Shown: piece by piece, positions 1 through 64,000 of the stretch
Layout of the letters: each line of letters starts with the position of its first letter
Position numbering within the stretch: position 1 is the first letter of the stretch
Origin: Acidobacteriota bacterium
GTDB lineage: Bacteria; Acidobacteriota; UBA6911
Reading direction: 5' to 3'
NCBI GenBank assembly: GCA_012729555.1
Contig: JAAYCX010000089.1
Span: 1-64,000, forward strand
Length of the DNA stretch: 64,000 nucleotides
Notes under the pieces: generated by a model
What the model was told of the DNA's origin: nothing
The model's input: only the letters and a program-made list of their open reading frames with translations
Database searches by the model: none
Translations under genes and position numbers: made by a program

Positions 1-218
1 CAAAGCCCGGTACTGACACGGAGCGCGTGGACGTAGATGCGGCGGTCATAAGCGTGAAAGGGGTGCGCATTACCCGGGGAGATCTGGCGGATTGCCAAGA
101 GCTAGGGAGGTCGAGAGGCTTTCCGATGATCCGTCAGAAGTCAGCCGAGGGCATAGTAGGTTCAGTTCGACGGACCGAAGGCCCGAACAGATGATCTTGG
201 AAAGGTATCTTCGCTTCG

Positions 219-1616
219 ATGGTGAATGAGACGCAGGAACAGAGGGATGAGAAGCCCAAAGCCCCTGGTGGAAGTGGCGGGCGGAACCCGCGAGGTAAAC
301 CAATGGGAGCGTCAAGCATCACGGCAGGGGAGGAAGTAACCGGACCGGGGACAATGCAACTGATGGAGGCAGTGGTCGAACGCGGCAACATGTTGGCGGC
401 TTTGCACCGGGTGGAACGTAACAAGGGGGCGGCGGGTGTTGACGGAATGACCGTTGCGGACCTTAGGGCGAACCTGAAGGAGCAATGGCCGACAGTCAGA
501 GAGAGTCTGCTGGCCGGCAACTACGCGCCGAAACCGGTCCTGCGGGTGGAGATACCGAAGCCCGACGGGAAGGGAGTGCGAAAGCTTGGCATTCCCACGG
601 TAATGGACCGGCTGATACAGCAGGCGCTGCACCAGGTGATGCAACCGATCTTTGATCCAGGGTTTTCGGGATCGAGCTATGGGTTCCGCCCGGGCCGGAG
701 CGCGCATGACGCGGTGAAGCAAGCGCGGGCATATGTGCGTGACGGCCGACGGTGGGTAGTCGATCTGGATCTGGAGCAGTTCTTTGATCGGGTCAATCAC
801 GACATTCTCATGGCTCGGGTGGCAAGGAAGGTGAAGGACAGGCGCGTACTGCGACTGATCCGGAACTACCTGCAGGCCGGGGTCATGGAGGCAGGGATCG
901 CGGTGGCAAGCATGGAAGGAACGCCGCAGGGCGGACCCCTTTCTCCCTTGCTGTCGAACATCATGCTCGACGATCTTGACAGGGAACTGGAGAGACGCGG
1001 GCACCGGTTCTGCCGGTATGCAGACGACTGCAACGTGTATGTGAGGTCGAAGCATGCGGGGGAACGGGTGATGGACTCCCTGACATGGTTTCTGGAACGG
1101 AAGCTCAGGCTCAAGGTGAACCAGGCCAAGAGCGCGGTGGCTCGGCCATGGGAGAGGAAGTTCCTGGGGTATTCGCTGACGTTTCACCGGATAGCGCGGC
1201 TGAAGGTAGCGCCGCAATCGGTGCAGCGATTTCGGCTGAAACTCAAGGGCCTCTTTCGCGCTGGCCGGGGCCGCAATCTCGCACGGTTTATCCGCGAGGA
1301 CCTGAACCCGGTCCTTCGTGGCTGGGCCCGATACTTTCATCTGTCGGAAGTTCGGGGGACGTTCGAGGAACTGGATGGATGGCTGCGCCGGCGGCTTCGT
1401 TGTATGCTTTGGCGACAATGGAAGCGCGTCTGGCCCCGTTTCAAGCGGTTGCGAGCTCGCGGACTGGACGAGGTCCGGGCTTGGAAATCGGTGACGAATG
1501 GGCGTGGCAGCTGGTGGAACTCGGGATCGTCTCATATGAATGAGGCCTTCCCGCAGCGCTTCTTTGACCACCTGGGGCTGCTATCACTGCTGACAACGGT
1601 TCGTCAGCCCTTATGA
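219..1616 (+). CDS. ltrA: Group II intron reverse transcriptase/maturase
   Basis: Intron-encoded protein that assists splicing and copies the intron into new DNA sites. The 465-residue frame shows the RT core in order: GIPTVMDRLIQQA near 124-137, YGFRPGRSAHDA near 154-165, DLDLEQFFDRVNHD near 182-194, GTPQGGPLSPLLSNI at 234-248 and the catalytic YADD at 267-270. A maturase X region follows, with GWARYFHL. No HNH endonuclease zinc motif is visible at the C terminus, so it is an En-minus type. The start is uncertain: ATG at 219 gives the longest frame, while later ATGs at 303 or 354 would still keep all RT motifs. It appears intact. Confidence 0.93.
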   Translation: MVNETQEQRDEKPKAPGGSGGRNPRGKPMGASSITAGEEVTGPGTMQLMEAVVERGNMLAALHRVERNKGAAGVDGMTVADLRANLKEQWPTVRESLLAGNYAPKPVLRVEIPKPDGKGVRKLGIPTVMDRLIQQALHQVMQPIFDPGFSGSSYGFRPGRSAHDAVKQARAYVRDGRRWVVDLDLEQFFDRVNHDILMARVARKVKDRRVLRLIRNYLQAGVMEAGIAVASMEGTPQGGPLSPLLSNIMLDDLDRELERRGHRFCRYADDCNVYVRSKHAGERVMDSLTWFLERKLRLKVNQAKSAVARPWERKFLGYSLTFHRIARLKVAPQSVQRFRLKLKGLFRAGRGRNLARFIREDLNPVLRGWARYFHLSEVRGTFEELDGWLRRRLRCMLWRQWKRVWPRFKRLRARGLDEVRAWKSVTNGRGSWWNSGSSHMNEAFPQRFFDHLGLLSLLTTVRQPL

Positions 1617-1623
1617 TTATCTG

Positions 1624-1695
1624 AACCGCCGGATACGGAACCGTACGTCCGGTGGTGTGGGAGGACGGGGGCCGTGAGGCCCCCTCCTACCCGAT
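1624..1695 (+). ncRNA. Group II intron domains V and VI
   Basis: Bases 1626-1656 fold into the typical domain V hairpin: a nine-pair outer stem (accgccgga with tccggtggt, allowing G-U), a two-base bulge (cg) on the 3' side, and an inner tacgg/ccgta stem closed by a small loop. Directly after it, about 1659-1692 forms a second hairpin (gggagga with tcctaccc, ggggg with ccccc), matching domain VI. Pairing was done by eye. Confidence 0.8.
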
Positions 1696-1711
1696 GTCGG
1701 TCCGCGCCGGC

Positions 1712-2380
1712 CTACTCCCCGATGCGGAAGACCACGCCGAAGGCGAGGTTGACGTTGTTCATGCTGTCCCCCTCGTGGCGCGTCAGGTAGTAGTCCGCCT
1801 GGATCAGGCGGATGGCGACGCTCTCACTGAGATTGACGTCGAGCCCGCCGCCGAGGGCGAACCCGAGACCGTTGTTGGTATCGCTCATTTCGAGGTCGAC
1901 ACTCTCGCCCTCGACGTCGGCTTCGCCCGAGAGCCTGATGTGGTCGAGCCCGACCAGGGCGTGGGCGAAGGGGGTGACCCGTTCATTCCCCCGGTAGGTG
2001 AAGCGCGGGCCCGCCATCAGCGACAGGTTCCGGAGCTTGATGTTGCCATCGACGCTGTTGAACTCGTCGGAAACCGTGAAATCGACGATGTTGTCCTGGT
2101 TGTAGCGGAAATCGGCCACGATGCCGAAGGCGGGGGTGACGTTCAGCGCGACCGAGCCGTTGAACCCCTTCTTCATGAGCTTCGAGGTGCTGGTGCTTAC
2201 GCTCACCCCCTCGGGCGCCATATCCTCGAGGCCGCTGACGATCGAATCGAGATCGCTGTCGCTCACCCCGAGCTTCAGCATGGAGTACCCGGCGAACACC
2301 TCCGCCCGCGGGAAGTCCTGGGCTACGGCCGCCCCCGATACCAGCAGGGCCAGAACAGCTGCGAACACGACTTTTTTCAT
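1712..2380 (-). CDS. Outer-membrane beta-barrel protein
   Basis: A 222-residue predicted outer-membrane protein of the small porin-like OMP_b-brl type; no substrate can be named. It starts with an export signal (MKKVVFAAVLALLVSGAAVAQ, cleavage near residue 21-22) and continues with alternating hydrophobic/polar beta segments and glycine/aromatic-rich turns. The start at 2380 was chosen because AGGAGAAG sits just upstream and it begins exactly at the signal peptide; an in-frame upstream ATG (2443) would add a non-signal extension. It ends 17 bases from the group II intron. The protein ends FRIGE rather than in the usual terminal aromatic residue, but the last strand looks complete. Confidence 0.75.
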   Translation of the reverse strand: MKKVVFAAVLALLVSGAAVAQDFPRAEVFAGYSMLKLGVSDSDLDSIVSGLEDMAPEGVSVSTSTSKLMKKGFNGSVALNVTPAFGIVADFRYNQDNIVDFTVSDEFNSVDGNIKLRNLSLMAGPRFTYRGNERVTPFAHALVGLDHIRLSGEADVEGESVDLEMSDTNNGLGFALGGGLDVNLSESVAIRLIQADYYLTRHEGDSMNNVNLAFGVVFRIGE

Positions 2381-2638
2381 CTCTTCTCCTCGCATTAAAG
2401 GGGGATCCGGGACCCATCCCGCTGTGGGAATCTCCGCGCGCAATTACGGCACCGGCGGTTCCCGAATCCGTGAGTATTGCAGGCGCCGGTCTCCTTCCGG
2501 AGTGCCAGGGTACTCATCGGCCCTGCGGCCCGCCGGAATGAGCGAATTATATGCGGATCCCCGGCGCGGGGGGGGATTTTATCCGGCCGTGCAACTTTTC
2601 GTAGTAGAATCATGTCAAATCCGATGGAGGGTACAACC

Positions 2639-4105
2639 ATGAAGACGCCGCCGCAGGTCCGGATCATCCTGCTTTCCGTCCTGATTGCGACACTCTGTTT
2701 CACGGGGTGCGTGAAAAACCCGGTGACGGGGAAGCGCCAGTTCGTCATGCTGACCGAAGGCCAGGAGATCGCGATGGGGGCGGAATCGCACCCCGAGGTG
2801 CTGGCGCAGTTCGGGACGGTGGAGGACGCGGCGCTGCAGGCGTACTTCTCCAAGGTCGGAAAGGAACTGGGACGGCTGTCCCACCGCCCCAACCTCGAAT
2901 GGCATTTCACCGTCGTGGACGCCCCCGTGGTCAACGCCTTCGCCGTTCCCGGCGGCTATGTCTACCTCACCCGGGGGATTCTGGAGCACATGAACAACGA
3001 GGCGGAAATGGCCTCTGTCCTCGGGCACGAAATCGGCCACATCACCGCCCGCCACTCGGTGACCCAGTTGTCTCAGGGGCAGCTGATGAATATCGGACTG
3101 GGGCTCGGGTCGATCTTCTCGTCCCAATTCCAGCAGCTCAGCGGCCTGGCCCAGATGGGGCTCCAGGTCCTGATGCTCAAGTACAGCCGGGACCACGAGC
3201 GCGAGGCGGACCGGCTGGGGCTCGAATACATGGCCCGGGCGGGTTACGACCCGGAACAGATGAGCCGGTTTTTCGAGGTCTTCAACGACATGAGCGAGGA
3301 GCGGGAGGGGGCCGTTCCCAACTGGCTTTCGACGCACCCCTCCCCCCCCGACCGGCTCCGGGATACCCGGCTCGAAGGCGCCCGCCTGAAGCGGAGCGCC
3401 CCCGGACGCACCTTCAAGGTCGACGCCGACGCGTTCATGCCCCGGCTGGCCCGGCTGGTCTACGGCGACAATCCCAGGGAGGGGTTCGAACAGGACGGCC
3501 GGTTCATTCACCCCGACCTGCGCTTCCAGTTCGATGTTCCCCCGGGGTGGCAGGTGGAAAACACCAAGAGCGCGGTGTTCATCTCCGAACCCCGCGGGGG
3601 AGCGGTGGTCCAGCTTTCCATGGTCCCCCCGCAGGCCGGGGGGTCCCCTGCCGAGATCGGCCGTACGATGGGGAACCAGCAGGGGCACCAGCTGGTCAGC
3701 GGAAGGGAAGAGCGGATCAACGGCAAGCCCGCCTTCGCGGGGCTCTACCGGGTGCAGAGTGACAGCGGCATCCTGGGGGTCACGGCCGCCTTCATCAGCC
3801 ACGGCGGGAACGTCTACCAGCTAGCCGGGCTGGCGCCGGAGTCGGCGTTTTCCGGCTACCGCCGGCAGATGGAAACCTCGCTGCGGAGTTTCCGCGAACT
3901 GACCGATTCGCGCTTGCTGTCGGTGCAGCCGGACCGGATGAAGCTGGTGCGGGCACGCAGGGGGGACACGCTGCGGCGGCTGGCCGGTTCCTCCGCCCAG
4001 GGCCGGATCAAGATCGAGGACCTGGCCCGGCTCAACCGGTTGCAGCCGGACCAGGCGCTCGCGGCCAACACCTGGGTGAAGCTGGTCGATCCCGGGAGGC
4101 GATGA
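2639..4105 (+). CDS. M48-family metallopeptidase lipoprotein with LysM-like C terminus
   Basis: Probable periplasmic zinc protease of the M48 (BepA/LoiP-like) family, acting in envelope protein quality control. The 488-residue protein has a lipoprotein signal ending at Cys24 (FTGC), the zinc motif HEIGH at 130-134 and a downstream DHEREADRLG segment supplying the glutamate ligand. The middle (about 290-430) is an uncharacterised domain. The last 50 residues (RARRGDTLRRLA through ANTWVKLV) resemble a LysM-like module. GGAGGG lies about eight bases before ATG 2639, which decides the start over the longer in-frame extension. A tagaat -10-like hexamer is at 2605-2610. It converges with the next gene seven bases away. 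Confidence 0.88.
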   Translation: MKTPPQVRIILLSVLIATLCFTGCVKNPVTGKRQFVMLTEGQEIAMGAESHPEVLAQFGTVEDAALQAYFSKVGKELGRLSHRPNLEWHFTVVDAPVVNAFAVPGGYVYLTRGILEHMNNEAEMASVLGHEIGHITARHSVTQLSQGQLMNIGLGLGSIFSSQFQQLSGLAQMGLQVLMLKYSRDHEREADRLGLEYMARAGYDPEQMSRFFEVFNDMSEEREGAVPNWLSTHPSPPDRLRDTRLEGARLKRSAPGRTFKVDADAFMPRLARLVYGDNPREGFEQDGRFIHPDLRFQFDVPPGWQVENTKSAVFISEPRGGAVVQLSMVPPQAGGSPAEIGRTMGNQQGHQLVSGREERINGKPAFAGLYRVQSDSGILGVTAAFISHGGNVYQLAGLAPESAFSGYRRQMETSLRSFRELTDSRLLSVQPDRMKLVRARRGDTLRRLAGSSAQGRIKIEDLARLNRLQPDQALAANTWVKLVDPGRR

Positions 4106-4112
4106 CGGGCTC

Positions 4113-4964
4113 CTAGCGGCGGAGGGCGCCCATGGTGTCGCAGGCGCCAACGTCCCCCGTGTCGTAGCCGCGGTGGAACCAGGAGGCCCGCTGCTCGGAC
4201 GAGCCGTGGGTGAAGGAATCGGGGTTGACGTACCCCTGCGACTGTTTCTGGATGAAATCGTCCCCCACCGACTGGGCCGCCCGGATCGCCTCCTCGATAT
4301 CCCCCTCCTCGAGGAGGTTGTCGGCCTGGGCGTGCCGGGCCCAGACCCCGGCGAAGCAGTCGGCCTGCAGCTCCACGAGCACCGACAGGGTGTTGGCGTC
4401 CCTCTCGCCCGAGCGGCGCCGGAGCTGCTCGACCTGGTCGGAGATCCCGAGCAGGTTCTGCACGTGGTGCCCCACCTCGTGTGCGATCACGTAGGCCTGC
4501 GCGAAGTCCCCCGCGGCCCCGAAGCGCCGCTCGAGTTCGCGGAAGAAGGAGAGGTCCAGGTACACATTCCGATCCGGGGGGCAGTAAAACGGCCCGACCG
4601 CGGCCGAGTTGAGGCCGCAGGCCGACTGCACGGCGTCTTCGTAAAGGACCAGGACCGACGGCTCGTAGCGGCGGCCCGCCCTGGAGAAAATCCCGGCCCA
4701 GGTGTCCTCGATGCTGCCGAGCACGGCCTCGACGAACTCGCGTTCGGTATCTTCGCCGGCGGCGGGGACAGCGGCCGGTTGCCCGACCGAAACGGAAGGG
4801 GCGTTCCCCACCTGCTGGAGGAGTTCCAGCGGGTTGTTCCCGGTCAGGTAGGCCAGGGCCAGGACCACGAGCAGTCCCACGCACCCGATCCCCCCCGCCT
4901 GTGGGAGGCGGGTGCCCCTGCGGTCCTCGACGTTGGTGCTTCTCCTGCTGGTTTTCCAGCGCAT
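4113..4964 (-). CDS. YpfJ-family neutral zinc metallopeptidase
   Basis: Member of the YpfJ/KPN_02809 zinc metallopeptidase family, whose substrates are not known. The 283-residue protein has a basic N terminus, one transmembrane segment (about 25-42, GCVGLLVVLALAYL) and a periplasmic catalytic domain with HEVGHHVQ at 162-169, followed by an ELQADCFAGVWA segment that gives the third ligand region. Family features VYLDLSFF and GSSEQRASWF are also present. The start is the ATG at 4964 behind a GGGGGG ribosome site. With the M48 protease converging from the other side, this forms a small cell-envelope protease region. Confidence 0.87.
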   Translation of the reverse strand: MRWKTSRRSTNVEDRRGTRLPQAGGIGCVGLLVVLALAYLTGNNPLELLQQVGNAPSVSVGQPAAVPAAGEDTEREFVEAVLGSIEDTWAGIFSRAGRRYEPSVLVLYEDAVQSACGLNSAAVGPFYCPPDRNVYLDLSFFRELERRFGAAGDFAQAYVIAHEVGHHVQNLLGISDQVEQLRRRSGERDANTLSVLVELQADCFAGVWARHAQADNLLEEGDIEEAIRAAQSVGDDFIQKQSQGYVNPDSFTHGSSEQRASWFHRGYDTGDVGACDTMGALRR

Positions 4965-5045
4965 GTCGTCCCCCCTTTCAGACTCCTGTCTTTCGGGGAC
5001 TATCATAATCCCGGTCCGGGCGGAAAGCTCCCGATCTTTTGGGGC

Positions 5046-5079
5046 AAAAAACGACGGGAGCGGCAGGGCCGCTCCCGTC
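5046..5079 (-). terminator. Rho-independent terminator of the oxidoreductase operon
   Basis: A perfect 12-pair stem (GACGGGAGCGGC with GCCGCTCCCGTC, loop of three) at 5053-5079 is followed on the minus strand by GTTTTTT. It lies 30 bases past the stop of the YdhV-like gene at 5109. Confidence 0.88.
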
Positions 5080-5108
5080 CGGTTTGCATGGGATGAGGGG
5101 CCCCGGTC

Positions 5109-7169
5109 TCAGGCCCCCAGTTTCCCCCGTTCGGCCATGACGTCGGCCACCCGCTTCAGGCCGTAGCCCTCCAGGGTCCGGCGCGTCGGCCAGCCGTTAT
5201 CACGGTCCCACCCTTCCAGTTGGTAATAGTGGGTCTTGAAATCCTCGACCCCCTTCCTGTCCAGGTACATGTCCGGGGCCTCGTCGTGGCGCCACTTGCC
5301 GTTTTCATAGATCGGCACGCCCCCCCAGAAGGTCATTCCGGAGGCGCCGGGCCGGTACATGAAGGGCGCGAAGACCTCCGCCTTCCGGTTGCGGCCGTGC
5401 ATGACGCGGATGGCGCGCTCCAGGGTCCAGATCTTCTGCCCGACGCGCATGGTGTCGGCGAAGGTGTCCTTCTTCCCGGTCACCGCCGTGTAGTACTTCA
5501 TCTCGATCTCGGGGCTGATCGTTTCGAGGTTGGGGAGGAACATCTCGCAGAACGCCATCGACTCGTTCCAGAACGAGGCGTAATGCCGGCTCCACGCGAC
5601 CTCCTTGGCCTTGTGGGGCGAATAGAGTCCCGTCTTCCAGGCCTCCTCCCCCTTCCAGGCGTAGTTGAACATGAAGATGTCGTCCGCGTAGGGCGTCATC
5701 TTCTTCGCCAGCTCCACCAGGGCCTCCTCCGTCGTCTTCCCGCGCGGCTTGCCCACGGCGGTGACCAGGCCGTGCCAGCTCGGGTCGCCCGCGCCGAGCA
5801 GGTAGTTGTAGGCCCATTCGGCGCTCGGCAGGGTCCAGTGACCGGTAGCCCCCCACGCCGGGAAGCGGAGCGCCCCGCTTTCCAGGTCCTGTTCGAGCCG
5901 TCCCCACTTCTCGGCGGCCCGCATGCACCCTTCGGCAAGGGCGTCGCCGATCCCCACGCGCTTGGAGATCGCGTCGAGGAAGGCCAGGCGGAAGCTCAGT
6001 TCCCCCCACTGCTCCATCGGCAGCGGGGCGGAATCGATCCTCTTGCCCGGTCCCAGTTCGCCGATCCGGTGGAGGTAGCGGATATACCACCCGATCCCGG
6101 TCTCCACCGGCACCTTCTTGTCGAAGAAATCGGGGGCGCCGGGGATGTCGGATACGAACAGCCCCAGGAAATGGGCCGACCAGCCGCTGGCGCCGTATTT
6201 CATCAGGGCTTCCGACGCGAGTTCCGCCTCGGAGGCCGCCTGGGCCGATTGCGCCCCCCCGAGCGCCTGTTTTTCGGGATTGGCAAGCCAGTGCTGATCC
6301 ACGCACATGGTCTCCCCGGCGTGGTAGACGTTCCGGCGCCGGTCGGCCCGGAGGCAGGGGTTGCACGATCCCGATCCCGCGCTGGCCGGGGCGAAGCTCC
6401 CGGTCACGAGGCCGCCGCCCGTCATCTGCCAGATCCGGGCGTCCATGACCGCCTTGGCGTCGGCCATCCTCACCGTGCCCGACCCGAGCACGCTGACGGC
6501 CTTGAGGTTCTTGGCGCCGAAGACGGCGCCGAAACCGCCGATCCGCGCGCTGACGCCGCTGCCCGTGATCAGCGCGGCCAGTCTCGAGCGGGCTTCCCCT
6601 ACGGGGCCGATGCAGAGGATCTGCGGGCGCCCGGTGGTGTAGGTGTCCTCCAGTTGCATCCACTCCTCGCCGAAGCGGGCCCTTCCTCCGACCATGGAGG
6701 CGATGCGGTCCTGGGTTTCCCAGGTGTCCCTCCCCCATAGATCCGCGGCGCTTTCGATCCTGACCGCGTCGTTGACGATGTTGATCCATACCGGCCGGTC
6801 GGCCTTCCCCTCCACGACCACGCCGTCCCAGCCGGCCAGTTTCATCATGGTCCCGAACCGTCCGCCGAAATTGCCCCGCCAGAATTCACAGGTGGGGAAG
6901 GTTTCGGGTGATATCCCGCAGATGCTGGTCCGGCCCGCGCCGGGGACCCCGGTGCCGGCCAGAGGGCCGACCATGATCGGGAGGACGTGCCGGGGATCGA
7001 AGGGGTCCTTGAGGTCCCACTCACCCGGGGCGACGGCGAGGTCCCAGAAGATGGCCGCGCCCATGCCATAGCCCCCGCCGAATTCCTCGTACCGGGCGGT
7101 CTCCATGACGGTGACCTCGTTCGTCGACAGATTGACGCGCGCGATCTTTCCTGCGTATCCGTAACTCAT
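5109..7169 (-). CDS. YdhV-like tungsten/molybdenum oxidoreductase (aldehyde:ferredoxin oxidoreductase family)
   Basis: A 686-residue enzyme of the AOR family, which uses a bis-pyranopterin tungsten or molybdenum cofactor and one 4Fe-4S cluster to oxidise aldehydes or related compounds. The N terminus (YAGKIARVNLST) and the [17 protein letters not shown] segment are typical of the family; the C-terminal GWPTRRTLEGYGL matches the E. coli YdhV branch as I remember it. Cluster ligands would be Cys269, Cys272 and Cys541. The position where the family has its third cysteine (CxxCxxxC) is Asp276. It has no signal peptide, while the gene 18 bases upstream encodes a Tat-exported ferredoxin, so it may be cytoplasmic or co-exported. 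Aldehyde substrate unknown. Confidence 0.88.
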   Translation of the reverse strand: MSYGYAGKIARVNLSTNEVTVMETARYEEFGGGYGMGAAIFWDLAVAPGEWDLKDPFDPRHVLPIMVGPLAGTGVPGAGRTSICGISPETFPTCEFWRGNFGGRFGTMMKLAGWDGVVVEGKADRPVWINIVNDAVRIESAADLWGRDTWETQDRIASMVGGRARFGEEWMQLEDTYTTGRPQILCIGPVGEARSRLAALITGSGVSARIGGFGAVFGAKNLKAVSVLGSGTVRMADAKAVMDARIWQMTGGGLVTGSFAPASAGSGSCNPCLRADRRRNVYHAGETMCVDQHWLANPEKQALGGAQSAQAASEAELASEALMKYGASGWSAHFLGLFVSDIPGAPDFFDKKVPVETGIGWYIRYLHRIGELGPGKRIDSAPLPMEQWGELSFRLAFLDAISKRVGIGDALAEGCMRAAEKWGRLEQDLESGALRFPAWGATGHWTLPSAEWAYNYLLGAGDPSWHGLVTAVGKPRGKTTEEALVELAKKMTPYADDIFMFNYAWKGEEAWKTGLYSPHKAKEVAWSRHYASFWNESMAFCEMFLPNLETISPEIEMKYYTAVTGKKDTFADTMRVGQKIWTLERAIRVMHGRNRKAEVFAPFMYRPGASGMTFWGGVPIYENGKWRHDEAPDMYLDRKGVEDFKTHYYQLEGWDRDNGWPTRRTLEGYGLKRVADVMAERGKLGA

Positions 7170-7187
7170 GTCTCTCTCTCCTCTCCC

Positions 7188-7934
7188 TTACGATTTGGAC
7201 GCCGGCTTTTTCGCGGCGGGCGTGGGTGGTTTACCGAACGGCATCTTCGGCCGGGGAGGCACCAGGTTGACGTCGTACCCCGCCACGTCCTCCTGGGGCG
7301 GGGTTTCCCTGACGAGCTTGAGGGCCTTGGCGGGACAGCCGGTGACGCAGGCGGGGTCGCCGTCCGGCCCCCCTTCTCTGCTCCAGAAGGGGGTGTCGAT
7401 ACAAAGGTCGCACTTCGTCGATTTTTTCTTGTACGGGTTCCAGACGGTCCGCCGCGGGTTCTGGGGACACATCTGGAGGCACCGCTTGCAGCCGATGCAC
7501 TTCTCTTCGTCGATCACCCGCACGTTTCCGTGCCCGGTGTCGATGTGGGCGGCCCCGGTCGGGCAGTTCTGCACGCAGAGGGGGGCGACGCACTGGCGGC
7601 AGGGGGACATAACTACATCCAGGGGGTACTTGGTGAAGGACGGGGCGTCGCGGATGATCTGGATCCGGGACAGGGAAGGGTTCGCCTCCCCGTAATGGGC
7701 CATGGAACAGTTGAACATGCAGCTCTGGCAGCCCCAGCAGAGGCGGCTGTCGTAGACGATATACCCGGTCGATGCAGGGTAGGACACCTTGCCGGCGGCG
7801 GGCTGGGCGGCGGCCACGGCGGGTCCGGGGATCTGCGCCGCGAAGGCGCCCGCGGCCAGCGCGGCCCCCCCGCCGACCAGGAACTTGCGCCGGGGGACCT
7901 TACCCTGGGTCCCGGCATTTTCCGATTCAGCCAT
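7188..7934 (-). CDS. Tat-exported ferredoxin-like protein with four 4Fe-4S clusters (YdhX/YdhY-like)
   Basis: Electron-transfer subunit of the DmsB/YdhX type, 248 residues. A Tat signal (PRRKFLVGG at about 14-22, then a hydrophobic stretch and AAA) directs it across the membrane folded. Cysteine groups follow in the usual four-cluster order: CWGCQSCMFNC, CRQC...CVQNC, CIGCKRCLQMC and CDLC...CVTGC. The C terminus is rich in Pro, Lys and Ala. It is the first gene of a two-gene unit with the YdhV-like oxidoreductase and is the likely partner that takes its electrons. E. coli ydh operons pair the same two families. An AT-rich promoter region with a palindrome lies upstream. Confidence 0.87.
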   Translation of the reverse strand: MAESENAGTQGKVPRRKFLVGGGAALAAGAFAAQIPGPAVAAAQPAAGKVSYPASTGYIVYDSRLCWGCQSCMFNCSMAHYGEANPSLSRIQIIRDAPSFTKYPLDVVMSPCRQCVAPLCVQNCPTGAAHIDTGHGNVRVIDEEKCIGCKRCLQMCPQNPRRTVWNPYKKKSTKCDLCIDTPFWSREGGPDGDPACVTGCPAKALKLVRETPPQEDVAGYDVNLVPPRPKMPFGKPPTPAAKKPASKS

Positions 7935-8013
7935 AAAACGGTCTTCTCCTTCGATAAGGCGACGCCACGGGGGCGAACGCCTGCCCGCCCCTCCCAGTAT
8001 CGCACCCGATATC

Positions 8014-8030
8014 TGGGAATAATATTACCA
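8014..8030. promoter_or_regulatory. 17-bp palindrome, candidate operator
   Basis: TGGGAATAATATTACCA reads TGGnAATAnTATTnCCA, symmetric at 14 of 17 positions. It overlaps the proposed -10 box of the ferredoxin/oxidoreductase unit, where a repressor could block transcription. The whole stretch 8005-8075 is AT-rich in an otherwise GC-rich region. The regulator is unknown. Confidence 0.45.
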
Positions 8031-8051
8031 AATCTTACAAAAAATACCCAA
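8022..8051 (-). promoter_or_regulatory. Candidate promoter for the ferredoxin/YdhV-like operon
   Basis: Reading the minus strand, TTGGGT (8046-8051) and TAATAT (8022-8027) are 18 bases apart, about 90 bases before the ATG at 7934. The -35 match is moderate. Confidence 0.4.
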
Positions 8052-8096
8052 ATATGAACAAAAAGGAAAAACAATGGCCTATCTGCAGGCAAGATT

Positions 8097-8135
8097 CCCC
8101 CGGAGTCGACGGCAGCGGGCGCCGTCTTCCGGGGG
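8097..8135 (-). terminator. Hairpin after the DUF481 gene, possible terminator
   Basis: An outer stem of eight pairs (CCCCCGGA with TCCGGGGG) encloses a six-pair inner stem (GACGGC with GCCGTC) and a seven-base loop. It lies 21 bases past the stop at 8156. The bases after it on the minus strand (AATCTT) are only weakly T-rich. Confidence 0.45.
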
Positions 8136-8155
8136 AGGTTCTCGGGGCGGGGGGG

Positions 8156-9217
8156 TCAGTTGGCGAAGGTGATCCCCAGGCCGGTGGTGTACATGAAATC
8201 GTTGTTCTGCCTGCCGGGGGCCGGGTCGCTCAGGTAGCGGTCGCTGATCGACACGTTCCAGGTCAGCCATTTCAGCAGCTTGGTGTTGAGCCCGAGGTCG
8301 AAGTTGACACGGTACATCCCCGAGTTGGTCATGTCGTTGAACATCCGGTAGCTCTGGACCAGGCTCGCGGCGGAGTTGAGCTTGATCGAGAGTTCGTCCC
8401 CCCAGTAGATCTCGCCCGATTCCCTGATAAGGGGGGTGCTGAAGCTCGAACGGTTGTAGGCGCCGCCCGCCAGGAGGTCGAGCCGCACCCGGTCGTTGGC
8501 GATGGCGTGGTACCCCATGCCGCCGCCGAGGACGAAGCGGAGGTCCAGGTTTTGGAAGCGGTCATATTCGTAGTCGTTGAAGGCGCTGAAGAAGAGGCGC
8601 GGGGTGATGTCGCGCCCGTAGCTGATCCCCCCGCGGACGGCCTCGGCCGTGTCCTCGCTGACATCGTCGATGCGGGCGGAGGCCTTGATGAGGCTGAAGT
8701 AGATGGAGGTCTTGTCGCTGCGGGTCCTCCGGTCGGCGTTGATCCCGGTGGTGAACGTCAGGGTCCTGGCGTTCCCCGACGTGCCGGCGAAGCCGACGGT
8801 CCCGGTCCCGGTCCACAACTGGAGCCAGCCGGGGTTGAGAAGCCGCTGATAGGCCTTCTCTTCGGCATCGTCGCGGATGGCGCTGATATCTCCGAACGCC
8901 AGTTCCCTCACGGCGTCGGCCGTCTTCACCTCGGCCTTGTCCCCCTCGAGGGTAAAGGTGCCGTGAAGGGTCGGGCCCGCGGCGGGGACGACGTAGACCG
9001 GGGTGTCGGCCGCGACCGACTCCACCTGGTCCCAGGGAACGGTGACGGCCCCCATCTGTTCCGTCTTGATGGTGAGGCCGGCGTCCTGCTTTTTCACGAT
9101 GCTGCCCGTCAGGCGGTCGCCGTTCTTGAGCACCACCTGGTCCGCCCGGGCCGCGGTCGCGGCGATAAGAAAGGACAGGCAGAAAACAGACAAGCTGAAA
9201 ATACGGGTATTGCGCAT
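8156..9217 (-). CDS. DUF481 outer-membrane protein
   Basis: A 353-residue exported protein with a DUF481 (YdiY-like) C-terminal barrel, a family of outer-membrane proteins of unknown function. The signal peptide is residues 1-25 (ends ATAARA). Residues about 26-70 (VLKNGDRLTGSIVKK, then VPWDQVESV) match the short beta domain often found ahead of DUF481. The rest alternates in the way of beta strands, including GLSLMA-free, aromatic-rich segments such as LFFSAFNDYEYDRF, and ends TGLGITFAN. It has its own promoter inside the 3' end of the NapH-like gene and a hairpin after the stop, so it may be separately transcribed from the three membrane genes upstream. Confidence 0.82.
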   Translation of the reverse strand: MRNTRIFSLSVFCLSFLIAATAARADQVVLKNGDRLTGSIVKKQDAGLTIKTEQMGAVTVPWDQVESVAADTPVYVVPAAGPTLHGTFTLEGDKAEVKTADAVRELAFGDISAIRDDAEEKAYQRLLNPGWLQLWTGTGTVGFAGTSGNARTLTFTTGINADRRTRSDKTSIYFSLIKASARIDDVSEDTAEAVRGGISYGRDITPRLFFSAFNDYEYDRFQNLDLRFVLGGGMGYHAIANDRVRLDLLAGGAYNRSSFSTPLIRESGEIYWGDELSIKLNSAASLVQSYRMFNDMTNSGMYRVNFDLGLNTKLLKWLTWNVSISDRYLSDPAPGRQNNDFMYTTGLGITFAN

Positions 9218-9271
9218 GGGAACCCTCCCCTCAAGGTTGAATGCCGAATCCCCCTATGGATGCGGATTATA

Positions 9272-9300
9272 TTTATATGTCACGGTTTCCCGGCGTTCAA
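9272..9300 (-). promoter_or_regulatory. Promoter for the DUF481 gene
   Basis: On the minus strand TTGAAC (9295-9300), a 17-base spacer and TATAAA (9272-9277). A second -10-like TATAAT overlaps at 9266-9271. It lies across the last codons of the NapH-like gene. Confidence 0.55.
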
Positions 9301-10467
9301 GGCCGCATCTGCGCGACCGGCTTCCGCTCCCCGGGGCCAGCCCCAGACCATGGCATCGCGCGGGCAGACCTTCAGGCACCGGGCGCAGCTGTAGCAGTCG
9401 GCGGGGAAGGATCTTCCCTCGACCCGGTCCCCGGCCGCCTCGAGGGGACACGCGGCGACGCAGGCGCCGCACTCGTCGCACTTCGCCCGGTCGATTCGGA
9501 CGCGGGCGAGGCTGAACCGCTCGGCCAGCCAGGAGACCAGGCCGAAAGGGCAGACGAACTGGCAGAAGGGGCGGTAGAGGAGGAGCGAGAGCCCCAGGGC
9601 GAGCAGGATCGTCAGGGTCACCGACAGGGGCGAGAAATCGAGGTTGAAGAGGTTGAAAGGGTTCAGGGAGTGGTAGAGCACGAAACCCTTGGAGCGCCCG
9701 ACGACGCCGAAGAGGAGGAGGAGGGCCAGGACGAAAAGGAGGGCGCGGACGCCGTTGGACCAGACGAACGGGACTTTTTTCCTTTTGAGCCGCCGCATCA
9801 GGGGGAGGCTGTAGATCAGTTCCTGCAGGGCGCCGAACGGACAGGCCCAGCCGCAGACCAGCTTGTTCCCCACGACGGCCAGGAGGAGGAAGAAGAGGAG
9901 GGCGGCCGCTTCCGCGGCCACCGAGGGGTAGAGCCCGGCCATGGCCTTCGGGACCTTGACGATCCCCTCCATCGGGTTCGGTGATTTGCCCAGGGCGAAA
10001 CCGCTCGCGATCCCGGCCGCCACGAGCGTCAGGATGTAGGGGAGGCGCGGGTACCACCCCCTCCGCCCTTCGACCGGGGACCCGTCCGGGCGCCCGAGAC
10101 GCCAGAGGAACACGATGCCCCAGAGCACCAGGGCCGCGTAAACGTAATAGCGCAGCCGCGAGGGGCGGTGGCCGGCGAGGTGATGGACCACCTCGTCCAG
10201 TCCTTCCTGCCCGACTCCGAGGCCTTTGAGCGGCTTTCCCTTGGGCGCATCGACCGGGAGCCCCAATTCCCGGGCCAGTGCCATGCCCGTCACCCCCAGT
10301 TCGGGCGCGATCTCCCGGATCGACGAGTCGACGGTGAACGCGGACCCGGGGAGGGCGGCGGATCCGGGCTCGAGAATCCAGCCGGCACCGATGATGGTGA
10401 CGGCAGCCAGGAGGGTGAGTGCGAACCAGAGGCGCTGTGCGCGGGACAGAGCCGCAAACCAGGTCAT
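9280..10467 (-). CDS. NapH-like membrane ferredoxin (4Fe-4S, quinol-oxidoreductase type)
   Basis: A 395-residue polytopic protein of the NapH/NosR/PceC class, which passes electrons between membrane quinones and periplasmic or cytoplasmic partners. Visible membrane segments are near 10-30, 105-122, 141-160, 185-205, 250-270 and 285-305. Two CxxxCP loops (CGWACPFGALQE and CQFVCPFGLVSW) are the family hallmark. Two 4Fe-4S motifs close the protein (CDECGACVAACP and CYSCARCLKVCP). It is third in a minus-strand unit after the CcsA-like and ResB-like genes (39-base gap). The neighbouring oxidoreductase/ferredoxin unit makes it a candidate electron outlet; that link is inferred. Confidence 0.85.
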   Translation of the reverse strand: MTWFAALSRAQRLWFALTLLAAVTIIGAGWILEPGSAALPGSAFTVDSSIREIAPELGVTGMALARELGLPVDAPKGKPLKGLGVGQEGLDEVVHHLAGHRPSRLRYYVYAALVLWGIVFLWRLGRPDGSPVEGRRGWYPRLPYILTLVAAGIASGFALGKSPNPMEGIVKVPKAMAGLYPSVAAEAAALLFFLLLAVVGNKLVCGWACPFGALQELIYSLPLMRRLKRKKVPFVWSNGVRALLFVLALLLLFGVVGRSKGFVLYHSLNPFNLFNLDFSPLSVTLTILLALGLSLLLYRPFCQFVCPFGLVSWLAERFSLARVRIDRAKCDECGACVAACPLEAAGDRVEGRSFPADCYSCARCLKVCPRDAMVWGWPRGAEAGRADAALNAGKP

Positions 10468-10506
10468 GCGTACCCCCTTTCCCCGATGGGGTGGCCGCCG
10501 GGAGCC

Positions 10507-11283
10507 CTAATCGGCCGCCTTCTCCTCCGCATAATAATAGAGAGTCAGCAGAATGAGGATAAAAAAACAGGTCATGATCAGGCCCAGCCCCGGATCGCTC
10601 TTGACCAGGAGTTCGAATTCGGGCGTGGTGTACGGGGCGGCCTTCCCGGGGGCGCCCGCCTGCATCATGTGGATCTGAAACCCGTTTGAGTGGAGAGGCC
10701 GCCCGATCTCGACCTGCCGGCGCTCCCCGGCGCCGAAAACGATTTCGGCGCGGCACTGCCGGATGCTCCCGGCGAACGGACCCTGGAAGAACTCGCACCG
10801 GGGCTCCCCCACCGCCATCGCCAGGTTGCCCGGAAGGGTGTAGTGTGCCGTTTCCCCCGGGCGGCTGACGAATTCCATGCTCCGGCTCCGGAACCCGACG
10901 CACATGGAGGCGAAATGGCCCGCGAGGATGATGCCGAAGCAGGCGTGGATGAGGGAGGGGGTGACCCTGGTCAAGAAGGTGCGCGTCCCCGTGCTGCTGC
11001 GGCGGTTCCAGTGATAGGCCAGGCGGTCGAGGATGCAGCAGGCCGTATTGACCCCGAGCAGGAAGAGGACGAGGGCCAGAAGCGGCAGCCACCAGGTCTT
11101 GTCGAGGTTGCCGGTCCCCCACTCCCGCAGCCAGTCCTCGAGCAGCATCCGGTTGAGGGGGTCGAACACGGCCTTGCCCGACTTGACGTAAAGGCCGCCG
11201 GTCACAAAGAGGGCTATGGAGGCCCAGAGCAGCCAGAGGGTCAGGTTGACCCCGGCCAGGAATTTCCAGATTCTGTTCCCCAT
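10507..11283 (-). CDS. ResB-like membrane protein, short form
   Basis: A 258-residue protein resembling ResB/Ccs1, a component of system II cytochrome c maturation, but about half the usual length. It has transmembrane segments near 10-32 (LTLWLLWASIALFVTGGLYV), 65-84, 108-127 and 232-250, with a periplasmic domain of about 105 residues between the last two. It starts ten bases after the CcsA-like gene, the normal ResB/ResC pairing. No c-type cytochrome gene is in this unit. A role in heme delivery is possible but not assured because the partner lacks its heme motif. Confidence 0.7.
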   Translation of the reverse strand: MGNRIWKFLAGVNLTLWLLWASIALFVTGGLYVKSGKAVFDPLNRMLLEDWLREWGTGNLDKTWWLPLLALVLFLLGVNTACCILDRLAYHWNRRSSTGTRTFLTRVTPSLIHACFGIILAGHFASMCVGFRSRSMEFVSRPGETAHYTLPGNLAMAVGEPRCEFFQGPFAGSIRQCRAEIVFGAGERRQVEIGRPLHSNGFQIHMMQAGAPGKAAPYTTPEFELLVKSDPGLGLIMTCFFILILLTLYYYAEEKAAD

Positions 11284-11293
11284 GGCGGTCTTC

Positions 11294-12067
11294 CTATGAA
11301 GTCAGCTTGCCCAGGAAATAGGCAAGGTAGCGAAAGTAAAGGACAGGGATAAAAGCGATGGCGACCAGGCGCGCGCGCCGCGGGGCGGGCCACCCGGGGA
11401 GGAACCTGAGATGGAGGTAGAGGGCGAGGAAGAGCCAGAAGGCGGCCGAGTTGTAATGCCGGTCGGAGGAGAGGTGGAAGGGGACGGCCCACCCCAGGTA
11501 GCTCCAGACCGCTCCCAGGACCTGCGAGAGGCTGAAGAGGACGAAACTCAGGATGAGGTAGTTGTGAAAGGTGCCCGGCAGGTCCCGCCGGCGGAGGTGC
11601 CCGAGTGCGAACCAGCAGGCCATGAAGAAGGCGGCGTACGCCACGCTCTCGGTGAAGAAGAAGGCCGTGACCCAGCCGACCGGGTGCATCGGCCCCGGCG
11701 GGTATACCAGCGATCCCTGGGCGGCCAGCACCCGGGTCTGGAGCGAGGTGAGGAGGGCGACGGCGAAGATGAGGATGACGGCGGTGTGCGCGGCATCCTT
11801 GCGGTCCGAAAAGAACCGGTGCAGGAGCGCCAGCGCGGCAAGCGCCCAGGGGAGGAACACCTCGAGCGATACGATGGTGTTGGGCAGGAAGATGCCACTC
11901 GAGCGGCCCAGGCCCAGGAGAAACCACCCCTGCAGGAGGAATCCCGCCAGGAGAAGGGAGGGGCCTGCGGCCTTCAGCCTGCCGGGCCGGCAGGCGAGGG
12001 CCGAGAGGCCGAAGGCGGCCGCGGCGGCGTACTGCGCCCAGTAAGGTATGGCGTTCGGTTCGGTCAT
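11294..12067 (-). CDS. CcsA/ResC-like membrane protein lacking the WWD heme motif
   Basis: A 257-residue protein with about eight transmembrane segments, similar to the cytochrome c assembly CcsA/CcmC fold. The region GAVWSYLGW...LALYLHLR lines up with the CcsA signature around its WWD motif, but the WGxxWxWDPKE core is replaced by WAVPFHLSSDRH. The histidine expected in the preceding conserved helix is also not seen (TESVAYAAFF). The start at ATG 12067 has AAGGA upstream and a -10 box at 12095-12100. It leads the unit CcsA-like, ResB-like, NapH-like. It could be a divergent heme protein or a subunit repurposed for quinone-linked electron transfer. Confidence 0.7.
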   Translation of the reverse strand: MTEPNAIPYWAQYAAAAAFGLSALACRPGRLKAAGPSLLLAGFLLQGWFLLGLGRSSGIFLPNTIVSLEVFLPWALAALALLHRFFSDRKDAAHTAVILIFAVALLTSLQTRVLAAQGSLVYPPGPMHPVGWVTAFFFTESVAYAAFFMACWFALGHLRRRDLPGTFHNYLILSFVLFSLSQVLGAVWSYLGWAVPFHLSSDRHYNSAAFWLFLALYLHLRFLPGWPAPRRARLVAIAFIPVLYFRYLAYFLGKLTS

Positions 12068-12094
12068 CGTCTTTTCCTTTGCGCGTGAAGGCGC

Positions 12095-12123
12095 ATTATA
12101 GGGAAGGGGAGGATCCTTTAAAA
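12095..12123 (-). promoter_or_regulatory. Promoter for the CcsA-like/ResB-like/NapH-like operon
   Basis: On the minus strand TTTTAA (12118-12123), a 17-base spacer, then a consensus TATAAT (12095-12100), about 27 bases before ATG 12067. The -35 is weak. A weaker plus-strand -10 (TAAAAT, 12205-12210) could serve the divergent esterase gene. Confidence 0.5.
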
Positions 12124-12266
12124 GACTTAAGTTAACGATAAATGACAAAAGATGACCCGATGCGGGAGGGGCGAATTTTCTTTTCTCTTCCGGGGCGGGC
12201 GGCATAAAATGCCGGTGCCGGCGGCGGGCGGACCAGGACCGCCCGGGCGGCCGCGAGGGGGTGACG

Positions 12267-13709
12267 ATGCGAGCGACTTTCGTTGGAATGCTTCTGTGCC
12301 TGTGCGCCGCGGTCCCGGGGATCGGGCCGGCAGCGGCGCAGTTCAAGATGGACCCTGCCGAGGCCAAGCGCCTGGCCGAAGAGACCCGCGAGGACCACGA
12401 GAACATGATGCGGCAGCTGGGCGTCCGGAAGCTGCGGCCGGGGCCGAGCGGGAACGAAAAGGACCCGAACCACGCCAACTACGACGAGGCGCTCGCCAAT
12501 CCCTTCCCCGACCTTCCCGAAATCCTCGAGACGAGGGACGGCCGGAAGGTGACCTCGGCGAAGATGTGGTGGGACGTCCGGCGGCCCGAAATCCTCGAGG
12601 ACTTCGAGCGCGAGGTCCTGGGGAGGGTTCCCCCGAATGTCCCCGCGGTGAAGTGGACGGTGGTCAAGACGACGCGCGACAAGGTGGGGGGCCGTCCCGT
12701 CGTCGGGAAGCGGCTGACCGGGCGGGTGGACAACTCCTCCTTCCCCTCGATCGGCGTCGATATCGACATGATCCTGGTCACCCCCGCCGAGGCCGCGGGT
12801 CCCGTCCCGGTCATGATGATGTTCGGGTTCGGGACCCTTCCGGGCGAGGCGGTCCCCGATGGCCCCTGGGGCCGCATGTTCACACCCCCCCCCGGCAGCG
12901 ACCCGCCCGCCACCGAGCAGCTGATCGCCGCCGGCTGGGGCTACGCCTACGTCAACCCGGGGAGCATCCAGGCCGACAACGGCGCCGGCCTGCGCAAGGG
13001 CATCATCGGCCTCGTGAACAAGGGCGGATTCCGCAAGCCCGACGACTGGGGCGCGCTGCGCGCCTGGGCCTGGGGGGCCTCGCGCGGACTCGATTACCTG
13101 GAAACGGACAGGGAGGTCGATGCCGCGCGCGTGGGGATCGAGGGGGTTTCGCGCTACGGCAAGGCCGCGCTCGTGACCCTCGCCATGGACACCCGCTTCG
13201 CCGTGGCGCTGGTCGGGTCCTCGGGCGAGGGGGGGGCCAAGCTCCACCGCCGGAATTTCGGGGAAGCGGTCGAGAACCTGACCGGTTCGGGCGAGTACCA
13301 CTGGATGGCGGGCAACTTCCTGAAATACGGCGCGGCCGAGGCCGATTTCGGCAGCCGCAACGCCGGGGACATCCCCGTGGACGCCCACATGCTGATCGCC
13401 CTGTGCGCCCCGCGCCTCACCTTCATCAGCTACGGCATCCCGGAGAAGGGGGACGCGCACTGGCTGGACCAGAAGGGGAGCTTCATGGCCGCCGTCGCGG
13501 CGGGCCCCGTCTTCCGCCTCCTCGGCGCGAAGGACCTGGGGGTCGGCGACGACTACAAAAACGTCACCCTCCCGCCGGTCAACACCGGGTTGCTCGAGGG
13601 CCGGCTGGCCTGGCGGCAGCACGACGGGGGGCACACCGACGGCCCGAACTGGAAACACTTCATCCCCTGGGCGGACGGGTTCCTGAAGCCCGGGGCGGCG
13701 CGTCGATAG
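12267..13709 (+). CDS. Glucuronoyl esterase (CE15-type), secreted
   Basis: Alpha/beta hydrolase of the CE15 type, expected to cut ester bonds between glucuronoxylan and lignin alcohols. The 480-residue protein has a signal peptide (to about residue 24, PAAAQ). The nucleophile Ser295 lies in GVSRYGKAAL, the CE15 GxSRxGK elbow; Glu321 in SSGEGG is a possible acid; the histidine lies in HDGGHTDGPNW near the C terminus. The start at 12267 was chosen over an in-frame GTG six bases upstream because GAGGGGG is better spaced. It is followed after 16 bases by an SGNH esterase, so the two probably form an operon acting on acetylated, glucuronylated xylan. Confidence 0.85.
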   Translation: MRATFVGMLLCLCAAVPGIGPAAAQFKMDPAEAKRLAEETREDHENMMRQLGVRKLRPGPSGNEKDPNHANYDEALANPFPDLPEILETRDGRKVTSAKMWWDVRRPEILEDFEREVLGRVPPNVPAVKWTVVKTTRDKVGGRPVVGKRLTGRVDNSSFPSIGVDIDMILVTPAEAAGPVPVMMMFGFGTLPGEAVPDGPWGRMFTPPPGSDPPATEQLIAAGWGYAYVNPGSIQADNGAGLRKGIIGLVNKGGFRKPDDWGALRAWAWGASRGLDYLETDREVDAARVGIEGVSRYGKAALVTLAMDTRFAVALVGSSGEGGAKLHRRNFGEAVENLTGSGEYHWMAGNFLKYGAAEADFGSRNAGDIPVDAHMLIALCAPRLTFISYGIPEKGDAHWLDQKGSFMAAVAAGPVFRLLGAKDLGVGDDYKNVTLPPVNTGLLEGRLAWRQHDGGHTDGPNWKHFIPWADGFLKPGAARR

Positions 13710-13725
13710 CCCGCGGGAGGGGAAG

Positions 13726-14538
13726 ATGAGACTGTTGCTGCTGACGCTGCTCGTGGCGGCCTGGGTCGCCGGCCCGGCAGGGGGAGCCGTTGCGGCCCAG
13801 GGCACGGCCCGCGTGCCGGCGGACCAGCCGGCGCCCCGGACCGATCCCAATTCCATGACCGCCCACCGGCAGTTGCTGGAAAAGGCGAAAAATGGGAGGA
13901 TCGACATCTATTTCGCCGGAGATTCCATCACCCGCCGCTGGGGGGCCACCGATTATCCCGAGTTCCTGGAGCACTGGAAGAAGAGTTTTTTCGGCTGGAA
14001 CGCGGCCAACTTCGCGTGGGGGGGGGACTGCACGCAGCACATCCTCTGGCGCCTGCAGAATGGCGAACTGGACGGGGTGCACCCCAGGGTGATCGTGCTC
14101 CAGGCGGGGACCAACAACATCGGGTACCGGGTCGGGGCCGGGGAGGCCCAGGCGCAGGCGGAGGAGATCGCCCGGGGGCTCGCGGCCATCCTGAAGGTCA
14201 TGAGGGAGAAGGCTCCCGGGGCGACCGTCATCCTGACGGGGATCTTTCCGCGTAACGACAATATGGCCGCGCTCCCCGTCATCGACCGGGTCAACCGGAA
14301 GCTGGCGGCGATGGCCGACGGTGACCGCGTCCGCTTCCTCGACATCAACCGGAAACTGGCGGATGAGAACGGGGTGCTTTTCGAGGGGATGACGGCGCCC
14401 GACCGGCTCCATCTCGACCTCAAGGGGTACCAGGTCTGGGCCGACGCGCTCAGGCCGATCCTCCGCGAGATCCTGGGCCCGCCGGCTGCGGAGGATTTCG
14501 CCCCGCCCCCAACGGGCGACCCGTCCGCCGCCCGCTAG
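13726..14538 (+). CDS. SGNH/GDSL-type esterase, secreted
   Basis: A 270-residue SGNH hydrolase, probably a carbohydrate acetyl esterase. A signal peptide (to about residue 25, GAVAAQ) is followed by block I GDSITRRWG with the catalytic serine, block II with the glycine in WGGD, block III QAGTNNIG with the asparagine, and block V DRLHLDLKGY with Asp and His. It closely resembles the PAF-acetylhydrolase-like branch of the family. It shares an operon with the CE15 esterase upstream. The gene ends four bases from the convergent alpha/beta hydrolase. Confidence 0.87.
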   Translation: MRLLLLTLLVAAWVAGPAGGAVAAQGTARVPADQPAPRTDPNSMTAHRQLLEKAKNGRIDIYFAGDSITRRWGATDYPEFLEHWKKSFFGWNAANFAWGGDCTQHILWRLQNGELDGVHPRVIVLQAGTNNIGYRVGAGEAQAQAEEIARGLAAILKVMREKAPGATVILTGIFPRNDNMAALPVIDRVNRKLAAMADGDRVRFLDINRKLADENGVLFEGMTAPDRLHLDLKGYQVWADALRPILREILGPPAAEDFAPPPTGDPSAAR

Positions 14539-14542
14539 CCCG

Positions 14543-15553
14543 TCAGATCCCGGCCGCCGCCCCGGCCGGCTGGGGATCCCCGGCGGCCACGTCGACGTCG
14601 GCGAATTCCCTCTGGCGGGAGGCGACCTCGTGGAAGCCCTTGAGGATCGCTTCGTAGACGATGTCGCCGATGCGGGGTTCGACGACCACCCGGTGCTGCG
14701 CGTTCGAGAGGACGACCAGGTCGGCCCGGGGGGTCTTCCGCGCGACGAGCACCCCGTTTTCGACATCGACCACGCTGTCTTTCCCCCCGAAGACATAGGT
14801 CACGGGGACCGTCGTCTTCCGGGCGATCCAGCGGGTGAGGAGTTGGAAGGGGACCAGGGTGGAGCCCCCGACCAGCGACACCCTTTCAAAATGCGGCGCC
14901 TTCACCTCCTCGCCGCCGCGGACCAGGGTGGGCGCCTCGCCCAGGCTCAGGGTGGTGGCGCTCAGCGCCCGGGCGGCGGCGCCGATGCCCAGGAACGACC
15001 CCGCCGCCAGGGCCAGGGACCGGCGCCCGGAGCACGACCCGCGCAGGTACCGGGAGAGGATGAGGCCGAAGCAGCCGGCGGCCGCCATCGGCAGCCCGAG
15101 GTAGTACAGCCCCGCGACCCCGTAGCTCGCCGCCCGGGTGGTGCGGCTCCGGGCGCGCAGGTAGGGGCTGAGGAGCACGATCCCGGCGACCTTGCTCGGG
15201 TGGCGCGCCGCGATCGTCAGCACCACGTTGGCGCCCGTGGAATAGCCGACCAGCGCCACCGGCCGCTTCTCCTCCTTCCAGAAATCGAGGAAGAGTGTTT
15301 CCGCCTCGCGCCAGTAATGCCAGGAGCGGCTCCGGAGGAACTGCCCCTCGTCCCCGCTGTGCCGCGGCAGGCCGTGCATGAGAACGGTCGCCGGCAGGCG
15401 TTCGTGCATGGCGGTGCCGAGATCGCGCAGCACCTCGGGGCTGCTGGCGAACCCCGCGAACATCATCACCCTCTGGACCTTTCCCGGGGGCGCGGCCCGA
15501 GCGTCCAGGCGGATCTCGGTGACCCAGTCCAGTTCCCTGACCCGTTCTTCCAT
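14543..15553 (-). CDS. Alpha/beta-fold hydrolase with membrane-like insert
   Basis: A 336-residue alpha/beta hydrolase of unknown substrate. The nucleophile motif is GYSTGA, the acid is probably in the FGGKDSVVDVENG segment and the histidine in LSNAQHRVVVEP. Between the nucleophile strand and the acid there is an insert with two hydrophobic stretches (GVAGLYYLGLPMAAAGCFGLIL and LALAAGSFLGIGAAARAL) that could dip into the membrane. The start at 15553 is tentative: a minus-strand TACAAT -10 box at 15598-15603 would place the transcript start beyond the only other ATG (15595). Confidence 0.7.
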   Translation of the reverse strand: MEERVRELDWVTEIRLDARAAPPGKVQRVMMFAGFASSPEVLRDLGTAMHERLPATVLMHGLPRHSGDEGQFLRSRSWHYWREAETLFLDFWKEEKRPVALVGYSTGANVVLTIAARHPSKVAGIVLLSPYLRARSRTTRAASYGVAGLYYLGLPMAAAGCFGLILSRYLRGSCSGRRSLALAAGSFLGIGAAARALSATTLSLGEAPTLVRGGEEVKAPHFERVSLVGGSTLVPFQLLTRWIARKTTVPVTYVFGGKDSVVDVENGVLVARKTPRADLVVLSNAQHRVVVEPRIGDIVYEAILKGFHEVASRQREFADVDVAAGDPQPAGAAAGI

Positions 15554-15744
15554 TTCGATAACCCGCCCTCCATTATCCGGGGCCCGGACAAACATTCCAT
15601 TGTACTCCCGACAGCGGGCAAAGCGTAAGGGACGGCCGGTCTTTTTCCGCCCGGCGCGTTTGTCCCGTCAACCCGCTTCCTTTCCGGGGCAAATACTGAT
15701 ACAAAAGGGGGCCGACGGGCCGCGGCCCTTTCCAAGGAGTTCCC

Positions 15745-17121
15745 ATGCCCCAGAGACTGCAGAGGTCGCTGCTGTACACCTACGGGACGGCCGATCTCTT
15801 CTTCAGCCTGATGGTGAACATGGAGCTCTACTTTTTCGCCCGTTTCCTCACGGACTATTCCGGGATGTCGCTGGCCCTGGCCGGCCAGATCCTGGGAATC
15901 ACCAGTTTCGTCGATATCTTCTGCGCCCTGGCGGGAGGGCTGATTCTTCAGAAGGTGACGCTCCGGTACGGGGGCAAATACCGGTCCTGGTTTCTCGTGG
16001 GCCCCCCCCTGATCGCGCCCCTTTTCGTCCTGCAGTTCACCCGGATCGGAAGCGACGCCGTCGCCGCCGTCATCGTGGTGTCGGGCTTCCTCGCAAGCCA
16101 CCTCCTGTTCAACGTGGTGTTCGCGGCCAACGGCGCGATGGTCGGCCGGTTGAGCCCGCTTCCCGACGAAAGGACCATCCTGTCCGCAAGCCGGTCCCAG
16201 GGGATGTCGGCGGCCGGTTTGATCTTCTCCTTCACCGCGGCGCCCATGATCGCCCTGTTCACCTCCCTGACCGACGGGACCCACGCCTTCACCCTGACCG
16301 TTTCCGTCTACGCTTTCCTGATGATCCTCGGGTACTGGTATGTTTATCGGCTCACCGCGGGCCGCGATCCCTACGACGAGACCTCCGGGGCGGGGTCCGC
16401 GGAGAGTTCGGGCCGCTCGCTGGCCGAAATCGTCGGGCTGGTCTTTCACAACCGGCCGCTCCTGCTGCTGATCCTGGCCCAGGTGTTCAGCAACGCGAGC
16501 TATATCCTCATCACGTCGATGGCGACCTATTATTTCGCCTATGCGGTCGGGAGGCCGGGCTTCCTTTCGGTCTTCATCTTCGCCATAAGCGTCTCGCGGC
16601 TGCTCGGGGCGCTCGCCGCCCGGTGGATCGGAGTGAGGGTCGGCAAGCGGACGGCCTACTGGGCTTTCTGCGCCCTGGCGGCCGCCGGGTTCGCATCGGC
16701 ACGCCTGGCGGGGGGGGCGCTCTGGCTGTTTTTGTCCATCTTCTGCGTCTCCATTTTCGTCATGTCCGTCGCCACGTCCATGACCACGGCGCTGTTTGCC
16801 GATACGGTGACCTACGGGGAGTGGAAAACGGGGAAAAGCATCCGCGCCTTCACCATGGCCCTCATGAACGTCTCCATCAAGGTGGGAATCCTGATCCGCA
16901 GCGTCGTGGTGGCGGGCGGGCTGATGCTGATCGGCTTCGTGGCCAACGCGGCCCCCACCCCCCGGGTGGCCGAAGGGATTCAATCCATGATGACGCTCGG
17001 GCCCGCCGCCGGGTTCGCCCTGGCCGCGGCGATCTTCTACTACGGCTACCGGCTCGAGGACGGGCAGGTCGTATCGATGCAGGCGGAAATCGAGGCCGGC
17101 CGGACGGCCCGGGGCGCCTGA
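15745..17121 (+). CDS. GPH-family sugar:cation symporter (MFS)
   Basis: A 458-residue polytopic transporter of the glycoside-pentoside-hexuronide:cation symporter group. The N-terminal TYGTADLFFSLMVNMELYFFARFLTD segment and a loop with VTYGEWKTGKSIRAF (the MelB-like YGE(W)KTG motif of loop 10-11) are typical, and about twelve membrane helices can be traced. With the neighbouring esterases it probably imports sugars or uronides released from hemicellulose. The ATG has AAGGAG eight bases upstream. It is transcribed away from the alpha/beta hydrolase. Confidence 0.85.
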   Translation: MPQRLQRSLLYTYGTADLFFSLMVNMELYFFARFLTDYSGMSLALAGQILGITSFVDIFCALAGGLILQKVTLRYGGKYRSWFLVGPPLIAPLFVLQFTRIGSDAVAAVIVVSGFLASHLLFNVVFAANGAMVGRLSPLPDERTILSASRSQGMSAAGLIFSFTAAPMIALFTSLTDGTHAFTLTVSVYAFLMILGYWYVYRLTAGRDPYDETSGAGSAESSGRSLAEIVGLVFHNRPLLLLILAQVFSNASYILITSMATYYFAYAVGRPGFLSVFIFAISVSRLLGALAARWIGVRVGKRTAYWAFCALAAAGFASARLAGGALWLFLSIFCVSIFVMSVATSMTTALFADTVTYGEWKTGKSIRAFTMALMNVSIKVGILIRSVVVAGGLMLIGFVANAAPTPRVAEGIQSMMTLGPAAGFALAAAIFYYGYRLEDGQVVSMQAEIEAGRTARGA

Positions 17122-17139
17122 GCCCCGGGCCCGGAGGGA

Positions 17140-18546
17140 TCAGTCGAGCGGTACCGTCTGCCCGTACTTCGGAACGAGGACCGGCAGGCCCTTCTCCTCC
17201 TCGAGCAGGCGGGCGAACGCCCGCGACGCGCTCTCCTCGCCGTGGTTGACGAAGATGCGCCTGGGGTCTTTCGTGATCGAGGAAAGCCAGCGGATGAGGT
17301 CGTCGCGGTCCGCGTGGGCCGAAAATCCGTGGATCTGGGCGATCCGCGCACGCACCGCGTGGTTCGCGCCGAAAATCCGCACGTTCCCGGCCCCTTCGAC
17401 GATGTGGCGTCCGAGCGTGCCGACGGCCTGGTAGCCGATGAAGAGGATGGTCGCCTCCGGGCGGCTGATGTTGTTGGATATGTGATGCTTGATGCGGCCC
17501 CCGGTGACCATCCCCGAGCCGGCGATGATCATGGCGGTCCCCTTCAGGTAGTTCAGCTGCTTCGACTCGTTGGTGGTCTGCACCATGCGCAGGCCGGGGA
17601 AGTCGAAGGGGGAGCGGCCGTTCTCGAGGAACTCCCGCATCTCCGTGTCGAACAGCGTCCCGTGCCGCTTGAACACCTCGGTGACGCGGATGGCCATGGG
17701 GCTGTCGAGATATACCGGTATGGGCGGAATCCGCTTGGCCAGGAGCAGCTCGTTGAGGTAGTAGAGCATCTCCTGCGAGCGCTGCAGGGCGAAGCTCGGA
17801 ACGATGATGTGGCCGCCGGCCGCGACGGCGCTGTTGACGATCGCGGCGAGCTCCTCCTTGATGTCGCGGTTTTTGTCGTGGTTGCGGTCCCCGTAGGTGG
17901 ACTCCATGACGACGTAGTCCGGGCTGAGGAAGGTGTGGGGGTCTTCCAGCATCGGACGGTCCCAGCGGCCGATATCGCCCGAAAAGACGAGGCGGCGCTC
18001 CTCCGTTCCCTCCGTGACGACGACCCGGATCATGGCCGACCCGATGACGTGCCCCGCGTCGTAGTAGGTCGCGGTGACGCCCTGGGCCACGGCGACCGGT
18101 TCCCCGTATTCGACCGTCCTGAAGAGGGGGAGCGTTTTTTCGACGTCTTCGCCCGTATACAGGGGGATCTCCGGGTGCGGGCCGCGGCGCCCTTCCTTCA
18201 TGTGCCGTTTCTTCTTGTAGGCCGCGTCCTCTTCCTGGAGCTTGGCGGAGTCCTGGAGGATGATCTTCGCTACCTCGGCCGTCGCCCGCGTGCAGACGAT
18301 GTCGCCCCGGAACCCTTCGGCCACGAGCTTGGGCAGCAGCCCGCAATGATCGAGGTGGGCGTGGGTCAGAAGGACGGCCTTGAGTTCCCGCGGCGGGATG
18401 CGGAATGGTTCCCAGTTGCGGGAGAGAAAATCCCGTTCCTGGTGCATGCCGCAGTCGACGAGAAAGCGCGCTTTCGGGGTTTCGACGAGGGTCCTGGATC
18501 CGGTGACGTTGCGGGCGGCGCCGCAGAAAGTAAGGCTCAAGTTCAT
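17140..18546 (-). CDS. Beta-CASP metallo-beta-lactamase nuclease (YSH1/CPSF-like)
   Basis: A 468-residue predicted RNA-processing nuclease of the bacterial CPSF73-like family. Motifs seen are TGSRTLVE and DCGMHQ near the start, the zinc motif THAHLDHCG (HxHxDH), SAMIRV with GDIGRWD, the beta-CASP block with YLDSPMAIRVTEV, and GSGMVTGGRIKHH. A C-terminal RMMBL segment (HGFSAHADRDDLI, then FVNHGEESAS) completes the site. The start at 18546 has GGAGGAGAC just ahead. It stands alone, converging on the GPH symporter. RNA substrate cannot be deduced. Confidence 0.9.
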   Translation of the reverse strand: MNLSLTFCGAARNVTGSRTLVETPKARFLVDCGMHQERDFLSRNWEPFRIPPRELKAVLLTHAHLDHCGLLPKLVAEGFRGDIVCTRATAEVAKIILQDSAKLQEEDAAYKKKRHMKEGRRGPHPEIPLYTGEDVEKTLPLFRTVEYGEPVAVAQGVTATYYDAGHVIGSAMIRVVVTEGTEERRLVFSGDIGRWDRPMLEDPHTFLSPDYVVMESTYGDRNHDKNRDIKEELAAIVNSAVAAGGHIIVPSFALQRSQEMLYYLNELLLAKRIPPIPVYLDSPMAIRVTEVFKRHGTLFDTEMREFLENGRSPFDFPGLRMVQTTNESKQLNYLKGTAMIIAGSGMVTGGRIKHHISNNISRPEATILFIGYQAVGTLGRHIVEGAGNVRIFGANHAVRARIAQIHGFSAHADRDDLIRWLSSITKDPRRIFVNHGEESASRAFARLLEEEKGLPVLVPKYGQTVPLD

Positions 18547-18610
18547 TCCTGTCTCCTCCAAAGGGCCCATCATAGCACGGCGGCGCGGCGTACGGCCACC
18601 GCGCCCCGGT

Positions 18611-20833
18611 TTATTCGGGAGAGCCCCCGGCGGGGGGCGGGGCGGCGTCCAGCCACGGCATCATGGTCCTGAGCCCGCCGTAATAGCGGTCGTAGGCGGG
18701 GAGGTAGGGGTTGGAGTAGAGCGTGGCCCGGGCGTCCCGGGGGAGGGGGATCCCCCTCAGAACCATGTCCATGAAAGCGGCCAGGCGGCGGGTCTGGGCC
18801 TCATCCACGTAGTGACCCCCCATCGTGGAGGGGCCGGAGTCCGCCGTGCGCAGGTTGAACGCCAGCCGGGGCGAGGCCCCCAGGAACTCGAATACGGGCC
18901 TGGCTCCCTCCATGCCGATCGAGTCCCCTTCCGCCCCGTTGGCGTAGTCGTCGAAGGCGGCGGTGAGGATCACGGCGCGCGGCGCTATGGCCGCTATCAG
19001 CTCGTGGTGGTCGAAGGGGAGGCGCTCGCCGTAACCGGGGGTCCGGGTCTTGTAGATCCGGCCGGGGTTCAAAAAACGCGCCAGCATTTCGTTCGAGTTG
19101 TGCCGCTGGTGCCGGACGTGGTCCCCGAGGACCTCGCACCCGATCGAGACCCCCCACGGGTAGACGTTGCCGAAGGGGGCGGTGCGGTACGGCGTGTTGC
19201 CGAAGGAATCGTAACGGTAGGGGGCGGCGCCGCCGCACCCGCTGGCGCCGGGGTTGACGACCCCGAATCTGTCATCCGTCAGCCCGGCCAGCAGGGCGGC
19301 CTTGCCGCAGCGGCTGAAGCCGGTCACCGCCGCTTTTTCGAGGTCCAGCTGCCGTCCCAGCGCGGGGTCGCGCGCGGCCAGGTCCCCGAGGGCGTCCAGG
19401 GCGCGGCTGGCGCCCCACGCCCATGCCATCAGGACGCCGGTGTCGGCGCCGGCCGCCACGTCGTAGGGGTAGAGGGTGTAGAACGCCCCGTTGCGGGCGT
19501 CGTCGTCCGAGGCGACGGCCGAGTAGGGGACACTCAATACCGCGTAGCCGGAATCGAGCAGGAGCTTGTTCCCGGGCATCGCCCGGAAATCGATGCTCAC
19601 GACCACGGGGTAGGGGGCCTTCCGGCCCGATCCCTTTTCGGTGGGGAGGCTGAGCCTGCCGCTGAAGGAGGCGCTTCTGCCGCGGTCCTCGACCGTGACG
19701 GCGACCGCGGCACCTTCGGCCGTTCCTTTCACCGAACGGGGCGGCGGCGGCAGGGGGCCGAATTCGTAGTACTGGGCGAGTTCGAGGATCTCCTCCCGCC
19801 GCCGGTCCCAGTCCCCCGCCGAACGCACCCTGCCGCCGTCCCTGAACCTGAACGGGTCGGGAAGATGGAGCGTTTCGGGAAGATCGAAGGGGTCCGGGAA
19901 TTTCCCCGCGCGGCGCAGGGCCCCGAGCGCGTCCCCCAGCCGGGCCGCCCGCCCGTCGATCACCTCCTGGTCCGCGGCCAGGAGAGAGTCGCGGGCCGCC
20001 GCCAGCGCCTCGTCGAGGCCGGCCTCCTCGCGCCATATGCCGCGCGGGAGGGCTTCGGCCTTTTCGATGTTCGCCCGGAGCGCGTAGGTGTCGAGCGCCA
20101 GGGCGGACTTCGCATCACGGCCGGAGAGCCGGAGTTCGCCCCAGCGGGAGTTGTCGTCCAGTCCCCGGTTGTTCCCGTCGCTCCAGAATATGCGGAACCG
20201 GCGCCTGTTTTCGGGCGGCTCCGCGTCGTTGATCGCGAAATCGATCCCCAGGGCGGTCCCGTTCTCCTTCGGCAGGCCGCCGAGGGCGAGGGCGAGTTCC
20301 ACCGCGTATCCCCCCGTTTCATCGCCCGTCCCGGGGATGGGGGCCGCGGCGAAGGCCTCGAGCCGTTCGGCGTAGGGCCCGGCGCCCGAGAGTTCCCCCG
20401 AACTGCTGATGCGGATGAGGGCGTCGTCCTCCTCGTTCTTGGGAATCTTGTCGTTGTAGAAATCGAGGTAGATTTCCACCCCGTCCCTGTCGACGGGGTT
20501 GCGGGCGGAAGCGGTGACGGCGTGGTCGGTCACCCGGATCCAGAGGTAGAGGTGGGCGCCGTCCCACAGGGAGCGGACTTCGCCGCGTGCGGAGGGGCCG
20601 GCCGCCGGCGCGCCCCCCGCGGGGGGGGCGACAGTCTCCACGCGGACCGGCGGGGCCGAAAGCCAGGGCGCTTCCATGACCCCGTCCACGTGGATGGCGA
20701 TCGACGAAAACGGGGACGACAGCACGGGGGGGGCGGCGCCCGGATGACGCGCGTCGGAACCGCCCGGGACCGACCCCAGCAGGGCCGTCAGCAGGGCGAG
20801 CGCCGCCGGTTTTCTCCTCGTGACCGCATGCAT
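18611..20833 (-). CDS. CBM9-like domain fused to a CE15-type esterase
   Basis: A 740-residue secreted protein. A weak signal peptide (to about residue 28) precedes a domain at about 45-245 typical of the CBM9-like/DOMON carbohydrate-binding group (DGVMEAPWLSA, then LYLWIRVTD, DGVEIYLDFYN, GYAVELALALGGLP). A helical linker follows, then a CE15-like esterase domain from about 320, with nucleophile Ser507 in GFSRCGKAAL, SGCGGA at 531-536 and candidate histidines in FDHHELI and GGHYVDE. It is probably a hemicellulose-lignin esterase anchored to its substrate by the binding domain. It starts 51 bases from the divergent histidine kinase, so they share a control region. Confidence 0.82.
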   Translation of the reverse strand: MHAVTRRKPAALALLTALLGSVPGGSDARHPGAAPPVLSSPFSSIAIHVDGVMEAPWLSAPPVRVETVAPPAGGAPAAGPSARGEVRSLWDGAHLYLWIRVTDHAVTASARNPVDRDGVEIYLDFYNDKIPKNEEDDALIRISSSGELSGAGPYAERLEAFAAAPIPGTGDETGGYAVELALALGGLPKENGTALGIDFAINDAEPPENRRRFRIFWSDGNNRGLDDNSRWGELRLSGRDAKSALALDTYALRANIEKAEALPRGIWREEAGLDEALAAARDSLLAADQEVIDGRAARLGDALGALRRAGKFPDPFDLPETLHLPDPFRFRDGGRVRSAGDWDRRREEILELAQYYEFGPLPPPPRSVKGTAEGAAVAVTVEDRGRSASFSGRLSLPTEKGSGRKAPYPVVVSIDFRAMPGNKLLLDSGYAVLSVPYSAVASDDDARNGAFYTLYPYDVAAGADTGVLMAWAWGASRALDALGDLAARDPALGRQLDLEKAAVTGFSRCGKAALLAGLTDDRFGVVNPGASGCGGAAPYRYDSFGNTPYRTAPFGNVYPWGVSIGCEVLGDHVRHQRHNSNEMLARFLNPGRIYKTRTPGYGERLPFDHHELIAAIAPRAVILTAAFDDYANGAEGDSIGMEGARPVFEFLGASPRLAFNLRTADSGPSTMGGHYVDEAQTRRLAAFMDMVLRGIPLPRDARATLYSNPYLPAYDRYYGGLRTMMPWLDAAPPPAGGSPE

Positions 20834-20884
20834 GGTGCATCCTCCCCGTCCCATGATACTATGAAACACACCCGGGGGAATGCC

Positions 20885-22747
20885 ATGACCGTCGCCACAG
20901 TTTCCGAATCTCCGGCGGGGAAGACCGGGAACCGCCTCTTCCGGAAAACGGCGGTCCTCTGCCTCTGCCTGCTGCTCCTCATGCTCCTCGTCCTCGACCT
21001 CTTCGTGGTCCGGGGCATCAGGGCCGAGGTCCGGGCCGGCGCCTTCTCCCGGCTCGAGGCGCTCGCGGGCATGGCCGTGCGGATGCCGCCGCCCTCCCTC
21101 CGTCCCCCGGCCCCCCGCGAATGGGTCGAGTGGGTCTCGGGCGGCGGCGTCCGCGCCACCCTGATCGGCGCCGGGGGTGAGGTGCTGGCCGACACCGAAG
21201 GGGACGCCTCCGGCATGGAGAATCACCGGGACCGTCCCGAGATCCGGCAGGCGGTCGCCTCCGGCTCCGGACGGGCGACGCGGTACAGCGATACCCTCGG
21301 GCAGGACCTCGTGTACCTGGCCGTGCGCTTCGCCGCCGCGGGGGAGGGGCCCCTGGTCCTGAGGCTTTCGGTCCCGCTCGGGCGGCTGGACGGCGCGGTG
21401 CGGGACTTCCGCCGCAGGCTGTGGGGGACCTCTTTCCTGATGCTGGCCCTGATCGGGGGGGTGTCGCTCCTCCTTTTCCGCAGGGTGAGCAACCGCATCG
21501 GGCGGCTGAAGGAGTTTTCCCGGAGGGTGGCCGAGGGGGATTTCCGCCCCATGCCGGTGGAGAGGAGCAACGACGAACTGGCGGAGCTGTCGGAGTCCCT
21601 GAACCGGACGGCCGCGCGGCTGGACCAGTCGATCCGGACCCTGACGGAAGAGCGCAACCAGTCTTCGGCCATCCTCGCCAGCATGGAGGAAGGGGTCGCC
21701 GTCATCGATTCCGGCCAGAGGGTGGTGTACTGCAACCGCGCCTTTATCGGCGCCGCGGGTATCGAAGCGGCGGGGGATGGGACGCGGGACGCCGGCTGCC
21801 GCTCTCGACCGATCGTGGAAGTGCTGCACCACCCCGACCTCCTCTCGCTCTTCCGCAAGGCCCTGGCGGGCGGGGAAACGGTCCGGGGCGAAGTGGTGAC
21901 CGGTTCGGTCCGCACCCGGTCCTACGCCGCGACCGCGGCGCCGGTGCGCTCGGGGCGGTCGACGACGGGGGCGGTCATGGTGCTGCACGACATCACCGAA
22001 ATCCGCCGGCTGGAGCGGGCACGCCGCGATTTCGTCGCCAACGTCTCCCACGAGTTCCGCACCCCGCTCGCGGCCATCCAGGGATTCGCCGAGACCCTGC
22101 TCGAAGGCGCGCTCGAGGACCGGGAAGACGGCCGGCGCTTCGTCCGCATCATTCACGCTCACGCCCTGCGGCTGGGCCGCCTGACCGGGGACCTGCTCAA
22201 GCTGGCCCGCATCGAGGCGGAGCGGTTGTCGCTGGAAACCAGCCCGGTCGCCGTCTCGCGCATCCTCGATCCCTCCCTGGAAACGACCCGCATGGAAGCG
22301 GACCGGAAGGGGCTTGTGCTGGAGGCCGACTACGCCCCGGATCTCCCCCCGGTCCCCGGGGACGTCCGCCTGCTTCAGGAGGCGGTCCAGAACCTCCTGG
22401 ACAACGCCGTTCGCTACACCCCCCCCGGCGGGCGCATCCGCGTCCACGCCGAGGCCGTGCGGGGAGAGGTGCTCCTCTCGGTCTCCGACACCGGGGTCGG
22501 GATCCCCCGCGCCGACCAGCAGAGGGTGTTCGAGAGGTTCTACCGGGCGGACGCCGCGCGTTCGAGGGAATCGGGGGGGACGGGGCTGGGGCTGGCCATC
22601 GCCAAGCACCTGGTGGAAGCCCACGGCGGCCGCATCCGGGTGGAGAGCGAACTGGGAAGGGGCTCCACCTTCACGGTGTCGCTGCCGCTCGGTCCGGCGT
22701 CCGGGACGACGCCGGAGGGAGGGGGGGTCAGTCCTCCGGCTCCCTGA
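20885..22747 (+). CDS. Membrane sensor histidine kinase (PhoR/WalK-like)
   Basis: A 620-residue sensor. Two membrane segments (about 22-45 and 178-200) flank a periplasmic sensing domain of about 130 residues. Then come a HAMP domain (SNRIGRLKEFSRRVAEGDF), a PAS-like domain (SILASMEEG-type start, ILASMEEGVAVIDSG), the phospho-acceptor NVSHEFRTPLAA, and an ATPase domain with LLDNAVRYTPPGG, DTGVGIP and GTGLGLAI. Alternative in-frame ATG at 20861; a TACTAT -10-like box is at 20857-20862. The partner regulator is encoded on the opposite strand, with the two stop ends overlapping by 20 bases. Signal unknown; PhoR-like architecture hints at phosphate or cell-wall stress. Confidence 0.9.
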   Translation: MTVATVSESPAGKTGNRLFRKTAVLCLCLLLLMLLVLDLFVVRGIRAEVRAGAFSRLEALAGMAVRMPPPSLRPPAPREWVEWVSGGGVRATLIGAGGEVLADTEGDASGMENHRDRPEIRQAVASGSGRATRYSDTLGQDLVYLAVRFAAAGEGPLVLRLSVPLGRLDGAVRDFRRRLWGTSFLMLALIGGVSLLLFRRVSNRIGRLKEFSRRVAEGDFRPMPVERSNDELAELSESLNRTAARLDQSIRTLTEERNQSSAILASMEEGVAVIDSGQRVVYCNRAFIGAAGIEAAGDGTRDAGCRSRPIVEVLHHPDLLSLFRKALAGGETVRGEVVTGSVRTRSYAATAAPVRSGRSTTGAVMVLHDITEIRRLERARRDFVANVSHEFRTPLAAIQGFAETLLEGALEDREDGRRFVRIIHAHALRLGRLTGDLLKLARIEAERLSLETSPVAVSRILDPSLETTRMEADRKGLVLEADYAPDLPPVPGDVRLLQEAVQNLLDNAVRYTPPGGRIRVHAEAVRGEVLLSVSDTGVGIPRADQQRVFERFYRADAARSRESGGTGLGLAIAKHLVEAHGGRIRVESELGRGSTFTVSLPLGPASGTTPEGGGVSPPAP

Positions 22748-23426
22748 AACGGTAACCGAATCCCCGGACCGTCTCGATCCGGTCTCCGCTTCCGCCCATT
22801 TTCCTGCGCAACCCGGTGATGTGGACGTCGATGGTCCGGTCGATCACGGCCGCCTCGCGGCCCAGGACCGCATCCACGAGCTCCGCCCGGGAATATACCC
22901 GCCCGGGGTGGGCCGCGAGCAGGTGCAGCAGCCGGAATTCCGTTGCAGTCAGCCCGAAGATCTTCCCCCCCAGGCGTGCCTCCCGGCGCCCCGGGTCGAT
23001 CACCAGGTCGCCGCGCCGGAGGGTTTCCGCGCCCCTCTCCGCCGTGCGCGCCCCGGCACGCCGCAACACCGCCCGGATCCTCGCCGCCAGTTCGCGCGGG
23101 CTGAACGGCTTGGTGACGTAATCGTCCGCCCCCAGCTCCAGGCCCACGACGCGGTCGGCCTCGGCCGATTTCGCCGTCAGCATGATGATGGGGACCGAGG
23201 CGGTCCCGGCATCGGCGCGCAGGCGCCGGCACACCTCCAGCCCGTCCATCCCGGGAAGCATCAGGTCCACGATCAGGATGTCGGGGCGCCGGCGGGCGGC
23301 CGCAGCCAGCCCCGACTCCCCGTCGGGCGCCCCCTCGACCCGGAACCCCTCCTTTTCGAGGTTGTAGCGGAGCAGTTCGATCAGGTCCTTTTCATCGTCG
23401 ATGACGAGAACCGATTCCTTCGCCAT
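22728..23426 (-). CDS. PhoB/OmpR-type response regulator
   Basis: A 232-residue DNA-binding response regulator. The receiver domain (1-120) shows the acidic pair DDEKD, the phospho-acceptor in ILIVDLMLPGMDG, the threonine in MLTAK and the lysine in YVTKPFSPRE. A winged-helix domain follows (LTATEFRLLHLLAAHPGRVYSR, ending VRGFGYRFREPED). It is the likely partner of the convergent histidine kinase. The start at 23426 is behind AGGAGGAGG. Confidence 0.9.
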   Translation of the reverse strand: MAKESVLVIDDEKDLIELLRYNLEKEGFRVEGAPDGESGLAAAARRRPDILIVDLMLPGMDGLEVCRRLRADAGTASVPIIMLTAKSAEADRVVGLELGADDYVTKPFSPRELAARIRAVLRRAGARTAERGAETLRRGDLVIDPGRREARLGGKIFGLTATEFRLLHLLAAHPGRVYSRAELVDAVLGREAAVIDRTIDVHITGLRRKMGGSGDRIETVRGFGYRFREPED

Positions 23427-23544
23427 GCCTCCTCCTTTCCGGCGACCGTACTATCCCACAATCCGCGGGGGCCTGGCTACCCCAACCGGCGGCCGGGAGG
23501 GGCACCGTTCCGGCCGCTTTCATTGCGGCCCCGTCCCGGGCATA

Positions 23545-24468
23545 ATGGAGCGCGGCACCGCTGTTCATTTCCGGCCGGGGGGCACGGCATTGGCGTATCT
23601 GGTTCTGGTTTCGGTCATCTGGGGCTTTTCGTTCGTCATCATCAAGGGGGCCCTGGCCGACCTCGACTCCGGTTTCATCTCCATGGCCCGGATGCTGTTT
23701 TCGCTCGCGCTCCTGCTCCCCTTCATGCGGGTGTCGGGAATCGGGAAGCGCGACCGCATGTTCTTCATGTGGATCGGGTCGATCCAGTTCGGCCTGATGT
23801 ACGTCGCCTACATCGCGTCCTTCCGCTACCTCCCGGCCCACATGATCGCGCTGCTGACCACGACCACCCCCCTGTTCGTGGCCCTCATCGCCGACGGCAG
23901 GCGCGGGAGGCTCCGCGGCGGGCTGGTCGCGGCCGCGCTGCTGGCCGTTGCCGGGGGCGCGGTCATGAAATTTCCGGACCAGGCCCTTTCGGCGAGCCTT
24001 TACGGCGTCCTGCTGCTGCAGCTGTCCAACGCCGCCTTCGCCTTCGGCCAGATCGCCTACCGCAGCCGGATGCGTGGACGCCCGGAGCTGCGCGACCGGG
24101 ACGCCGTCGGGCTCATGTACTGCGGCGCCGCCCTGGTGACCGGGATCTTTTCGGCCGCGACCACCGACTGGGGGAACCTGCGGGTGGGCCCCGGCCAGTG
24201 GACGGCCCTGGCCTACCTGGGCCTGGTCGCCTCGGGCCTCGGATTTTTCCTCTGGAACCTGGGAGCGCGAAGGGTCCGTGAGGGGACCCTGGCCGTGATG
24301 AACAACCTCAAGATCCCGGTGGGTATCGTCGCCAGCCTGGTGGTGCTCGGGGAGACGACCGATCATGCCCGGCTCGGGGCCGGCTGCTTCCTGTTCGCCC
24401 TGGCGCTGTGGGCGAACGGGACGGGGCGCGGGTGCGCGGGCGGGGAACCGGGGCGCCGGTCAGGGTGA
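23545..24468 (+). CDS. EamA/DMT-superfamily transporter
   Basis: A ten-helix drug/metabolite transporter with two EamA repeats; the substrate is unknown. The first repeat begins LVLVSVIWGFSFVIIKGAL and the second around LYGVLLLQLSNAAFAFGQIAY. The start is ambiguous. ATG 23545 gives 307 residues, but a TTG at 23590 behind GGGGGG starts exactly at the first helix, and a CATAAT -10-like box at 23541-23546 would put the transcript start after the ATG. I lean to TTG 23590 as the true start but give the longer frame. It converges with the PHP gene eleven bases downstream. Confidence 0.8.
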   Translation: MERGTAVHFRPGGTALAYLVLVSVIWGFSFVIIKGALADLDSGFISMARMLFSLALLLPFMRVSGIGKRDRMFFMWIGSIQFGLMYVAYIASFRYLPAHMIALLTTTTPLFVALIADGRRGRLRGGLVAAALLAVAGGAVMKFPDQALSASLYGVLLLQLSNAAFAFGQIAYRSRMRGRPELRDRDAVGLMYCGAALVTGIFSAATTDWGNLRVGPGQWTALAYLGLVASGLGFFLWNLGARRVREGTLAVMNNLKIPVGIVASLVVLGETTDHARLGAGCFLFALALWANGTGRGCAGGEPGRRSG

Positions 24469-24479
24469 AGGGGAGGCGC

Positions 24480-25274
24480 TCAGAGAGGGTAGGGGATGCG
24501 GGTCCGGCGCTCGAACCGGACCTGCTCGGTGTACCCGGCGTCGGCCGCCAGTCGCCGGGCCCGGTCGAAATGGCGCGTCACGTCCCCGGCTTCGTGCGCG
24601 TCGGCGTTGATGATGAGGGGGATCCCGCGCCGGCGCGCTTCCCTGACGTAGAAGGGGGCGGGGTACGCTTCCCGCACCGGCTTGTCCCACCCGGCGCAGT
24701 TGATTTCGATGGCCATGCCGGCGCCGGCGATGGCGTCGAGCGCCCCCAGGGCTTCGGCGGTCAGATCGACCGAAGGGTGGTAGTTGAACTTCTTCGGCAG
24801 GTCGAAGTGCCCGATGATGTCCCCCAGCCCCGTTGCGGCCGCCGCTCGCAGATTCTCCCAGTAGGCGCGCCAAATGCGGTCCCGTTCGTCCACCGGGAAA
24901 TCGTCCCACGGCCCGGCGTTCAGGTCGATCGCGAAGTCGTCGACGAAGTGGACCGAGTGGATGAGAAAATCGAAGGGGTAGGGCCTGAGCAGCTCCCCGA
25001 CCCGGCCCGCCATGCCGGGAAAATAATCTATTTCCAGCCCCAGCCGGATGGTGATGTCCCCGCTGTTTCGCCCGGCCCGCACGATCTCCTCGACGTAGGC
25101 GTCCAGGGATTCGGGGGGGAGGGACCAGGGGAAGCGCCGGCCGTCGGCGGTGAGCGCGAAATGGTCCGAGATCCCGAGTTCCTGCACTCCCGCACGCCGG
25201 GCGGCCTCGATCATCTCCCCGGTCGTGGCCTTGCCGTCGCTCCAAAGGGTGTGGTTGTGATAGCTGGTGCGCAT
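24480..25274 (-). CDS. PHP-domain histidinol-phosphatase-like phosphoesterase
   Basis: A 264-residue PHP metal-dependent phosphoesterase of the HisK-like branch. Metal-binding motifs are HNHTLWSDG near the start, GISDHF, GLEIDY, DFLIHSVHFVDD, GHFDLPKK, EINCAG and a closing NADAHEAGDV. It overlaps the upstream ROK gene by one base (TGATG), so the two are translationally coupled. No histidine-biosynthesis genes are near, so it may act on a sugar phosphate or nucleotide rather than histidinol phosphate; this is inference. Confidence 0.83.
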   Translation of the reverse strand: MRTSYHNHTLWSDGKATTGEMIEAARRAGVQELGISDHFALTADGRRFPWSLPPESLDAYVEEIVRAGRNSGDITIRLGLEIDYFPGMAGRVGELLRPYPFDFLIHSVHFVDDFAIDLNAGPWDDFPVDERDRIWRAYWENLRAAAATGLGDIIGHFDLPKKFNYHPSVDLTAEALGALDAIAGAGMAIEINCAGWDKPVREAYPAPFYVREARRRGIPLIINADAHEAGDVTRHFDRARRLAADAGYTEQVRFERRTRIPYPL

Positions 25275-26245
25275 CAGGCTTCCCCCAGCGCGTTCCATAT
25301 CAGCGCCCCCGCGCCGAGCACGGCCGTATTGGTTTCGCCCAACCCGGAGGGGAGGATCTTCACCTTGTCCCGGTAGATCGGGAACAGGTGCTTCTCCATC
25401 GACCGCCTGGTCGGCCGGAGGATCAGTTCGCCCGCGGCCGCCATCCCGCCGCACAGGATGACGGCCTCGGGGCCGAGGTGCGCGACGGCGTCGGCGAGTT
25501 TCAGCCCGAGCGTGTCCCCGCACGATTCAAAAGCCGCGAGCGCAAGCGGGTCCCCCCGCCCGGCGGCTTCGGACACCTTCCGGGCGGTCAGGTCCCGGTA
25601 GCTCGAAGAGCGGAGTTCGCTCTCCAGCATGGTGTCGCAGATCAGTTCCTGCACGGTCCGGCACAGGCCGGTGGCGCTGCAGTAGGTTTCGAGGCACCCG
25701 CGCCTCCCGCACGCACACGCCCTCCCCGCCGGGTCGACGATGGTGTGACCGATTTCGCCCGCAAACCCGTCGGCCCCGTAGACCAGCGACCCGTTCGCCA
25801 CGATCCCGCTCCCCAGGCCGGTTCCCAGGGTGATGACGATGAAATCCCTCATTCCCCGGGCCGCGCCGAACAGCATCTCCCCCAGCGCGGCGGCGTTGGC
25901 GTCGTTGGTGACGGCGACGGGGACATCGAAATGCTTCCCGATCTCCGCGCGCACCTCCACGTACTCCCATCCGAGGTTCGGGGAGCGCTCGATGGTGCCC
26001 GTATAGAAGTTCGCGTTGGCCGCACCGATCCCCACCCCCGCGAGGCGGCCCTCCTGCCCCTCCAGCAGCCGCCGGGCGGCCGCGCAGAGGTCCTCGAAGA
26101 AGGCCTCGGGGGGGCGGCGCGCCCCGGTGGGGATGGCCCCGCCCGAGAGGCAGCGGCCCCCGCGGTCCACGAGTCCGAACTTGGCGCTGGTGCCGCCGAT
26201 GTCGACCCCCAGGACCACCCTCTTTGCCGCTCCGTCCGCGTTCAT
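25274..26245 (-). CDS. ROK-family sugar kinase
   Basis: A 323-residue ROK kinase, likely glucokinase or N-acetylhexosamine kinase. The phosphate-binding DIGGTSAKFGLVD is at the N terminus, GTGLGSGIV in the middle, EIGHTIVD supplies the substrate contacts, and the zinc motif CACGRRGCLETYCS is complete. There is no helix-turn-helix domain, so it is an enzyme and not a repressor. It forms a coupled pair with the PHP phosphoesterase. Confidence 0.88.
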   Translation of the reverse strand: MNADGAAKRVVLGVDIGGTSAKFGLVDRGGRCLSGGAIPTGARRPPEAFFEDLCAAARRLLEGQEGRLAGVGIGAANANFYTGTIERSPNLGWEYVEVRAEIGKHFDVPVAVTNDANAAALGEMLFGAARGMRDFIVITLGTGLGSGIVANGSLVYGADGFAGEIGHTIVDPAGRACACGRRGCLETYCSATGLCRTVQELICDTMLESELRSSSYRDLTARKVSEAAGRGDPLALAAFESCGDTLGLKLADAVAHLGPEAVILCGGMAAAGELILRPTRRSMEKHLFPIYRDKVKILPSGLGETNTAVLGAGALIWNALGEA

Positions 26246-26385
26246 GTTTTAGGCCTTCCTCCCCTCCGCCGTGACCGGCACCCGTGGCCCTTCAGTATGG
26301 CATTTTTCGGGTCGCGGGCTCCAGTGGGATTCGGGCCCCGATCGCTCACCCCGTTTATGGGATGCAAAGCGGGCGCGGGAAGGCC

Positions 26386-26391
26386 TATAAT
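26386..26391 (+). promoter_or_regulatory. -10 box (TATAAT) ahead of the REC-GGDEF gene
   Basis: A consensus -10 hexamer 35 bases before ATG 26427. No convincing -35 is seen at 16-18 bases upstream (TGCAAA is nearest). Confidence 0.4.
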
Positions 26392-26426
26392 CCCACAATA
26401 CCTCTTTCGGCCCGGGAGATTGCGCC

Positions 26427-27353
26427 ATGGGAAACGGGAATGAGGCCGCCACCAAGCTGCGGGTGCTTCTCGCCGACGACAACGCGGCCGTGCGCAGAAT
26501 GATCGCCGCCCAGCTCCGGGAGTGGGGGTACGAGGTGCGCGAGGCGGCGGACGGCCTCGAAGCCCTCGAGCGATTGCGCCGTTCGGCCGCCTCGGCCGCC
26601 CGGCCGAACATCCTGCTGGTGGACTGGCACATGCCGGGGCTCGACGGCATCAGCCTCTGCAGGCGTATCAAGGCCATCGACGAATACCGGACGGGGCCAC
26701 ACCTCTATGTCCTCTTTCTCACGGTCAGGGAAGGGACCGAAAGCGAGACCCTCGCCTTCGAGGCGGGCGCGGACGGGTACATCGTCAAGGGATCCCGGAA
26801 GGAGCTCGAAGCGAAGCTCGACTCGGTCCGGGCCCGGATCGTGGAGGAGGCGGAACTGCGCAGGACCATCGCGTCCCTGCAGAAGGATCCGAGCGGGGTA
26901 CTGGTCAAGCGGGAGATCATCGACCGCCTGGGGCGGCGCTCCGGCACGGGAGACCAGGGCCCGATGGGGATCGTGCTGCTCGATATCGATGATTTCAAGG
27001 AGATCAATGACACCCACGGCCACCTCGTCGGGGACCAGATCCTCGAATCGGTCGGGCAGAGGCTCGAGGAGGCGGTGCGCAACGGCAGCGTCGGCCGCTT
27101 CGGCGGCGACGAGTTCCTGATCGGGCTGCCGGGCTGCGACCGGGAGACCACGGATCGGAGGGCGCGCGAAATCGTAGCGCGGCTGGCGGAGGACCCGATC
27201 GCCACGACTTCCGGCGAGATCCGCATCCGGGTCAGCTACGGCATCGCCGTCCACAGCGACGCGGTCAGCCTCGACCTTCTCCTGGAGACCGCGGACCGGG
27301 CCCTGTACCGGCAGAAAAAGGCCAGGAAGGGGCGCGCGCAACCGCGGCATTGA
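26427..27353 (+). CDS. Response regulator with GGDEF domain (diguanylate cyclase)
   Basis: A 308-residue regulator that would make cyclic di-GMP when its receiver is phosphorylated. The receiver domain (about 10-125) has ADDNAAVRR, the acceptor aspartate in ILLVDWHMPGLDG and the lysine in YIVKGSRKE. The GGDEF domain (about 150-305) has DIDDFKEINDTHGH and the full catalytic motif GRFGGDEFLIG. An inhibitory RxxD site is not evident at the usual distance before GGDEF. No kinase is adjacent. Confidence 0.9.
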   Translation: MGNGNEAATKLRVLLADDNAAVRRMIAAQLREWGYEVREAADGLEALERLRRSAASAARPNILLVDWHMPGLDGISLCRRIKAIDEYRTGPHLYVLFLTVREGTESETLAFEAGADGYIVKGSRKELEAKLDSVRARIVEEAELRRTIASLQKDPSGVLVKREIIDRLGRRSGTGDQGPMGIVLLDIDDFKEINDTHGHLVGDQILESVGQRLEEAVRNGSVGRFGGDEFLIGLPGCDRETTDRRAREIVARLAEDPIATTSGEIRIRVSYGIAVHSDAVSLDLLLETADRALYRQKKARKGRAQPRH

Positions 27354-27404
27354 CCCGCCCCCCCTTCATCCCGCGCTTCCTCCGTCCCGGGCGTAATTCG
27401 CTCT

Positions 27405-27433
27405 TTCCGAATCTCCCGGCCATGTGCTAGACT
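27405..27433 (+). promoter_or_regulatory. Promoter for the mrfA-mrfB pair
   Basis: TTCCGA (27405-27410), a 17-base spacer and TAGACT (27428-27433), about 30 bases before the start at 27463, which has AAGGAAAGG as its ribosome site. Confidence 0.45.
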
Positions 27434-27462
27434 GGGCGCCAAGGTGAAGGAAAGGTGAAATC

Positions 27463-29844
27463 ATGGAGATGCGGCCGGTCCGGTCCAGCAGGGGATTGAT
27501 GGAAGTGGGCGACATCGTGCGCCAGTTGGTGCCGGACGGCGCCCCCAACGAGGTGGTCACGGCCATCGAGCGCTTCGGCGCGCGGGAGGCCGAATGGGCG
27601 CCGATGCCGGCCTGGGTCCGGCCCGAACTGGCCGCGGCCTATCGCGGCCGGGGGATCCACGAGCTCTACTCCCACCAAGCCGAAGCGGTCGAGAGGATCC
27701 ATCGCGGGGAGAACGTGGTGGTGGTGACCCCCACCGCCAGCGGGAAGACCCTCTGCTACAACCTCCCGGTCCTCGACGCCATCCTGGAAAACCCCGATAC
27801 CCGCGCCCTCTATCTTTTCCCGACCAAGGCGCTGGCCCAGGATCAGCTCGCGGAGCTCCAGGAGCTGGGAGGGAGCCTCGGGGACGCGTTCGGGGTGTTC
27901 ACCTACGACGGGGACACCCCCGCGGACGCCCGGCGGGCCATCCGGCAGCGGGCTCACATCGTGCTGACCAACCCGGACATGCTGCACGCGGGGATCCTGC
28001 CGCATCACACGAAATGGACTCGGCTGTTCGAAAACCTCGAGTACATCGTCATCGACGAACTGCACACCTATCGCGGGGTTTTCGGCAGCCACCTGGCGAA
28101 CGTGCTGCGCCGGCTCCGGCGCATCACCCGGTTTTACGGCCGGGACCCCCGGTTCATCTTCTCCTCCGCCACCATCGCCAATCCCGGGGAACTGGCCCGC
28201 CGCCTCATCGGGGAGGAGGTCGGGATCGTGGACCGGAGCGGGGCCCCTTCCGGGGAGAAGGTCTTCCTGTTCTACAACCCCCCGATGGTGAACCGCTTCC
28301 TGGGCATCCGGCGCAGCTGCATCAACGAGACCTGGCGGATCGCGCGCGCGTTCGTGCATCACGGCCTGCAGACGATGGTGTTCGCCAACAGCCGGCTCCA
28401 CGCCGAGGTGCTCCTGACCTACCTCAAACGGGACAACCCGCAGCCCCCGGGAGAACCCGAGATCGTGAGGGGATACCGCGGGGGCTATCTTCCCACGGAG
28501 CGGCGCGAGATCGAAAAGGGGCTGCGCGAGGGGAGGATCCGGGCGGTGGTCTCCACCAGCGCGCTGGAGCTCGGAATCGATATCGGGTCCCTTGATGTCG
28601 CCGTGATGGCGGGCTATCCCGGCACCATCGCTTCCACCTGGCAGAGGGCGGGACGCGCGGGGCGGCGCAAGGGGGGGGCGTGCGCCGTGCTGGTGGCCTC
28701 CTCGCGCCCGCTCGACCAGTTCATCGTCCGGCACCCCGAATATTTCTTTTCCGGGTCGCCGGAGCACGCCTATATCCAACCCGACAACCTCGAAATCCTG
28801 GTGAACCACCTCAAGTGCGCCGCCTTCGAGCTTCCGCTCCAGGCGGGGGAATCGTTCGGGGAAGCGGACCTGCAGCTCCTCGGCGAGCGGCTGGCCGAAT
28901 CGGGGTACCTGCACGCGAACGGCGGGTTCTGGTACTGGACCCAGGAATCGTATCCCGCCGACGCCATCAGCCTCCGCTCGGTGACCTCGGACAATTTCGT
29001 GATCGTCGACGAGACCGGCCCGCCGAAAATCATCGGGGAGGTGGATTTCACCAGCGCGCTCTCCACGGTCCATCCCAAGGCGATCTATCTCCACGGCGCC
29101 ATCCAGTACCAGGTGGAGCGGATGGACTTCCCCGGGCGCAAGGCCTACGTGAAGCAGGTCGATGCGGACTATTTCACGCAGGCCATCGTTTACACGGAGG
29201 TCGAACGCCTCAAGGTGGACGAGAGCGCGTCGGTCGCCGGGCCCGCGGCGAAAGCGCACGGGGACGTGCGGATCCGCTCCCAGGTGGTCGGCTTCAAGAA
29301 GATCAAGTTCTACACCCTCGAAAATGTCGGCTCGGGGAACCTGGAGCTCCCGGAAAACGAGATGCACACGACGGCCTACTGGGTCACGCTGAGGCGCGCG
29401 CTGATCGACGCGCTCCCCTATACCGTTTCGGAGCGGCAGGACGGCCTTTTCGGGCTCCTCTACGCCCTGGAATCGGTGGCCTGCCTGCTGCTGATGTGCG
29501 ACCGCGTCGACCTGGGCGCCACGATAGGGGAGGGGGCGCCCGATGTCGCGGAGCCCCTCCGTGCGCCGGACGGCGCCTCCCCGGAGGGGGAATGGTTCGA
29601 GCCGGCGCTCTATCTCTTCGACAACTATCCCGGCGGCATCGGCCAGAGCGAGCCGCTGTATCGCATCCACGACCTGCTGCTCGCACGGACGCTGGAGTTG
29701 ATCTCGGGGTGCGAGTGCGACAAGGGGTGCCCCTCCTGCGTGGGGCCGGTGGGCGAAACCGGGGAGCATTCGAAGGAAGCGGCCCTGGCCATCCTCGAGC
29801 GGCTGGTCGGCGGACAATCCACCGAACTCCGGCGGCAGCCATGA
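27463..29844 (+). CDS. mrfA: DEAD/DEAH-box helicase with DUF1998 (MrfA/YprA-like)
   Basis: A 793-residue superfamily 2 helicase like Bacillus MrfA, which with the exonuclease MrfB repairs mitomycin-type DNA damage. Motif I is TPTASGKTLCY, motif II IDELHTYRG, motif III SSATIANP and motif VI QRAGRAGRR. The C-terminal DUF1998 region ends with a four-cysteine cluster (CECDKGCPSC) that binds zinc in the family. The next gene overlaps by four bases (ATGA) and encodes the expected nuclease partner, which supports the assignment. Confidence 0.9.
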   Translation: MEMRPVRSSRGLMEVGDIVRQLVPDGAPNEVVTAIERFGAREAEWAPMPAWVRPELAAAYRGRGIHELYSHQAEAVERIHRGENVVVVTPTASGKTLCYNLPVLDAILENPDTRALYLFPTKALAQDQLAELQELGGSLGDAFGVFTYDGDTPADARRAIRQRAHIVLTNPDMLHAGILPHHTKWTRLFENLEYIVIDELHTYRGVFGSHLANVLRRLRRITRFYGRDPRFIFSSATIANPGELARRLIGEEVGIVDRSGAPSGEKVFLFYNPPMVNRFLGIRRSCINETWRIARAFVHHGLQTMVFANSRLHAEVLLTYLKRDNPQPPGEPEIVRGYRGGYLPTERREIEKGLREGRIRAVVSTSALELGIDIGSLDVAVMAGYPGTIASTWQRAGRAGRRKGGACAVLVASSRPLDQFIVRHPEYFFSGSPEHAYIQPDNLEILVNHLKCAAFELPLQAGESFGEADLQLLGERLAESGYLHANGGFWYWTQESYPADAISLRSVTSDNFVIVDETGPPKIIGEVDFTSALSTVHPKAIYLHGAIQYQVERMDFPGRKAYVKQVDADYFTQAIVYTEVERLKVDESASVAGPAAKAHGDVRIRSQVVGFKKIKFYTLENVGSGNLELPENEMHTTAYWVTLRRALIDALPYTVSERQDGLFGLLYALESVACLLLMCDRVDLGATIGEGAPDVAEPLRAPDGASPEGEWFEPALYLFDNYPGGIGQSEPLYRIHDLLLARTLELISGCECDKGCPSCVGPVGETGEHSKEAALAILERLVGGQSTELRRQP

Positions 29845-31070
29845 CGTCGATCGCGGACAGGTTATCCCGGGTGGCGGCGTTGCGGCCGAACGCGGGGCCC
29901 GGCGGGCACGGTCCCGGGACCGAAGGGCGGTCCCACGCGGAGGAACTGACTTCCCTCCTGGGGGGGAGAATGGAGCGGAACGGGCGCGGGAGCCATTTCC
30001 GGGTGCGGCGCCGCTTCGCCGGGCCCGCGGCGGAGCCCCTGTCTCCCGGGGCCTGGCGCCGGCTGTCCCCCGGGTCGGCCCCGCCCCCCTGCGACCCCGC
30101 GGAGTGGATTTTTCTGGATACCGAGACCACGGGGTTGTCCGGCGGCACCGGGACCTGTGCCTTCCTTGTGGGTGTCGGATGGTGGGAGGCGGACGGGTTC
30201 AGCGTGGAGCAGTTCTTCATGTGCGACTACGGGGAGGAGCCGTCGCTTCTCGAGGCGCTCTCCGAACGCCTGGCCCGATTCCGGGTGCTGGTCACCTACA
30301 ACGGCAGGAGTTTCGACTGGCCGCTGCTCGAAACCCGTTACCGGATGGCCCGGTTCGGCGCCGTCCCGGAGCCGCCGGTGCACCTGGACCTGCTCTATCC
30401 CGCCCGGCGCCTGTGGCGGTGGAGCCTGGAATCGGTCGCCCTGGCGGAAGTGGAGCGCCACGTGCTGGGATTCGACCGGGGAGGGGACATCCCTTCGGCC
30501 TCCATCCCCCAAAGGTATTTTGATTTCATCCGGGGGGGGGCGGCGGGTCCGATCGCCGAGGTCTTCCGCCACAACCAGATGGACCTTTGCGGCCTGGCGG
30601 TGCTCGCCCTGCGCCTGAACCGGATGCTGGGAGATCCCGAGCAGAGCGATTGCGGCGGCGGAGAACTCTTCGGCATATCCCGGATGCTGCAGAAGTCGGG
30701 GGAACTTCCACTTGCCGGGCGCCTGTTCCGGAAGTCGCTCGAAAAGGGACTCCCGAGGGGGACCGAACTGCGCGCGCAGCGTGAACTGGCCCTGATGGCC
30801 AAGCGGGAGCGCGATTTCCGGGTGTCCAATGAATTCTGGGAAAAGCTCCTGGGCGGGACCCCCGAAGGATTCGACGCCTACGAGCAGCTGGCCATCTATT
30901 ACGAGCATCGCGCGCGGTGTCCGGAAAAGGCCCTGGGCCTGGTCCGGGAGGCGCTGGTCAGGCTCCGGGAATCGCATGGTTCGGGAGGGACGGCCGAGGA
31001 GCGTTACCGGAAATGGCACGGGCGGCTCCGCCGGCGCCTTGCGCGGCTCGAGCGGAAGTGCGCCCGGTGA
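29841..31070 (+). CDS. mrfB: DEDDh-type exonuclease, MrfB/YprB-like
   Basis: A 409-residue protein with an RNase H-like exonuclease domain (about 85-260). The first acidic motif is FLDTETTGLSGG, the second lies in VLVTYNGRSFDWPLLE and the last in HNQMDLCGLAVL. The C-terminal part (about 270-400) is helical and TPR-like (ELPLAGRLFRKSLEKG, EQLAIYYEHRARCPEKAL). It is translationally coupled to the helicase gene, the same order as MrfA-MrfB in Bacillus. The basic, low-complexity N terminus (about 1-60) is probably disordered. Confidence 0.85.
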   Translation: MTSIADRLSRVAALRPNAGPGGHGPGTEGRSHAEELTSLLGGRMERNGRGSHFRVRRRFAGPAAEPLSPGAWRRLSPGSAPPPCDPAEWIFLDTETTGLSGGTGTCAFLVGVGWWEADGFSVEQFFMCDYGEEPSLLEALSERLARFRVLVTYNGRSFDWPLLETRYRMARFGAVPEPPVHLDLLYPARRLWRWSLESVALAEVERHVLGFDRGGDIPSASIPQRYFDFIRGGAAGPIAEVFRHNQMDLCGLAVLALRLNRMLGDPEQSDCGGGELFGISRMLQKSGELPLAGRLFRKSLEKGLPRGTELRAQRELALMAKRERDFRVSNEFWEKLLGGTPEGFDAYEQLAIYYEHRARCPEKALGLVREALVRLRESHGSGGTAEERYRKWHGRLRRRLARLERKCAR

Positions 31071-31419
31071 CCGGTTGTGGTTCCGGCGGGCGGCGCGAGG
31101 CGCCGGCAAGGTTGCGGGGGAGGGAAAGGGATCTTATAAGTGGTTTAGAAAAACTGATAGGAGAAAGCAGGACAGATCCTTCATGACGACGGCCCGACGA
31201 GGGCCGTTCCCGCCCCGATATCCGCAACACCCTGCCGCCAAAGCGCGGGGACCCGGGCCGTCAGGTCCGGGTCCCTGAAATGGAGCCGGAGGCCGGATAA
31301 AGGTTGACATCCCCCATATCCGGTGGGAAGGTAGTCGCAAAACAGGGTCCGGAAACATGGAGGCCGGTCCGGGCCCGCAAACCGGAAACAATGCGACGCC
31401 GCCGGGGGCCGTTGTCTGA
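31071..31419. other. 349-base gap with two stem-loops, no gene seen
   Basis: Between mrfB and the NarL-type regulator. It holds a seven-pair hairpin (ACGGCCC with GGGCCGT, about 31190-31208) and a nine-pair hairpin (GGGACCCGG with CCGGGTCCC, 31248-31275), neither followed by a T run. A TTGACA hexamer is at about 31304-31309 but no good -10 follows at 16-18 bases. I find no convincing reading frame, tRNA or known riboswitch. Confidence 0.5.
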
Positions 31420-32067
31420 ATGATGAAGCGATATCGTGTGATACTGGCCGATGACCATGCCCTCGTGCGCCGGGGGCTGAAAATGATCCTCGAGGATCAT
31501 GGTCACGTGGAGATCGTGGGAGAAGCGGGGGACGGCCTGGAACTGCTGAGTGCGCTCAACCGGGTGGAACCCGACCTGATCATGCTCGATGTTTCCATGC
31601 CCAACCTCAGGGGGATCGAGGCCATCCCCGAGATCCGGCATCTTCAGCCCGGGGCGAAAATCCTCATTCTTACCATGCACAAGGAGGAGGAATACCTCTA
31701 CCAGGCCATCTCCGCCGGATGCGACGGGTATCTGCTCAAGGAGGACGCCGAACGGGAGCTCTTCGCGGCCATCGAAAACATCAGGGAGGGGAAAATCTAT
31801 ATTTCTCCGGCCCTGGCGGAGCAGTCGATGCGGAACTGGGCGCGCCTGCGCCGCGGGGAGGACGACGCGCCCCGGGGGGACCTCACCCTGCGGCAGCGTG
31901 AAATACTGAAGATGATCGCCGAGGGCAAATCGAACAAGGAAATCGGCGATCTGCTCTGCATCAGCGTCAGGACCGTAGAACGGCACCGGGCCAACATCAT
32001 GGATAAGCTGAATGTCCGGAAGACGGCCGAGCTCGTTCAGTACGCCCTGCGTCATCACTATCTGTAG
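31420..32067 (+). CDS. NarL/FixJ-type response regulator (LuxR HTH)
   Basis: A 215-residue regulator. The receiver domain has ILADDHALVRRGLK, the acceptor aspartate in LIMLDVSMPN, the threonine in LILTMHK and the lysine in YLLKEDAE. A LuxR-type DNA-binding domain follows (LTLRQREILKMIAEGKSNKEI, ISVRTVERHRANIM). No kinase gene is adjacent, so it is an orphan in this window. ATG 31420 is followed directly by a second ATG. Its last 71 bases overlap the 3' end of the convergent DsbA-like gene. Confidence 0.9.
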   Translation: MMKRYRVILADDHALVRRGLKMILEDHGHVEIVGEAGDGLELLSALNRVEPDLIMLDVSMPNLRGIEAIPEIRHLQPGAKILILTMHKEEEYLYQAISAGCDGYLLKEDAERELFAAIENIREGKIYISPALAEQSMRNWARLRRGEDDAPRGDLTLRQREILKMIAEGKSNKEIGDLLCISVRTVERHRANIMDKLNVRKTAELVQYALRHHYL

Positions 32068-33136
32068 GCCCGGGGAGGGGCCCCTGCTTCCCGGCGGCCA
32101 GTTCCTCCTCCACGATGGCGGCGACCTCCTCGAAGGACCGGACCCCGCCGAAATACCTGCCGTTGACGAACAGCGTCGGCGTGCCTTCGGTCCCGGCCGC
32201 GGAGCCCTCACGGATGTCCCTCCGGATACGGTCGCGGTGGCGTCCGGACCGGAGGCAGGCCCCGAAGGCCGCGGCATCCAGCTCGAGGGAGGCGGCCATC
32301 GCCTCGACCTGCTTTTCCCCCAGCCCCTCGGTTCCGGCGAAAAGCAGGTCGTGCATCTCCCAGAAACGACCCTGGTCGTGCGCGCAGAGGGAGGCTTCGG
32401 CCGCCCGCTCGGCGTCGGGATGGAGGCTCGGGAGCGGAAACTGGCGGAAGACCAGGCGCACCTGCCGGTCGTACCGCGCGGCGACTTTCCTGAGCGTCCC
32501 GCCGTAGTGCCGGCAGTAGGGGCACTCGAAATCGGAAAAGATCACCAGGACCACCGGGGCGGAATCGGGTCCGAGCGAGGGGTGCCCGGACGACGGCACT
32601 TCGAAACGGAGCGGACGGAGGAGGCGTATCGCCTTGTGCTCCAGCTCCAGCCTCGCCATCAGCCTTTCCCGCGCGCGCGCCTGCCGCTGCTGCCGGAGGT
32701 GTCCGGCCACCAGCGGCAGCGCCTCTTCCCTCGATACGGTGATGCGTTCCTCGTTTTCGCCGTAGAAGGCCTCGATTTCCTCCGCCGTCGGCTCCATGGC
32801 TTCGGCCGGGAGTTCCTTCTCGAGCAGCGCCGCCACCGGGATCCCCTGTTTGCCGGCCTCCGCCTCGAGGAGCCTTTCCCCGAGGAGACGGTCGAGCGAC
32901 GCCTCCATGATTTCGTGCCGCCGGCGCGCCTGTGCGGCCGTATCCCTCAGGATCCGGAGCTCCAGCGCCTCCAGTTCGTCCAAGGCCCCGGCGTGTACTT
33001 CGGCCTCGGTGATGGCGGCGCCCTCGATGGTCGCCAGCGGTGCCCCGTCCTTCCGATCCGCGGCCTGGGACGGCGGGCGGACGGCGCCCAGGCACAGGAG
33101 GAGCAGGCCTGCGCGGGCGGCCATGGGGAGTGACAT
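31997..33136 (-). CDS. Periplasmic protein joining a SurA-like N domain to a DsbA-like thioredoxin
   Basis: A 379-residue exported protein. A signal peptide (to about residue 25, PSQAAD) precedes a helical region (about 30-175) resembling the N-terminal chaperone part of SurA/PrsA (ATIEGAAITEAEV, then LLGERLLEAEAGKQG). A DsbA/DSBA-like oxidoreductase domain follows (about 185-350) with the active site FECPYCRHYG and the cis-proline loop GTEGTPTLFVNG. It probably oxidises or folds exported proteins. The start at 33136 has GGAGG seven bases away. The C-terminal 24 residues lie antisense to the regulator gene. Confidence 0.85.
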   Translation of the reverse strand: MSLPMAARAGLLLLCLGAVRPPSQAADRKDGAPLATIEGAAITEAEVHAGALDELEALELRILRDTAAQARRRHEIMEASLDRLLGERLLEAEAGKQGIPVAALLEKELPAEAMEPTAEEIEAFYGENEERITVSREEALPLVAGHLRQQRQARARERLMARLELEHKAIRLLRPLRFEVPSSGHPSLGPDSAPVVLVIFSDFECPYCRHYGGTLRKVAARYDRQVRLVFRQFPLPSLHPDAERAAEASLCAHDQGRFWEMHDLLFAGTEGLGEKQVEAMAASLELDAAAFGACLRSGRHRDRIRRDIREGSAAGTEGTPTLFVNGRYFGGVRSFEEVAAIVEEELAAGKQGPLPGPTDSDDAGRTERARPSSGHSAYP

Positions 33137-33173
33137 CCTTGAACCTCCGTTTCCCGGGAAAGATCCCGCCGCC

Positions 33174-33202
33174 ATGGTACCGGAGACCCGGTCCAGGACC
33201 AA
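33174..33202 (-). promoter_or_regulatory. Promoter for the DsbA-like gene
   Basis: On the minus strand TTGGTC (33197-33202), a 17-base spacer and TACCAT (33174-33179), about 40 bases before ATG 33136. Confidence 0.45.
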
Positions 33203-33275
33203 GAGGGAAGATCGAAAATGAAATCTCATTCCTTCAATGTGCCGGCATTCGGGTTCGCCGGGGGGGGATTTTCGG

Positions 33276-33304
33276 TTGCCAGCGGAATACCGGGACGGTA
33301 GATT
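33276..33304 (+). promoter_or_regulatory. Promoter for the kor operon
   Basis: TTGCCA (33276-33281), a 17-base spacer and TAGATT (33299-33304). The first gene starts at 33345 behind AAGGAG. Confidence 0.6.
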
Positions 33305-33344
33305 TAGAGGGGCAGGATGGGAAAAGTAAGAAGGAGAACCTTTT

Positions 33345-33596
33345 ATGTCAGACGGGAAAAAAGCCCGGGGGCCCCGGGGAGTGGTGACCATCAACCCCGA
33401 ACTCTGCAAGGGGTGCGGGTTCTGCATCGAGTTCTGCCCTTCCGGGGTGCTTGCATTTTCCGACACGTTCAACGACAAGGGGTATCATACCCCCAAGGCG
33501 GTCAAGCCCGAAGCATGCACCGGGTGTGATCTGTGCGGCGCCTACTGTCCGGATTTTGCGATTTTCGGGATGCTGAAAGAGAAGGTTGTCGCCTGA
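33345..33596 (+). CDS. korD: 2-oxoacid:ferredoxin oxidoreductase, delta (ferredoxin) subunit
   Basis: An 83-residue two-cluster ferredoxin, the electron-carrying subunit of a four-subunit 2-oxoacid:ferredoxin oxidoreductase. Two 4Fe-4S motifs are complete: CKGCGFCIEFCP and CTGCDLCGAYCP. It is first of four genes in order D-A-B-C, the arrangement known for 2-oxoglutarate:ferredoxin oxidoreductases. The gap to korA is 11 bases. Confidence 0.9.
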   Translation: MSDGKKARGPRGVVTINPELCKGCGFCIEFCPSGVLAFSDTFNDKGYHTPKAVKPEACTGCDLCGAYCPDFAIFGMLKEKVVA

Positions 33597-33607
33597 AAGG
33601 AGAACGA

Positions 33608-34801
33608 GTGAAAGCCGATCCCAAAGGAGTCCTGACCGGGGCCCATTTTCTCGACGGGGACCATGCCTGTTGCGAGGGCGCGCTCTCGGCCGGATGCCGC
33701 TTCGTGGCGGGGTACCCCATCACGCCCTCGACGGAGGTGGTCGAGAGGATCGCCGCCCGGTTCCCGTCCGTCGGCGGGATGTTCATCCAGATGGAGGACG
33801 AGATCGCTTCCTCCATCGCGATCCAGGGCGCCGTCTGGGGGGGGGCCAAGGCGATGACCGTGACCTCGGGCCCCGGTCTTTCCCTGATGATGGAGCATGT
33901 CGGCCTGGCCGCCATGCTGGAGACCCCCTGCGTTTTCGTCGACGTGCAGCGCAGCGGCCCCTCCACGGGGCTCCCCACCATGCCCGCGCAGGGGGACATG
34001 ATGCAGGCGCGCTGGGGGAGCCACGGCGATTATGAAATCATCGCCCTCTGCCCGAACAGCCCCCAGGAGTGCTACGACCTCACCATCGCGGCCTTCAACC
34101 TCGCCGAGGAGTACCGCGTCCCCGTCATGCTGATGATGGACGAGTGCGTCGGGCACATGACCGAAAAGGTCATCATTCCGAGGGCGGAGGAGATCGAGGT
34201 GACACCCCGCCGCTACACGACGCAGAAGCCGGGGAAGTACCTCCCCTACCAGGCCGGGCGCAACGAGATCCCTCTCATGGTCAAGGCTGGGGACGGGTAC
34301 CTCTTTCACGTCACCGGGCTCACCCACGACGAAAGGGGCTACCCGGCGATGAACGCCGAGGCGCACGACCGCTGCGTGCGCCATCTCGTGGAAAAGATCA
34401 GGAACAACGCGAGGCGCATCATCCGGATAGAGGAGACCGACACCGCGGACGCCGAGGTGGTGGTCGTCTCCTACGGCATCACCTCCCGCGTGGCGGGGAA
34501 GGCGATCCAGATGGCCCGGGCGGACGGGCTCAAGGTCGGCCACCTGCGCCTGATCACGGCCTGGCCCTTTCCCGAGAAGCGGCTGCGCACGCTGGCCGCC
34601 CACGTGAAGGCCTTCGTCCTGCCGGAACTCAATTTCGGCCAGATGTTCCTGGAGCTGCAGCGCGTCATCGAGGGGAAGGCCTCCTGCTACCCGGTCCCCC
34701 ACGCCGGGGGGACGGTGCACGAGCCCGAGGCCATATACCAGCGGATCCTGTATGCGGCCAGGCACTCGCGCCCGAAAGACAAGAAGGAGGTGGCCCGATG
34801 A
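33608..34801 (+). CDS. korA: 2-oxoacid:ferredoxin oxidoreductase, alpha subunit
   Basis: A 397-residue subunit of the enzyme that splits 2-oxoglutarate (or a related 2-oxoacid) with CoA to acyl-CoA, CO2 and reduced ferredoxin. It has the family segments AGYPITPSTE, the QMEDEIASSIAIQGAVWGGAKAMTVTSGPG block and the C-terminal domain VVSYGITSRVAGKAI. The start is GTG 33608 behind AAGGAG; it overlaps korB by four bases (ATGA). 2-Oxoglutarate is the favoured substrate from gene order and sequence style; branched-chain or pyruvate use cannot be excluded. Confidence 0.9.
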   Translation: MKADPKGVLTGAHFLDGDHACCEGALSAGCRFVAGYPITPSTEVVERIAARFPSVGGMFIQMEDEIASSIAIQGAVWGGAKAMTVTSGPGLSLMMEHVGLAAMLETPCVFVDVQRSGPSTGLPTMPAQGDMMQARWGSHGDYEIIALCPNSPQECYDLTIAAFNLAEEYRVPVMLMMDECVGHMTEKVIIPRAEEIEVTPRRYTTQKPGKYLPYQAGRNEIPLMVKAGDGYLFHVTGLTHDERGYPAMNAEAHDRCVRHLVEKIRNNARRIIRIEETDTADAEVVVVSYGITSRVAGKAIQMARADGLKVGHLRLITAWPFPEKRLRTLAAHVKAFVLPELNFGQMFLELQRVIEGKASCYPVPHAGGTVHEPEAIYQRILYAARHSRPKDKKEVAR

Positions 34802-35649
34802 GTCGTGTAAACCCCGTGAACCAATACCTGCGGATGGACCGCATGCCCCATATCTGGTGCTCCGGATGCGGACTGGGGACGACGGTCAACTGCTTCATCC
34901 GGGCCATCGAGAACTGCGGGTATCCGCGGGAGCAGATCGCCATCGTGTCCGGGATCGGCTGCACGGGCCGGGTGGCCGGCTACCTCAAGCTGGACAGCTT
35001 TCATACCACCCACGGCCGCCCCATCCCCTTCGCCACCGGCCTCAAGCTGGCCAACCCGGAACTCAAGGTGGTGGTGATCAGCGGCGACGGCGACCTCTTC
35101 GCCATCGGCGGCAATCATTTCATCCACGCGGCGCGCAGAAACATGGACCTGACGGTGGTGTGCGTGAACAATTTCACCTACGGGATGACGGGGGGGCAGC
35201 TGACGCCGACCACCCCGATCGACGCCATTTCGTCCACCTCCCCCTACGGCAATTTCGAGGAACCTTTCAACCTGCCGTTCCTGGCCGAGTCGGCCGGCGC
35301 CGTCTACGTCGCGCGCTGGACCACCTATCACGTCAAGCAGGCGGCCAGGTCGATCCGGGAAGCGATCCAGAAAAACGGGCTCAGCTTCGTGGAGATCATC
35401 AGCCCCTGCCCGACCCTCTACGGGAGAAGAAACAAGCTCGGGGACGGGCTGGCGATGATGAAGGCGTTCAAGGAGAACAGCGCCATCGTCAACGGGGCGG
35501 ATACGCGCGAGGTCGGCCTGGATTTCAAGGGGAAGATCGTCTGCGGCAAATTCATCGACCGGGAGAAGCCGTCCTTCCTCGATATGTACCACACGACCAT
35601 GGCGGAACGGTTCGGGCCCTTCTACGAGCCTTACGAGGGGGTGCAATGA
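34798..35649 (+). CDS. korB: 2-oxoacid:ferredoxin oxidoreductase, beta (TPP) subunit
   Basis: A 283-residue thiamine-diphosphate-binding subunit. The cluster/TPP motif CSGCGLGT, SGIGCTGR, FHTTHGRPIPFATG, the GDGDLFAIGGNHFIHAARRN magnesium-TPP motif and NNFTYGMTGGQ are all present. Overlaps both neighbours by four bases. Together with korA it forms the catalytic core. Confidence 0.92.
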   Translation: MSRVNPVNQYLRMDRMPHIWCSGCGLGTTVNCFIRAIENCGYPREQIAIVSGIGCTGRVAGYLKLDSFHTTHGRPIPFATGLKLANPELKVVVISGDGDLFAIGGNHFIHAARRNMDLTVVCVNNFTYGMTGGQLTPTTPIDAISSTSPYGNFEEPFNLPFLAESAGAVYVARWTTYHVKQAARSIREAIQKNGLSFVEIISPCPTLYGRRNKLGDGLAMMKAFKENSAIVNGADTREVGLDFKGKIVCGKFIDREKPSFLDMYHTTMAERFGPFYEPYEGVQ

Positions 35650-36188
35650 GCGCAACGGAAATCAAATTCGCGGGATTGGGGGGGCAGGGGGTCATCCTGG
35701 CCGGGATCATCATCGGCCGTGCCGCCAGCATCTACGAAAACAAGTTCGCGACGCTCACGCAGAGCTTCGGGCCGGAAGCGCGCGGCAGCGCCTGCAGCGC
35801 CCAGGTCATCCTCTCGGACGAAAAGATCCTCTACCCCTACGTGACCCGCCCCGAAATACTGATGGCGCTGTCCCAGGAGGCCTTCAACAAGTTTCTGCCG
35901 GAAGCCAGGGACAACGCCATCGTGATCATCGAGGAGGAACTGGTCCGTCCCAAGGGGCTCAAATCGGGGATGAAGGTTTTCGGCATTCCCGCCACCCGGC
36001 TGGCCGAGGAACTGGGGCGCAAGATGATCCTCAACATCGTCATGGTCGGGTTCTTCACCGCGGTGACCCGGCTGATCGATTATGAAGCCGTGAAGGAGAC
36101 CGTGAAGGCGTCCGTGCCCCACGGGACGGAGCATATGAACCTCCGGGCTTACGAGCGCGGCTACGAATACGGTCAAGCCCTGCTGTGA
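35646..36188 (+). CDS. korC: 2-oxoacid:ferredoxin oxidoreductase, gamma subunit
   Basis: A 180-residue gamma-domain subunit with the family start IKFAGLGGQGVILAGIIIGRAA and the TQSFGPEARGSACSAQVILSD segment. Last gene of the korDABC operon, coupled to korB by an ATGA overlap. A short CCCTG/CAGGG hairpin follows near 36200-36215 but is too weak to call a terminator. Confidence 0.92.
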   Translation: MSATEIKFAGLGGQGVILAGIIIGRAASIYENKFATLTQSFGPEARGSACSAQVILSDEKILYPYVTRPEILMALSQEAFNKFLPEARDNAIVIIEEELVRPKGLKSGMKVFGIPATRLAEELGRKMILNIVMVGFFTAVTRLIDYEAVKETVKASVPHGTEHMNLRAYERGYEYGQALL

Positions 36189-36232
36189 GTGCGCGGGCTC
36201 CCTGAAATCCAGGGGCTCCGGCTTAAAATGTA

Positions 36233-36261
36233 TTGACGGGTCCCGGCGGGACCGGTACATT
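36233..36261 (+). promoter_or_regulatory. Promoter for the zinc-ribbon/YhcC pair
   Basis: TTGACG (36233-36238), a 17-base spacer and TACATT (36256-36261). One of the best matches to a sigma-70-type promoter in the window. Confidence 0.6.
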
Positions 36262-36315
36262 ACCGGTTTCACGCCGCCCCGCGTCACCGGCGGTTACAGG
36301 AAAGGAACCAGTTAA

Positions 36316-36501
36316 ATGGCAGAGAAGAAAAAGTTATCCAAAACAGCGCGCGCCAGCCTCGGCAACAAGTCGGAGGCCTATGCGCACGCCTGTCCGAAAT
36401 GCGGCACCCCGATGGTGGCGACCAAGGTGATCCGGTACGCGGGAATGCCGGGAGGCATGTTCTGGGTCTGCCCCAAGGACGACAGCCGGGTCAAGATCTA
36501 G
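36316..36501 (+). CDS. Small zinc-ribbon protein, function unknown
   Basis: A 61-residue basic protein. A CPKCGTPM motif near residue 26 and a single cysteine in FWVCPKDD near 52 suggest a partial or three-cysteine zinc ribbon, possibly completed by the histidine at 24 (AHACP). GGAAAGGAAC precedes the ATG. It lies seven bases upstream of the YhcC-type gene, so the two are likely cotranscribed. I do not recognise a named family. Confidence 0.7.
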   Translation: MAEKKKLSKTARASLGNKSEAYAHACPKCGTPMVATKVIRYAGMPGGMFWVCPKDDSRVKI

Positions 36502-36508
36502 CCCCGCC

Positions 36509-37438
36509 ATGCAGCCCCGGTACAACGCCTATGGGCGTTTCCTGCGGGAGAGATTCGGGTGCCGGGTTTATAAAGTCAGCATCGACGGGGGTTTTACCTG
36601 CCCCAACCGCGACGGGTCCCTGTCGGCCGAGGGGTGCACTTACTGCAACAACGACTCCTTCAGGCCGAAAAACGCATCGCGCCTTCGTCCCGTTTCCGAA
36701 CAGCTCAGGGAGGGGATGGACTACCTGCGGCGCCGGTTCGGCGCGCGGAAATTCATAGCCTATTTCCAGCCCTTCACCAACACCTACGCCCCCCTCGAAA
36801 CCCTCGCGCCGCTCTACGAGGCCGCCATGGACCACCCGGACGTGGTGGGGCTGGCGCTGGGCACCCGCCCCGACTGCATCGACGAGGCGAAACTGGCCTG
36901 GCTCGAGACCCTGGCCCGGACGCGTTTCGTGACCGTGGAATACGGCCTCCAATCCGTTTACGATGAAACGCTCCTGCGCATCAACCGGGGGCACGATTTC
37001 GATTGCTGGCGGCGGGCGGTGGCCGGTACCCGGGGCCGGGGGATCTGGATCGGGGCCCACCTCATCCTGGGATTTCCCTGGGAAACCCGGGAGGCGGTTC
37101 TCGCCGAGGCCGATATCCTTTCCGGGGAGGGGGTGAATTTTCTGAAGCTGCACCACCTGCACGTGGTGCGGGGTACGGCCCTGGCAAGGGAATATGCCGA
37201 GAGGCCCTTCCCCCTTCCGTCTCTCGGGGAATATGCGGAGCTGGTGGCCGATTTCCTGGAGCGGCTGAGCCCGGATATCCATATCGAACGGCTGTTCGGC
37301 ACGGCTCCGGAGCGGGAACTGATCGCCCCCGTCTGGGGGGCCGGCCGCGCGGAGATACGGCGCTCTATCGAACGCACCCTTGCCGACCGCGGCTCCCGTC
37401 AGGGGATGCGGCGCGCTCCCCCCGCCCCCGGCAGCTGA
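36509..37438 (+). CDS. Radical SAM protein, YhcC/TIGR01212 family
   Basis: A 309-residue radical SAM enzyme of the YhcC group; its reaction is unknown to me. The cluster motif is the family variant CPNRDGSLSAEGCTYCNN, where the last three cysteines (with long first spacing) bind 4Fe-4S. Family segments YFQPFTNTYAP, GTRPDCID, VEYGLQS and HLILGFPWE are present. It follows the zinc-ribbon gene closely and has no strong ribosome site of its own, suggesting coupled translation. It converges with the ClpX-like gene one base away. Confidence 0.9.
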   Translation: MQPRYNAYGRFLRERFGCRVYKVSIDGGFTCPNRDGSLSAEGCTYCNNDSFRPKNASRLRPVSEQLREGMDYLRRRFGARKFIAYFQPFTNTYAPLETLAPLYEAAMDHPDVVGLALGTRPDCIDEAKLAWLETLARTRFVTVEYGLQSVYDETLLRINRGHDFDCWRRAVAGTRGRGIWIGAHLILGFPWETREAVLAEADILSGEGVNFLKLHHLHVVRGTALAREYAERPFPLPSLGEYAELVADFLERLSPDIHIERLFGTAPERELIAPVWGAGRAEIRRSIERTLADRGSRQGMRRAPPAPGS

Positions 37439-37439
37439 A

Positions 37440-39005
37440 TCACTTCCCCCGGCTCACGTAATAGGAACGGATCCATTCGTCCAGGGCGGCCTTCGGGTCA
37501 CGCACCACCTCGGGGGTGATTTCGAAGCGGATGCCCTCGGCCCCGCGGATCAGGTTCAGGCCGTGTTCGTAGTCCCGGAAGATCCCGGCGAAAACATCCT
37601 CCAGCTTTTCGCCGCTCTCATAGGCCCGCCGGCTCAGGATCCGGGCCGCCTCGGGTTGAACGTGGATCTCGACTCCGTTCTTCTGCGACCACTCCCGGGC
37701 TATCCCATCGAGGGCGGCGTCCATTTCCCGGAGCCGGAGGGCGCGGGCCGACTGCAGGATCTCCTCGAGCACCTCGTCCGGGTGATCCACCAGCCTCTCC
37801 GTCAATTCCAGCCGGTCCACGGCCGAATGGGGGAGATGGTACTTGTACTCGCGAAAAATGCGCTCGCAGACCCCGACCAGGCTTCGGGCCCCCGTATGCT
37901 CCTCGTAGGCCCGCTCGGCGATCCGGTGGAGGCCCGGATCGGTGTGGGACATTTCGATTCCGTAGGCTTCAAACGCGTTGATGTACTGGCGCATGATGGA
38001 GCCCTCGGAATTCTTGAGGATCTCGAACAGGTCCTCCACCCCGAGCTCGTGGCAGGCGACCACCACCGGGAGCCGGCCCACGAATTCCGATTCGAATCCG
38101 TACTCGATGAAGTCGACGCTTCTGACCGCCTGGAAATAATCCTCGTCCTTGGGCGCCCGGCGCCCCTCGGCGTTGAAGCCGATGGCTTTGCCCCCCAGGC
38201 GTTTGCGGATGATGTCCGAGAGCCCGTTGAATGCGCCGCTGACGATGAAAAGAATGTGCCGGGTGTTGATGACCGACCGGGATACCTTCCCCTTGGATTG
38301 AAACTCCATGGCTGCCTGCAGCTGGGAAGTCAGGTCGAACGGGGTGCGCAGGCTGACTTCCGTTTCCTCCATGAGCTTGAGCAGGCCGCGCTGCACTCCT
38401 CCCCCGCTGACGTCCCGTCCCAGGATGTTCGTGGGGCTGGCGATCTTGTCTATTTCGTCGAGGTAGATGATGCCGTACTCCGCCAGGCGCACGTTTCCGT
38501 CGGCCTTCTGCACCAGCTCCCTTACCAGGTCCTCCACGTCCCCCCCGACATAACCCGTTTCGGAAAACTTGGTGGCGTCGCCTTTGACGAAGGGGACCCC
38601 GATGAGATTGGCGATGGTCCGGACCAGGTAGGTTTTCCCGACCCCGGTGGGGCCGAGCATGATGATGTTCTGCTTGGCGTAATCGTTGCAGGGGCCCTTC
38701 GCCGAGCAGCGCCGTATGTGGTTGTAATGGTCGCATATGGCCGTCGCCAGGACCTTTTTGGCGTCGTCCTGCCGGACTACGAAGCGGTCGAGGTATTTCT
38801 TTATATCCCTCGGCAGGTAGTCGAACTTGAGGTCGAGGGGGGCTTCGCTGGTTTCGGTGCCCTCCTCGGCGGTCCGGGCCTCGTCCGGTTCGGAGCCCAG
38901 GACCCCGAGCCTGATCTGGTTGCCGTACTTGCTGGAGAAAAACTCCTCCATGTCCTTGCGTAACTCATCCGGGTTCGGCCATTTAGGGCCATTACATTCA
39001 AACAC
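37440..39005 (-). CDS. ClpX-like AAA+ ATPase with duplicated C-terminal small domain
   Basis: A 521-residue unfoldase resembling ClpX without its N-terminal zinc-binding domain. The nucleotide site is intact: GPTGVGKTY (Walker A), YLDEIDKIA (Walker B), the GYVGGDVEDL pore loop and the sensor-2 GAR. KAIGFNAEG matches the IGF loop that docks ClpX on ClpP. After the first small domain (348-419) a second related one follows (443-514). The start is taken as GTG 39005 because GGGGAGG lies five bases upstream; a later ATG at 38951 is less well placed. No clpP is in the window. It follows the gene at 39121-39816 on the same strand. Confidence 0.82.
   Translation of the reverse strand: MFECNGPKWPNPDELRKDMEEFFSSKYGNQIRLGVLGSEPDEARTAEEGTETSEAPLDLKFDYLPRDIKKYLDRFVVRQDDAKKVLATAICDHYNHIRRCSAKGPCNDYAKQNIIMLGPTGVGKTYLVRTIANLIGVPFVKGDATKFSETGYVGGDVEDLVRELVQKADGNVRLAEYGIIYLDEIDKIASPTNILGRDVSGGGVQRGLLKLMEETEVSLRTPFDLTSQLQAAMEFQSKGKVSRSVINTRHILFIVSGAFNGLSDIIRKRLGGKAIGFNAEGRRAPKDEDYFQAVRSVDFIEYGFESEFVGRLPVVVACHELGVEDLFEILKNSEGSIMRQYINAFEAYGIEMSHTDPGLHRIAERAYEEHTGARSLVGVCERIFREYKYHLPHSAVDRLELTERLVDHPDEVLEEILQSARALRLREMDAALDGIAREWSQKNGVEIHVQPEAARILSRRAYESGEKLEDVFAGIFRDYEHGLNLIRGAEGIRFEITPEVVRDPKAALDEWIRSYYVSRGK
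37464..37964 (-). repeat. Internal duplication of the ClpX-like small domain
   Basis: Protein repeat, residues 348-419 and 443-514. Shared positions include YGIE/NGVE, AERAYE/SRRAYE, IFREYKYHL/IFRDYEHGL, RLELTERLV/RFEITPEVV and LEEIL/LDEWI. The sensor-2 GAR of copy 1 is GEK in copy 2. Confidence 0.65.
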
Positions 39006-39120
39006 TCCATCCTCCCCGACCGCGCTCGAACGGCATACCGTCCGGGCGATCACCTTTTCCCTGATGAAGTATGGGTTCGCATCCGCCAAAAAGCAACCTG
39101 CGGCCCCGGGTTTCGGATTG

Positions 39121-39816
39121 CTAGCGGCGGGCGCGCCTGCGCGGGACTTCGACCTTCTTGGCCGGGGCCTTGGAAGGTTTTCGGTGTGATTTTGCCGGGG
39201 ATTTGGGGGAAGCGGCCGCTTTCGCCGCCTTCTTCGGGATTTTGGCCGCCGGCTTCTGTTTCCGGGCAGACGGGCCGGCAAAAACCCGGTTCACCGGGGG
39301 GGGGAGCTCTTCTTCACGTTCCTGGACTTCTTTTTCGAACGCCTGCAGGAGAATATTGGCACGCTGGGCCAGGAGCGGGTCTCCCGCAAAAGACTCCGTA
39401 ACCCGCACGATCCGGGCAAGGTGGGCCTTTACGAGGATGTAGAAATCGAGCGATTCGCTGGTCCAGTTCTTCCGGAGGTTGCGGATGATCGGGACGTAGA
39501 TCTGGAGGATGACGGGTTCCTCCGCTTCGAGGGCGATTTCGAAGGAACGCTGCAGGGATATAACCTCTTCTTTCTCAAGAGTATGATCTTTATTCTTCCC
39601 GGGCGAGGAGGGCTTCGGGGCATCGGCCGCCTGCTTGAGCTGGCGCCAGAAGGAGGGGGGGAGCGCTTTGAGGCTGCGGATCTGCTGGCCGATGTCGCTC
39701 TCCATCGAATCCCAGAGATCGAGGACCAGGGCGTTTTCAGTAAACCTTTTCTTCAGTTTAAGATATAGCCCGGATAGAACATTCTGGTTTTCGTTGATGG
39801 AGCCCTGAAGGTTCAT
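39121..39816 (-). CDS. Protein of unknown function with histone-H1-like basic tail
   Basis: A 231-residue protein. Residues 1-180 look helical and soluble with no motif I recognise. The last 46 are almost only Lys, Ala, Pro, Ser and Arg (runs such as PKKAAKAAASPKSPAK), like bacterial histone-H1-type nucleoid proteins. The start at 39816 is uncertain (weak ribosome site); an in-frame ATG at 39924 would add 36 residues. It lies 115 bases before the ClpX-like start on the same strand. Confidence 0.6.
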   Translation of the reverse strand: MNLQGSINENQNVLSGLYLKLKKRFTENALVLDLWDSMESDIGQQIRSLKALPPSFWRQLKQAADAPKPSSPGKNKDHTLEKEEVISLQRSFEIALEAEEPVILQIYVPIIRNLRKNWTSESLDFYILVKAHLARIVRVTESFAGDPLLAQRANILLQAFEKEVQEREEELPPPVNRVFAGPSARKQKPAAKIPKKAAKAAASPKSPAKSHRKPSKAPAKKVEVPRRRARR

Positions 39817-40006
39817 AGGCCACTCTCGCCTGGCAACTGGCAAACCGCCGATGATATGGATGAGGGAGGCATCGAGTATGCACTGTACCAGACTGTCCCG
39901 GCGGCTGTAAAGCCCCTTATTCATATTATTTTAAAGTCGTTTTTGCCCGCCATCGTGATAGGATGCGGGGCACGCGACACACTCGGCGGCTGGAGGAGGC
40001 CGGATC

Positions 40007-40615
40007 ATGCTGAACTACATATGGCTTGCCATGGTTGTTCTCGCCGTTGTCCTGGGCGGAGTCAACGGCAGGATTGAAGAAGTCACCAGGGCCGCCATCG
40101 ATTCGGCCTCCGGTGCGGTGACCATCGCCCTGGGCCTCATCGGCGTCATGGCCCTCTGGCTGGGGATCGTCAAGATCGCCGAAGACTCGGGCCTGATGGC
40201 GCTCCTGGCCCGCGGCATCGCCCCCGTGCTGAAGTGGCTGTTCCCCGATGTCCCGAAGGGGCACCCGGCCATGGCCAGCATGACGATGAACATCGCCGCC
40301 AACATGCTGGGGCTGAGCAACGCGGCGACCCCCCTGGGCATAAAAGCCATGGAGGACCTGGAAACGCTGAACCGGAGGCCCGGGGTCGCCACCAACGCCA
40401 TGTGCACCTTCCTGACCATCAATACGGCCAGCCTCCAGCTGATTCCCGCCACCATGATCGGGGTCATGGCCTCCGCAGGGTCCGGAGACCCCGCGGCCAT
40501 CATCGGGACGACGATCGCGGCCACTTTCTGCGCCCTGACCGCGGGGGTCACGACGGTCAAGATCCTGGAAAAGATCCCGTTTTTCGCCGTCGACCGCGGG
40601 GGGGAGGCGCGATGA
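40007..40615 (+). CDS. spmA: SpmA-like nucleoside-recognition (Gate) membrane protein
   Basis: A 202-residue membrane protein of the SpmA family with Gate/nucleoside-recognition domain: helices near 1-17, 40-60, 130-150 and 165-185, and the motifs MTMNIAANMLGLSNAATPLG and FLTINTASLQLIP typical of the family. SpmA and SpmB affect spore maturation in Bacillus, but the pair is widespread in non-spore-formers and its transport role is unresolved. ATG behind GAGGAGG. Coupled to spmB by ATGA. Confidence 0.85.
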   Translation: MLNYIWLAMVVLAVVLGGVNGRIEEVTRAAIDSASGAVTIALGLIGVMALWLGIVKIAEDSGLMALLARGIAPVLKWLFPDVPKGHPAMASMTMNIAANMLGLSNAATPLGIKAMEDLETLNRRPGVATNAMCTFLTINTASLQLIPATMIGVMASAGSGDPAAIIGTTIAATFCALTAGVTTVKILEKIPFFAVDRGGEAR

Positions 40616-41148
40616 TGCAGCAGATCCTGGGAACCATCTCCGCCTGGGCGATCCCGCTCTTCCTGGTGGCCATCCCGCTGTACGGCATGGCGAAGGGGGT
40701 CAAGGTCTACGAGAGCTTCGTGGAGGGGGCCAAGGGGGGCTTCCAGACGGCCGTCCGCATCATCCCCTACCTGGTCGCCATCCTGGTCGCCGTCGGCATG
40801 CTGCGGGCGGCGGGGGCGATCGAGATGCTCTCGCGGGGGCTCGGCCCGCTCCTGGCATGGCTCCGTTTCCCGGTGGAAGTTCTCCCGCTGGCCCTCATGC
40901 GGCCCCTGTCCGGGGGGGGGTCGCTCGGCATCGTCACGGAACTGATCCAGGTGCACGGCCCTGATTCCTTCATCGGCCGGCTGGCCGCCACCGCCTACGG
41001 GAGCACGGAGACCACCTTCTATGTCCTGGCGGTCTATTTCGGCGCGGTCGGCATCAAGAAGGCCCGGCACGCGGTTTTCGCGGGCCTCGTCGCCGACGTG
41101 GTCAGCATCGTCGCGGCCATCACTTTCTGCCGGCTCGCTTTCGCCTGA
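40612..41148 (+). CDS. spmB: SpmB-like nucleoside-recognition (Gate) membrane protein
   Basis: A 178-residue partner of the SpmA-like protein. Four hydrophobic helices and the family motifs PLYGMAKGVKVYESFVEGAK, MRPLSGGGSLG and AYGSTETTFYVLAVYFGAVG are present. Overlaps spmA by four bases. No sporulation genes occur nearby. Confidence 0.87.
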   Translation: MMQQILGTISAWAIPLFLVAIPLYGMAKGVKVYESFVEGAKGGFQTAVRIIPYLVAILVAVGMLRAAGAIEMLSRGLGPLLAWLRFPVEVLPLALMRPLSGGGSLGIVTELIQVHGPDSFIGRLAATAYGSTETTFYVLAVYFGAVGIKKARHAVFAGLVADVVSIVAAITFCRLAFA

Positions 41149-41192
41149 TTCCGACCGGGCCGGCCCCCGCCACTTAACCGGCTTTCCGCTGT

Positions 41193-41220
41193 TTGAAAAT
41201 CGGGGGGCGGAGGTTATAAT
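41193..41220 (+). promoter_or_regulatory. Promoter for the membrane pyrophosphatase gene
   Basis: TTGAAA (41193-41198), a 16-base spacer and a consensus TATAAT (41215-41220), giving a leader of about 75 bases to ATG 41303. Confidence 0.65.
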
Positions 41221-41302
41221 CCCCCCTCAGTCACGATTGGAAGACTCGGCCTTGGGTTGAGAGCAGAGTTCGCGCACCCTTTACTACTCAGGAGAATCCA
41301 GA

Positions 41303-43777
<2,475 letters not shown>

Positions 43778-43780
43778 CCG

Positions 43781-43818
43781 GCCGGGAGCGCACGCCCCCC
43801 GCCGCGTGCGCTCCCGGC
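43781..43818 (+). terminator. Perfect 14-pair hairpin after hppA, possible terminator
   Basis: GCCGGGAGCGCACG (43781-43794) pairs completely with CGTGCGCTCCCGGC (43805-43818) around a ten-base loop, starting three bases past the stop codon. No T run follows on either strand, so it may be a 3' stabilising element or a weak terminator. Confidence 0.5.
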
Positions 43819-43986
43819 GCCCCGCCGGATGGTACAATGGTTCCAGGGCCCACGGGGGCGGTTCCGTTCCGGCAGCGGGACGGGGCATGAAAATGAGACC
43901 CTCCCCCGGGAGCTGCATCTTATCCCTGGTGGGGCGGCAGGGCTCGATTTATTGGAACCGTCCGGTGCCCGGGGAAGTAAAATGAC

Positions 43987-45189
43987 ATGGGGAAGGGGTC
44001 CCTCAGTCCGACGGAAGATATGGAAATGAAGGAAGGCGACAACAACATCCGCATCAAACTTCCCCCCCGGACCCGGACACAGGCCTCGCTGTTTCATTAC
44101 ATCAGGGAAACGCCCGAGGAGAGCGCCTTCAGGGACATCGACTGGAGTTTCCTGACCCACCCGGTCCGGAGCTTCAGGGAATGGTGGAGGGCGCCGCGGA
44201 CCGTACCCTCCCTGTTCCATTCCGTGGACGACGCTCCCAAAACCCCCTTCAGCTGGAAGGGTTTCCTGGCCGATTTCTTTACACGGACCCGCGGGCCCGG
44301 CTTCATCCCCTCGGTTTTCGCGGATCCGGAGGGACTCGAAGAGGAACGCGCCCGGGGGCGCACCAGGAAAATGGAAGCGGGGATGCTGTCGATCTTCATC
44401 CACGCGGCGGTCCTGGGTCTCATCCTGGTGGTGGTGAGCGAAACGGATGCCCCGGCCCCGGTCGACGAAAACGTCGTTTACGTCAGCAACCCGGTGTACC
44501 TCCCCTTTGAAGGGGACGGGCGGGACGGCGGCGGCGGCGGGGGGGGCGGCAAGAATCAGAAGGAACCGGCGGCGACGGGGGAAATGCCGGAGACCACCCG
44601 GGTGCAGATGCTGGCGCCCGACCCGGACAACCCGCAGCCGCTGCTCCCCGCGGAGGACCTGCTGGCCCAGGTGGCGAGCGTCGAGATGCCGATCGATCTC
44701 CCGCGCGACCTTTCGCTCCCGATCGGGGACATTTCCGCCCCCCCGAACTATTCCCGCTCTTCCGGCAGCGGCAGCGGCGGAGGGATCGGCACGGGGCGCG
44801 GGACCGGGGTCGGTTCCGGCAGCGGCGCCGGAGTGGGGCCCGGCAGCGGCGGCGGGATGGGGGGCGGCAGCGGCGGAGGGATCGGCAGCGGGGTGGGTCC
44901 CTACGTGGCCGGTAACGGCGTGAAGGACCCCGTGGCGGTGCTGCAGCCTCTCCCCGCCTACACCGAAGAGGCGCGCAAGGCCCGGATCGAAGGGGCCGTC
45001 CTCATCCAGGCCATCATCCGCAGGGACGGCAGCGTCGACAGTTTCAAGGTTCTGCGCGGCCTGGGGCACGGGCTGGACGAATCGGCCATCAAGACGATCG
45101 CATCCAAATGGCGCTTCCGCCCCGGCACCCTGAACGGTGTCCCGGTGGATGTCCAGGCGAACATCGAGGTCGTTTTCCGCCTGTACTGA
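43987..45189 (+). CDS. TonB-family protein with long cytoplasmic N-terminal region
   Basis: A 400-residue energy-coupling protein. About 130 residues precede the single membrane helix (MLSIFIHAAVLGLILVVVS), much longer than in standard TonB. The periplasmic part has a Gly/Ser linker (about 257-305) in place of the usual Pro/Lys spacer and ends with a TonB C-terminal domain (VLQPLPAYTEEARKARIEGAVLIQAII, SAIKTIASKWRFRPG). It powers outer-membrane import by analogy with TonB. ExbD follows; no ExbB gene is adjacent. The start is uncertain: ATG 43987 or ATGs at 44020-44026 lack a strong ribosome site. Confidence 0.83.
   Translation: MGKGSLSPTEDMEMKEGDNNIRIKLPPRTRTQASLFHYIRETPEESAFRDIDWSFLTHPVRSFREWWRAPRTVPSLFHSVDDAPKTPFSWKGFLADFFTRTRGPGFIPSVFADPEGLEEERARGRTRKMEAGMLSIFIHAAVLGLILVVVSETDAPAPVDENVVYVSNPVYLPFEGDGRDGGGGGGGGKNQKEPAATGEMPETTRVQMLAPDPDNPQPLLPAEDLLAQVASVEMPIDLPRDLSLPIGDISAPPNYSRSSGSGSGGGIGTGRGTGVGSGSGAGVGPGSGGGMGGGSGGGIGSGVGPYVAGNGVKDPVAVLQPLPAYTEEARKARIEGAVLIQAIIRRDGSVDSFKVLRGLGHGLDESAIKTIASKWRFRPGTLNGVPVDVQANIEVVFRLY
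44758..44902 (+). repeat. Low-complexity Gly/Ser repeat in the TonB linker
   Basis: Repeated ggcagcggcgg-like units encode alternating GSG, GGG, GTG and GVG triplets, forming a flexible spacer across the periplasm. Confidence 0.7.
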
Positions 45190-45235
45190 CGGTGCCGCAG
45201 AGGCCCGGCTCGAGGGGCGGCGAGGAGCGTATGTC

Positions 45236-45664
45236 ATGGCGATGAACACGGGGAAAAAAGGGTATCAATCCGATATCAACATCACCCCCTATATCGATAT
45301 CCTCCTGGTCCTGCTGATCATTTTCATGGTCGCCGTTCCCCTCAAGCAGCATGAGCACCCGGTGCGGGTTCCCCAGCCGGCTCCGGCGGAGCAGCCCAAA
45401 AACGTAAAGCCCGATTCCATCATCGTCGAAATAGACAGCGATCACACGGTCCGGCTGAACCAGCAGCCCGTGACCCTGTCGGAGCTGGAATCGACCCTGA
45501 CGGAGGTATTCGCCCGGCGCGCCGCCAAGAACATGTTCATTCGCGGGGATTCCTCCCTCCCCTACGGCGACGTTTTCATCCTGCTCGACATCGCCAAGAG
45601 GGCGGGGGTCGGCGATGTCGCCCTGCTGGAAAAGTCGGGCTCCCCGCCTTCGGCCGCCCCGTAG
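45236..45664 (+). CDS. exbD: ExbD/TolR-type biopolymer transport protein
   Basis: A 142-residue inner-membrane protein that helps harvest proton-motive force for TonB. INITPYIDILLVLLIIFMV contains the functional membrane aspartate; the periplasmic domain ends with DVFILLDIAKRAGVGDVALL, typical of ExbD/TolR. GAGGAG precedes ATG 45236; a second in-frame ATG is at 45242. Lies 46 bases after tonB. An ExbB partner must come from elsewhere in the genome. Confidence 0.88.
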   Translation: MAMNTGKKGYQSDINITPYIDILLVLLIIFMVAVPLKQHEHPVRVPQPAPAEQPKNVKPDSIIVEIDSDHTVRLNQQPVTLSELESTLTEVFARRAAKNMFIRGDSSLPYGDVFILLDIAKRAGVGDVALLEKSGSPPSAAP

Positions 45665-45729
45665 GAGGGGAGTCCGGAGAGGATTTTCCCGTCACGCCGC
45701 CCCGCCGCAGGGTAGAATGGACAGCGGCC

Positions 45730-47325
45730 ATGAGAATCCCGTTTGCGCACAACTCTCCCGTGATCTTCCTCGCGATCGGACTGATCGTCGTTTCGACGGC
45801 GGCGCTTTCGTTCGTCAGCTACCATTACACCGTCGGGCGCGAAAACCTGGCCGAGACCACCCTGGTGCAGAGCAACATCAAGCTGGCGCAGCAGTACGTG
45901 GACCGCATCGAGCAGAGGATAGTGGACAACGACCTCATCCTCGACGACATGATCGACGTCGACGAGCCCGCGCGCTGGCCCGAGATGGTGGAGGCGGTCA
46001 AGGCGGCGGACCTCAACGTGGACCAGGTGTATATCCTCAGCCCGGACAGCAACTACCCGCTCTTCCCCCCCTACTCCCACGATATCCGGAACCAGTGGGG
46101 GGCCTTCCGGGCCAGTTTCAACGTGCGGGATCTGGACCTCGGGCGCCTGGTTCCCGACCAGCCCCACCACCTTCATATGGAGCGCCCCAACAACTACTTC
46201 TTCGCCTCCTACTTCCTGAAGGAAACGCGCGAGGGGAAGCCGATCCTGGTCTGCTACCAGATGAACTTCGACGCGATCCTGGGCCTGCTCGACCGGCGGC
46301 TCAGGGACCTCGAGGATCGCTTCTACGTCAGCATCGTCGATTTCGAGAACAACGGCATCTACGGCCACCCCATCTCCCGCGACTCCAAATATTTCTTCGA
46401 GAGGCGTTTCCCGACGACGCTCTACAAATGGATCCTCCAGATCGTGCCGCGCAACTACACCGAGCTGGAACTGGGGGTGAGGAAGCAGCGGCGTACGAGC
46501 CTCTTTTTCATCCTCCTGAGCATGCTGCTGATTTTCTTCAGCCTGGCCATCATCTCCATCGGGTGGAGGCACGACCGGCAGTTGCGCCAGCTGAAGGAGG
46601 ACTTCATCAGCAACGTCAGCCACGAGCTGAAGACCCCGCTTTCCCTGATTCGCATGTTCAGCGAAATGCTGGTGTCGGGACGGGTGCATGGGGAGTCCAA
46701 GCGGCTCGAGTACACCCGCGTCATTCACAATGAAAGCGAACGCATGTCGCGTCTCATCAACAACCTCCTCGATTTCGCCGGCCTCTCCCGCGGCGTCGAG
46801 CAGAAGCATTTCGAGAGGGTCGACATCGGAAACCTTGTCGCCAACGCGATCGATGCCTACCGTTACGAGGCCGAAAAGGCCGGTTTCAGGATGGAGCTCC
46901 ATGTGGAGCCCGGGATCCCCGACACCCGTGCGGACCCCGGCGCCGTGACCATGGCGCTGCTGAATCTCCTGGATAATTCCATCAAGTATTCGGGGGACCG
47001 GAAGGAACTGGAGGTGAGGGTCGAGCGGACCGGCGGGGATGTCAGCCTTGCCGTGATTGACAAAGGCCCGGGGATCCCCCATTCTGAGCAGGACAAAATT
47101 TTCGACCAGTTCTATCGCGGCAGCGGACCCTCCGTTCGCGGGGTGCGCGGCAGCGGGATCGGCCTGGCCATCACCCGGCATGTGGCCCGGATGCACGGGG
47201 GGAGCATTTCGGTCGAGAGCGAACCGGGCGAAGGGAGCGTCTTTACACTCAGGATCCCCATCCGGCCGGTGCCCGACGATGCCGCCCCGGCGCGGACGGG
47301 CGTCCGGATGCCGGGTGAGTCCTAG
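45730..47325 (+). CDS. Membrane sensor histidine kinase
   Basis: A 531-residue sensor. A first membrane helix (about 12-34) and a second (about 256-277) frame a large periplasmic domain of about 220 residues with no family I recognise. The catalytic part follows: ISNVSHELKTPLSLIRMFSEML with the acceptor histidine, LLDNSIKYSGD, DKGPGIP and GSGIGLAITRH. There is no HAMP or PAS domain between the helix and the kinase core. A TAGAAT -10 box at 45713-45718 puts the transcript start within a few bases of the ATG and no ribosome site is seen, so the message may be leaderless. It is followed by its regulator after seven bases. Confidence 0.9.
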   Translation: MRIPFAHNSPVIFLAIGLIVVSTAALSFVSYHYTVGRENLAETTLVQSNIKLAQQYVDRIEQRIVDNDLILDDMIDVDEPARWPEMVEAVKAADLNVDQVYILSPDSNYPLFPPYSHDIRNQWGAFRASFNVRDLDLGRLVPDQPHHLHMERPNNYFFASYFLKETREGKPILVCYQMNFDAILGLLDRRLRDLEDRFYVSIVDFENNGIYGHPISRDSKYFFERRFPTTLYKWILQIVPRNYTELELGVRKQRRTSLFFILLSMLLIFFSLAIISIGWRHDRQLRQLKEDFISNVSHELKTPLSLIRMFSEMLVSGRVHGESKRLEYTRVIHNESERMSRLINNLLDFAGLSRGVEQKHFERVDIGNLVANAIDAYRYEAEKAGFRMELHVEPGIPDTRADPGAVTMALLNLLDNSIKYSGDRKELEVRVERTGGDVSLAVIDKGPGIPHSEQDKIFDQFYRGSGPSVRGVRGSGIGLAITRHVARMHGGSISVESEPGEGSVFTLRIPIRPVPDDAAPARTGVRMPGES

Positions 47326-47332
47326 CGCCGTC

Positions 47333-48013
47333 ATGCACAGAATCCTCGTAATCGAAGACGAAAAGGAGATGGTCCGCGGGCTCAAGGACATCCTCGAGTT
47401 CGAAGGGTACGAAGTCGTCTGGGCGGAAACGGGAGAGGGGGGGCTCGAGGCGATCGCCCGGAAGGAGCCGGACTGCGTCATTCTCGACCTGATGCTGCCC
47501 GGTATCGGGGGGCTCGAGGTCTGCGAACGGATACGGGCCCGGGGCCTCGGCACCCCCATCCTGATGCTGACGGCCAAGGCGCAGGAGTACGACAAGATCC
47601 GCGGTTTCAAGTCGGGGGCCGACGACTACCTGACCAAGCCGTTCGCCGTCGGGGAACTCCTGGCCCGGGTCATGGCCCTGCTGCGGCGCCGGGGGCGGTA
47701 CGCCCGGGAGGAGGAGGTCGTGCAGGTCGGCCCGAGCAGGGTGGACGTGAAGCACTTTCTCGTGCGGCGCGGAAGGAAGGAGCATTCTCTCTCCCACTAC
47801 GAGGTGGAGCTGTTCAAGCTGCTCTATTCCCGGGCGAACCAGCCCGTGTCGCGGGACGAGATCCTGGACCGGGTGTGGGGGACCGACAATTTCCCGACCA
47901 ACCGCACCGTGGACAATTTCATCGTGAAGCTGCGGAAGAAGATCGAGGAGGATTACCGGAACCCGCGGCACATCCTGACCATCTACGGCGTCGGATACAA
48001 GCTGAGCCCATGA
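47333..48013 (+). CDS. OmpR/PhoB-type response regulator
   Basis: A 226-residue DNA-binding regulator paired with the kinase upstream. Receiver: VIEDEKEMVRG, acceptor aspartate in VILDLMLPGIGG, MLTAKAQ and YLTKPFAVGE. Winged helix: LSHYEVELFKLLYSRANQPVSRDEIL and a closing IYGVGYKLSP. It overlaps the following TPR gene by four bases (ATGA), so the TPR protein may be part of the same response. Confidence 0.9.
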   Translation: MHRILVIEDEKEMVRGLKDILEFEGYEVVWAETGEGGLEAIARKEPDCVILDLMLPGIGGLEVCERIRARGLGTPILMLTAKAQEYDKIRGFKSGADDYLTKPFAVGELLARVMALLRRRGRYAREEEVVQVGPSRVDVKHFLVRRGRKEHSLSHYEVELFKLLYSRANQPVSRDEILDRVWGTDNFPTNRTVDNFIVKLRKKIEEDYRNPRHILTIYGVGYKLSP

Positions 48014-49203
48014 CCTTCCTGCCGGATATCCTGGGCTCCCTCGCGTTCGGCGGACGGGCCCTCCGCGCCCTGGGGGAGCGGGGGGCGGTCGGGGCGGGGG
48101 GGGCCTTTTTCTGCGCCGGGCTTGCGGCGTACGGACTCGTGCGCCGCGCGGTCTACGCCGACCTGCCGGAGCTGATCGGGCGCCCCTCCGGGGGAATCGG
48201 CCTGCTGCTCGACCTCAACCTGGTCCAGGCCCCGGCCTTCCTCCTCGCGGTCTACCTTCCCGCCGTCATCGCCCTCGGGAACGCGCTTTCGCTGGACGGG
48301 ACCGGCCTCTCCTTCTCCCGGCGGGAATGGCGCGCGCACGCCTCCGCGCTCCTTCCGCTCTGGGGCGCCCTCTGCCTCGTCACCGCCCCCGTCCAGTGGC
48401 TGGTCCCCCATTTTCTGATCGCCGGGTACGTGGAAATCTCCTTCGGCATCCTGGTCCGTTCGCTCCTCCTCCTCGCCTACACCTTCTGGGCGATCCTGAA
48501 CCTCGGACGCCTGTCGACCGGCGCGGCGGCCGGGGCCCTCCTCCTTTCGGCCCTGACCCTGCCCGCGTATGTCCTGATCTCATCCTACCCCCCGGCCCTC
48601 ATCCTCGCCCTGCTCGCGCCGTGGGCCGACAGGGCGCTCGGGGCACTCCGCACCCGCCTGGCCGCCCGGGGAGGCCGAGGGCGCTTCAGGCGGAACCTCG
48701 AGTCCCTGACGGCCGATCCCGAAAACGCGGACGCCTGCCTCGAGCTGGGGCTCGCCCACCTCCGGCGGCGTGACCCCGTCCGGGCCCGCGGTTATTTCGG
48801 CCGGGCCGTCGCGCTGGCCCCGGAGGACGCACGCCCCCACTACCTGCTCGGCCGGGTCCTGGAGGGAGAGCGGGACTGGGAAGGGGCCCTCGGCCGGTAC
48901 GAAGAGGTCCTGAGGCTCGACCCGGGCTACGGGCAGGGCGCCGCGTGGCGGGAAGCGGGCAAGGCGCGCCTCCACCTGGGGAGGGTGGACGGGGCGATCG
49001 AGTGCCTCGAGGCCCGTCTTCTCGGGAGCAACGACGATCTCGAGGCGCATTACTGGCTGGCGCGGGCGGCGCGGGAGGCGGGGGACGCGGGGCGGATGAC
49101 GTTCCACCTGGACTTTATCGCCGACCAGGCGTGCTCGGGCCCGCGCGGCGTCCGGAAACGGAACCGGGAATGGATCCGCCGGGCCCGGGACCTGCGGGGC
49201 TGA
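48010..49203 (+). CDS. Membrane protein with C-terminal TPR repeats
   Basis: A 397-residue protein. The N-terminal half (1-220) has about five hydrophobic helices resembling Yip1-type membrane domains. The C-terminal half (about 230-395) is built of tetratricopeptide repeats (ADACLELGLAHLRRRDPVRARGYFGRAVALAPEDA and similar). Function unknown; TPR parts usually dock partner proteins. Coupled to the response regulator by an ATGA overlap. Confidence 0.78.
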   Translation: MTFLPDILGSLAFGGRALRALGERGAVGAGGAFFCAGLAAYGLVRRAVYADLPELIGRPSGGIGLLLDLNLVQAPAFLLAVYLPAVIALGNALSLDGTGLSFSRREWRAHASALLPLWGALCLVTAPVQWLVPHFLIAGYVEISFGILVRSLLLLAYTFWAILNLGRLSTGAAAGALLLSALTLPAYVLISSYPPALILALLAPWADRALGALRTRLAARGGRGRFRRNLESLTADPENADACLELGLAHLRRRDPVRARGYFGRAVALAPEDARPHYLLGRVLEGERDWEGALGRYEEVLRLDPGYGQGAAWREAGKARLHLGRVDGAIECLEARLLGSNDDLEAHYWLARAAREAGDAGRMTFHLDFIADQACSGPRGVRKRNREWIRRARDLRG

Positions 49204-49255
49204 AACGCCCGGGCGGGGGCTCGAATCCACCGCCGCTTTATGTTAGGTTGTGTTC

Positions 49256-49645
49256 ATGAGACTCTATACGGAAGACCACGCCAAATCGGGGATCGACGCG
49301 CCCCTGCCGGGGATCGAGTGCTGGGAGAACCAGTACCCGGACTACGAGATAGAAATCGTCCTCCCCGAGTACACGGCGATCTGTCCCAAGACCGGGCTCC
49401 CCGACTTCGGGACCGTGACCGTACATTATGTTCCCGACGAGTGGTGCCTGGAGCTGAAATCGCTCAAGGAATACGTCACGGCCTACCGGAACCTCGGCAT
49501 CTTCTACGAAAACGCCATCAACCGCATGCTCCGGGACCTGGTCGGGGCGTGCCGCCCCGTTTCCATGAGAATCCGTGGGGAGTTCACCCCCCGGGGCGGG
49601 ATCCAGAGCCGCATCGAGGCCCGCTACACCCGCCCGGAGGCTTGA
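49256..49645 (+). CDS. queF: NADPH-dependent 7-cyano-7-deazaguanine reductase (QueF, short form)
   Basis: A 129-residue enzyme reducing preQ0 to preQ1 in queuosine biosynthesis for tRNA. The active-site cysteine is in YTAICPKTGLPDFGTV, and the family segments ELKSLKEYVTAYRN and FYENAINRMLRDL are present. The length fits the unimodular type. ATG 49256 preferred; an in-frame GTG six bases upstream is possible. No other queuosine genes are in the window. Confidence 0.93.
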   Translation: MRLYTEDHAKSGIDAPLPGIECWENQYPDYEIEIVLPEYTAICPKTGLPDFGTVTVHYVPDEWCLELKSLKEYVTAYRNLGIFYENAINRMLRDLVGACRPVSMRIRGEFTPRGGIQSRIEARYTRPEA

Positions 49646-49661
49646 GTGGCGGGAGAGGGGC

Positions 49662-50225
49662 CTACCAGCTGATGACGGCGCCCGCCGTGGTCTGGATGAA
49701 ATGGAGGGAGCCGTCCTGCGCGTCCGGGACCTGGTAGCCGCGCACGTCGATGTTCAGGCCCAGGGGCCCCAGGAGGCGCCGCAGCTTGATCCCCCCACCG
49801 TAGTTGACCGTGAAGCGGGTGCCGAAGCCGAAGGCCGCGGCCGCCAGGTCTTCGAGGCCCATGTCCGGATCGGAATCGGGGCCCCAGGTGCGGATGAACC
49901 CGATGCCGGCCGTCGCGTAGGGGACGACCCTCCCCGGGGCTTGCAGGACCAGGTTGGTGTCCATCTGGAACGCCTTGACCCCCTCCTTGGCGAACCTGGG
50001 ACTGAAGCTGATGTTCTGTTCGAAGCCGAGGACGCGCCCCGCTGAGAACCGGGCCCCCATGGTGGCTCCGAAGTCCCCCTCCAGCAAGTCTTCCGGGGCC
50101 TCGGCGGCGGCGTCGAAGGTGAGCTTGCCCGGCTTCTGGGCCCCCCCGTAGAATATGGCTTCGCCCGCCGTCAGAAGCGGGGCGGCCGACAGGACGAGTA
50201 CGAGCGTCACTACCAGTTTTTTCAT
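49662..50225 (-). CDS. Small outer-membrane beta-barrel protein
   Basis: A 187-residue exported protein. Signal peptide to about residue 20 (MKKLVVTLVLVLSAAPLLTA). The rest reads as beta strands (GATMGARFSAGRVLGFEQNISFSPRF, VPYATAGIGFIRTW, RFTVNYGGGIKLRR) like OmpA-barrel-type families. GGGAGG precedes ATG 50225. It lies 56 bases after the AGCS symporter gene on the same strand. Role unknown. Confidence 0.75.
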   Translation of the reverse strand: MKKLVVTLVLVLSAAPLLTAGEAIFYGGAQKPGKLTFDAAAEAPEDLLEGDFGATMGARFSAGRVLGFEQNISFSPRFAKEGVKAFQMDTNLVLQAPGRVVPYATAGIGFIRTWGPDSDPDMGLEDLAAAAFGFGTRFTVNYGGGIKLRRLLGPLGLNIDVRGYQVPDAQDGSLHFIQTTAGAVISW

Positions 50226-50281
50226 GAAACCTCCCTGGAGACGTATCGGACGCCGGGCCGTGAATGTCCAGAAAAAAACCT

Positions 50282-51682
50282 TTACCTTCGTGGATCTTCC
50301 CCGCCGAAATACCGGCGCGTCTCCGCGGCCACCACGCCCGAAAGGAGCAGGAGGCCGAGGAGGTTCGGGAGCGCCATCAGCCCGTTCATCAGGTCGGCGA
50401 AATTCCAGACCAGCTGGAACCCCCGGATGTCCGGGAGCGTCAATACCCATGCGCCCACGAAAGAGGCCGCGATGAAGGCCACCCGGTAGGGGAAGACGGC
50501 CTTCGGACCGAGGAGGTATTCGATGTTGCGCTCCCCGTAGTAGGCCCATCCCAGGATGGTCGAGAAGGCGAAGAGCGCCAGCCCGGCCGCCACGATCATC
50601 CCCCCCCACGCGCCCGGGAGCCCGGTGCTGAACGCCTCGATGGTGAGGGGGGCCCCGGTCCACCCCTGCCCGGTGGCGGGATCGGAGCGTGTCCAGGCTC
50701 CCGTGGCGATGATGACGAATCCCGTCAGGGAGCAGACGACGATGGTGTCGATGAAGGTCTGGGTCATCGACACCAGGGCCTGGGTCACCGGCTCGCGGGT
50801 CCGGGCCGCCGCGGCCGCGATGCCGCCCGTGCCCAGTCCCGATTCGTTGGAAAACACCCCCCGGGCCACCCCCATCCGGATCGCGGCCGCCAGCGTAGCC
50901 CCCGCGAACCCCCCGACCGGCGCGGCCGGGCGGAAGGCGTCGCCGACGACATACAGGAATATTTCCGGGATCCCGCGCCAGTTGACGGCCAGCACGACCA
51001 GCGCCCCCGCCATGTAGAACAGGATCATCAGCGGCACGAAAAACCCGGTGAACCGCCCGATGGAGCGGATGCCGCCCAGGATCACGGCCCCCGCCAGCGC
51101 CGCGATGACGACGCCGGTCCAGAAGGGGTCGACGCGGAAGGAGCTGCGCAGGGCGTCCGCGACGGAGTTGGACTGCACCATGTTGCCGATGCCGAAGGCG
51201 GCCCCCGCCGCGCAGAAGGCGAAGGCGCCCCCCAGAAACCGGCCGCGGCGGCCGCCGATCCCCCGGGACAGGTAGCACTGCGGCCCGCCGTTCATCTCGC
51301 CGCGCCGGTCTGCGAAGCGGTAGCGCACGCCGAGGAGCGCCTCGGCGTATTTGGTCGCCATTCCCGCGAGCCCCGTGATCCACATCCAGAAGAGGGCCCC
51401 CGGCCCCCCCACCGCGATCGCGGTCGCCACCCCCGCGATGTTGCCGGTCCCGACCGTGGCCGCCAGGGCCGTCATCAGTGCCTGGAAGTGGGAGATATCC
51501 CCCCGGGCGCCCTCTTCCCGCCGCTGGATCAGGGCCAGGTGAAGGGAGCGGCCGAGCCGGCGGAACTGGAGTCCCCGGAGCAGGATCGTGAGCCAGGCGC
51601 CGGTCCCGACCAGCAGCAGGAGCAGGGGCCAGCCCCAGATCATGCCGCTGGCCGCCTCGATCCATGATTCCAACGCGTTCAC
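50282..51682 (-). CDS. AGCS-family sodium:alanine/glycine symporter
   Basis: A 466-residue transporter with about eleven helices importing alanine or glycine with Na+. Family blocks are [61 protein letters not shown] and [13 protein letters not shown]. The start is GTG 51682 with GAGGG upstream; the longer in-frame ATG would add a non-homologous extension. A TATACT box on the minus strand at about 51729-51734 may be its -10, overlapping the control region of the divergent YedY-like gene. Confidence 0.9.
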
Positions 51683-51754
51683 AGGGCCCTCGCAGGGAAA
51701 GAATGCACGACGACGCCGATGGCGGCAGGAGTATACCATCCTCCGCCGCCCGGG

Positions 51755-51760
51755 TATAAT
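51755..51760 (+). promoter_or_regulatory. -10 box (TATAAT) ahead of the YedY-like gene
   Basis: A consensus -10 hexamer 38 bases before ATG 51799. No good -35 is visible. The message could continue through the next two genes, since no terminator is seen before 54982. Confidence 0.4.
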
Positions 51761-51798
51761 GGAGAGACCGGGAATCCCCCGGCAGGATCGAGGCGCCG

Positions 51799-52545
51799 AT
51801 GAAAACGCAAATCCCGCAATCGACCGGTCCGGTTGTTGCCTTCTCCCGGAATTTCGGGCGCCGGCTCGCGCTCAAGGCCCTGGGCGTCGCCGCTCTGCTG
51901 GCCTCCCTCCCGTCCGCCCTGCGGGCCTATTTCGTCCGGAGCCTCCCCGTCCGGACGGTCGAGAAGGAGACGTTCCTCTTCGATCCCGCCTCCGGTTCCC
52001 TGTTCTGGAAAGAGGAAAAACGGAGCGAGCCCTTCCGCCTGTCCATCGGGGGGATGGTGGGGAACTCCAGGGACCTGGCCTACGGGGAACTGCTCGCCCT
52101 CCCCCGGATTTCCCAGACCTCCGATTTCCACTGCGTCGAAGGGTGGTCGGTGAAGGACATCGTCTGGGAGGGGTTCCGCTTCGCCGAAATCGTCCGGATC
52201 GCGCGCCCGCTCCCCGGGGCCCGGTACGCCGTGTTTCACTCCCTCGGCGAGACCTCGAGCGCCCCCCGGGGGCAGCGCCACTACATCGAATGCCTCCCGG
52301 TAGCGGCCCTCGTCGACCCGGCGCGGGAATGCCTGCTCGCCCTGGCCATCAGCGGCAAACCGCTGCCGCACGATCACGGCGCCCCGCTGCGCCTGGTTGC
52401 CCCCCCCGATCTAGGCTACAAGAGCATCAAGTATGTCCGCCGGATCGAGTTCGTCGCCGACCCCGTTCCCGGCTGGTGGACCCTGGCCAACCCCGTCTAC
52501 CCCGCCGACGCCCCCGTCCCGGCCTCGAGGCTGAGAAGGAAGTAG
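51799..52545 (+). CDS. YedY-like molybdopterin-dependent oxidoreductase (sulfite-oxidase fold)
   Basis: A 248-residue catalytic subunit of the sulfite-oxidase/MsrP type, holding a molybdenum or tungsten pterin. Cys112 in [10 protein letters not shown] is the cofactor ligand. Further family blocks are [31 protein letters not shown] and [12 protein letters not shown]. The N terminus has a twin arginine at 21-22 ([20 protein letters not shown]), a plausible Tat signal. No YedZ-type heme partner is adjacent. The two genes downstream are a strange exported pair, so it may belong to a wider cofactor-linked module. Confidence 0.85.
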
Positions 52546-52643
52546 GGCCCGCCCCGGGGAGCCCGGAGAGACCGAAAAAGGTTACGGGATATTACATCAA
52601 AGGATAAAAAATGACATAATGCCCCTTTTCGGGAGGAGGGGGT

Positions 52644-53501
52644 ATGTGTCGATGGGCGGTCCGGAAAGGGGCCCTGGTCTTTCTGTTTACGGCCTGGATC
52701 TGTCCCGGGCCCGTTTTCGGCGGCGAGGGGCGGCTGTCGCTGGTGGGGATGGGGCCGGGAGATCCCGACCTGGCCACCGTCAGGGCCCTGGGACGGGTGC
52801 GGGAAGCCGATATCGTCTATACCCTGAGCCCCGATCTCCTGGAGCGCTTCGAGGCGGAATTCGAGGGGAAAGAGGTTCGGAACCTTTCAGGTTCGGGCGT
52901 CACCCGGCATCACGCCCGCTCCGACAGCGGCGATGCCCTCGCCGGGAAGGCATCGGCGCCGACCGCGGGGGAAAAGACCCGCGGGGGTCTCGTCCGCGAG
53001 GTGAAACGCGCCCTGGGCGAGGGGAAGAAGATCGTTTTCGTCGACAGCGGCGACCCGCTGATCTACGGCCCCTGGGTGTGGCTCCTCGGGGAGTTCGGGG
53101 ACTCCGGCATGGAGGTCGTGCCGGGCGTGAGCTCCTTCAACGCGGGGCTTGCCGCCCTGCGGCGCGACCCCACCTGGTCCCCCGAAACCCACACCATCAT
53201 CCTGACCACCGACCGGGCGCGGAGCGGAGACAGGCTGGAGGAACTGGCCGCGCACCGCTGCAGCCTGGTCCTGTTCACCCACAAAACGGAATTCCCGGAG
53301 ATGATGCGCAAGCTCACGACCCGGTATCCGGCGGCGACCCCGGTCGCCGTGGTGTTCTATGCCGGGTACGAAGGTCGGGAGTCGGTGGTGCGGGGCACCC
53401 TCGAGACCATCGTGCCGCTGATGGCGGACAGGGACCTGCCGCTCGAGCACATCGTTTTCGTAGGGGATTTCCTCGACTATCGCCTGGAGGGGGAGCGATG
53501 A
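52644..53501 (+). CDS. Tetrapyrrole (precorrin-type) methylase with N-terminal signal peptide
   Basis: A 285-residue protein of the SAM-dependent tetrapyrrole methylase fold (CobM/CbiF/RsmI superfamily). The SAM loop is LVGMGPGDP at 33-41, DSGDPLIYG is at 134-142 and VVPGVSSFNAG at 158-168. Family members normally start just before the first motif; here 25-27 extra residues (basic start, then ALVFLFTAWICPGPVFGG) look like a Sec signal. A strong GGAGGAGGG ribosome site fixes ATG 52644. Residues 80-115 hold an unusual loop with paired histidines (TRHHAR). It overlaps the next gene by four bases. Target and source of SAM outside the cytoplasm are unknown. Confidence 0.82.
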   Translation: MCRWAVRKGALVFLFTAWICPGPVFGGEGRLSLVGMGPGDPDLATVRALGRVREADIVYTLSPDLLERFEAEFEGKEVRNLSGSGVTRHHARSDSGDALAGKASAPTAGEKTRGGLVREVKRALGEGKKIVFVDSGDPLIYGPWVWLLGEFGDSGMEVVPGVSSFNAGLAALRRDPTWSPETHTIILTTDRARSGDRLEELAAHRCSLVLFTHKTEFPEMMRKLTTRYPAATPVAVVFYAGYEGRESVVRGTLETIVPLMADRDLPLEHIVFVGDFLDYRLEGER

Positions 53502-54982
53502 AGGGACAGATGCCTGCCGGGATGGTTCTGGCGCTGCTGCTCGCGTTTTTGCCGGTCCGGGGAGGGTGGGGGGCTGAATGCGTCTCCTGCCACCAGGCCC
53601 GCGGCGTACAGGAGCGGGTGGCCGATCTCGATCCGATCCGGATCCGGACGGACGAGGGGGTCCGGAGCATCACCCTCGGGGAGGCCTACAGGTTCCACGG
53701 CCACTCCTGCCCCGGGCTGACCCTCACCTTCCGGGCGGCGCAGTACGGCATCCGGCTGCTGTTCGGGGAAGAGGTCCCGGACCGGAGGGACCTCCAGGTC
53801 CTGACCCGGGCCCCGCTGGCCGGAGGGTTCGATCTCCTCGACCTTCTCATGACGGGCGAGGGGCGGAAAACCCCGACGCGCCCCCCGGAGGGGATGGCGC
53901 GGGACCGGGACCTGATCGCCTTCACCTTCATCCGGAAATCGACCCGGACGGCGGTGGACGTCCGGATGAAGCCGGAGCATTACCCGGAGGATTTCTTCGC
54001 CTACAAGAAGAAGCAGTCCGACGGCACGCTCACCCCCGCCGAATGGGAGGTGCTCCATGGTTATATCAAGGGGATGATCCTCCGTTTCCCCGCCCTCTCC
54101 CTCGAACGCCTCTTCGGCGAGCCCCGGCCCTACCCGCTCCTCGCCTGGGGGGAGGCGCTCCCGGCCCACGAGCGAGCGGCAGCGCCGGCGCCGGAGTACG
54201 GGCAGATCGTGGTGGCCACGGGAAGCCCCTACGAACTGGGGCTGGTCGACGAACTCGCCCGGGCTTTTACGGCCGGGCACGGGGGGGCGGTCCGCTGCAT
54301 CAAGACCCCGACCGGACCGGGTCTCGACCTGGGCCGGAACGGGCTGGCCCATATCACGATCGGCCACGAGAGGGAGGCCACGGCCCGCTTCGCCGCCGAG
54401 GGACACGCGGCCCGCAGGACCGACCTGATGCACAACTACACCGTCATCGTCGGGCCGCGCGGCGACCCGGCTGGGATCGACGGAGTCCGGGATCTCGGGG
54501 AGGCGCACCGGAGGATCTTCCGCGCCGGGGCCCCCTACCTGTCCCGGGGGGACGGCGGCGGCATGCACCTCCTGGAACGGAAGACCTGGGAATCGCTGGG
54601 CCTGGACCCCGCCGGAACCGGCTGGTACGCGACCAGCCGCCGGTTCATGCTCGATTCGCTCCACGATGCCGACGCGCGCGGGCAATACCACATGCTCGAT
54701 TCCTCGACCTGGGCCACGCACAAGGCGGAGACGAAAAACCTCAGGCTCTTCGTCCTGGGCCCGCCCAACCGCTACGAGATCTGCCTGGTGAGCGCGGAGA
54801 AACACCCCCACCTCTCCTACAACCGGGGGCTGGCCGAAGCCTTCTACGAGTTTCTCACCGGGGATGAGGGGCAGCGCGTGATCGCCCGCTTCGGCGTCGG
54901 GCAATACGGCGAACCGCTCTACCACCCCTCGCGAAACGGGGCAGGGGGGGAGGCCGGGGACCGCTCCGGGCAAAAGCGTTGA
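53498..54982 (+). CDS. Exported fusion: c-type heme motif, FmdE-like domain and TupA-like solute-binding domain
   Basis: A 494-residue protein. A signal peptide (to about 26) is followed at once by CVSCH (28-32), a c-type heme attachment motif. Residues about 58-210 resemble FmdE (HGHSCPG at 67-73, then [12 protein letters not shown]), but the second conserved cysteine region of FmdE is replaced by a loop without cysteine. Residues about 233-480 match the tungstate-binding TupA ([56 protein letters not shown]). In TupA the SRGD loop continues DSGT; here it is GGGM, so the ligand may differ from tungstate. Translationally coupled to the exported methylase. Confidence 0.83.
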
Positions 54983-55007
54983 CGGGCGCGGCGGGGCGGC
55001 ATACTCT
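54979..55007 (+). promoter_or_regulatory. Promoter for the YyaL-like gene
   Basis: TTGACG (54979-54984, overlapping the previous stop codon), a 17-base spacer and TACTCT (55002-55007). The expected start of transcription coincides with ATG 55014. Confidence 0.55.
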
Positions 55008-55013
55008 GGATTC

Positions 55014-57083
55014 ATGAGCGAGCCCCGACACGCCAACGCCCTGATTCACGAGACCAGCCCATACCTTCTCCAGCACGCCCACAACCCCGTGGACTGGTAT
55101 CCGTGGGGGCCGGAGGCCCTCCGGAGGGCCAGGGAAGAGGACAAGCCCATTCTCCTGAGCATCGGCTACTCCGCCTGCCACTGGTGCCACGTGATGGAGC
55201 GGGAGTCCTTCGAGGACGAGGAGACCGCCAGGGTGATGAACGCCTGCTTCGTCAACATCAAGGTCGACCGGGAGGAGCGGCCGGACCTGGACGCCATCTA
55301 CATGACGGCGGTTCAGCTGATGACGGGGCGTGGCGGCTGGCCCATGACGGTATTCCTGACGCCGGCCCAGAAGCCCTTTTTCTGCGGCACCTATTTCCCG
55401 AAGGAGGACCGGCACGGCCTCCCCGGTTTCCGCCGGGTGCTGGCCGGCGTCGCCAGCGCCTACGAGGAGAAGCGGCACAAGATCCTGAGGGACGCGGACG
55501 CCGTCACCGAGGCGCTGGCCGCCTCGCTCCAGGGGGCCGGCGGGGAGGGGGGGGGCGCTCCCGCTCTCGACGCCGCGCTCCTCGGGCGGGCGGCCGGGGC
55601 GATCGCCGCCGGCCATGATCCGGTCGACGGGGGATTCGGCGGGGCCCCCAAGTTCCCCCCATCCATGAGCCTCCGCTTCCTCATGCGCGCGGCGGTCAGG
55701 GAGCGCGACCGCCGGTACATGGACATCGTCGCGCACACCCTCCGGCGCATGGCCTCGGGCGGCATCTACGACCAGCTGGGGGGCGGGTTCCACCGCTACT
55801 CGGTGGACGCCCGCTGGCTGGTCCCCCACTTCGAGAAGATGCTGTACGACAACGCCCTGCTCGGCCGGGCCTATCTCGAGGCGCACCTCCTCACGGGCGA
55901 TCCCTTCTTCCGCGAAATCTGCGAGGAGACCCTCGACTACGTCGTCCGGGAAATGACGGCGCCGGAGGGGGGGTTCTGCTCCTCCCAGGACGCCGACAGC
56001 GAAGGGGAGGAGGGGGCCTTCTTCACCTGGACGGAGGAGGAGATCCGGTCGCTGCTCGGGGCGGAGGACGCCCGGCTTTTGGGCCTCTATTACGGGGTCA
56101 CGCCGGGGGGCAATTTCGAAGGGAAGAACATCCTCCATGTCCCCCGGCCCGCGGCGGAGGCGGCCCGGGCCGCCGGGGTCCCGGAGGCGCGGCTGGAGGA
56201 GGCGGTCGGCGCCGGACGGCGGCTGCTCGCGGCCGCGCGGGAGGAGCGGGTGAAGCCGGGGCGGGACGAGAAGGTCCTCACCGCCTGGAACGGGCTGATG
56301 CTCGGGACCTTCGCGGAGGCTTCGAGCGCCCTCGGCCGAGAGGATTACGGGCGGGTCGCGGTGCAGAACGCGCGCTTCCTCCTCTCCGCCCTGTGCGGGC
56401 CCGGAGGGGTGCGGCGCAGCTACAAGGACGGCCGCGCGCGCTTCGACGGCTGCCTGGAGGACTACGCCTGCCTGGTGGACGGGCTCGTCTCGCTCTACGA
56501 GGCCGACTTCGACCCCTCCTGGATCCGGGAGGCGGAGCGGCTGGCCGGGGAGATGGCCGACCGGTTCTGGGACGCCGACGGCGGGGGGTTTTTCTTTACG
56601 GCGAAGGACCACGAGGCGCTGATCCACCGGCCGAAGGAGTTCTGGGACAACGCGACCCCCTCGGGGAATTCGGTCGCCGCCCTTGCGCTGCTGCGCCTCG
56701 GGGCGCTGACGGGGGAAGAGCGCTGGAGAGGGTACGCGGAGGCGATCCTGGAGCTCAACGCGGGGGCGATAGCGCGTCATCCGGCCGCTTTCGGCCACCT
56801 CCTCGGCGCCTTCGATTTCCACCTCGGTCCCGTCCGGGAGATCGCGGTCGCGGGGGACCCGGGGACGGGGGCCGCGCGGGAGATGCTGCGCGAGATCTTC
56901 GGGCGCTATCTACCCAACAAGGCGGTGGCCTGCGGGACAGGCGGCGGGCCGGCCCTGCTCGAACTGAGGCCCGCCGGGGCGGGGGAGGCGACGGCATGGG
57001 TGTGCGAGGGCTCGACCTGTCTCGAGCCGGCCGCCTCCGTCGGGGAGTTGAGGGAGCGGCTCGGCCCTCCCTCCCGATTTTGA
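55014..57083 (+). CDS. YyaL/DUF255 thioredoxin-domain protein
   Basis: A 689-residue cytoplasmic protein with an N-terminal thioredoxin-like DUF255 domain ([22 protein letters not shown], then [12 protein letters not shown] with the CxxC) and a large alpha/alpha-barrel domain like N-acylglucosamine epimerases ([64 protein letters not shown]). The family occurs from bacteria to humans (SPATA20); its biochemical role is not established. No ribosome site precedes the ATG and the promoter position suggests a leaderless message. Confidence 0.92.
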
Positions 57084-57231
57084 CAAGAAAAGGCTTTCAA
57101 CCTCTCCCGAAGCCTCTATAATTCATAGCGGACAGTCAAGGAAAGCGAATGAGAGGGCCGGGGGGGGAGTGCCTTTGCCGCGCCCCTTCAGCCGGCCCGT
57201 GCGGCCCAGCGAACAAGGAGGAGGTCACCCA

Positions 57232-57693
57232 ATGAAAGGCAATGCGGCAGTACTCAAAGGCTTGAACGAGGCGCTCAGCGACGAGTTGACCGCCATCAAC
57301 CAGTATTTCGTTCACGCGGAGATGTATGAAAATTGGGGCTACGAGAAGCTTTCGGCGCTCAGCAAGAAGCAGTCGATCGACGAGATGAAGCACGCGGAGG
57401 CGCTGATCGAGCGGATCCTGTTCCTCGAGGGGACGCCGGAGATGAAGACCTCGAGCCTCAACGTGGGCGGGAATGTTCCCGAGATGCTGGCCAACGACCT
57501 GAAGCTGGAACTCGGCGCCGTGGAGACCTACAACCGTCTGGTGAAAATGGCCTGCTCGAACAACGACCACGGGTCGGAACAGCTGTTCAAGAAGCTGCTC
57601 CAGGACGAGGAGGCGCACCTGGACAAGCTGGAAGAGCAGGAAGACGGGATCAGGGACATGGGACTGCAGGTGTACCTGAGCGTACAGATGTAG
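57232..57693 (+). CDS. bfr: Bacterioferritin
   Basis: A 153-residue iron-storage protein. Ferroxidase residues Glu18, Glu51, His54, Glu93 or nearby, Glu126/127 and His129 are all present, and Met52 is in the place of the heme ligand of bacterioferritins. GGAGGAGG precedes the ATG. A TATAAT box at 57117-57122 with a poor -35 may be its -10, giving a leader of about 105 bases. Confidence 0.93.
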   Translation: MKGNAAVLKGLNEALSDELTAINQYFVHAEMYENWGYEKLSALSKKQSIDEMKHAEALIERILFLEGTPEMKTSSLNVGGNVPEMLANDLKLELGAVETYNRLVKMACSNNDHGSEQLFKKLLQDEEAHLDKLEEQEDGIRDMGLQVYLSVQM

Positions 57694-57810
57694 CCCGGCG
57701 TATGTGGGGGCATGCCGGCCGCCCGCGACGGGAAACGCCCGCCGCGGACGGCCGTGGCCCGGGTCCCGGGGGTTGATCACGGCCGTCAGGCGCTTCGATA
57801 CGGGGATACG

Positions 57811-58260
57811 ATGACGAAGGAACAGGAAGAACAGGGTTTCAGGGTGACGGACAGGAGGGGGTTCAGGGAGGACGGCGAGCCGGCGGCACCGGCGGGCGGG
57901 GAGAGCAGGCAGCCGGAACAGCCGGCGGGTCCGGCCGGTGCGGGCACCTCTCCGAAACCGGAGGCCGGCGCGGGCACCCCCCCGAAAGCGGAGGCCGATG
58001 CGGGCCAGGTGATCGATTTCCCGTCCTATATCCTTTCCTACTACGCCCAGGGAATGGTGCTCATGGGGGAGGTGCCGAACCCCTACACCAACAAGAAGGA
58101 AGAGGATATGGATGCCGCGCGGCACATGATCGACATCCTGACGATGCTCGAGGAGAAGACCCGGGGGAATCTCAGCGCGGAGGAACGGAAACTGCTTGAA
58201 AACGTGCTGTACGAGCTCCGGATGAAGTTCATGGCCAAGACCAACCGGATCCAGCTCTAG
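57811..58260 (+). CDS. DUF1844 protein
   Basis: A 149-residue protein. The first 65 residues are rich in Pro, Gly, Glu and Ala and look disordered. The last 85 form the DUF1844 helical domain (DFPSYILSYYAQGMVLMGEVPNP, DAARHMIDILTMLEEKTRGNLSAEE). Function unknown. It is eight bases upstream of ribF and probably the first gene of the DUF1844-ribF-gatC-gatA unit. Confidence 0.85.
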   Translation: MTKEQEEQGFRVTDRRGFREDGEPAAPAGGESRQPEQPAGPAGAGTSPKPEAGAGTPPKAEADAGQVIDFPSYILSYYAQGMVLMGEVPNPYTNKKEEDMDAARHMIDILTMLEEKTRGNLSAEERKLLENVLYELRMKFMAKTNRIQL

Positions 58261-58268
58261 CCGGCGCC

Positions 58269-59234
58269 ATGAAAGTCATCACGCGGCTGGAGGACCTCGC
58301 CCCGGAATACGCCTCCCCGGTGGCCACCGTGGGGAATTTCGACGGCGTCCACCTGGGGCATCAGAGCCTGATCCGGGACCTGGCTTCCCGCGCGGCAGAG
58401 CTCGGCGGCACCCCGGTGGTCCTTACCTTTTACCCCCACCCGCTCCAGGTCCTGGCCCCCAACAACGCGCCGCTGCAGATCCAGACCCTTCGGCAAAAGC
58501 TCGCGGTCATCGAATCGCTCGGGATCCCCCTGACGGTGGTCATTCCCTTCAGCCTCGAACTCGCCCAGCGGGAGGCGCGCGATTTCGCCCAGGAACTGTG
58601 GGATCGGCTCGCCTTCCGGGAAATCTACGTGGGGCCGAACTTCGCGTTCGGACACCGGAGGCAGGGGAGCTTCAACCTGCTGAAGGAAATGGGGGAGGAG
58701 AAGGGGTTCCTCACCGGCAAGATCCACCAGGTGCAGTTCCGCGGGAGCCGGGTGTCCAGCACGGCCATCCGCCAGGCGCTCACGAGCGGCCAGGTGGGCC
58801 TGGCGCGGCGCCTCCTGGCGCGCCCCTACGCCCTGGAGGGACGGATCGTCCATGGCAGGGGCCTGGGATCGAGGCTCCGGCTCCCCACGGCCAACCTGGA
58901 GACCCCCAACGAACTGATCCCCCGCCGGGGGGTTTACGTATCGCTCGTCGAACTGGGGGGGCGCCGCTACCGGGGGGTGACCAATATCGGTTTCCGTCCC
59001 ACCGTCGATCCCGGGGCGGGGGCGGCCTTGAGCATCGAGACCCACCTGCTCGATTTCGATCGGGACATCTACGGGGAGCCCGTGACGCTCGAGTTCCTCA
59101 TGCGGTTGCGCGACGAGCGCCGTTTCGCCGGGCTCCCGGAACTGCTGGCCCAGATCGGGAAGGATATCCGGGATGCCCGCCGCTATTTCCGCTGCCTGGA
59201 CCTCGGCGCTTCGGCCCGGGGCGGGGGCTCCTAG
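58269..59234 (+). CDS. ribF: Bifunctional riboflavin kinase/FMN adenylyltransferase
   Basis: A 321-residue enzyme converting riboflavin to FMN and FAD. The N-terminal adenylyltransferase has VATVGNFDGVHLGHQSLI and the C-terminal kinase has LPTANLETPNELIPRRGVYVS and the TNIGFRPTV region. FGHRRQGSFNLLK and the SSTAIRQAL switch are also complete. Lies in the run of genes leading to gatCA. Confidence 0.95.
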   Translation: MKVITRLEDLAPEYASPVATVGNFDGVHLGHQSLIRDLASRAAELGGTPVVLTFYPHPLQVLAPNNAPLQIQTLRQKLAVIESLGIPLTVVIPFSLELAQREARDFAQELWDRLAFREIYVGPNFAFGHRRQGSFNLLKEMGEEKGFLTGKIHQVQFRGSRVSSTAIRQALTSGQVGLARRLLARPYALEGRIVHGRGLGSRLRLPTANLETPNELIPRRGVYVSLVELGGRRYRGVTNIGFRPTVDPGAGAALSIETHLLDFDRDIYGEPVTLEFLMRLRDERRFAGLPELLAQIGKDIRDARRYFRCLDLGASARGGGS

Positions 59235-59245
59235 GGAGGGAGAGA

Positions 59246-59542
59246 GTGTCCATTACGCGTGAAGAGGTGCTGAAGATGGCCCAGTTGGCGCGGCTCGAGT
59301 TCAGCGAAGAGGAGCTGGACGGGTTTACCGCCCAGTTCCAGGGCATTCTCGATTACATCGAGCAGCTCCGCCAGGTGGACGTCGAGGGGGTCGAACCGAC
59401 GAGCCACGTGTCGCTGCCGGCCGATTTCGATCCACGGATGTACCGGGAGGACGAGCCGCGCGAGTCCCTTTCGGTCGAAGAGGCTCTGGGGGGAGCCCCC
59501 GACCCCGCTTCCGGACATTTCCGGGTTCCCAAGGTTCTATAG
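59246..59542 (+). CDS. gatC: Asp/Glu-tRNA amidotransferase subunit C
   Basis: A 98-residue GatC, which holds GatA and GatB together. Family residues LKMAQLARLEFSEEELDGF and the C-terminal GHFRVPKVL are present. The start is GTG 59246 behind GGAGGGAGA. Followed four bases later by gatA. Confidence 0.93.
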   Translation: MSITREEVLKMAQLARLEFSEEELDGFTAQFQGILDYIEQLRQVDVEGVEPTSHVSLPADFDPRMYREDEPRESLSVEEALGGAPDPASGHFRVPKVL

Positions 59543-59546
59543 GGCT

Positions 59547-60995
59547 ATGGATATTCGAGACGCGTACGCCATTCAGAAGGCGGTCAATTCCCGGGAGATT
59601 TCCGCGCGCGAGGTAGCCGAGCGGTCGCTCGCGCGGATCGGGGAGGCCGACCCGGCGCTCGGGGCCTTTCTCACCTGTGATCCCGGCCGGGTGCTGGAGC
59701 GGGCCGGGCAGGTCGACCGCGAGGTGAGGGAACGCCCGCTTCCGCTCGCCGGGGTCCCCGTCGCCGTCAAGGACAATATCTGCACCCGGGGCCTCTGCAC
59801 GACCTGCGGCTCCAGGATGCTGGAGCATTACGTCCCCCCCTACAGCGCCACGGCGATCGAACGCCTGGAGGCGGCCGGCGCCGTGGTGGTGGGCAAGGTC
59901 AACTGCGACGAGTTCGCCATGGGGTCCTCCACGGAGAACTCCGCGCTGCGGGTCACGCGCAACCCCTACGACCTCGACCGCGTGCCGGGGGGGAGCAGCG
60001 GCGGCAGCGCCGTGGCCGTGGCCGCCGGCATGGCCGCGCTCGCCCTCGGTTCCGAGACCGGGGGGTCGGTCCGCCAGCCGGCCTCCTTCTGCAACGTCGT
60101 CGGGCTGAAGCCGACTTACGGCCGCATCTCGCGCTACGGGCTGGTGGCCTTCGCCTCCTCGCTCGACTGTATAGCCCCGCTGGGGAACAGCCCGCGGGAC
60201 ATCGCCCTGCTCCTGGGCCAGATCGCGGGCCGGGACCCGCTCGATTCCACCTCCGCGCCGGCCCCCGTGCCGGACTACGCGGCGGAACTCGATCGGCCGC
60301 CGGGCCGGCTGCGCCTGGGCGTCCCGAAGGAATACTTCGGGCAGGGACTGGACCCCGAGGTGAAGGCGGCGGTCGAAGCGGGGATCCAGAACGCCGGCAG
60401 GCTCGGGTGCGACGTGGTCGAGGTGTCGCTGCCCCACACCCGGTTCGCGATCGCCGATTACTACATCATCGCCCCGGCGGAGGCGAGCTCCAACCTCGCG
60501 CGCTACGACGGGGTGAAATACGGCTTCCGCGTCGAAGCGCCCGAAGACCTGATGGACATGTACCGCAGGACCCGCACCCTCGGGTTCGGCCCCGAGGTCC
60601 GGCGCCGGATCATGATCGGAACCTACGCCCTCTCCTCCGGCTATTACGAGGCCTATTACGGCCGGGCCATGAAGGTCCGGACCCTCATCCGCCGGGACTA
60701 CGAGCGGGTGTTCGAAAAGGTGGATGCCCTCCTGGGCCCCGTCAGCCCGACCGCGGCGTTCAGGATCGGTGAAAAGGCCTCGGACCCCCTGTCCATGTAC
60801 CTTTCGGACATCTACACGGTGACGGCCAACCTGGCGGGGATCCCCGCCGTCAGCGTCCCCTGCGGGTTCACGACCGGAGGGCTGCCGATCGGGATGCAGA
60901 TCCTGGGAAACCTGTTCCAGGAACCGCTGCTGCTCCGCCTGGCCCAGACCTACGTCCGGGCATTCCCCGTGGCCCCTCCCCCCCTGCGGGTCTGA
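59547..60995 (+). CDS. gatA: Asp/Glu-tRNA amidotransferase subunit A
   Basis: A 482-residue amidase that frees ammonia from glutamine to convert Glu-tRNA(Gln) (and Asp-tRNA(Asn)) to the amide form. The Ser-cisSer-Lys triad is seen in VAVKDNI and in VPGGSSGGSAVAVAAG with GSETGGSVRQPASFC. GatB is not in the window. A short T-rich terminator follows. Confidence 0.95.
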   Translation: MDIRDAYAIQKAVNSREISAREVAERSLARIGEADPALGAFLTCDPGRVLERAGQVDREVRERPLPLAGVPVAVKDNICTRGLCTTCGSRMLEHYVPPYSATAIERLEAAGAVVVGKVNCDEFAMGSSTENSALRVTRNPYDLDRVPGGSSGGSAVAVAAGMAALALGSETGGSVRQPASFCNVVGLKPTYGRISRYGLVAFASSLDCIAPLGNSPRDIALLLGQIAGRDPLDSTSAPAPVPDYAAELDRPPGRLRLGVPKEYFGQGLDPEVKAAVEAGIQNAGRLGCDVVEVSLPHTRFAIADYYIIAPAEASSNLARYDGVKYGFRVEAPEDLMDMYRRTRTLGFGPEVRRRIMIGTYALSSGYYEAYYGRAMKVRTLIRRDYERVFEKVDALLGPVSPTAAFRIGEKASDPLSMYLSDIYTVTANLAGIPAVSVPCGFTTGGLPIGMQILGNLFQEPLLLRLAQTYVRAFPVAPPPLRV

Positions 60996-61012
60996 GGCCG
61001 GGCCTTTTTTTT
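60995..61012 (+). terminator. Probable terminator after gatA
   Basis: A short AGGC/GCCT stem with a three-base loop is followed by eight T residues (61005-61012). The stem is short, so the call rests mainly on the T run and position. Confidence 0.45.
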
Positions 61013-61044
61013 CGCTCAAAAGCGGGCGGGTTCATTAGTAAGGC

Positions 61045-61584
61045 ATGGGCGTCTGCCATTCCTTCCACTTGGTACTGCTGTGGGTCCTGGCGGCCCAGTC
61101 GCTCGCCGACGTCGCCTCCCGGGAAGCGGAGCGAAGAGAGCGGGTGGACTCGGAGGAGAGGGCCGAAAGGGTTATCGACGGGGACCCCGCCCTCTGGGCT
61201 CCGGGGGGGAACGTGACCCGGGGGACTCCCCCGGCTCCCGCGCCGGTGCCGGGCCCGCTCCCGCCCGCAGGGGAGGGCTTGAAATCGCTCCGGCACTATC
61301 AGAATGCCCTGCGCAAGCTGGACCAGGCGATCCGCCGGGAGGAGCGGCAGCTCGCCCTCAGGCGGGAGCGGCTGGAGGCGGGGCGCCGGTCCCTTCCCGG
61401 ATCCGGCCCGCTCGACCCGCGGGCGGGGAACCGCAGGGCGGACGCCCGCGCCCGGCTCGAGGCGGAGGTCGGGGAGATAGGGGAGAAGCTCGGCGAATTG
61501 CGCCGCGAGCGCGCCGAGTGCTACGACGAGGGGAAGAGGGCGGGCTATCTCCCCGGGGAGCTCGACGGCAGGGGGATCAGGTGA
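61045..61584 (+). CDS. Predicted exported coiled-coil protein, function unknown
   Basis: A 179-residue protein. A hydrophobic start (HLVLLWVLAAQSLADVAS) suggests a signal peptide, a proline-rich linker covers about 50-77, and the remainder (about 80-170) is a highly charged helix with coiled-coil spacing (RKLDQAIRREERQLALRRERLEAGR, LEAEVGEIGEKLGELRRERAE). AAGG is just before the ATG. Its last eight bases overlap the convergent rsmI. A second frame in the same region is also open but lacks a start signal. Confidence 0.6.
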   Translation: MGVCHSFHLVLLWVLAAQSLADVASREAERRERVDSEERAERVIDGDPALWAPGGNVTRGTPPAPAPVPGPLPPAGEGLKSLRHYQNALRKLDQAIRREERQLALRRERLEAGRRSLPGSGPLDPRAGNRRADARARLEAEVGEIGEKLGELRRERAECYDEGKRAGYLPGELDGRGIR

Positions 61585-62416
61585 CCGGCCGCCGGTCGCC
61601 GATCAGGAGGTTGTAGGCCTCTTTCCGGGTGATGCCCCGCTGCCGGGCCACCGACTTCAAGGCCTCGTTGCGCGGCAGGCCGGACTTCTCCATCTCCTCG
61701 GCGAGGTGCCGCTCGATCGAATCGGGGAAGGGGGGAAGCCCCGGCGCGGCTTCCCCCCGGTCGATCACCAGGGTGATTTCCCCCTGGATCCGGGCTCTCT
61801 CCCCCAGGATGCGGAGGAGTTCGGGGAGGGTGCCGGAGAGGAACTCCTCGTGGATCTTGGTCAGTTCCCGCGCGACGCACGCCCTTCTTTCCCCCAGCAC
61901 CTCGGCCATGTCCCCGAGCGAGGCCAGCAGACGGTGGGGGGATTCATAAAAAAGGAGGGTGGCCGGCACCGGCGCCAGTTCCTCGAGCCGGCGCCGACGT
62001 GCGGCGGCCCGGGGGGGGAGAAACCCGGCGAAGAGGAAGGCGTCGGCCGGGAGTCCCGACCCGACCAGCGCGGCGATGGCGGCCGAGGGGCCGGGGATCG
62101 GCGTGACGGGGATCCCCTCGCGGCGGCAGGCCTCGACGAGGGTGTAGCCCGGGTCGGAGACCAGGGGGGTCCCCGAATCGCTGACCAGGGCGATCGTGCG
62201 CCCCTCCCGGAGCATTTCCAGGAAACGCCGGGTGCGACTCTCCTCGTTGAACTTGTGGTAGCTCTCCCTCGGGGTGGAGATCCCGTAGTGCGCGAGGAGC
62301 CTGGCCGTGTACCGGGTGTCCTCGCAGGCGACCAGGTCCGCCTCCTTCAGGATGCGCAGGGCCCGCAGCGTGATGTCCTCCAGGTTCCCCAGGGGGGTGG
62401 CGACGAGGTAGAGCAT
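61577..62416 (-). CDS. rsmI: 16S rRNA (cytidine-1402-2'-O)-methyltransferase
   Basis: A 279-residue methyltransferase of the tetrapyrrole-methylase fold that modifies the ribosomal decoding site. Start LYLVATPLGNLEDITLRAL, then ACEDTR, LVSDSGTPLVSDPG, and VTPIPGPSAAIAAL are all family hallmarks. It shares the fold of the exported methylase at 52.6 kb but is an ordinary cytoplasmic enzyme without signal. Seven bases after pdxJ. Confidence 0.95.
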   Translation of the reverse strand: MLYLVATPLGNLEDITLRALRILKEADLVACEDTRYTARLLAHYGISTPRESYHKFNEESRTRRFLEMLREGRTIALVSDSGTPLVSDPGYTLVEACRREGIPVTPIPGPSAAIAALVGSGLPADAFLFAGFLPPRAAARRRRLEELAPVPATLLFYESPHRLLASLGDMAEVLGERRACVARELTKIHEEFLSGTLPELLRILGERARIQGEITLVIDRGEAAPGLPPFPDSIERHLAEEMEKSGLPRNEALKSVARQRGITRKEAYNLLIGDRRPVT

Positions 62417-62423
62417 GGACCGC

Positions 62424-63164
62424 CTAATCGGCGCCGTTCATGGCCCGGAGCATTTCCCGGACGGCGCGCTCGATCCCGACCAGCGCGGCCCGCGCGAGGA
62501 TGTTGTGCCCGATGTTGAGCTCCTCGATTTCGGGGATGGCCGACACGGGGCGGACGTTCCGGTAGGTCAGCCCGTGCCCGGCCAGGACCTTGAGCCCCTT
62601 TTTCCTCCCCCGTTCCGACGCCTGGACGACCTTGGTCAGCTCCCTCCTCGAGGCATCACCCGCCAGGTCCGGGCTTCTGGGCGTGGCCTCGGAGTAGGCG
62701 CGGGTGTTGAGCTCGATCATCGAGGCGCCGAGATCGGCGGCGGCGTCCACCTGCCCGGGTTCGGGGTCGATGAAGAGGCTGACCTGGATCCCGGCGGCTT
62801 CCAGTTCCTGGATGGCGGCCTCGATCGACTCGGGGTGGGCCAGGATGTCGAGCCCCCCCTCGGTGGTGATCTCCTCCGCCCTTTCCGGGACCAGGGTCGC
62901 CTGGTCGGGATGAAGGCCGGTGGCGAGCCGGACCATCTCGGGCGTCACGGCCATCTCGAGGTTCAGCCGCGTCGTCACCGTCTCCCTCAGCCGGCGCACG
63001 TCGCTGTCCCGGATGTGGCGCCGGTCGCCGCGCAGGTGGACCGTGATGCCGTCCGCGCCCGCGAGTTCGGCCAGGATCGCCGCGGCGACCGGGTCGGGCT
63101 CGAGCGCCTGGCGCGCCTGGCGAAGGGTGGCGATGTGGTCGATGTTCACGCCCAGCTTGGTCAT
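62424..63164 (-). CDS. pdxJ: Pyridoxine 5'-phosphate synthase
   Basis: A 246-residue enzyme making pyridoxine phosphate in the DXP-dependent vitamin B6 pathway. Typical segments: [15 protein letters not shown] at the start, [40 protein letters not shown] and [10 protein letters not shown]. Start ATG 63164 behind GGGGGAG. Between gltX and rsmI on the minus strand. Confidence 0.95.
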
Positions 63165-63180
63165 AACTCCCCCGTTTTCA

Positions 63181-64000
63181 TCATTCGTTGTCGGTTTTGC
63201 CGTTCTGCAGCGTGCGCGCGAGGCGGCCGAGGCGCGCCAGCGTCCGCTCTTTTCCCAGCGCGAGCATGATTTCGAAAAGCCCCGGGGCCACCCCCTGGCC
63301 CGTGAGTCCCACCCTTGCGGCGTTGATCAGGAGCCCGGCCTTGACCCCGCGCTCGGAGGCCAGTTCGCGCAGCAGCCTCTCGGTCGACTCCAGGGTGAAG
63401 CTCTCCGCGTCGCGGTAGCGGGCCCCGAGCGCCGCCACCAGTTCTCCCAGGCTCGGGTCGGAGAGGAACTTCGCCGCCGCGGCCGGGTCGTAGGCGAAAT
63501 CCTCGGAGAAAAAGGCACGGAAGGTGCCGCTCCAGTCGGGCGGCGTGCGCACGCGGCTCTTCAACAGCTCGAGGACCGCGTCCAGGGTATCGGGCGGGTA
63601 GTCGGCGGGCGGTTCCCGCCATACGCCCGCCTTCTTCAGCTCCTCGCCGGCCAGGGCGCGCAACCGTGCGCCGGGCAGCGCGCGCAGGTACTGTCCGTTG
63701 AACCAGTCCAGCTTGTCGGTCCCGAACACGGCGTTGGCCCGGCCGACCCCTTCCAGGGAAAAGGCCGAGACCAGCTCCCGCCGGTCGAGGATCTCCCGGT
63801 CGTCCCCGGGGGACCACCCCAGGAGCGATAGGAAATTGAAAAATGCTTCCGGCAGGTAGCCCGCTTCCGCGTAGGCCATGACCGACGTCGCCCCGTGCCG
63901 CTTGGAGAGCCGCTGTTTGTCCGGCCCCAGGATCAGCGGGAGGTGGGCGAAGACGGGGAGCGGGCGCCCGGCGGCCTCGTAGAGCAGGATCTGCTTGGGG
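63181..64000 (-). CDS. gltX: Glutamyl-tRNA synthetase, C-terminal part (runs off the window)
   Basis: The visible 272 or so residues are the C-terminal two thirds of a class I glutamyl-tRNA synthetase. The KMSKS-type motif reads [10 protein letters not shown] at about 63895-63925, followed by [21 protein letters not shown] and the helical anticodon-binding domain. The reading frame is open to the window edge, so the N-terminal half with the HIGH motif lies beyond it. Stop is 16 bases before pdxJ. With gatC and gatA nearby it may serve the amidation route to Gln-tRNA, but specificity cannot be read from this part. Confidence 0.93.

Follow-up and report, generated by a model that had tools for sequence, protein, structure and literature searches.

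Two overlapping genes at this locus encode exported proteins, one with the fold of a tetrapyrrole methylase (TPM) and the other combining a haem-binding motif, an FmdE-fold domain and a TupA-like domain (haem-FmdE-TupA-like fusion). What might these proteins do together outside the cytoplasm, and does the YedY-like gene upstream belong with them? In the window (the whole stretch of 64,000 nucleotides analysed here; G and L numbers are our handles for genomes and loci), we confirmed three open reading frames on the plus strand, all three of which obtained a coding score from a purpose-written codon-usage gene caller (Table 1). The last two share the four bases ATGA, and export signals, read from the sequence, are evident in both. 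The initial annotation had described three same-strand genes, the last two overlapping by four bases and bearing export signals, and in these respects it was accurate. It had also placed no terminator between the genes. We found no terminator-like site in the 98-bp gap at 52546-52643, but this gap contains a conserved promoter-like site, the sole such match in the region, just 5' of the TPM gene. A search of Rfam across positions 50000-56000 gave no match.

Table 1. Features of the locus and of its context in the window.
Feature	Position	Strand	Basis or remark
YedY/MsrP-like molybdopterin protein, Tat-like signal	51799..52545	+	Pfam Oxidored_molyb (PF00174), 9e-32; non-constant neighbour
Promoter-like site (ATTACA, 18 nt, CATAAT)	52591-52620	+	Upstream of TPM gene; also in G172, G085
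Exported tetrapyrrole-methylase-fold protein (TPM), 285 aa	52644..53501	+	Pfam TP_methylase (PF00590), 2.3e-39; closest characterised relatives CbiF/CobM
TPM signal peptide region MCRWAVRKGALVFLFTAWICPGPVFG	52644..52721	+	Read from sequence
TPM SAM-site motif 1, VGMGPGDPD	52743..52769	+	G11, P12, G13 invariant in 25 exported homologues
TPM SAM-site motif 2, DSGDPLIYGPW	53043..53075	+	D111, P112, L113, I114, G116, P117, W118 invariant in 25 exported homologues
Exported fusion, 494 aa: signal, CxxCH, FmdE-fold domain, TupA-like solute-binding domain	53498..54982	+	Pfam PBP_like_2, 7e-14, and FmdE, 5.7e-08; encoded as two genes in G113, G199, G200, G203
CVSCH, c-type haem attachment motif	53579..53593	+	CxxCH in 10/11 haem-FmdE sequences
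HGHSC, FmdE-domain metal-site motif	53696..53710	+	Invariant in haem-FmdE alignment
TupA-like solute-binding domain, ATGSP replacing TTTS	54191..54940	+	Sequence comparison
ResB-like partner	10507..11283	-	56% homologue beside haem-FmdE in G113
CcsB-like cytochrome c synthase subunit	11294..12067	-	59% homologue directly after haem-FmdE in G113

Homologues of the two overlapping genes are inherited together. Among ten genomes of the genus, TPM and the haem-FmdE part are both present in six, where they are always adjacent, and both are absent from four (Fisher p 0.005 for this both-or-neither pattern, uncorrected for kinship). The FmdE and TupA-like parts are fused in the window genome (G000), G085 and G172; in G113, G199 and G200 two genes, placed around that for TPM, encode them separately. 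The same split triad is found in one Desulfobacterota genome, a Deltaproteobacteria MAG (L058/G203), and its GC content (0.457, against 0.44-0.47 in the surroundings) does not suggest that the locus was misbinned. That these parts are fused in one lineage and encoded by separate but neighbouring genes in another speaks for their working together. Together, these results demonstrate that the gene pair is the core of the locus, and that the exported TPM, the haem-FmdE and the TupA-like parts form a real module. The earlier reading was to fail if homologues rarely occurred together or always adjoined an unrelated, well-known pathway, and it withstands this check; of the three-gene module that it proposed, these three parts stand and the YedY-like gene, discussed below, does not.

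TPM has both the TP-methylase fold and the SAM-site motifs. Its AF2 model (pLDDT 81) has CbiF/CobM as top PDB matches (TMt 0.81-0.87), and the motifs are invariant in an alignment of the 25 exported homologues, which come from three phyla. TPM thus shares with the precorrin-4 C11-methyltransferase CbiF/CobM, of the TP_methylase family, both the SAM-site motifs and the fold (TMt up to 0.87). Unlike that enzyme, it carries a signal peptide, sits outside any cobalamin operon, and scores 107.2 bits with the NCBIfam model cobM_cbiF, below the cut-off of 259.65; the motif DPLIxGPW is specific to the exported clade and not to CbiF/CobM. The predicted signal peptide and the lack of cob/cbi methylase genes alongside argue against a role in cytoplasmic cobalamin synthesis. 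Most of the exported homologues likewise have a hydrophobic N-terminus, and a cytoplasmic SUMT in L064 has none. A fold familiar from cytoplasmic tetrapyrrole synthesis recurs here in a family of exported proteins, which spans at least three phyla and has its SAM site intact. Our literature search returned no match for an exported tetrapyrrole methylase, nor for an FmdE-TupA protein.

The family is spread well beyond this genus: in sampled genomes, we found exported TPM in 34 of 395 Desulfobacterota and in 2 of 294 Planctomycetota, figures that led us to reject the Planctomycetes as its main home. At 21/24 Desulfobacterota loci (17/20 in a second survey plus 4/4 from a first scan), a TonB-dependent receptor is adjacent to TPM or at most two genes away; this is a raw count that relies on our gene caller and on BLAST labels, with no baseline of matched random genes, and includes loci that share a genome (four from G390, two from G233), a receptor assigned by Pfam (L166) and another assigned by its similarity to that one (L168). 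DUF4198, an amino-acid permease, ExbB/ExbD/TonB, CbiM/CbiQ/CbiO and CcsB/ResB also recur near TPM. Exported TPM has partners in common with Ni/Co uptake clusters (DUF4198, CbiMQO/NikMQO), adjoining DUF4198 at many loci and Cbi transporter genes at a few; unlike such clusters, the window pair has neither DUF4198 nor CbiMQO as a neighbour, and many Planctomycete homologues have no metal-transport neighbour. In G604 and G264 the haem-FmdE gene comes immediately after a TonB receptor gene or overlaps it, a TupA-like protein of the ATGSP type adjoins TPM in G360, and in G470 a single operon encodes a TonB receptor, an FmdE-fold protein lacking CxxCH, TPM, a tautomerase, CcsB and ResB. Within the genus, TonB-receptor adjacency to the TPM or haem-FmdE genes is restricted to G113 and G200: in the window, as in the two further genomes that have the fusion, the pair has no adjoining receptor gene. 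Each of the six carriers does encode an orthologue of the G113 receptor, with at least 55% identity (divided between two contigs in G172); at the orthologue's loci in G000, G085 and G199 we found no TPM alongside, gene calling being poor in the G000 stretch.

Several further architectures were seen. Exported proteins of about 546-568 aa contain tandem double TPM domains (L156, L157, L159, L160, L163); a DUF4198::TPM fusion adjoins a TonB receptor (L075:9212-10774); and exported Oxidored_molyb-like::TPM fusions occur (L043:1750-3492, L076:13725-15449), with a permease gene adjacent in the window's own genome. In Planctomycetota, exported TPM often lies near a DUF1559-like pseudopilin gene, as judged by eye (L060-L062, L064-L066, L070, L072-L074).

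Because TonB receptors are recurring neighbours of TPM and FmdE homologues in this wider context, we favour a reading in terms of TonB-dependent uptake. We hypothesize, with a probability of roughly one half, that the pair (52644-54982) specifies the periplasmic part of a system that acquires a metal-containing ligand, which might be a metallotetrapyrrole or some other complex of a transition metal. The ligand would enter the periplasm through an outer-membrane TonB receptor; there the exported TPM-fold protein would bind it, acting as a carrier or, given a supply of SAM or an analogue, as an enzyme that modifies it; the FmdE domain, whose HxHxC site lies beside a c-type haem, would bind or redox-handle the metal; and the fused TupA-like domain would capture a small solute or hand it to an inner-membrane transporter. 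The model rests on protein architecture, sequence-read export signals, conserved motifs, co-inheritance, fused and split genes, and TonB linkage elsewhere, and from these we infer the shared substrate, the direction and each biochemical step. Against it, the window pair has no TonB receptor gene next to it, and the closest receptor orthologue lies elsewhere in the window genome. The invariant SAM motifs without a known periplasmic SAM pool, the missing fourth ligand of the FmdE site (both described below) and the rarity of Planctomycete homologues, a good share of them lacking metal-transport neighbours, also count against it. The TPM-linked receptors match several receptor classes, so that homology does not single out a substrate. 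The pair looks like part of an undescribed import system for a metal-containing nutrient. A bolder form of this idea, a periplasmic tetrapyrrole-handling pathway, is tentative and on balance improbable: a TonB receptor (containing selenocysteine in some lineages) would import a metallotetrapyrrole or similar metal complex, the SAM-motif-bearing TPM would bind or remodel it, and the haem-FmdE protein would remove or reduce the metal before inward transport.

We also considered that TPM might be a true periplasmic methyltransferase, which would use exported SAM to methylate an imported or periplasmic tetrapyrrole and thereby provide a modified haem or corrinoid for the FmdE haem protein. To our knowledge, there is no free periplasmic pool of SAM, yet the SAM-site motifs of TPM are invariant, and the CbiF/CobM fold and the recurrence of CcsB/ResB and CxxCH proteins nearby also agree with such an enzyme. 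We noticed no SAM exporter near any locus, however, and a TPM paralogue in the same genome has lost the GPGD motif (GTS instead) while keeping its export signal; the fusions of homologues to DUF4198 or Oxidored_molyb-like domains fit a binding role. Weighing these observations, we regard periplasmic methylation as unlikely.

In the fusion protein, ECVSCH follows immediately after the signal, and the TupA-like domain lies C-terminal to the FmdE part. The single exception to CxxCH among the 11 haem-FmdE sequences is CxxSH in L102; the full sequence from L050 has CxxCH. The FmdE part scores 33.3 bits with PF02663, above the gathering threshold of 22.9, and its model (pLDDT 90) has 2gvi and 2glz as top fold matches, consistent with an FmdE fold. 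In crystals of FmdE proteins, the residues equivalent to HxHxC bind Zn or Ni, together with a fourth, cysteine ligand (PMC2954224). The window protein thus shares fold and metal-site motif with FmdE. Unlike FmdE, it is exported, has CxxCH in front, is fused to a solute-binding domain and lacks the fourth ligand: no fourth conserved cysteine was found in our alignment.

The TupA-like domain bears on a further alternative, in which it would bind an oxyanion, with the FmdE domain and haem assisting, so that the module supplies tungstate or molybdate to the genome's many tungsten AOR enzymes. Tungstate binding by TupA is attributed to a TTTS motif plus R118, T124 and D170 (PMC5517513). The domain has the TupA fold, is 35% identical to the TupA encoded by this genome, and keeps equivalents of S12, H59, R118 and D170; it differs from the TupA of TupABC in that TTTS is replaced by ATGS and T124 by M, and it has no tupB or tupC adjoining the pair. 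It scores 63.2 bits with the NCBIfam TupA model, far below the cut-off of 400, and a canonical TupABC with TTTS is encoded elsewhere in the genome, adjoining moeA-like genes. By its sequence, then, this domain is not a predicted tungstate binder, and the label TupA given to it in the initial annotation calls for correction. In G113 and G200 a TOBE molbindin gene does adjoin the triad, and AOR-family genes are numerous in the window genome, but they are equally present in genomes that lack the module: we found them in 10/10, which made AOR co-occurrence useless as a discriminator. In addition, TPM homologues lie mostly near TonB receptor or DUF4198 genes and not near Mo/W genes. From these results, we conclude that supply of the Mo/W enzymes, as originally suggested, has little likelihood.

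The YedY-like protein has the Mo-ligating cysteine, C112 in HCVEGWS, which alignment pairs with CVEAWS in YedY; its score with the NCBIfam MsrP model, 88.3 bits, does not reach the cut-off of 207. Its gene is intact solely in the window and G172; a 34-codon remnant is left in G085, and no copy is found at the other loci, so that it is deleted or absent at 5/7 loci. The promoter-like site is kept in G085 although the YedY-like gene upstream of it is gone there. Because the gene is deleted or absent at relatives' loci and the promoter-like site upstream of TPM is conserved, the YedY-like gene probably forms a unit of its own, and we rejected it as a member of the module. In a respiratory or redox-accessory role, without import, the fusion protein and TPM would serve the maturation or protection of an extracytoplasmic Mo/W enzyme or cytochrome, for instance the YedY-like protein. 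This idea could draw on the position of the YedY-like gene in the window and G172, on the Oxidored_molyb-like::TPM fusions and on the link to CcsB/ResB, but it is very doubtful given the loss of the gene elsewhere, the separate promoter-like site and the dominance of TonB receptors as neighbours in other lineages.

The CcsB/ResB proteins of the window are candidates that could attach the haem of the haem-FmdE protein, judging from their relatives in G113. Co-occurrence of CcsB with the module is partial: we found it in five of the six carriers and also in G188. The two genes lie in a cluster (5109-12067) with genes for an AOR-family enzyme, a Tat-signal 4Fe-4S protein (ferredoxin) and a NapH-like protein; our search reported 16 AOR matches for the genome.

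The acquisition model also touches on selenocysteine TonB receptors, families NF049944-NF049947, which are adjacent partners of exported TPM at several Desulfobacterota loci. Three receptors contain one in-frame TGA in RLPCP-U-DYYWWARC (L068:4324-6474, L172:6901-8976, L173:2158-4134); our gene caller had split all three at this codon. With TGA read as selenocysteine, they score 1081-1158 bits with NF049947 (PCPU), above the cut-off of 800, and by motif and family match they are predicted members of that family. The PCP-U motif is found in L141, L142, L144 and L150 as well; L141 and L142 coincide with L172 and L173, which leaves five distinct PCP-U loci. Other TPM-linked receptors match the FCYXU family, which is listed among selenoproteins (PMC13188914), with scores below its cut-off. 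In the accessible papers on NF049944-NF049947, the receptors alone are reported, and we found no TPM, FmdE or TupA partner there. Identifying the TPM ligand would assign a substrate to these newly listed receptors, and would also test for SAM-type or tetrapyrrole chemistry outside the cytoplasm. Apart from these genes, the window contains, by eye, a group II intron-type reverse transcriptase at 354-1616.
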